Shown here piece by piece: positions 1 through 20,212 of a stretch of 20,212 nucleotides of DNA. The stretch covers positions 1 to 20,212 of IMG/VR virus record IMGVR_UViG_3300017917_002779. The stretch is one strand, 5' to 3'. The stretch is from a virus. Positions within the stretch are counted from its first letter, which is position 1. Each line of letters begins with the position of its first letter. Below the pieces are notes generated by a model. It had not been told where the DNA came from and ran no database searches. It saw only the letters and a list, made by a program, of their open reading frames with translations. Made by a program: the position numbers and the translations under genes.

Positions 1-297
1 AACAGCATATTCTCTATCGGAGGTTTCTGTTTTAACTAAAGCTCTTAACTCCAACATCTTTTCAGGTGATGCTGTCTTTTGTTTAAATACTTGAGCTACT
101 TTTTTACCTTTTTTATCACAAGCCCAACAATGCCAAGGATTCTCTCCCTTTTTATTTTCGGTAAAGTTAATTTCTAATTTAGGTTTATGGTGATTACAGA
201 AGGGACAACTATAAGCATAGTTACCTCTTGCTGTTGGTTTACCAGTTCCTAATACAGAATTTACTAAGGCAATCAGTGGTTGATTGAGCATAACCAT
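1..297 (-). CDS. DNA primase, N-terminal zinc-finger part (cut by window edge)
   Basis: Ninety-nine codons run from ATG at 297 off the left edge; a second in-frame ATG lies at 291. The product has a four-cysteine zinc site: CPFC at residues 31-34 and CWAC at 57-60, separated by a basic, beta-prone stretch with HWK-type residues (HHKPKLEINF, then PWHCWACDKKG). This is the layout of the zinc-binding domain of DnaG/gp61-type primases, which recognise the template trinucleotide and start primers at the fork. The catalytic TOPRIM core would lie beyond the window. It is the only replication gene seen here and is separated from the gene before it by a terminator-like hairpin ending about 8 bases before its ATG. 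No Shine-Dalgarno is present. A different zinc-ribbon protein is possible because only the N-terminus is visible, but spacing and context favour primase. Confidence 0.75.
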   Translation of the reverse strand, partial: MVMLNQPLIALVNSVLGTGKPTARGNYAYSCPFCNHHKPKLEINFTENKKGENPWHCWACDKKGKKVAQVFKQKTASPEKMLELRALVKTETSDREYAV

Positions 298-305
298 AAT
301 ATAAC

Positions 306-330
306 AAAAAAAGCTTGGTTTCCCAAGCTT
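306..330 (-). terminator. Rho-independent terminator-like hairpin between small gene and primase
   Basis: On the minus strand an 8-bp perfect stem (AAGCTTGG / CCAAGCTT) closes a GAAA tetraloop and runs straight into a T tract (five T after the stem, then G, then TT). It lies about 30 bases after the stop of the 362-745 gene, as expected for termination of leftward late transcription. The stem is a palindrome, so a hairpin also forms in the + direction, where the following sequence is T-rich but less regular. The primase ATG lies only about 8 bases past the T tract. Confidence 0.8.
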
Positions 331-361
331 AATTTTAAATATTTTTTGTTATTTTAGTTTT

Positions 362-745
362 TTAATTTATTTTTGTAAAATATCCTTTAGAATACAAAGT
401 ATCAACCCATTTTTTAGGCATAGAGACTATAGCTTCGTCGGCCATTGGTCCTAACGCTTTTATGAATTCTTCTGGCCTATTTATATTTTTTAAAGTGTAC
501 TCTTTACCCTCAAATTCTTTAAATTCATTAGGTAATACTTCAAAAACATCTCCAACTTGTGGTTGAATTTTTCTATCATAGAATGCAGAAACTGCACTTT
601 TTAAGTATTGCATTATTTTAGAGTCTGGGGATTTGGTTACTTTGAACTTATCTCCTATTTCAAAATTAGATTCTTCCTCATTTAAACGAGAATTGAAAGT
701 TGCTTTGTTTTCAACTAAGTATTTTTTTAAGTCAAAATTATCCAT
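362..745 (-). CDS. Hypothetical phage protein, 127 aa
   Basis: I cannot assign a function. The 127-residue product is soluble, charged and without a signal peptide or membrane segment. It opens with an amphipathic stretch, MDNFDLKKYLVENK, then a run of acidic residues. A middle part has two similar phrases, EIGDKFKV (about 29-36) and QVGDVFEV (about 62-70), suggesting a small beta-barrel-like fold with a repeated strand pair. The C-terminus is a short helix plus MPKKWVDTLYSKGYF. Short N-terminal phrases of the FDLKKYLVENK kind recur in proteins of marine T4-like phages; this is recollection, and a role as a packaging or targeting peptide is only a guess. It is the last gene before the terminator at 306-330. 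It starts after a gap carrying an A11 run and the ATATTTATTA motif, with no Shine-Dalgarno. Confidence 0.7.
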   Translation of the reverse strand: MDNFDLKKYLVENKATFNSRLNEEESNFEIGDKFKVTKSPDSKIMQYLKSAVSAFYDRKIQPQVGDVFEVLPNEFKEFEGKEYTLKNINRPEEFIKALGPMADEAIVSMPKKWVDTLYSKGYFTKIN

Positions 746-757
746 ATTTTTATTTTG

Positions 758-767
758 TAATAAATAT
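758..767 (-). promoter_or_regulatory. ATATTTAT(A/T)A motif before the 127-aa gene
   Basis: On the coding strand the gap reads ATATTTATTA, 12 bases before the ATG at 745. The same core recurs in three other gaps of this window (4650-4659, 13414-13423, 15877-15886). It could be a phage promoter element, a variant of the Bacteroidota -7 box (TAnnTTTG with the last base changed), or simply an AT-rich translation leader. An 11-base A run (T run on the coding strand) at 768-778 separates it from the stop of the preceding gene. Confidence 0.3.
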
Positions 768-778
768 AAAAAAAAAAA

Positions 779-1432
779 TTAAGATATAAAATCCTTATAT
801 CGAAAAACAAAACCTTTTATATGAGTTTTATTTCCTTTTAGAACTTCACATATATTACCTTTATTTAGATTTAAAACTTCACTTGCCTCTGATAATGATT
901 TAAATTCCATACCAAATAAAGTATCACAAATAATAGGTTTTAATCCTTTTATTTTAGTAAATTTTTTACCTTTTTTACCTTTTTTTGATTGAGATATTTT
1001 TTTACCTATTTCTCCATTATCTTTTTCCCAAATTTGTTTCCAAACTTGAGAGGTATTTTGTTTTCTTTCTGGAGTGAATAAATAACAAGAAGAGGGCATT
1101 TTATTATTAGTTAAATATTTATTTCTATTTATTCTTTGTTTTTGTTTAGTTTCCTCAGAATGAGAATATCCACCCCATCCTGTTTCTTTTCTCATATTAC
1201 ATAAATTTTCATAACCTATTTGATTACAGAAATATGATTCCCATTCAAATGCTTTTTCTTCAGAAATATTATTAATTAAAATTTCAGTTTCAAAACCATG
1301 TTTATTAACAATATTATACCAATGTTGGTTTCTATTTTGAGTTGTTTTATATCTATTTCCTTTTCCTTTACCTATGTAAAAACATTTTCCATCTGTTTTT
1401 TTACGGTGACAATATACATAAAAAATGCTCAT
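779..1432 (-). CDS. GIY-YIG homing endonuclease with NUMOD-type DNA-binding repeats
   Basis: The 217-residue protein begins with a GIY-YIG nuclease module: FYVY at 4-7, FYIGKGKGNR at 18-27, and an acidic site FEWESYF at about 62-68 that should hold the metal-binding glutamate. A NUMOD3-like segment follows (GGYSHSEETKQKQR, about 87-100), then a lysine-rich linker (about 148-165). The C-terminus is NUMOD1-like: PIICDTLFGMEFKSLSEASEVL and GNICEVLKG, about 166-201. Homing nucleases of this architecture cut a target allele and spread their own gene by repair. The ATG overlaps the stop of the upstream gene by 4 bases (ATGA). The coding sequence is very A/T-rich with long T and A runs on the + strand, fitting a mobile gene. 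No intron or split host gene is evident around it, so it looks free-standing. Whether it is active is unknown. Confidence 0.85.
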   Translation of the reverse strand: MSIFYVYCHRKKTDGKCFYIGKGKGNRYKTTQNRNQHWYNIVNKHGFETEILINNISEEKAFEWESYFCNQIGYENLCNMRKETGWGGYSHSEETKQKQRINRNKYLTNNKMPSSCYLFTPERKQNTSQVWKQIWEKDNGEIGKKISQSKKGKKGKKFTKIKGLKPIICDTLFGMEFKSLSEASEVLNLNKGNICEVLKGNKTHIKGFVFRYKDFIS

Positions 1433-1872
1433 AATATTAAATCCTTTGTGAAAAAGCGGCCTTGAATGTTATCATTCATCCATTTATCAGGATGTTCTAG
1501 TACTTCATTTATAAATAAAAATTTATTTTCATAGTAAGTAAGAAGTTTCTTATTAGAAACAAACTGTAATATCTCACGGGTAAAGTCCTCTTGTTTACCT
1601 CCTTTAATGAGTTCTACAATTTGTTTTGTAGATCCGTAATACGTTTTCCAATCAGATTCTTTTTGAACTACTTGAGTAGTAAGTTTACGACCTCTACCTG
1701 TTTGCTCGGCCAGTTCTTTTTTGGTTAATTTACGTTTAACGTTGTGATATAGCGATTTTTTTCCAATATACGATACCCCACTTGGTTTGTGAGTTGTAAT
1801 GTATATAAAACCGAATGTTCCTTGAGGCATATCCTCAATTGAATTTATAACTTTTCCTTTGTGTAACCACAT
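1429..1872 (-). CDS. GIY-YIG family phage endonuclease (SegE-like)
   Basis: The 147-residue product carries GFIYITTH at 21-28 and SYIGKK at 34-39, the two halves of the GIY-YIG signature. It continues with a basic segment (VKRKLTKKEL, GRGRKLT), the phrase ESDWKTYYGSTK at 72-83, DFTREIL at 96-102 and YYENKFLF at 113-120, where E115 is the probable catalytic glutamate. The ESDWKTYYGS/FTREIL pattern belongs to a compact phage nuclease family often labelled SegE-like or putative endonuclease. It has no NUMOD repeats, so it may be a stand-alone homing enzyme or a phage DNA-processing nuclease. It lies 3 bases after the 342-residue structural gene and overlaps the next nuclease gene by 4 bases, so the two are probably translated together. 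The start lacks a Shine-Dalgarno. Confidence 0.82.
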   Translation of the reverse strand: MWLHKGKVINSIEDMPQGTFGFIYITTHKPSGVSYIGKKSLYHNVKRKLTKKELAEQTGRGRKLTTQVVQKESDWKTYYGSTKQIVELIKGGKQEDFTREILQFVSNKKLLTYYENKFLFINEVLEHPDKWMNDNIQGRFFTKDLIL

Positions 1873-1875
1873 AAT

Positions 1876-2904
1876 TTATCTATCTATGTTTATAAGTATT
1901 GTAGTATCTGTTGTAGGCGATAAAGGTAAAGGTTGAGATAACTTTCCTATTGCTAATAATTGTTGTTGGTCATTATATAAACCAATAGTTGTTACATAAG
2001 GTCTAAAATATGAACCCGTAGCAAAATTATATAATTCTTGAGCTGGGGTATAAAATGTTCCTATTGAACTAGAATTAGCTGTACTGCCTGAAGTAATTGT
2101 TGGGTTTTGACTAAAGTTAAATTCGTATTGTTTAGCCGTACACTTATATTGAGTCTCATAAATTGTAAGAGATGATGAGAATGAACATGTTACGTTTGAA
2201 GATGTTACAAAATTTTCAATCGTACTATATCCAGAACCTCCTCCATAAATTGATGAACCATAAATAGCACCACCATAAACACTACTTCCTCCTCCTACTT
2301 TATTATTAGTTATAATTGCTAATCCATGTCCATAAAATATATTTCCTATAATTTCTTGAGAAGCAGAAAATATTAAATTTCCCTGTCCATCATCAACAAT
2401 AGAACCACTATCTGATTTCCATAAAAATGAATTTGGTTGAATATAATTTCCAAAAATACCTGTGGGGATAGATAAAACCCCTATTTCAGCATTTGATTCA
2501 GTAGGAAAGAAATGAGCAAAAGTTAAGGATGTTTGAGGATAATTATAGTATCTACCTGCTGATGAAGTTGAACCTACTAAAACGTCTCCTGCTGGATTAT
2601 TTCCAGGGAAAATACTAGCAGTTACTACTGGTGATCCGTAACTTGCTGTAGAATTTAAATAGTTAGAATAATAAAGTTGTTGAATAGAGTCAAAAACTAG
2701 TCTTTGATATTGGGTAGATATTTGACCTGTTTGGGGATCTACATTAGGATTAAATATATAATTATCAATATTTGTACCTAAATATCTATCAATACCTACA
2801 ACAGAACTAGTTAACGCGGCTGCCCCCTCAAAAGTAAACGCTTTGTTTACTTCAAGCGGAGTAATTACTATGTCCGACGCTAAAAATTGTTTGTAAGCAC
2901 CCAT
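1876..2904 (-). CDS. Virion structural protein (tail/baseplate appendage), paralogue of the upstream gene
   Basis: The 342-residue protein is rich in Ser, Gly, Tyr, Asn and Thr and has no signal or membrane segment, as typical of beta-rich virion proteins. It starts MGAYKQFLASDIVITPLEVNK. The middle has beta-type phrases (IGVLSIPTGIFGNYI at 141-155, IIGNIFYGHGLAIIT at 185-199). A glycine/tyrosine repeat follows at about 204-226 (SVYGG, AIYGS, SIYGGG). The last 84 residues (about 259-342) match the end of the 350-residue neighbour: Y(N/E)F/YSxNP, SGST, YxTTIGLYND, LLAxxKLSxPL. That shared module suggests both attach to the same partner in the tail tip. It is the last structural gene before the nuclease pair. 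I recognise the family as a conserved structural type of marine T4-like phages but cannot name its position in the particle. Confidence 0.7.
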   Translation of the reverse strand: MGAYKQFLASDIVITPLEVNKAFTFEGAAALTSSVVGIDRYLGTNIDNYIFNPNVDPQTGQISTQYQRLVFDSIQQLYYSNYLNSTASYGSPVVTASIFPGNNPAGDVLVGSTSSAGRYYNYPQTSLTFAHFFPTESNAEIGVLSIPTGIFGNYIQPNSFLWKSDSGSIVDDGQGNLIFSASQEIIGNIFYGHGLAIITNNKVGGGSSVYGGAIYGSSIYGGGSGYSTIENFVTSSNVTCSFSSSLTIYETQYKCTAKQYEFNFSQNPTITSGSTANSSSIGTFYTPAQELYNFATGSYFRPYVTTIGLYNDQQQLLAIGKLSQPLPLSPTTDTTILINIDR

Positions 2905-2909
2905 TCATT

Positions 2910-3962
2910 TTAGAAATCAAGTTTAACTCTAATAAGAGCTTCTTTAGTAAAATCTTTAGTTAATGGTCTTGATAATTTAGCAACCGCTAACAAATCATTT
3001 GTATCATTATATAATCCAATAGTTGTAATATAAGTTTGTGGATTATTAATAAATTGAGAATATAATACCTCACCAGTTGAACCTGAAATGAATGAAGGGT
3101 TTTCTGAGTAGTTATATTGTGAACTTCTTGGTCTTACAAATACATAATCAGAAGTAATTGTTTCTTGTGAATTTAATGTAAATGTATTTGCTGAAGAACC
3201 GGACATAGCTCTAAATAAGGCAGCATTAGCATTAGTGGCAGCATTATAAGCTACGTTTCCAGTGAAAGTAGAACCACTAAAGTTGAAAGAAATACCTCCA
3301 CTAATTGGGGGTTCTTTTAATGCTAATGGATTTAACAAAATAGATCCGATATCAGGTAATAACCAACCATAAGATCCAGAATTAACAGAATAACCATCTG
3401 TTGTTGTACCACTATTTGTATATTTAGTACCTGCTGAACCTGATATTAGTTGGAATACTCTACCTGCTTCACAATATTGAACAGTAGAAACATATTGGCT
3501 ATTATCTGTTAATGAAATAACTCCTTGGCTTCCTGAAAGTTCTAATGTTAGAGATCCTAAGAAAATAGAATCTTTGTAACATGCTCTTTCCATAGTAAGA
3601 GCAAAGAATTCTGAAGAAGTAATAGCACCAAATACGAAATTAGCATTTTCGTCTCCTAATACTAAATCTTGCCATTGTCCCCAAATTGTAGATGATGGTG
3701 ATTTACCATTTACAGCACTATTATAGTTTGCACTACCGCTACCATAAGAATTACCATAAGCAATAGCAAATTGTACTGCTGAGCTGGATTCATTTGATGC
3801 TGTGTTATAAACATTTAAATAATAGTTTCCTGAACTACCATTTGCTTGTGTAGATGATGTGAAAAAAGTAGATAAAGTTGGATTACCGGTTGTCCAACAC
3901 GTGGATGAAACGGCATCTGAACTTACTACGAAATCATCGGCTACTAATCTTGTATAAGACAT
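2910..3962 (-). CDS. Virion structural protein (tail/baseplate appendage) sharing a C-terminal module with the next gene
   Basis: The 350-residue product begins MSYTRLVADDFVVSSDAVSS and is dominated by Ser, Thr, Asn, Gly and Tyr, with many SGS and GSS phrases. Recognisable phrases are SSTIWGQWQDLVLG (90-103), YGWLLPDIGSILLNPLAL (198-215) and the C-terminal module at about 282-350 (QYNYSENP, SGSTGEV, YITTIGLYND, LLAVAKLSRPL, RVKLDF). The same module ends the protein encoded at 1876-2904. Four or more cysteines are present, unusual among these neighbours. The 10-base gap upstream holds only A/T (TATATAAAAT before the ATG) and no Shine-Dalgarno. The upstream gene encodes another structural protein with the start motif MGYLNNTVV. 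Function is inferred from composition and context; a tail-fibre attachment or baseplate-periphery role is likely but unproven. Confidence 0.7.
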   Translation of the reverse strand: MSYTRLVADDFVVSSDAVSSTCWTTGNPTLSTFFTSSTQANGSSGNYYLNVYNTASNESSSAVQFAIAYGNSYGSGSANYNSAVNGKSPSSTIWGQWQDLVLGDENANFVFGAITSSEFFALTMERACYKDSIFLGSLTLELSGSQGVISLTDNSQYVSTVQYCEAGRVFQLISGSAGTKYTNSGTTTDGYSVNSGSYGWLLPDIGSILLNPLALKEPPISGGISFNFSGSTFTGNVAYNAATNANAALFRAMSGSSANTFTLNSQETITSDYVFVRPRSSQYNYSENPSFISGSTGEVLYSQFINNPQTYITTIGLYNDTNDLLAVAKLSRPLTKDFTKEALIRVKLDF

Positions 3963-3972
3963 ATTTTATATA

Positions 3973-4635
3973 TTAAGATACTTTAATTACTGTTACTGGA
4001 ATAGTTAAACGAGCACCTGAATCTCTACCTTCTACAGTTAATGTAGCTTGTAATTGAGTATTTGTGCCAAATAATGTATTTACTGTAGTTGCTGTTAAGT
4101 TAATAGTAGTACCAACAACTGTTTTAGATACGCTAGTACCAATTGTTGTTGTTTGGTTTGCTACATTTAAAGCATCTACTGCTGGGGTATTAATACCAAC
4201 ACCTTGGAAATTAGAAAATAATCTAATATCTGAAATTGTTGCTGTATAACCAGATGTTTCATATGTATTTCCTCCTAAGTAATTTAATGTTTGAGGAGTA
4301 ATAGCTAATGAAGCTCCTTGTTTCAAAATAATAGCATTATAACCTAAATCAAGAATAGGCATCTTAGCAGTACCACGAGGTAAAGTAACTAATTTATATT
4401 TCATTACTTGGGTTGATTGAGGAAATGCCTCTAATAAAGGCATATTGTCAATTGCTTGTCCATAATAAGCAGAACCTGATGGGTGAGTTGGATTATACAA
4501 AGTGTAATCAATTTCATCATCTGCTAAAGCATACTGAGTAATTTGAAATTGTCCATTTTGTTGAGCTAATAGTTGACGACCTGTGTCTGTTAAAATTGCG
4601 TCTACTGTTACTACGGTATTATTTAAATATCCCAT
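3973..4635 (-). CDS. Conserved phage structural protein (MGYLNNTVVTVDAILT family)
   Basis: The 220-residue protein opens MGYLNNTVVTVDAILTDTGRQ, continues with QFQITQYALADDEIDYTLYN (about 29-48) and SAYYGQAIDNMPLLEAFP (about 55-72), and ends in a beta-rich, Thr/Val-rich tail (TTIGTSVSKTVVGTTINLTATTV) with an Ig-like flavour. I recall this N-terminal signature from structural proteins near the baseplate genes of uncultured marine T4-like phages; it has no named function that I know. DDEIDY and the aromatic NMP phrase are the most conserved-looking parts. A 42-base gap precedes it, the largest in this part of the window, and carries a copy of the ATATTTATAA motif, so the 220-, 350- and 342-residue genes may form their own transcription unit. 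Confidence 0.7.
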   Translation of the reverse strand: MGYLNNTVVTVDAILTDTGRQLLAQQNGQFQITQYALADDEIDYTLYNPTHPSGSAYYGQAIDNMPLLEAFPQSTQVMKYKLVTLPRGTAKMPILDLGYNAIILKQGASLAITPQTLNYLGGNTYETSGYTATISDIRLFSNFQGVGINTPAVDALNVANQTTTIGTSVSKTVVGTTINLTATTVNTLFGTNTQLQATLTVEGRDSGARLTIPVTVIKVS

Positions 4636-4649
4636 TTTGTTTTATTTTA

Positions 4650-4659
4650 TTATAAATAT
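4650..4659 (-). promoter_or_regulatory. ATATTTATAA motif before the MGYLNN structural gene
   Basis: The coding strand reads ATATTTATAA, followed by 14 A/T-rich bases and the ATG at 4635. The gap is 42 bases long and contains almost only A and T. No TTG is visible at the spacing expected for a Bacteroidota -33 box. On the opposite strand the site contains TATAAATA (4651-4658), the T4 late-promoter octamer, but pointing against the genes. Possible promoter or leader element; see the other copies at 758-767, 13414-13423 and 15877-15886. Confidence 0.35.
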
Positions 4660-4677
4660 ATAGTTTTATTGTTTTTG

Positions 4678-7600
4678 TTATATTGTTTTGAAAAATCCCG
4701 CGGATTGAGCTATTTTCAATACATTGTTTTTAATATCTGGATTTAGAGTAGAAGGAATTAAAAGACCAGGATTTTCAGTTTGTACTGGGGTGAGAGAATT
4801 AGGTACATATAATAATACACTTTGTTCATTTAATAAGAAATTATTTCCTCCTAATGAAGAAGTATAAAATCCACCCCCTAAAAATACTGGGATAGCTGAA
4901 CCTGATGTTACATTAGAACTTCCAGAAGTAGGTGTAAATACGTTTACGGATGAACTTCTAAAAAATAAATCACCAACTAAACCTCTATTACTTAATAAAC
5001 TTTCGGTTGGGGAAGCATTAGTTGTAATTCCAAATCCTGTGGTTCCTGCTTGGTTAGCTGAATTTAGAGTGATTGTTTCTCCATTACCATTTATTAATGT
5101 AGTAATAGTTACTTGATCTACTGTAAATGGATAGTCACTACCTGCGTTATATCTAGTAATATTTGTATAATAAGCAAACCAATCACTATAAGTTTGTACG
5201 TTAGGTATAGCTCCTATAGTACTTCCTTCATTCATAGGTTGTCCAACAAAAAAATCAGCTATTGATCCAGTTGGAGAAGATGTTTTACATCCATTATACC
5301 TTGGGTTTGTTACTCTAAGAGTAGTATAGTTAGAATCTTGTACAGGAGCTTTTGTAGCACTTCCACTTAAAATAGCTTGTTCGTTAACTGCTATAGTAGG
5401 ATTTGTTTGAAAATCAACATCCATGTATTTTGTACTAAATCTTGGAATTTGAGAATCATTAGCTATTACTAAACAATCAGGTTCAATATATGATTCAAAA
5501 ATTGTAAGATTTAAATTAAAAATAAAAGTATCTCCAGGACTTAAAATTTCTTGAATAAAGAAATATAAAGGATTTAGAGGATTATTAATTTCTAAAGTAT
5601 TTACAGTTAAACTACTTCCTGCAGATATGTTAGAACTTGTATAAAATGTTTTTAATGGATCTTGTTGGTTTAAATATATTTTCCCAGCATATGAATTTCC
5701 AGCATTAGCTGTAGCCGTAAATGTTAAATAATATGTTTTATCTACATTTAAATATTGAGAAGGAATATAATATTCTAAAGGACCAGTGTCTCCATTCAAT
5801 ATTATACTTGATGTATTATATATTTGAACTAAAGTTACATTACAATCACTTAAATCACCATTAGTAACTACTAAATTAGAACCACTTAATTGCCCATCAT
5901 AAAACTCTGTTTGAGATGATTGAACAAAAGGTACAGCACCACTTACTGAAGGTGTTGCTCCGTTCCAACTTTGAGTTACATTTACAACGTTTGTATACGT
6001 GTATAATGAAGAAGTTTGACCAAGTAAATCAGGATATGAACCTCCACTATTTCCGTCAGTATAACCAACAGATATAGAACCTGTAAGAGTCATATCCTCA
6101 ACAATGTAAGGAGTACCAAGCGGTCCTGAACCTGAAGTATTAGATCCTACTTGAGCAATAGAAGTAGAAGGACTAACCTGTGGTACAGGATATCTATTTC
6201 TATCTAATAATGTATTTTTTACTACAATTCCCGCTGCCAATGAAGACCTAGCAGGAATAAAATCTTGTAACATTTTAAATAATGAGTTATCAAAAAACTC
6301 AATTAATCTAATGTAATCCCACTCCTGATAGTTTGAAGTATATTTTTCAAAATATACATCTCTAATAGCATCTAAATCAGGATATGTTACTGCGGATGAA
6401 GATTGGAATCTAGGATCTCCAATTACATCTCCTATATTAAAGTAACCTAATTGTGAGTTTATATCCTCATTTATTTCATTTTGAGGTGAAAAAGCGATTT
6501 CAACATAATCAATATCTTTAGTATAACTAGAACTTATTGCTGGGAATTGTTGGATTGAACGATAAGGAGATAACACATTAGCATTTGGTATATTCGAATT
6601 ACTACTACTATAAGGTAAAACAATATTTTGTTGTTTTACTTTGTCTGAAATAGCGTTTTGAATACCTGCTGGAACTTGATCAAAGAAAAATACTTCTTGG
6701 TTAGAAATAAAATCATAACTTCCACTTAAGTAAAAATTACTAGTTCCAACAAATGAAGAGGTAGGTACCCAAGATCCTGTTACTTTTGGATGAACAGAAA
6801 TAGAAGCAGTATATAATTCTCCTCCTAAAGTAGCTCTAAATGCTAAGTTTTCACTTGACTCAATTGAGTAAGGATTCATTACATAAGCATCAAAATTACT
6901 TTCAGATAAAGCTGATTTGTAATATCTAATTTCTTGAAAAGAACCTGAGAATATTTTGCCTGCTAATGAAGATGAAATACCAAAAAATGATTTAGTACTA
7001 TTATTCCAATTAGTAACTGCTGTTGTTACTGATGAAGATGCTTGCCATCCTATAGTATTACCATCCTCACCATTATAATTTTTATCCTTAGCATATAATG
7101 TGTAATTGGTTCCTTGTTTATTTACTAAAACAGACCACCATCCACCATTATAAAAAGGTAAATAAACACTTGCTGATGAATTAGGTGATGCTGGGTCAGG
7201 AATAAAGTCTAATTTAGCAAACTGGTTATAAGGATCAACAGGTTGTCCTAAATAAGAACCACTATTGTATCCTGATCCTGTATATTTTAATACTAATTTA
7301 ACATTTTGGTCTGTTACCCATAAACTTTGAGAAGCAATACTTCCTGTATTATATGGTAAACCATCTGTTCTAAATCTAAATTCAACTGATTGAGGTTTGT
7401 TATTAGAAGCAGCCCAATCTGAATTTAGAGTAAAAGATGAACTAATATAAGATGATCCACTTGTATAAAAAGCATAATTATAAGTATCTTCCCAATTATC
7501 GTATGTATTTGGATTTCTGTCTTTACCTCCAAATTCATTAATACGAATAATAGTATCAGGAACACCAAATAAAGTAATTAAAGCTCTTAATCCAGCAACA

Positions 7601-9267
7601 CTTCCTTTTTTCTTTAAAATATAAGGAACACTATTGTATATACGTTTGTATATAGAATCATTAAGATCCGAAGTTGGGATTAATGAACTTGTTGATGAAG
7701 CCGTAACATAAGTAGAAATATATTCTAATCCTGAATTAGCAGGGACTGGTAATGAACCTGTTGTAAATGGTAAGTTATATAAACTGCCTGATGGAGTTAT
7801 ACCAATTAATGCTTGATAAAGATCATTAGATGAAAAATTATTTTGGTAAATTTTTATACCTAAATCTCGTAAAATATCTGCTACTAAATCTTTAGGAGCA
7901 CCATAAGTTAATCGGTTATCATTATCTGCTTTAGTTGTAACACTTTGAATATAAACAAAAACATTATCAAATAATTGCCCAACCATTTCAACAAATAAGT
8001 CAAATTGAGCATTATTTGGATCTTCTAATAAATAAGAAGGAATAGCTAATGTTAAAGCGTTATTATTTTCTAAATCATATTCCTCAGCTACTAATGATTG
8101 TGTTACAAACCAGTTATATCCTTGAACTGAACTGGTTGAATAATTTGTATAAGGGGGTGTTGATGATGTTTTAGGCCAACTTGTTGAACCTGATGTGAAA
8201 TATAAATAATATTCATAATCATCGAAAGTAGTAATAATAGCATCTATTTTATCTTGCCATATATTATTACTTTGGGAAATATAATAGTTAGTAGTAGTTC
8301 CTGTTGAATAACTAGCACTGTAATTATATTGTTCTATTAATCCTAATTTATAATAAAAGTTTTCTAATCTAGTTTGTGCTGAAGAGAAATGAATAAAATT
8401 AGAATAGTTTGAATAGTCAACGTTAACTTCAACTCCTCTTTTAACTAATAAGCTATTTAATTGATACTTTAAACTACCTGATCCTTGATTAGAAGGAGTA
8501 CTTGTTAAAGTATTAAAGTTAGTATAAGAGGTAGCATTATTGTATTGATCAGTAACATTTAAATTTGTATTAGGACCTTTTAAATATATTTTATCATCAA
8601 CAACATCAAATACTTGAGTAATATCAATGTTGTAAGCAACAGGTTCTGAGACTTGAGTTACTGCCCAACATTGAGAATTTATAGTAAATTGTTGTGGTAA
8701 AGGTTCATATAATTTAATTAAAACTGTAGGGTTATTAGGGTCTGTATTGTCTAATAAAGCATTAACAGCAATAACTAAATCATTACTACCAAAATTTAAA
8801 TAAAAATCATAATAACTTCCAGTTGAGTTTGTAATATTACTTATTAATTCTAATGAAGAAGAAACTACTAAAGCATTAGGAATAGATGTCGTATCTAATC
8901 TAACTTCTGTTCTATCAGCACTAATTTCTGATATGAAGTAAGGGTTAAAATTATTAGAACCTAATTTTGGACTTAAAAAGTTATATAAAGTATTATATTG
9001 ACCCTCTGTATAACCATAGGCTTTTAAATCAACTTCCGGAGATAAAACAACATTATTATCTATTAATTTATATCCAGGGTATCCACTAACATTTTGAAGT
9101 AAAATATTACCATTTAAATCATAAATAAAATATTCTAAATAATCTGTTTGAGGATTAAATGTTGTATCTATATTAAATGAATTAATAAGAGATGTATCAG
9201 AAGTAGAGTATTCCTGAAGTTCAAAAGTGAACGGGTTTAATGGGGATATGTTAACTATTTCAGCCAT
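4678..9267 (-). CDS. Giant composite tail/baseplate protein: P2 gpI-like wedge motif plus LamG/ConA-like domain
   Basis: At 1529 residues this is the largest protein here. The first 530 residues are Tyr/Asn/Ser/Thr-rich with no recognised domain. Residues 547-581 (VPYILKKKGSVAGLRALITL onward, ending NEFGG) resemble the KGT-x-A-L/R-x-AL-x-x-G motif of P2 gpI-type wedge proteins. Residues about 608-790 look like a LamG/concanavalin-type jelly roll: a strand ending VEFRFRTDG, a WWSVLV strand, and the closing phrase FQEIRYYKSALSESNFDAYV. A phrase at about 990-1020 (FFDNSLFKMLQDFIPARSS) and another at about 1280 (KYMDVDF, then ILSGSATKAPVQDSNY) belong to a tail-protein type I associate with Bacteroidota phages. 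The remainder is beta-rich, probably adhesive. It follows the gp25- and gp6-like genes, where a gpI/gp7 equivalent is expected, and its start overlaps the 113-residue gene's stop (TAATG). It may join a wedge part to a receptor- or glycan-binding part. Confidence 0.75.
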   Translation of the reverse strand: MAEIVNISPLNPFTFELQEYSTSDTSLINSFNIDTTFNPQTDYLEYFIYDLNGNILLQNVSGYPGYKLIDNNVVLSPEVDLKAYGYTEGQYNTLYNFLSPKLGSNNFNPYFISEISADRTEVRLDTTSIPNALVVSSSLELISNITNSTGSYYDFYLNFGSNDLVIAVNALLDNTDPNNPTVLIKLYEPLPQQFTINSQCWAVTQVSEPVAYNIDITQVFDVVDDKIYLKGPNTNLNVTDQYNNATSYTNFNTLTSTPSNQGSGSLKYQLNSLLVKRGVEVNVDYSNYSNFIHFSSAQTRLENFYYKLGLIEQYNYSASYSTGTTTNYYISQSNNIWQDKIDAIITTFDDYEYYLYFTSGSTSWPKTSSTPPYTNYSTSSVQGYNWFVTQSLVAEEYDLENNNALTLAIPSYLLEDPNNAQFDLFVEMVGQLFDNVFVYIQSVTTKADNDNRLTYGAPKDLVADILRDLGIKIYQNNFSSNDLYQALIGITPSGSLYNLPFTTGSLPVPANSGLEYISTYVTASSTSSLIPTSDLNDSIYKRIYNSVPYILKKKGSVAGLRALITLFGVPDTIIRINEFGGKDRNPNTYDNWEDTYNYAFYTSGSSYISSSFTLNSDWAASNNKPQSVEFRFRTDGLPYNTGSIASQSLWVTDQNVKLVLKYTGSGYNSGSYLGQPVDPYNQFAKLDFIPDPASPNSSASVYLPFYNGGWWSVLVNKQGTNYTLYAKDKNYNGEDGNTIGWQASSSVTTAVTNWNNSTKSFFGISSSLAGKIFSGSFQEIRYYKSALSESNFDAYVMNPYSIESSENLAFRATLGGELYTASISVHPKVTGSWVPTSSFVGTSNFYLSGSYDFISNQEVFFFDQVPAGIQNAISDKVKQQNIVLPYSSSNSNIPNANVLSPYRSIQQFPAISSSYTKDIDYVEIAFSPQNEINEDINSQLGYFNIGDVIGDPRFQSSSAVTYPDLDAIRDVYFEKYTSNYQEWDYIRLIEFFDNSLFKMLQDFIPARSSLAAGIVVKNTLLDRNRYPVPQVSPSTSIAQVGSNTSGSGPLGTPYIVEDMTLTGSISVGYTDGNSGGSYPDLLGQTSSLYTYTNVVNVTQSWNGATPSVSGAVPFVQSSQTEFYDGQLSGSNLVVTNGDLSDCNVTLVQIYNTSSIILNGDTGPLEYYIPSQYLNVDKTYYLTFTATANAGNSYAGKIYLNQQDPLKTFYTSSNISAGSSLTVNTLEINNPLNPLYFFIQEILSPGDTFIFNLNLTIFESYIEPDCLVIANDSQIPRFSTKYMDVDFQTNPTIAVNEQAILSGSATKAPVQDSNYTTLRVTNPRYNGCKTSSPTGSIADFFVGQPMNEGSTIGAIPNVQTYSDWFAYYTNITRYNAGSDYPFTVDQVTITTLINGNGETITLNSANQAGTTGFGITTNASPTESLLSNRGLVGDLFFRSSSVNVFTPTSGSSNVTSGSAIPVFLGGGFYTSSLGGNNFLLNEQSVLLYVPNSLTPVQTENPGLLIPSTLNPDIKNNVLKIAQSAGFFKTI

Positions 9268-9608
9268 TATATGCTTCCTGAGATTATTTGTTGTTGTAAA
9301 GATAGATTTTCTTGTCTTAATTGAGTAACTTCTTCAACTAATGCTTGAATAGTATCGTCTGTTGGATTTGTAGTACCTATATAATTCCCACTTGTTGTTA
9401 CAAGGTATTGATGAGAATTTATATCTCCAAGTTTAGGTATTTGATAGAACAAATCTTGGTAATATTGAAAAAATTGTTCTACAGAAATTGTAGGTAACGA
9501 TTGGGTAAGGGAAGAAGTAACATTAACCAATTGATTAAAAGTAGTATTAATTACTTTTTCATATTGGTTTTTTACATAAACAACTTTATTTAAATTTATT
9601 TGTTCCAT
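9267..9608 (-). CDS. Small virion-associated protein with C-terminal coiled coil
   Basis: The 113-residue product has FFQYYQDLFYQIPKLGDINS in the middle (about 46-65) followed by HQYLVTTSGNYIG. The C-terminus is a leucine/glutamine heptad region (about 85-108, IQALVEEVTQLRQENLSLQQQ) likely to form a short oligomeric coiled coil. The DLFYxIPxxGDINSHxYLV phrase recurs, as I recall, in small proteins beside tail genes of T4-like phages; no function is known to me. It is sandwiched by TAATG overlaps between the DNRLRE-like gene and the 1529-residue gene, so it is probably made in step with them and may act as an adaptor, trimerisation partner or assembly factor for the large protein. Confidence 0.7.
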   Translation of the reverse strand: MEQINLNKVVYVKNQYEKVINTTFNQLVNVTSSLTQSLPTISVEQFFQYYQDLFYQIPKLGDINSHQYLVTTSGNYIGTTNPTDDTIQALVEEVTQLRQENLSLQQQIISGSI

Positions 9609-10786
9609 TATCCGTTAATTACTTTAAAGTAATATTGATCATTAAATACAATTGTTGAACCATTTATTGTGGTTTGAATTAATATAGTATAGTATCTTTC
9701 GGGTTGTAAGAAATTCATATACATATCAAAATAACTAGAAGTAGCATCAGCACTTAATTGAGTATATCTAGTATCAAAATCTACTATATATTCATTAGTT
9801 TCTAAATCTTTTAAAGCCCAATAAGTTGAACCTGAAGGTAAATAATAGTTGTTTGTATAAACTGAAGATGTTTGCCATAATTGAACAGGATATTCAGGTC
9901 TAGCATTTATTCTAAATCTATTAATACTTTCACTATAAAATACTCCAGGATTTTGAGCTAAGGTAATTACTGCTGGAAGTGTGTTTAGAACTGTTTGTGT
10001 TGATGAACCAGTGTTCCACACAGAATCGTCCCAACTAATTTGTAATGCTGGTGGGTATATTGTATTAGTATCAACAGAATAATATTTTAATTCTGGTTGG
10101 TAGTTTTTATTGTAAACCCATTCTAAGTTTTGTTTTAAAAGGAAACCATGATTATTTAAAGCATAAGGAGATAGTGAAGATGTAGTCCAAGCTCTAACAA
10201 TATTTGTTACATCTAAATTAATATCTTTATTAGTTCTATATGAGAAAGTTACTGATGAAGAATAAGCAGATCCAGTATACCAAACACCACCTCCAACAGG
10301 ATACATTTGTTGTCCTGCTTGGTTAAGTGATTGAGTATATGAAGATGTTGCTCCTGTAGGATAGTTATATCCATTAGCAGGAATAGACCAAAGAGTACTT
10401 CCAGAATATCCTGCCCAAATCCAGCTGGTACCATCAGTTGATATAGGATCATCTAAATATCTTCCTGTTCCCATATCCCAATCCTGTGCTACAGGATAAC
10501 AAACAACAGATGATGTAGTATTCAATCCGGTTGCTGTTGCTATAAAACACTGTAATTTGGCATTCCAATTTCCACTTTGATAAGTAGAATCAGACATAGG
10601 TCCAAAAGCAGATACTATATCCTCTTCAGCAAATTTAACTAAAAATCTACTAGCTTGAGGTGAGGGGTTTGAATAGGCAAAAGTTGTAAGAGTAGCTTCT
10701 ACAATTTCATCTAATCCCGTATTCATATTAGGGAATAGAGAATATAATGTAGCGTCTTTTTCGGGGAATATTTTTAGTACTGCCAT
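9608..10786 (-). CDS. DNRLRE-domain-like structural protein
   Basis: The 392-residue protein shows the pattern of DNRLRE-type beta modules. It begins with IFPEKDATLYSLFPNMNTGLDE (about 6-27), has a middle strand set VVCYPVAQDWDMGTGRY (about 94-110), and then LDVTNIVRAWTTSS with NNHGFLLKQN (about 191-220). In bacterial surface proteins such modules form jelly-roll-like domains on the outside of the cell. In a phage baseplate operon the domain probably serves as an external decoration or adhesin scaffold. The C-terminal third (about 250-392) is a separate beta-rich part with FRINARPEYPVQLWQTSS. It lies between the gp6-like gene (4-base gap) and the coiled-coil gene (TAATG overlap). I am fairly sure of the N-terminal domain type and much less of its role. 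Confidence 0.7.
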   Translation of the reverse strand: MAVLKIFPEKDATLYSLFPNMNTGLDEIVEATLTTFAYSNPSPQASRFLVKFAEEDIVSAFGPMSDSTYQSGNWNAKLQCFIATATGLNTTSSVVCYPVAQDWDMGTGRYLDDPISTDGTSWIWAGYSGSTLWSIPANGYNYPTGATSSYTQSLNQAGQQMYPVGGGVWYTGSAYSSSVTFSYRTNKDINLDVTNIVRAWTTSSLSPYALNNHGFLLKQNLEWVYNKNYQPELKYYSVDTNTIYPPALQISWDDSVWNTGSSTQTVLNTLPAVITLAQNPGVFYSESINRFRINARPEYPVQLWQTSSVYTNNYYLPSGSTYWALKDLETNEYIVDFDTRYTQLSADATSSYFDMYMNFLQPERYYTILIQTTINGSTIVFNDQYYFKVING

Positions 10787-10790
10787 TTTG

Positions 10791-12653
10791 TTATAAATTT
10801 ACTACCCTTCCTTGAATATCAGTATTTGGGTATTTTACTTCAAATATTGAAGGATCTAAAGAAGGATAAATTACATTATTCTGTGTTGCTGCTGATATAT
10901 CATAAGCATATTTACTATATCCTAAATTTTCTCCTGATAAATTGTTAATAGTTACATTTTGTACTGTTTGAACTCCTTCAATAGCGTCTAGTAAAATATA
11001 AATATCTCTTAATACTATAGGTTCATTAATAGCCCATTTATCAATAGCAAAGAAATCTTTTAAAGCAGTAATACATCTTGTTAACACATCATTACTATTA
11101 AAATTAGGTAAAACTATAATACTAAAATTAACTCCAATATTAATAATAAACCCATCTTTAATATTAACAGAATCATTAACCATTCTATATTGAGATAAGT
11201 ATGTAGTTAAATTCTGTTTTAAAGCAGGTGATGCTGTGGTTAATTGATTACTTACGTTATATGACAACACATACAAGTCTAATACGGATTGAGATTCACC
11301 TGCAGATATTGATTGTGCTTTTGTTGGTTCAATATATGCTTTAGAAATAACTCCATACTTAGCAGGCATTGAAAGTGTTCTTACTAAATAATCGTCTTGT
11401 GTTACGTTACGTAATTGTGAAGCAAAATTAGCAGAAGCATTTTGTCTAATTTCTTCTATTGAATCTCCATCTCCACCACCATCAGCTGCTACTGGATTTG
11501 TAACTGCTAATGAATTAAATATTGTGTTTGCTGTAGATCCATTCAAGTTACTATTTAGGAATTGAATATTACCTGTTATATTTGTTAAATCATTTGATGG
11601 AACGTTTGCAGTAACACCACCACCTACTAAATATCTAACTGATAAAGTTGTATTTGAAGGAGCAATACCATAAGTGTTGGTAAATATAAAATTGGAAGGT
11701 GAAAATGCAGTTGTTAACTTACTTTGTCCAAAAGGTAATCCTAAACCTACGTTATTTGGGTTAGGAATTATTTCAGCATCATTATCAGCTGTAGTTCCTG
11801 AACCAAACTGTAATTGTAAGGTTGTTGAATCTAGGAAACGAGTTGCAAATCTTCTTTGAATTAATTTTAATTGTAAAATATAAGGAGTATCACCTGAGTA
11901 TTGAGATAGGTTTGGATCATTTGTATTTGTATTTTTGATAGAATCAAATACTGTTTCTTGGGCCAAATAATCTACTTCATACCATTTATCTCCTGTTGTT
12001 TGGTCTGTAATATCTAAAATACCTACAATTTTTTCTCCAGTAATTTCTACTGTTGAGAAAGGAACTGGTGCTCCAAATGAAAAAGTAGTAGTATTAATAG
12101 TAGCAGATGAAGCTTTTCTTGTTTTCTTTAATAGATAATATGTTGGAGTTACTCCACTTACTGAATAAATAGAAACTTCTGTAGGGTCACCTGAGCTAGA
12201 TACTGAAAAATCTACTGGTTCTCCTACTAAGAAAGAAACATTTGAATTACTTGTTGAATTAACTACAGCATTAGAATCAATAAATAAAGCATAACTAAAA
12301 TCAGGTACATAAGTTGAACCTGATAACAAAGCTGGTACTTGTTGATAAAAATCAATATCTGTAGTAGCAACTTGAGTTACATTTGGTTTATAACCAAACA
12401 TATATGCTAACTCATATAAATTATTTGTTTGGCGAGCATATTGTAAATAGTTTTCTTGGATTTGATTATCTAAATAGAATGATAAAACATCACCTACATA
12501 GGCAGCCATTTCCATAAACATCATACCTGGTGATGCTGGAGTAAAATCGTTGTAAGTTGTAGGGAAATAAGTTCTAGCATAGTCAATTAAACTAGCCCTT
12601 AGTTCACTAAAGTCCTTATTGATATAGGTTATATTTCTTTTTTTAGTAGCCAT
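10791..12653 (-). CDS. 6: Baseplate wedge protein, T4 gp6-like (baseplate J family)
   Basis: The 620-residue protein (T4 gp6 is about 660) starts with ITYINKDFSELRASLIDYAR (9-28) and then TPASPGMMFMEMAAYVGDVL (38-57) followed by SFYLDNQIQENYL. This is the hallmark N-terminal region of gp6/baseplate-J proteins, with its SPGMMFMEMxAYVGDVLxFY signature. In T4, gp6 dimers form the continuous ring that ties the six wedges together and changes shape when the sheath contracts. The C-terminal part has ADGGGDGDSIEEIRQNASANF, another typical J-family phrase that precedes the conserved core. Its stop lies 4 bases before the DNRLRE-like gene; its start overlaps the gp25-like stop (TAATG). The gp25-gp6 adjacency is conserved from T4 to P2 (W-J), which strengthens the call. 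Confidence 0.93.
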   Translation of the reverse strand: MATKKRNITYINKDFSELRASLIDYARTYFPTTYNDFTPASPGMMFMEMAAYVGDVLSFYLDNQIQENYLQYARQTNNLYELAYMFGYKPNVTQVATTDIDFYQQVPALLSGSTYVPDFSYALFIDSNAVVNSTSNSNVSFLVGEPVDFSVSSSGDPTEVSIYSVSGVTPTYYLLKKTRKASSATINTTTFSFGAPVPFSTVEITGEKIVGILDITDQTTGDKWYEVDYLAQETVFDSIKNTNTNDPNLSQYSGDTPYILQLKLIQRRFATRFLDSTTLQLQFGSGTTADNDAEIIPNPNNVGLGLPFGQSKLTTAFSPSNFIFTNTYGIAPSNTTLSVRYLVGGGVTANVPSNDLTNITGNIQFLNSNLNGSTANTIFNSLAVTNPVAADGGGDGDSIEEIRQNASANFASQLRNVTQDDYLVRTLSMPAKYGVISKAYIEPTKAQSISAGESQSVLDLYVLSYNVSNQLTTASPALKQNLTTYLSQYRMVNDSVNIKDGFIINIGVNFSIIVLPNFNSNDVLTRCITALKDFFAIDKWAINEPIVLRDIYILLDAIEGVQTVQNVTINNLSGENLGYSKYAYDISAATQNNVIYPSLDPSIFEVKYPNTDIQGRVVNL

Positions 12654-13060
12654 TATATAAATGCTAATTGTATTTCATCTGTTAATCCAGTATCTTTTAT
12701 ACTATATTTTAAAACAACATTAATTTGATTAATATCTGGGTATGAGAGGATATCTAAACTTCCAATAATTACATTTTGAAAATATAATGATAATTGAGAT
12801 TGGATATCTTGTTTTAAGTATTCTGTATTTCCTTCGGTAATTTGTTGGAAAATAAATGCTCTTAAGTCTCCACCAAATGTTGGATTTAAATATCTTTCGT
12901 TTTTATTGGTTAAAAAGAAATTAATTAAATTATTTTTGATAGATGCTTGTGTTGTATAGTTTGATTTAAAAACAGCAGGAGCATTAAAAGGAATATCAAC
13001 CCCAACAGCAACGGAAGGTGCTGTGTCTATGGGGAATATTTTTTTAGCTCCAAATGCCAT
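12653..13060 (-). CDS. 25: Baseplate wedge protein, T4 gp25-like
   Basis: The 135-residue length is close to T4 gp25 (132). Residues 37-47 (TQASIKNNLINF) and 54-70 (NERYLNPTFGGDLRAFIF) form the family signature in which a conserved E-R pair before the P-x-F-G turn stabilises the fold; E55 and R56 are present. The C-terminus has the expected beta pair (INQINVVLKYSI, DEIQLAFI). In T4-like and P2-like contractile systems gp25/gpW contacts the sheath initiator and links wedge to hub. It is coupled by TAATG overlaps both to the 116-residue gene upstream and the gp6-like gene downstream. The domain is unrelated to true lysozyme activity despite the historical family name. Confidence 0.93.
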   Translation of the reverse strand: MAFGAKKIFPIDTAPSVAVGVDIPFNAPAVFKSNYTTQASIKNNLINFFLTNKNERYLNPTFGGDLRAFIFQQITEGNTEYLKQDIQSQLSLYFQNVIIGSLDILSYPDINQINVVLKYSIKDTGLTDEIQLAFI

Positions 13061-13410
13061 TAGTTACCATTCATTAAAGCCATAATTTGGTCTAAACCAA
13101 CATTTCCTTCAGGTAATGCTCCATTAATAGCATCTACAGGTCCTTGTGGTTGGAATTGACCATTATAAGCTGTTGTTGCTGCTCCTCCACCTTGCATATC
13201 TTCTAATATATTACCGAACATAGCTTGTCTTTCAGCTGGAGTTAATTGTTTTGGTTTTGAAATGTGGGGTTGAGCGTAAGTGTCTCTAAGTGATTCCGTA
13301 ACAATTGTTTTAGGGGCACGAACAGCTTCCAATAGAATATCTTTCAATTCTTCTTGAATAGCTTCCTTTACTGCCTCTTTAATAATTTTTTTAAAATCTG
13401 ATGGTTTCAT
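13060..13410 (-). CDS. Small phage protein with long N-terminal amphipathic helix
   Basis: The 116-residue product begins with a charged helix, MKPSDFKKIIKEAVKEAIQE then ELKDILLEAVR (about 1-31). A flexible Pro/Gln/Gly-rich part follows, with LTPAERQAMFGNILEDMQGGG (about 56-76) and NVGLDQIMALM near the end. Helices of the form xKKIIKEAVKEAIQEE recur at the ends of unrelated proteins in marine T4-like phages; I recall them as possible virion-targeting tags, which is speculative. It lies between the 288-residue gene and the gp25-like gene (TAATG overlap). The 17-base gap upstream carries the ATATTTATAA motif directly before the ATG. Chaperone, scaffold or minor baseplate component are all possible. 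Confidence 0.65.
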   Translation of the reverse strand: MKPSDFKKIIKEAVKEAIQEELKDILLEAVRAPKTIVTESLRDTYAQPHISKPKQLTPAERQAMFGNILEDMQGGGAATTAYNGQFQPQGPVDAINGALPEGNVGLDQIMALMNGN

Positions 13411-13413
13411 TGT

Positions 13414-13423
13414 TTATAAATAT
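13414..13423 (-). promoter_or_regulatory. ATATTTATAA motif directly before the 116-aa gene
   Basis: The coding strand reads ATATTTATAA followed by ACA and the ATG at 13410, so the motif is only 3 bases from the start codon. If it is a promoter box the transcript would be close to leaderless; if it is a translation leader it would lie in the ribosome footprint. The + strand contains TATAAATA at 13415-13422. Same core as at 758-767, 4650-4659 and 15877-15886. Confidence 0.3.
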
Positions 13424-13427
13424 TAAG

Positions 13428-14294
13428 TTAATAAGCTTTTAAATTATCTCTGTCGATTATTAGTTTTAATTCATTAATTAGGGTTTGGGGGTTTGTTGTA
13501 AATGATAATTCGGTTTGAATTAAAACAATCCCTTGTTGATTTTTACCTAATGCTCTTCTACGAGTAACAGTAGGGGTATAAGGTACTTCTTCAATTTCAA
13601 TAATAAATCCGTTATATGTAGTTTGATTTATTGTTGTTTCTGCTTGTTTTTGAGCATCAGCACTATCGTTTATTCCTTTTGAAATAGGGAGGAATGTAGA
13701 ATTAGGACTACATTTTGTTAAAATAGTATCTAATGAATTTAGAGTATTAACAATTGTTAAAATAAACCCGTTAACTAAAGATATAGAAATAGCAGAAACA
13801 GTAATAGATGCTTGAATTTTATCTAATTTAGAAGTTCCAGTGTTAGTAAAAGTTAATTTATTTTTAATATCTTCTAAATCACTTAAGGCAGCAGGAACAG
13901 CACCTGGAATGACAGGTATAAATTTAGCTGCTAATGAGATTGCTGTTTTAGAAGTCGATATAACATTAATAGTAGCTAATGCTAAATTAAAAAAAGTATT
14001 TAATCCTGTAATAGATTGGGTAATTGTATCTAAACTAGTACCTATGTTATTTAACTGCCCTACTAAAGCATTTCTTTCTAAAATTACTCTATCTAATGTT
14101 ACTTGAGGAACACAAGTTCCATCTGGAGTAGTAACATCTTCTAATAATTTAGTAGCAATAGGAGTTAATAATTGTTGAATAACTTTACCTTTATCATATA
14201 TAATATTACCTAATTTGGCTGAACCTTGAGGTTTTAAACTATCTGGTGTAGATTTTAAAAGTGCCTCTATATCAATATTTTGTATATTTGCCAT
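13428..14294 (-). CDS. Hypothetical helical baseplate-region protein, 288 aa
   Basis: I do not recognise a named family. The 288-residue product has an N-terminal soluble part, a long helical region (about 60-190) rich in Ile, Leu, Thr, Ser and Ala with a strongly hydrophobic middle (NTFFNLALATINVISTSK at about 98-115 and SLAAKFIPVIPGAVPAAL at about 119-136), and a C-terminal mixed part with GFIIEIEEVPYTPTVTRRRA (about 229-248) that reads as a beta sheet domain. Two cysteines occur (about 62 and 194). No signal peptide is present; the hydrophobic middle could be buried helical packing in the hub or a membrane-active segment released at infection. It is coupled to the gp5-like spike gene by a TAATG overlap, so a hub or spike-associated role is the best guess. 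Confidence 0.65.
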   Translation of the reverse strand: MANIQNIDIEALLKSTPDSLKPQGSAKLGNIIYDKGKVIQQLLTPIATKLLEDVTTPDGTCVPQVTLDRVILERNALVGQLNNIGTSLDTITQSITGLNTFFNLALATINVISTSKTAISLAAKFIPVIPGAVPAALSDLEDIKNKLTFTNTGTSKLDKIQASITVSAISISLVNGFILTIVNTLNSLDTILTKCSPNSTFLPISKGINDSADAQKQAETTINQTTYNGFIIEIEEVPYTPTVTRRRALGKNQQGIVLIQTELSFTTNPQTLINELKLIIDRDNLKAY

Positions 14295-15523
14295 TAGATT
14301 GTAAAATTATTTTTAGATTTAATATTATTCAAATTTTGTTGTAAACCATTTAATATGGTTGACATTTGACCTGCTACAATGTTTAAAGGACCTAATGGAG
14401 TACCTGGTGGTGTTGAAACTAATGTAGAACAAATAGTCATAAAGGCATCTAAGTTTACTAATAATTGGTTTAATAAGTTAACTGTTTGGTTTCCTAATAA
14501 TAAAGGTTCGGTTGCGTTTTTAGAACCTAAAAACATTTTTCCTGAAGAAAAGGTAACTACAGGTGTATCAATATTAACTCCCTCAACAGCATTTAAATTT
14601 ATTGATTTTTTAGAACTAAATAAAATATGATCTACAGTTGAATTAAATACTAAACGACCTGAATTTATTAGTATTTGCTTTCCAGCATATTGATCAGGTG
14701 ATGTTGGTGCTGTTTTATAACTATCATAATTAGTACTTGATGCCTTTAAAGGTATTTTTTGAGTACTTGTAGAATAAATAGAAGAATCATCGTTATTAAT
14801 ATCTTCTACTGTCGGTACCCAACCTTCTTCTGTTTGAACACCTTGACCATTTCTAATAATTAAAATAGGATCACCATTTGTACCTACAGATGACCAATTA
14901 TTAAATGCATTTTTTACTGTTGATCCTACTCTAATGCTATTACCCCATCTACCCTCATAGATTATATCACCTTCAAAAGGTAGTATTGGGTGAATATTTG
15001 AACGTTCAACAAATGTTTTACCTAAAAATATTTCTGTAGATTGGTCTGTTACTCTTCTAACATTACCTCCCTCAGTTTGAATATAATCTTTTTGTTGTGT
15101 TGGGGGTAAACTATTAGGAGTTGTTGGGAATGCATTGTGATGTGGATGGTTCCAAAGTGAAACTATGCTGATATAGTATTCTACATTATTAGAGGAAATT
15201 GCAGCTATTTCTGTACTTGGAAGACCAATTAAATAAACTATTTCATTAACTAATGGTAATGTTTTAAAATTACCTGTTAAAGGTCTTGCAACAGGTAATA
15301 AAGGAGAAGGTAATGGATTTACAACATCTTCATATTCAATAATACCTAACCCATTCCACTCACCTAACTCTTTAAATCTAGGATGGGTTTCATCTAAAAC
15401 AATACTTAATACTCTTACCGCTCTAATTAAATTAGCTTGGTTTATAGCATTTGCAACGCCAAATCCATTATTAGCATTAGCATTAAGTTGTTGATTTAGG
15501 GCTGAAAATCCATATTGAGCCAT
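14294..15523 (-). CDS. 5: Baseplate hub/central spike protein, T4 gp5-like, without lysozyme domain
   Basis: The 409-residue protein has an OB-fold-like N-terminal half (RAVRVLSIVLDETHPRF at 34-50, LPLVNEIVYLIGLPS at 89-103). The hub signature follows at 183-201 (FEGDIIYEGRWGNSIRVGS), which I know from gp5-type spike proteins of T4-like phages. A C-terminal section of short beta repeats (GKQILINSGRLVFNS, DHILFSSKKSINL, about 281-345) looks like the triple-stranded spike helix of gp5/VgrG proteins. T4 gp5 has a lysozyme domain between these parts; none is visible here, so wall digestion on entry would need another protein. The last 60 residues are helical. It overlaps the stop of the 111-residue gene (TAATG) and is the only start here preceded by a strong Shine-Dalgarno-like AAAGGAGG. 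Confidence 0.85.
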   Translation of the reverse strand: MAQYGFSALNQQLNANANNGFGVANAINQANLIRAVRVLSIVLDETHPRFKELGEWNGLGIIEYEDVVNPLPSPLLPVARPLTGNFKTLPLVNEIVYLIGLPSTEIAAISSNNVEYYISIVSLWNHPHHNAFPTTPNSLPPTQQKDYIQTEGGNVRRVTDQSTEIFLGKTFVERSNIHPILPFEGDIIYEGRWGNSIRVGSTVKNAFNNWSSVGTNGDPILIIRNGQGVQTEEGWVPTVEDINNDDSSIYSTSTQKIPLKASSTNYDSYKTAPTSPDQYAGKQILINSGRLVFNSTVDHILFSSKKSINLNAVEGVNIDTPVVTFSSGKMFLGSKNATEPLLLGNQTVNLLNQLLVNLDAFMTICSTLVSTPPGTPLGPLNIVAGQMSTILNGLQQNLNNIKSKNNFTI

Positions 15524-15858
15524 TATTTGCCTCCTTTTAACTCGTTCATAGCAGATAATAACTGCTCTTTTTCTTCATCAGAAATAGTTAAAGATCCTTC
15601 AGATGTAGTTGTTGCCATAGCACGTTGAGCTAAAGCAGCCATCTTAATTAAAATATCATCATTTTTAACACTAATTTCCATATATTCTTTAATTAGGGGA
15701 ACTACCAAAGTAGCATCCCCAATATCAGAAATAAGTGGTTTTAATTCAGAAATTAAAGCAGTAACCTGTTGATCTTTTTTCTTTTGATTGTTATAGATTT
15801 CTTCTAAAACATCAGAGAATTTTTTGTTTTTAAAAAGTATGTTATCAAATTGTGACAT
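15523..15858 (-). CDS. Conserved small phage protein beside the hub gene, 111 aa
   Basis: The 111-residue product is soluble and mostly helical. It starts MSQFDNILFKNKKFSDVLEE IYNNQKKKDQQ with a basic patch, then has LKPLISDIGDATLVVPLIKEY (about 40-60) and ISVKNDDILIKMAALAQRAM (about 62-81). The IGDATLVVPLIKEYMxISVKND phrase matches a small conserved protein I associate with the gp5 neighbourhood of marine T4-like phages; its function is unknown to me. It is the first gene after the sigma factor, separated by a 33-base gap with the ATATTTATAA motif, so it likely begins the baseplate transcription unit. Its 3' end supplies the AAAGGAGG that precedes the hub gene start. Confidence 0.7.
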   Translation of the reverse strand: MSQFDNILFKNKKFSDVLEEIYNNQKKKDQQVTALISELKPLISDIGDATLVVPLIKEYMEISVKNDDILIKMAALAQRAMATTTSEGSLTISDEEKEQLLSAMNELKGGK

Positions 15859-15876
15859 AAATATACATTTAGTTTT

Positions 15877-15886
15877 TTATAAATAT
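15877..15886 (-). promoter_or_regulatory. ATATTTATAA motif between sigma gene and baseplate operon
   Basis: The coding strand reads ATATTTATAA 18 bases before the ATG at 15858. A near copy, TATATTTATG, covers the start codon itself (15856-15865). It lies in the 33-base gap after the TAG stop of the gp55-like sigma gene, so it is well placed to be a promoter for the baseplate genes. The + strand holds TATAAATA at 15878-15885, the T4 late octamer, in the wrong direction for these genes. Function is unproven. Confidence 0.35.
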
Positions 15887-15891
15887 GAAAA

Positions 15892-16599
15892 CTAAAAATT
15901 TGTATATCCATGTTCTAAATAAAATACATAACCTTCTTTAAATATGTCGTAGAGTTGATTTGCAATTTTGGTAATTTTTGGTGTTTTAACGTCTACAATT
16001 TCACGGATATAAATGTAAAGTGCTTTTTTATTAAACACATCTAAATTTTCTCGTTTGCGGAATAATTCTAAAATGGCATCCGCAATTTGAGCGTCATATT
16101 CTTTAGGAAATAAATTATAAATGTTTCGGGTACAATATTCGGTATAAATGTCTATAAACATTGATAAACGTTCATCGTGCGAAGTATCATCTATACTGTA
16201 TGAATGTTCCTCATCTTCCTCAAGAGCATCTAAACCTATAGTATCAATACGTTTTTTGTAATTTTTCTGATTAGAAAGTATTAAATAGCGTTTTGCAATA
16301 GTTCCAAAATATGAATATGCTTTAGCTCCTTTTTCAGGATTAAATAAATGAATTTTAGACAGAAGGAAAGTAATTACTTCATGTTGTAAGTCCTCAATAT
16401 TTTCTACTTCTGTATAATAAAATTTAAAAGTATGAATAATGTTTTCGGTAAGTTTAAAAAAGGCATAGTGAATCCTATCATGATAGATTCTACTTTTTAA
16501 TTCAAAATCATCAGTGTTATTGTATAATACAATAGCATCTTCAGTATCTTGGGTAAAGTATTGTACCCCTTTTTTCTTTTTTACTACTACCTCTTCCAT
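15892..16599 (-). CDS. 55: Late-transcription sigma factor, T4 gp55-like
   Basis: The 235-residue protein (T4 gp55 is 185) carries a sigma region-2-like core at about 67-118: ENIEDLQHEVITFLLSKIHL, then FNPEKGAKAYSYFGTIAKRY and a basic NQKNYKKR. This is the layout of gp55-type late sigma factors of T4-like phages, including the FNPEKGxKAYSYFGT phrase where the helix meets the -10 strand. An acidic linker (about 123-143) follows, then a second helical part with KKALYIYIREIVDVKTPKIT (191-210), also typical of the family. The aromatic tail YVFYLEHGYTNF could bind the sliding clamp as in T4, but that is inference. It overlaps the membrane protein stop by TAATG. It would replace the host sigma on RNA polymerase and direct late genes, which begin right downstream. 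No region 4 for a -35 box is evident. Confidence 0.87.
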   Translation of the reverse strand: MEEVVVKKKKGVQYFTQDTEDAIVLYNNTDDFELKSRIYHDRIHYAFFKLTENIIHTFKFYYTEVENIEDLQHEVITFLLSKIHLFNPEKGAKAYSYFGTIAKRYLILSNQKNYKKRIDTIGLDALEEDEEHSYSIDDTSHDERLSMFIDIYTEYCTRNIYNLFPKEYDAQIADAILELFRKRENLDVFNKKALYIYIREIVDVKTPKITKIANQLYDIFKEGYVFYLEHGYTNF

Positions 16600-16880
16600 T
16601 ATTTTGTAATATTTTTAATAACAAAAGCATTTAAAGCAGCTTGAATTGTTTTAATTTGTTCAAAGAAAAATCCTACCTCATCATCTGATTTGAAACTGCC
16701 TTTAGCATCTACTTCAATCATTTTCTTTTCGGCCATTTCAATAGTGTCTGAGATTTTGTTTAAATAGGTCATGTAACCTGAGAGGATATCTTCTTGTTTT
16801 TCATTTTTCTTAAGAAGATTAAAGGTCGTGAATCCAAGAGTCACGACCAATATTGAAAGTAATACAATTGTTAATATCAT
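16599..16880 (-). CDS. Small one-pass membrane protein, 93 aa
   Basis: The 93-residue product has a membrane helix at about 2-23 (ILTIVLLSILVVTLGFTTFN) followed by LLKKNEKQE, so the body should face the cytoplasm in an N-out orientation. The soluble part is helical with a conserved-looking phrase, DAKGSFKSDDEVGFFFEQIK (about 59-78). I recognise that phrase from small proteins of T4-like phages but know no function. It sits between the HD-hydrolase gene (ATGA overlap) and the late sigma gene (TAATG overlap). A perfect 8-bp inverted repeat lies inside its early codons at 16824-16848. Confidence 0.7.
   Translation of the reverse strand: MILTIVLLSILVVTLGFTTFNLLKKNEKQEDILSGYMTYLNKISDTIEMAEKKMIEVDAKGSFKSDDEVGFFFEQIKTIQAALNAFVIKNITK
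16824..16848 (-). other. Intragenic hairpin with weak T tail in the membrane-protein gene
   Basis: GGTCGTGA and its exact complement TCACGACC flank a 9-base loop, unusually GC-rich for this window. On the coding strand the stem is followed by TTTAATCTT, a weak terminator-like tail. It falls about 33-57 bases after the start of the gene at 16880 and encodes part of the membrane helix. It could tune read-through into the sigma gene or act as a processing site. Confidence 0.5.
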
Positions 16881-17662
16881 AAGTTGTCTAATAGGTTTTT
16901 AAGTCCCTCACTTTTTACGCTACCTAATGCTTTAGATTTAGCAGCTGAAGTTGTTGGGGCTGATTTCTTATTATCCAATGTAAATGGTTTTTTCTTGGTC
17001 TCCACGTTACCCTGGAGTTTTGGTAGCCATTCTCTTTCAAATTCAATACGAGCAGCCATTAAATCCGCTTGATGTACAATAAAAGGTAATGATGTACGAG
17101 GTTTTTGTTCTGGCATGTAAGTCATTAGATATTTCTTATTTGCTTCATCATATAAACCATCATGTGTTTGGATAGTAATCATTTCATTAAATGTATACTG
17201 GATACCATTAGATTGAAGTAAGAATAATCCTCTATCAGGAACCGAAGCAAATGGAACTTTAGTATTAAACATATAGTCTTCTCCTAATTTTTCACGTCTC
17301 CAGTTATCAGTTTGAGGAACATAAGCTTCTTCTTCCTCAGAACCCATTTTACCCAGGTCATGATTTAAAGCCGAAAATACTAATTCTTCTTTAGTATAGG
17401 TTGAAACATCAGCACCCATTTGAGCCCATAATTCATGAAGGTGAAGAGCACAAGTAATAACTCTATTAACATGTTCTACATAACCTCCGGGAAATGCATT
17501 ATGATATTCTTTTTTATGAGCAGCAGGCATCAACATTAAACGCTCACTAAATTTTTCATAAAATTCTACTAATTTTTCTTTACGAGGAGATGAAATATGA
17601 TCCTCAATAAAGCCCATCATTCGCATCCAATTTTGTTGGATTTGTTCTGCTGTTAAATTCAT
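16877..17662 (-). CDS. HD-domain phosphohydrolase
   Basis: The 261-residue protein has the HD metal set: H54 and H64 in YHNAFPGGYVEHVNR (53-67), the paired H101-D102 in NHDLGK (100-105), a further H167-D168 in THDGLY, and D200 in HQADLMAARIEFE. This order (H...HD...D) is that of metal-dependent phosphohydrolases acting on nucleotides or similar phosphoesters; substrate cannot be read from sequence. The last 50 residues (about 212-261) are lysine-, serine- and alanine-rich and probably disordered, ending in an amphipathic SEGLKNLLDNL that may bind a partner. Phages often carry such enzymes in nucleotide metabolism, but its place beside the sigma gene could instead hint at a signalling role. 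It is 2 bases from the small helical gene upstream and overlaps the membrane-protein gene by ATGA. Confidence 0.88.
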   Translation of the reverse strand: MNLTAEQIQQNWMRMMGFIEDHISSPRKEKLVEFYEKFSERLMLMPAAHKKEYHNAFPGGYVEHVNRVITCALHLHELWAQMGADVSTYTKEELVFSALNHDLGKMGSEEEEAYVPQTDNWRREKLGEDYMFNTKVPFASVPDRGLFLLQSNGIQYTFNEMITIQTHDGLYDEANKKYLMTYMPEQKPRTSLPFIVHQADLMAARIEFEREWLPKLQGNVETKKKPFTLDNKKSAPTTSAAKSKALGSVKSEGLKNLLDNL

Positions 17663-17664
17663 AA

Positions 17665-17862
17665 TTAAAATGGATTAACTTCTCCCGGACTCAATGGTTC
17701 TTGTTGTACAAACGCTTTAGCATCACTAATAGCTTCACGCATTGTAATTAATACTTCTTCAACTTGTTCCCTTGAACCACCTCGGTTCAAAAAGAAATGG
17801 ATCTTCTCTACTTCCCCCTCTGCTCTCTCCAACCGTCTCATTATTATTTCTCTGTTTTTCAT
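17665..17862 (-). CDS. Small helical phage protein, 65 aa
   Basis: The 65-residue product is nearly all helix: MKNREIIMRRLERAEGEVEK, then FFLNRGGSREQVEEVLITMR and a conserved-looking tail QQEPLSPGEVNPF. The arginine/glutamate heptads (about 5-22) and a second helix (about 31-52) suggest a helical hairpin. Small proteins ending in EPLSPxExN are, as I recall, common near the regulatory genes of T4-like marine phages, with no assigned role. It starts after a 65-base gap that may hold a promoter (17895-17925) and precedes the HD gene by 2 bases, so it may head the HD-membrane-sigma unit. Confidence 0.65.
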   Translation of the reverse strand: MKNREIIMRRLERAEGEVEKIHFFLNRGGSREQVEEVLITMREAISDAKAFVQQEPLSPGEVNPF

Positions 17863-17894
17863 ATTTTATTCACTTTTTTTCTTTTCCCGTGATT

Positions 17895-17925
17895 GGAATA
17901 TAATGTTGGAAGTAAGACCCTCCAA
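17895..17925 (-). promoter_or_regulatory. Candidate host-type promoter before the 65-aa gene
   Basis: In the 65-base gap the coding strand has TTG (17923-17925), a 20-base spacer and TATATTCC (17895-17902). This fits the Bacteroidota promoter form TTG-N19-21-TAnnTTTG with two mismatches in the -7 box. A start point near 17888 would leave about 25 untranslated bases. The spacer also contains an imperfect 7-bp stem (TTGGAGG / CTTCCAA). This is a weak call. Confidence 0.3.
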
Positions 17926-17927
17926 GC

Positions 17928-18365
17928 TTAAGTTAAGAGAAGTTTTACAAATTCTAAATTCTTTTTGAGATGTGAACACTTTTCATATTCTTCGTGTTCC
18001 TGGAAGTAGTTTATAGATAATTCTAGGGCTACTCTAAGATGTATATCGGCGAATCTAAATAAGGCCTCTTGACAAACCAAGTTATTTGGATCTACTTTTT
18101 GAATATAATCCCATGCTCTATTAAACACTACAAACTCTCCAGCTCTATCAATATCAACCATATCTAAACCCTCATCTAACTTATCAAAAAATTTAAGTAA
18201 TTGATCATTAAATACTTGATGATTTTGGATTAGTTTTTTAAACATTCCTACCCAGAATAAAGGATGGTTTTTATAATCTAATAAATTATCTACTTGTTGA
18301 GCTTTCTCCCTTAATGACTCGGGTTCATCTCCATTAAACAAGTTAAATATTTTATTAATATCCAT
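17928..18365 (-). CDS. Hypothetical helical phage protein, 145 aa
   Basis: No known family comes to mind. The 145-residue product is acidic, soluble and helical, with MDINKIFNLFNGDEPESLRE at the start, an aromatic-rich section LFWVGMFKKLIQNHQVFNDQ (about 36-55), and a second section VVFNRAWDYIQKV (about 79-91). The C-terminal helices hold CSHLKKNLEFVKLLL. The regular spacing of aromatic and leucine residues suggests a compact helical bundle, perhaps a binding partner of another phage or host protein. It starts about 10 bases after the large hairpin at 18376-18411 and ends at the gap holding the candidate promoter. No Shine-Dalgarno is present. Confidence 0.65.
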   Translation of the reverse strand: MDINKIFNLFNGDEPESLREKAQQVDNLLDYKNHPLFWVGMFKKLIQNHQVFNDQLLKFFDKLDEGLDMVDIDRAGEFVVFNRAWDYIQKVDPNNLVCQEALFRFADIHLRVALELSINYFQEHEEYEKCSHLKKNLEFVKLLLT

Positions 18366-18375
18366 ACATCAATAC

Positions 18376-18411
18376 ATATAGGCGCCATACACTTTCATAT
18401 AGCGCCTATAT
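18376..18411 (-). promoter_or_regulatory. Ten-base inverted repeat in the leader of the 145-aa gene
   Basis: ATATAGGCGC (18376-18385) and GCGCCTATAT (18402-18411) are perfect complements separated by 16 bases. The GGCGCC core stands out in an AT-rich region. No T run follows on either strand, so it is not an ordinary terminator. It lies about 10 bases before the ATG at 18365 and could be an operator, an RNA processing site, or a structure controlling translation. Confidence 0.6.
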
Positions 18412-18447
18412 TAAACGATCTCATGTCGTTCATGGAGGGTGATGATT

Positions 18448-18825
18448 TTAACCTATAACATCATCTAAATGATCAGGAATACCATCTCCATCCACATCAC
18501 AAACCTCCACGTAACCAAAAGCTTTCATAAAGCTAGCTACTCTTTCTTTTAAATCATTATCTGAATCTGCGAACCAATCTTCTTTAATTAAATCATGACC
18601 CAATACTGATGTTAAGGCAGTGTAAAGAACCTCTACATTTTCAACAAGATAGATATCTGGAGTATGGAAATCTAAACTAAATGCGTAATCATCTATTTGA
18701 GGGATTTTTAGTAAATCATCTATTTTACCTATTTTCTTTTCTGTAGGTACTACACCTCCAAATTTATGGAAGTATTCACCAACATATATATACCCTTGTC
18801 CTTCTTTTAATTGAAATTCGCTCAT
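18448..18825 (-). CDS. GIY-YIG/T5orf172-like small protein with calcium-loop C-terminus
   Basis: The 125-residue product resembles a T5orf172/MUG113-type GIY-YIG domain. It has GYIYVGEY at 11-18, KIGKIDDLLKIPQ at 31-43, a strand DFHTPDIYLVENVEVLYTAL (52-71) with a glutamate in the usual position (E62 or E65), and KEDWFADSDNDLKERV (81-96), the expected W-F and helix. The usual YIG tyrosine is replaced by K-I-G-K, and no arginine is seen after it, so catalysis is doubtful. The last 16 residues contain D110-V-D-G-D-G-I-P-D118-H-L-D121, an exact D-x-D-x-D-G-x-x-D-x-x-D calcium-binding loop of the thrombospondin type-3 kind. Its start overlaps the endolysin stop (TAATG). It may be a late, possibly virion or lysis-linked, protein rather than a homing nuclease. 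Confidence 0.55.
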   Translation of the reverse strand: MSEFQLKEGQGYIYVGEYFHKFGGVVPTEKKIGKIDDLLKIPQIDDYAFSLDFHTPDIYLVENVEVLYTALTSVLGHDLIKEDWFADSDNDLKERVASFMKAFGYVEVCDVDGDGIPDHLDDVIG

Positions 18826-19652
18826 TATTTTAATAAATTATAATATTCGTTGAAATGTTTAATACGGTCTGGTAATCCAATTGTGCCACCATTTACTCTT
18901 TTAGTTACTGCTGTTACTGTACCTTGATCAGCTCCTCTATCACAAATAGACCAAAGACCATTCTTATTAAAGAACCAAGCTGCAGACATCAAAGGATATT
19001 TAGTTGCTACTAAATCAGGATTAGCTATAATTTCTTCAGGAACAAAAGCATCGAATGCTTTATAATTATCCTTACCAGTTAATTGGATATAACCACGTCC
19101 TCTAAATTTAAATCCTTCTTTAGTAGCTTCAACTCCATTACCCATTCTACCTCCATAAACACGAGAAGCAATAGCTTCAGGTTTACGAGCATACTGTTCA
19201 GCTAAAGCTAAGGTTGGGAAATATTTCTTAAAAATACCCATTAAACCCTTAGAAGAATAATTTAAATTTTCTGATGTTGCTTTCCAACCTCCAGATTCAT
19301 GACCACATTGTGCTAAGAAATGAGCTAATCTTAAAGGATTAGTAATATTAAATTTAGCAGCAGTATCAGGAATTTGAGCAAGTACTGAATCTGGAATATG
19401 TCCTTTTAATTTATCTAATTTAAATGAACTAGAAGGAACAACTACTGGAGCAGGAGTAGTAGCAGGTGCTGTTCCCATAATTTTATTCCAAGTAGCATCT
19501 CCAACAATCCCATCCGCTGCTAAACCATTAGCTGCTTGGAATTTTTTAACAGCTTCCTCTGTTTTAGGACCAAAGTTACCCACAGGATCAACCCCTAATT
19601 TAATTTGAAGTTGTTTTACCTGTTCATTGTTATCACCTTTTTTTAATAGCAT
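18825..19652 (-). CDS. Endolysin: peptidoglycan-binding domain plus GH19 muramidase/chitinase-type catalytic domain
   Basis: The 275-residue enzyme begins with a peptidoglycan-binding type-1 domain (about 4-60: KKGDNNEQVKQLQIKLGV, GNFGPKTEEAVKKFQ, ADGIVGDATW). A Thr/Pro/Ala linker (61-78) follows, then a glycoside hydrolase 19 domain (about 85-270). In GH19 the acid is E119 in LAQCGHESGGW, with ENLNY at 128-132 and the family signature FRGRGYIQLTGKDNY at 183-197, then NPDL at 211-214. Phage GH19 enzymes cut the glycan strands of the cell wall at lysis. No signal peptide is present, so release would depend on the holin encoded 2 bases upstream. Its stop overlaps the 125-residue gene (TAATG). 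The N-terminal position of the binding domain is usual for phage endolysins of Gram-negative hosts. Confidence 0.93.
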   Translation of the reverse strand: MLLKKGDNNEQVKQLQIKLGVDPVGNFGPKTEEAVKKFQAANGLAADGIVGDATWNKIMGTAPATTPAPVVVPSSSFKLDKLKGHIPDSVLAQIPDTAAKFNITNPLRLAHFLAQCGHESGGWKATSENLNYSSKGLMGIFKKYFPTLALAEQYARKPEAIASRVYGGRMGNGVEATKEGFKFRGRGYIQLTGKDNYKAFDAFVPEEIIANPDLVATKYPLMSAAWFFNKNGLWSICDRGADQGTVTAVTKRVNGGTIGLPDRIKHFNEYYNLLK

Positions 19653-19654
19653 AT

Positions 19655-20068
19655 TTATTTATCTTTGTGTTTGTCAATTTTTTCTAAAATTGTATTTAAT
19701 AAGGAATGTTTGATAAAACCTGAATTAGAAGCATTTTTTAGGGCACTAATTAATTGAAAAATTATAAATGGTACTATAATAGTTTCCGAGAGCCAGGACG
19801 TACCTGGAAACCCAATTTCAACCATTAGTATTACTGTTAATATAATTAACCAAGTAAATGTTGTTTTTAATACTTTTAATGCTTTATAAGTTTTAAAACC
19901 TTCTTTCTTAGTACCAGCAACTATACCAAAAAACCCATCCATAAATGCCACTGCCACCACTGCTAAATACTGCTCACTATTGTCCATAGCTAATCCACCG
20001 AAGTAGCTACAAACAAAAGAGCAAGTTGTGGTTAATGATAATAGTAAAACTAGTAACGTTGATTTCAT
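19655..20068 (-). CDS. Holin-like membrane protein (Phage_holin_4 type)
   Basis: The 137-residue product has three or four hydrophobic segments: about 2-25 (KSTLLVLLLSLTTTCSFVCS), about 33-52 (YLAVVAVAFMDGFFGIVAGT), about 70-85 (TFTWLIILTVILMVEI) and about 95-110 (ETIIVPFIIFQLISAL). The phrase MDGFFGIVAGTKKEGFKTYK (about 43-62), with an aspartate and glycine in the second helix followed by a basic loop, and a C-terminal NTILEKIDKHK are typical of the Phage_holin_4 family. Such proteins form inner-membrane lesions that let the endolysin reach the wall. The endolysin gene begins 2 bases after its stop, and its own start overlaps the upstream membrane gene (TAATG). Confidence 0.82.
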   Translation of the reverse strand: MKSTLLVLLLSLTTTCSFVCSYFGGLAMDNSEQYLAVVAVAFMDGFFGIVAGTKKEGFKTYKALKVLKTTFTWLIILTVILMVEIGFPGTSWLSETIIVPFIIFQLISALKNASNSGFIKHSLLNTILEKIDKHKDK

Positions 20069-20212
20069 TATCCTTCTATATCTTTATCTTCTTCGTGTTT
20101 ATCTTTTTTATTTAAAAATTTATCAACAGATGCGATACCAAAGGAACCTAAAATGATTACCATAAATCCATCAAAGATAAATTCATTAATTACTAAAGCA
20201 GTTCCCATGTAT
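20068..20212 (-). CDS. Small membrane protein, C-terminal end (cut by window edge)
   Basis: The frame is open from the right edge to TAA at 20068-20070. It gives 46 residues from an in-frame ATG at 20208: MGTALVINEFIFDGFMVIIL, a glycine-serine turn, GIASVDKFLNKKD and a charged tail HEEDKDIEG. One membrane helix lies at about 4-25 with a cytoplasmic basic/acidic tail. The codon before the ATG is also sense, so the gene probably extends beyond the window and this is its end; a true start at 20208 is possible but no Shine-Dalgarno can be judged. The FDGFMVIILGSFGIASVDKF phrase is, as I recall, found at the end of small phage membrane proteins. Being coupled to the holin by TAATG, it is likely a lysis or membrane accessory protein. 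Confidence 0.65.
   Translation of the reverse strand, partial: YMGTALVINEFIFDGFMVIILGSFGIASVDKFLNKKDKHEEDKDIEG

Follow-up and report, generated by a model that had tools for sequence, protein, structure and literature searches.

Results

Organization of the locus

The DNA analysed here, called the window, is a 20,212-nucleotide stretch of an IMG/VR virus record. The following genes of its tail block are relevant to this study:

12653..13060, minus strand, gp25-like wedge protein or sheath initiator (phrog_261, E 8.3e-15)
10791..12653, minus strand, gp6/gpJ-like baseplate wedge protein (phrog_10646, E 3e-18; phrog_219, E 4.3e-14)
9608..10786, minus strand, 392-aa ORF between the gp6-like gene and the 1529-aa gene
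9267..9608, minus strand, 113-aa ORF immediately upstream of the 1529-aa gene, with a C-terminal coiled-coil-like stretch
4678..9267, minus strand, 1529-aa baseplate-wedge-like fusion protein (P0001), from the ORF call

The ORF of 1529 residues given in the preliminary description was confirmed on the minus strand (9267..4678), with its ATG overlapping the stop codon of the upstream gene. Wedge genes of the gp25 and gp6 types lie upstream of it, with two ORFs intervening after gp6, and the Flavobacterium immuto phages have an equal layout, including the two ORFs between gp6 and the homologue of the 1529-aa protein. The gp25-like ORF matched PF04965 with an E value of 8e-5, short of the cut-off, and family searches with the 392-aa ORF were without match. 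Within the 1529-aa protein the following parts were distinguished:

7459..9267, minus strand, residues 1-603, first part of the scaffold, kept in relatives with and without the insertion
7678..7830, minus strand, residues 480-530, pre-KGT loop, of low confidence in AF2
7525..7629, minus strand, residues 547-581, P2 gpI-type KGT motif (hhalign against P2 gpI)
6682..7497, minus strand, residues about 591-862, LamG/ConA-like beta sandwich (AF2 and Foldseek)
6838..7467, minus strand, residues 601-810, cassette-like divergent segment (DNA comparison of relatives L048 and L051)
6592..7458, minus strand, residues 604-892, whole insertion, missing in the immuto phages and many other relatives
6163..6591, minus strand, residues 893-1035, second part of the scaffold, mostly helical and conserved in all forms
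4681..5838, minus strand, residues 1144-1529 (386 residues), hypervariable C-terminal module, whose counterpart in many relatives is a separate gene downstream
5269..5481, minus strand, residues 1263-1333, conserved segment diagnostic of the fused downstream gene

Relatives of the 1529-aa protein

At least 581 IMG/VR stretches are related to the 1529-aa protein. The annotated relatives that were found are labelled hypothetical or carry no annotation, and no credible match was obtained when the protein and its family alignments were compared with PHROGs, Pfam, NCBIfam and PDB sequences. A scan of a genome collection for the family gave two MAG contigs and no host. The gp161 protein of Flavobacterium phage immuto is 30-35% identical across the scaffold and has the same gene order, but no LamG insertion. 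In immuto the next gene, gp162, contains the C-terminal motif, and separate downstream genes carry fibre and spike annotations. Microcystis phage Mel-JY01 (167764-171774) and the jumbo phage LR756508 have the scaffold with insertions of 310 and 377 residues, respectively, at a site identical to that of the 1529-aa protein. These two homologues are about 25% identical to it, with strongly diverged insertion sequences, and as tblastn queries the Microcystis-phage and jumbo-phage relatives did not reveal further annotated relatives.

The scaffold and its KGT motif

The first part of the scaffold consists of an alpha/beta N-domain (residues 1-220), a helical block (297-470) and the KGT block. The N-domain was predicted with confidence (AF2 pLDDT mostly 80-93), and both it and the helical block are conserved family-wide; the first 530 residues, described earlier as unassigned, have no known relative but are not featureless. 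The motif at residues 547-581 (SVPYILKKKGSVAGLRALITLFGVPDTIIRINEFGG) had been recognized as KGT-type in the preliminary description, and its similarity to P2 gpI proved to exceed chance: in an hhalign profile comparison, residues 549-583 scored 32.6 against P2 gpI, approximately 8 s.d. above a column-shuffled null (mean 12.9, max. 20.5; 0 of 100 reached 32.6). The alignment takes in the KGT helix, the following strand and the Gly-Gly turn. Designed helical proteins matched by the KGT alignment were set aside as repeat artefacts.

Beyond this motif, PF09684 (Tail_P2_I) did not match the 1529-aa protein at E<=10, and the T4 gp7 family profile scored at chance level against the protein family. 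Foldseek retrieved no solved gpI or gp7 fold with the full model or with the model of the LamG-less form, an insert-less homologue (pTM 0.34, no match at E<=0.001). Confidence in the models was moderate by pLDDT (71), with pTM values of 0.46 and 0.34. The assignment as gp7 therefore depends on the motif together with synteny.

Two further candidate similarities were considered. The second half of gpI may lie after the insertion, where the order of secondary structure in residues 921-1014 of the predicted models is compatible with it, but the profile comparison of the second scaffold part (predicted helices 928-940, 963-975, 982-991 and 994-1003) with the C-terminal half of gpI (strand-helix-strand, KPxSRHL-type motif) scored at chance. 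Residues 395-450, suspected by eye to resemble the N-terminal core helices of gp6, likewise had a chance score (46 of 100 shuffles). The alignment register of these residues with the gp6 core helices was as expected.

A LamG-like domain as an all-or-none insertion

A LamG/ConA-like domain had been proposed at about residues 608-790, and the AF2 model and Foldseek agreed with this, with slightly wider borders. The best match was neurexin LamG (E 3.8e-6), with agrin and perlecan LamG and CBA120 TSP2 also found; the full model gave 53 matches at E<=0.001, and among the matches listed most were LamG or LamG-containing. As a control, the model of the insert-less homologue gave no match at E<=0.001. 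At the sequence level the Laminin_G_3 profile (PF13385) matched 1 of 66 family members, with a marginal E value of 0.045. Glycan binding is not universal among LamG-like folds, and ligand residues were not identified in this domain. Of the two folds named in the preliminary description, a jelly roll or LamG fold was thus matched, whereas a solved gpI or gp7 fold was not.

The LamG domain is an all-or-none insertion within the scaffold, which the preliminary description had missed. Among 168 family ORFs the insertion site was 14-53 residues long in 72 and 292-383 residues long in 92; because the family sample was gathered as ORFs similar to two queries, such proportions are not population frequencies. 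The insertion state changed only 3 times on the scaffold tree.

The LamG segment also diverges in a cassette-like manner between phages with near-identical scaffolds. Between L048 and L051 the DNA identity was 90-98% before codon 570, 84% at codons 571-600, 52-72% over codons 601-810 and 83-97% over codons 811-1050, and the divergent stretch is sharply delimited at about codons 601 and 811. For pairs of relatives whose KGT blocks are 80-90% identical, the median LamG identity was 64%. Other relatives have different additions: L147 has a cupredoxin-like insert after the KGT block (by our own reading of its sequence), L116 has a Fib_succ_major adhesin domain in the pre-KGT loop (E 2.1e-41), and L152 has an extra segment in the same loop.

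The C-terminal module

The C-terminus of the 1529-aa protein looks like a fused neighbour gene, which had also escaped the preliminary description. Among scorable relatives of the query-based sample, 55 have the motif of residues 1263-1333 in the scaffold-encoding ORF, and in 54 it belongs to a separate ORF. Family and PDB searches with the C-terminal module were without useful match. The earlier statement that the LamG domain is followed by 700 further beta-rich residues was wrong in part, as residues 893-1035 are mostly helical and residues 1144-1529 are hypervariable and evolve separately.

Discussion

We consider it probable that the 1529-aa protein is a gpI/gp7-type wedge component of a contractile tail, with an inserted LamG domain that serves as an auxiliary binder and a fused C-terminal gene. 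The scaffold (residues 1-603 and 893-1035) would form part of the wedge, next to gp25 and gp6. The LamG-type domain is predicted to sit in the loop directly after the KGT helix and the Gly-Gly turn, and would therefore protrude from the wedge rim, where it would most likely bind a host-surface glycan or a related polymer as an auxiliary contact, with separate fibres encoded elsewhere acting alongside it. A downstream tail gene, separate in many relatives, would have been fused onto the C-terminus. With LamG slotted into a loop and a neighbour fused, surface recognition may therefore be located in the tail frame and not in the fibres alone. The suggestion that one chain combines a wedge module and an adhesin is favoured by the gpI profile, gene order, LamG fold, presence and absence of modules and cassette-like divergence, although it lacks a match to a solved gpI/gp7 fold.

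The protein has in common with P2 gpI the KGT helix, strand and Gly-Gly turn of the profile alignment and a gene position downstream of gp25- and gp6-type genes. It differs in its length (1529 compared to 176 aa), its large N-domain, its inserted LamG domain and the two additional genes after gp6. T4 gp7 is likewise a large wedge protein after gp6 and by eye has a similar STKG...KFLFKLL stretch, but the profile comparison with the family was at chance.

It is rather unlikely that the protein is a wedge component in which the LamG-like insertion serves assembly or the docking of fibres, its variation tracking co-evolving fibres and not host receptors. A structural role is common among sandwich domains, Vibrio phage XM1 gp17, a gp7 orthologue, holds tail spikes via an internal loop and the C-terminus (PMC10457771), and the gp7-like part of AlgoCIS Alg12 makes fibre contacts (PMC8894135). 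However, Foldseek placed LamG domains and a phage tailspike nearest among the solved folds, and the wedge protein of phage Vp4 binds cells directly (PMC11406892).

We regard it as improbable that the protein is a baseplate-peripheral or fibre-base protein not akin to gpI and gp7, its KGT motif being a short convergent helix-turn. Such an origin would agree with the missing gp7/gpI fold match and T4 gp7 profile similarity, and with a gpI match spanning 35 columns only of a protein far longer than gpI. Against it are the distance of the motif score from the shuffled columns, the order of strands and helices around the motif, which agrees with gpI, and the tail block of the window, in which by inspection no other gpI candidate was seen. 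An assembly artefact, or two genes and an insert read through by chance as one ORF, is very improbable and already largely refuted: although about half of the scorable relatives encode the C-terminal module in a gene of its own, the uninterrupted architecture is repeated at full length in the independent contigs L004, L006 and L007 (76-84% identity) and fused forms recur across the tree.

For the wedge and glycan-binding module in one protein that we favour, published precedents exist in Vp4 Gp119 and AlgoCIS Alg11, and they weaken the earlier view that such fusions are unusual (PMC11406892, PMC8894135). Gp119, a Herelleviridae wedge protein with carbohydrate-binding modules, binds cells, whereas its module-less homologue Gp177 does not. 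Like the 1529-aa protein in the role proposed here, it is the third wedge component, with modules missing in a homologue; unlike it, Gp119 has CBM16/Xyn10B-type modules and a Gram-positive host, and the homology shown for it is to A511 Gp105 and not to gpI. Cassette exchange is not reported in the passages considered (PMC11406892). AlgoCIS, a Bacteroidota system, similarly has a wedge protein with an added domain, Alg11, whose addition consists of carbohydrate-binding modules; in Alg12, the gp7-like part has been termed a hotspot for re-engineering. It differs in that the modules of Alg11 form a spike cage and in being a contractile injection system, not a phage (PMC8894135).

A broader interpretation, which we offer tentatively, is that in an abundant, essentially uncultured lineage a wedge subunit has turned into a modular receptor-binding platform, whose loops and C-terminus exchange adhesins. 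Two internal loops and the C-terminus would accept LamG, cupredoxin-like and Fib_succ_major domains and a fused neighbour. As the exchange would take place in a wedge subunit, host recognition would thereby be coupled to a part of the baseplate that helps to trigger contraction. The results provide a testable annotation for hundreds of hypothetical proteins of uncultured phages. If the LamG domain binds hosts, one polypeptide would hold both attachment and the contraction trigger, and the family suggests where uncultured phages may hold host-recognition variability that is overlooked by fibre-centred host prediction.

Results

The protein under study is encoded by one reading frame within the 20,212 bases of the IMG/VR record:

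9267 to 4678, minus strand: 1529-codon ORF, its ATG overlapping the stop of the preceding 113-aa gene

The same uninterrupted ORF architecture occurs in three independent contigs (L004, L006 and L007, 76-84 % identity). A short divergent patch was seen at codons 351-400 (8068-8217), where DNA identity to L006 and L007 is 70-73 %, compared to about 86-95 % around it. A profile-based scan found at least 581 related stretches; the relatives were gathered by similarity to two queries, and family proportions are therefore not frequencies. Annotated phage records contained only three kinds of relative, namely Flavobacterium immuto phages, Microcystis phage Mel-JY01 and a 484-kb uncultured phage, in all of which the protein is hypothetical or unannotated.

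The LamG/ConA-like domain proposed in the preliminary description was recovered as a beta sandwich predicted at about residues 591-862 (AlphaFold2, 98 sequences), although it is barely visible to sequence profiles alone. In a Foldseek search against the PDB the window model gave 53 matches at E ≤ 0.001 (best E 3.8e-6), the top ones among the matches listed being LamG domains of neurexin, agrin and perlecan together with CBA120 tailspike TSP2. The modelled insert-less homologue (pLDDT 71, pTM 0.34) matched no solved structure at this threshold, and thus the LamG matches stem from the insertion (residues 604-892). The structure models are single-chain, of moderate confidence, and were read without coordinate inspection.

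The LamG module is an insertion, not a fusion at an end. Gp161 of the immuto phages, which lacks it, aligns to window residues 17-603 and 893-1143, skipping the rest. Among 168 family ORFs, which include the window ORF and the window's own copy, the distance from the block containing the P2 gpI-type KGT motif to the next conserved block is bimodal: 14-53 residues in 72, 292-383 in 92, and intermediate in four. On the scaffold tree LamG state changes three times; shuffles averaged 49 changes, and the module is thus stable within lineages. One intermediate ORF (L147) carries a segment of roughly 110 residues after the Gly-Gly turn that follows the KGT helix, which to us reads like a cupredoxin. 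Another relative has a different domain just before this helix:

L116 5808-6752: Fib_succ_major adhesin domain (E 2.1e-41), inserted into the wedge-like protein ahead of its KGT helix

In L152 an additional segment occupies this position, and the corresponding loop of the window model (residues 477-529) is largely of low confidence.

The KGT motif itself was found at residues 547-581, where it had been reported. Over 35 columns, the family profile (residues 395-590) could be matched to an alignment of 13 P2 gpI family members, pairing window residues 549-583 (YILKKKGSVAGLRALITLFGVPDTIIRINEFGGKD) with P2 gpI 76-110 (FIHCHKGTIGAIRRVVEPLGYLINVTEWWENSDPP). The score was 32.6, compared to 12.9 ± 2.5 (maximum 20.5) for 100 column-shuffled gpI alignments and 11.7 for the reversed control. 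Upstream lie gp25- and gp6-type wedge genes, with two ORFs (392 aa and 113 aa) between the latter and the window ORF, a layout shared by the immuto phages. The suggested wedge module is supported by motif and gene order. Against it, no gpI/gp7 fold was matched at E ≤ 0.001, PF09684 did not match the window protein, and profile comparisons of the family with T4 gp7, and of the residues after the insertion with the C-terminal half of gpI, were at chance level. We therefore call the protein gpI/gp7-like, by motif and gene order, and not a proven member.

Where the insert is present, the LamG segment varies more between relatives than the scaffold on either side. For pairs with KGT blocks 80-90 % identical, median identity was 64 % in LamG and 81 % in the following scaffold. 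The drop was sharp between two related stretches, L048 and L051, and less so in the pairs L067/L046 and L089/L099.

DNA identity between L048 and L051 along the ORF
Up to codon 570: 90-98 %
Codons 571-600: 84 %
Codons 601-810: 52-72 %
Codons 811-1050: 83-97 %
Codon 1050 to about 1290: largely unalignable

Recognition modules that are exchanged or diversify quickly would be expected to leave such a pattern, but so could modules that dock to different fibres.

Even the closest relatives diverge over residues 1144-1529: DNA identity is close to 50 % for the greater part of the segment, compared to 83-99 % across most of the gene preceding it. The conserved exception, residues 1263-1333, lies in a separate ORF in 54 scorable relatives, usually the next downstream (gp162 in immuto), and in the same ORF as in the window in 55; some cases may be missed because the protein sits at a contig end. 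With at least eight changes of state on the tree, the likeliest reading of the last quarter is a neighbouring tail gene joined to the wedge gene, the change having run either way (fusion or fission). The module gave no useful family or PDB match. Intein/Hint-like sequence motifs were seen in the C-termini of L145 (6001-11394) and L135 (6001-10620), and a Pfam scan of relatives' C-termini found intein splicing in two members and PT-HINT in one, not named singly.

Other ORFs in the window, all on the minus strand, were:

779-1432: homing-endonuclease-type, I-HmuI NUMOD-like domain (PF22083, E 4e-11)
1429-1872, adjoining it: homing-endonuclease-type, SegE-type GIY-YIG (PF19835, E 1.2e-23)
1876-2904 and 2910-3962: look like paralogues (common C-terminal TTIGLYND...LLA..KLS.PL motif); no family match over cut-off
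15892-16599: resembles sigma-70 region 2 below cut-off (E 3.7e-4); may encode a gp55-like late sigma factor
18825-19652 and 19655-20068: GH19 chitinase-type endolysin with peptidoglycan-binding domain, and holin family match; likely a lysis pair

Discussion

Wedge proteins with glycan-binding modules already have precedent. Vp4 Gp119 has two carbohydrate-binding modules absent from Deep-Blue Gp177, and only Gp119 decorated cells (PMC11406892). Two such modules are also present in the AlgoCIS wedge protein Alg11, and the same study describes the gp7-like part of Alg12 as a re-engineering hotspot (PMC8894135). The gp7 orthologue of XM1, gp17, uses an internal loop and its C-terminus to bind spikes (PMC10457771), and baseplate proteins are generally known to exchange domains (PMC10684548). 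Compared to the open-licence literature, what is new is the family itself, the site of the insertion with respect to the KGT motif, the LamG type of the domain, its cassette-like behaviour and the fused neighbour.

Judging from motif and synteny, the scaffold most likely builds the baseplate wedge, with LamG most likely protruding from a loop at its rim. Fold, variability and precedent suggest that LamG would bind a glycan or polymer as an auxiliary contact, to which the fused C-terminal protein most likely adds further variable surface.
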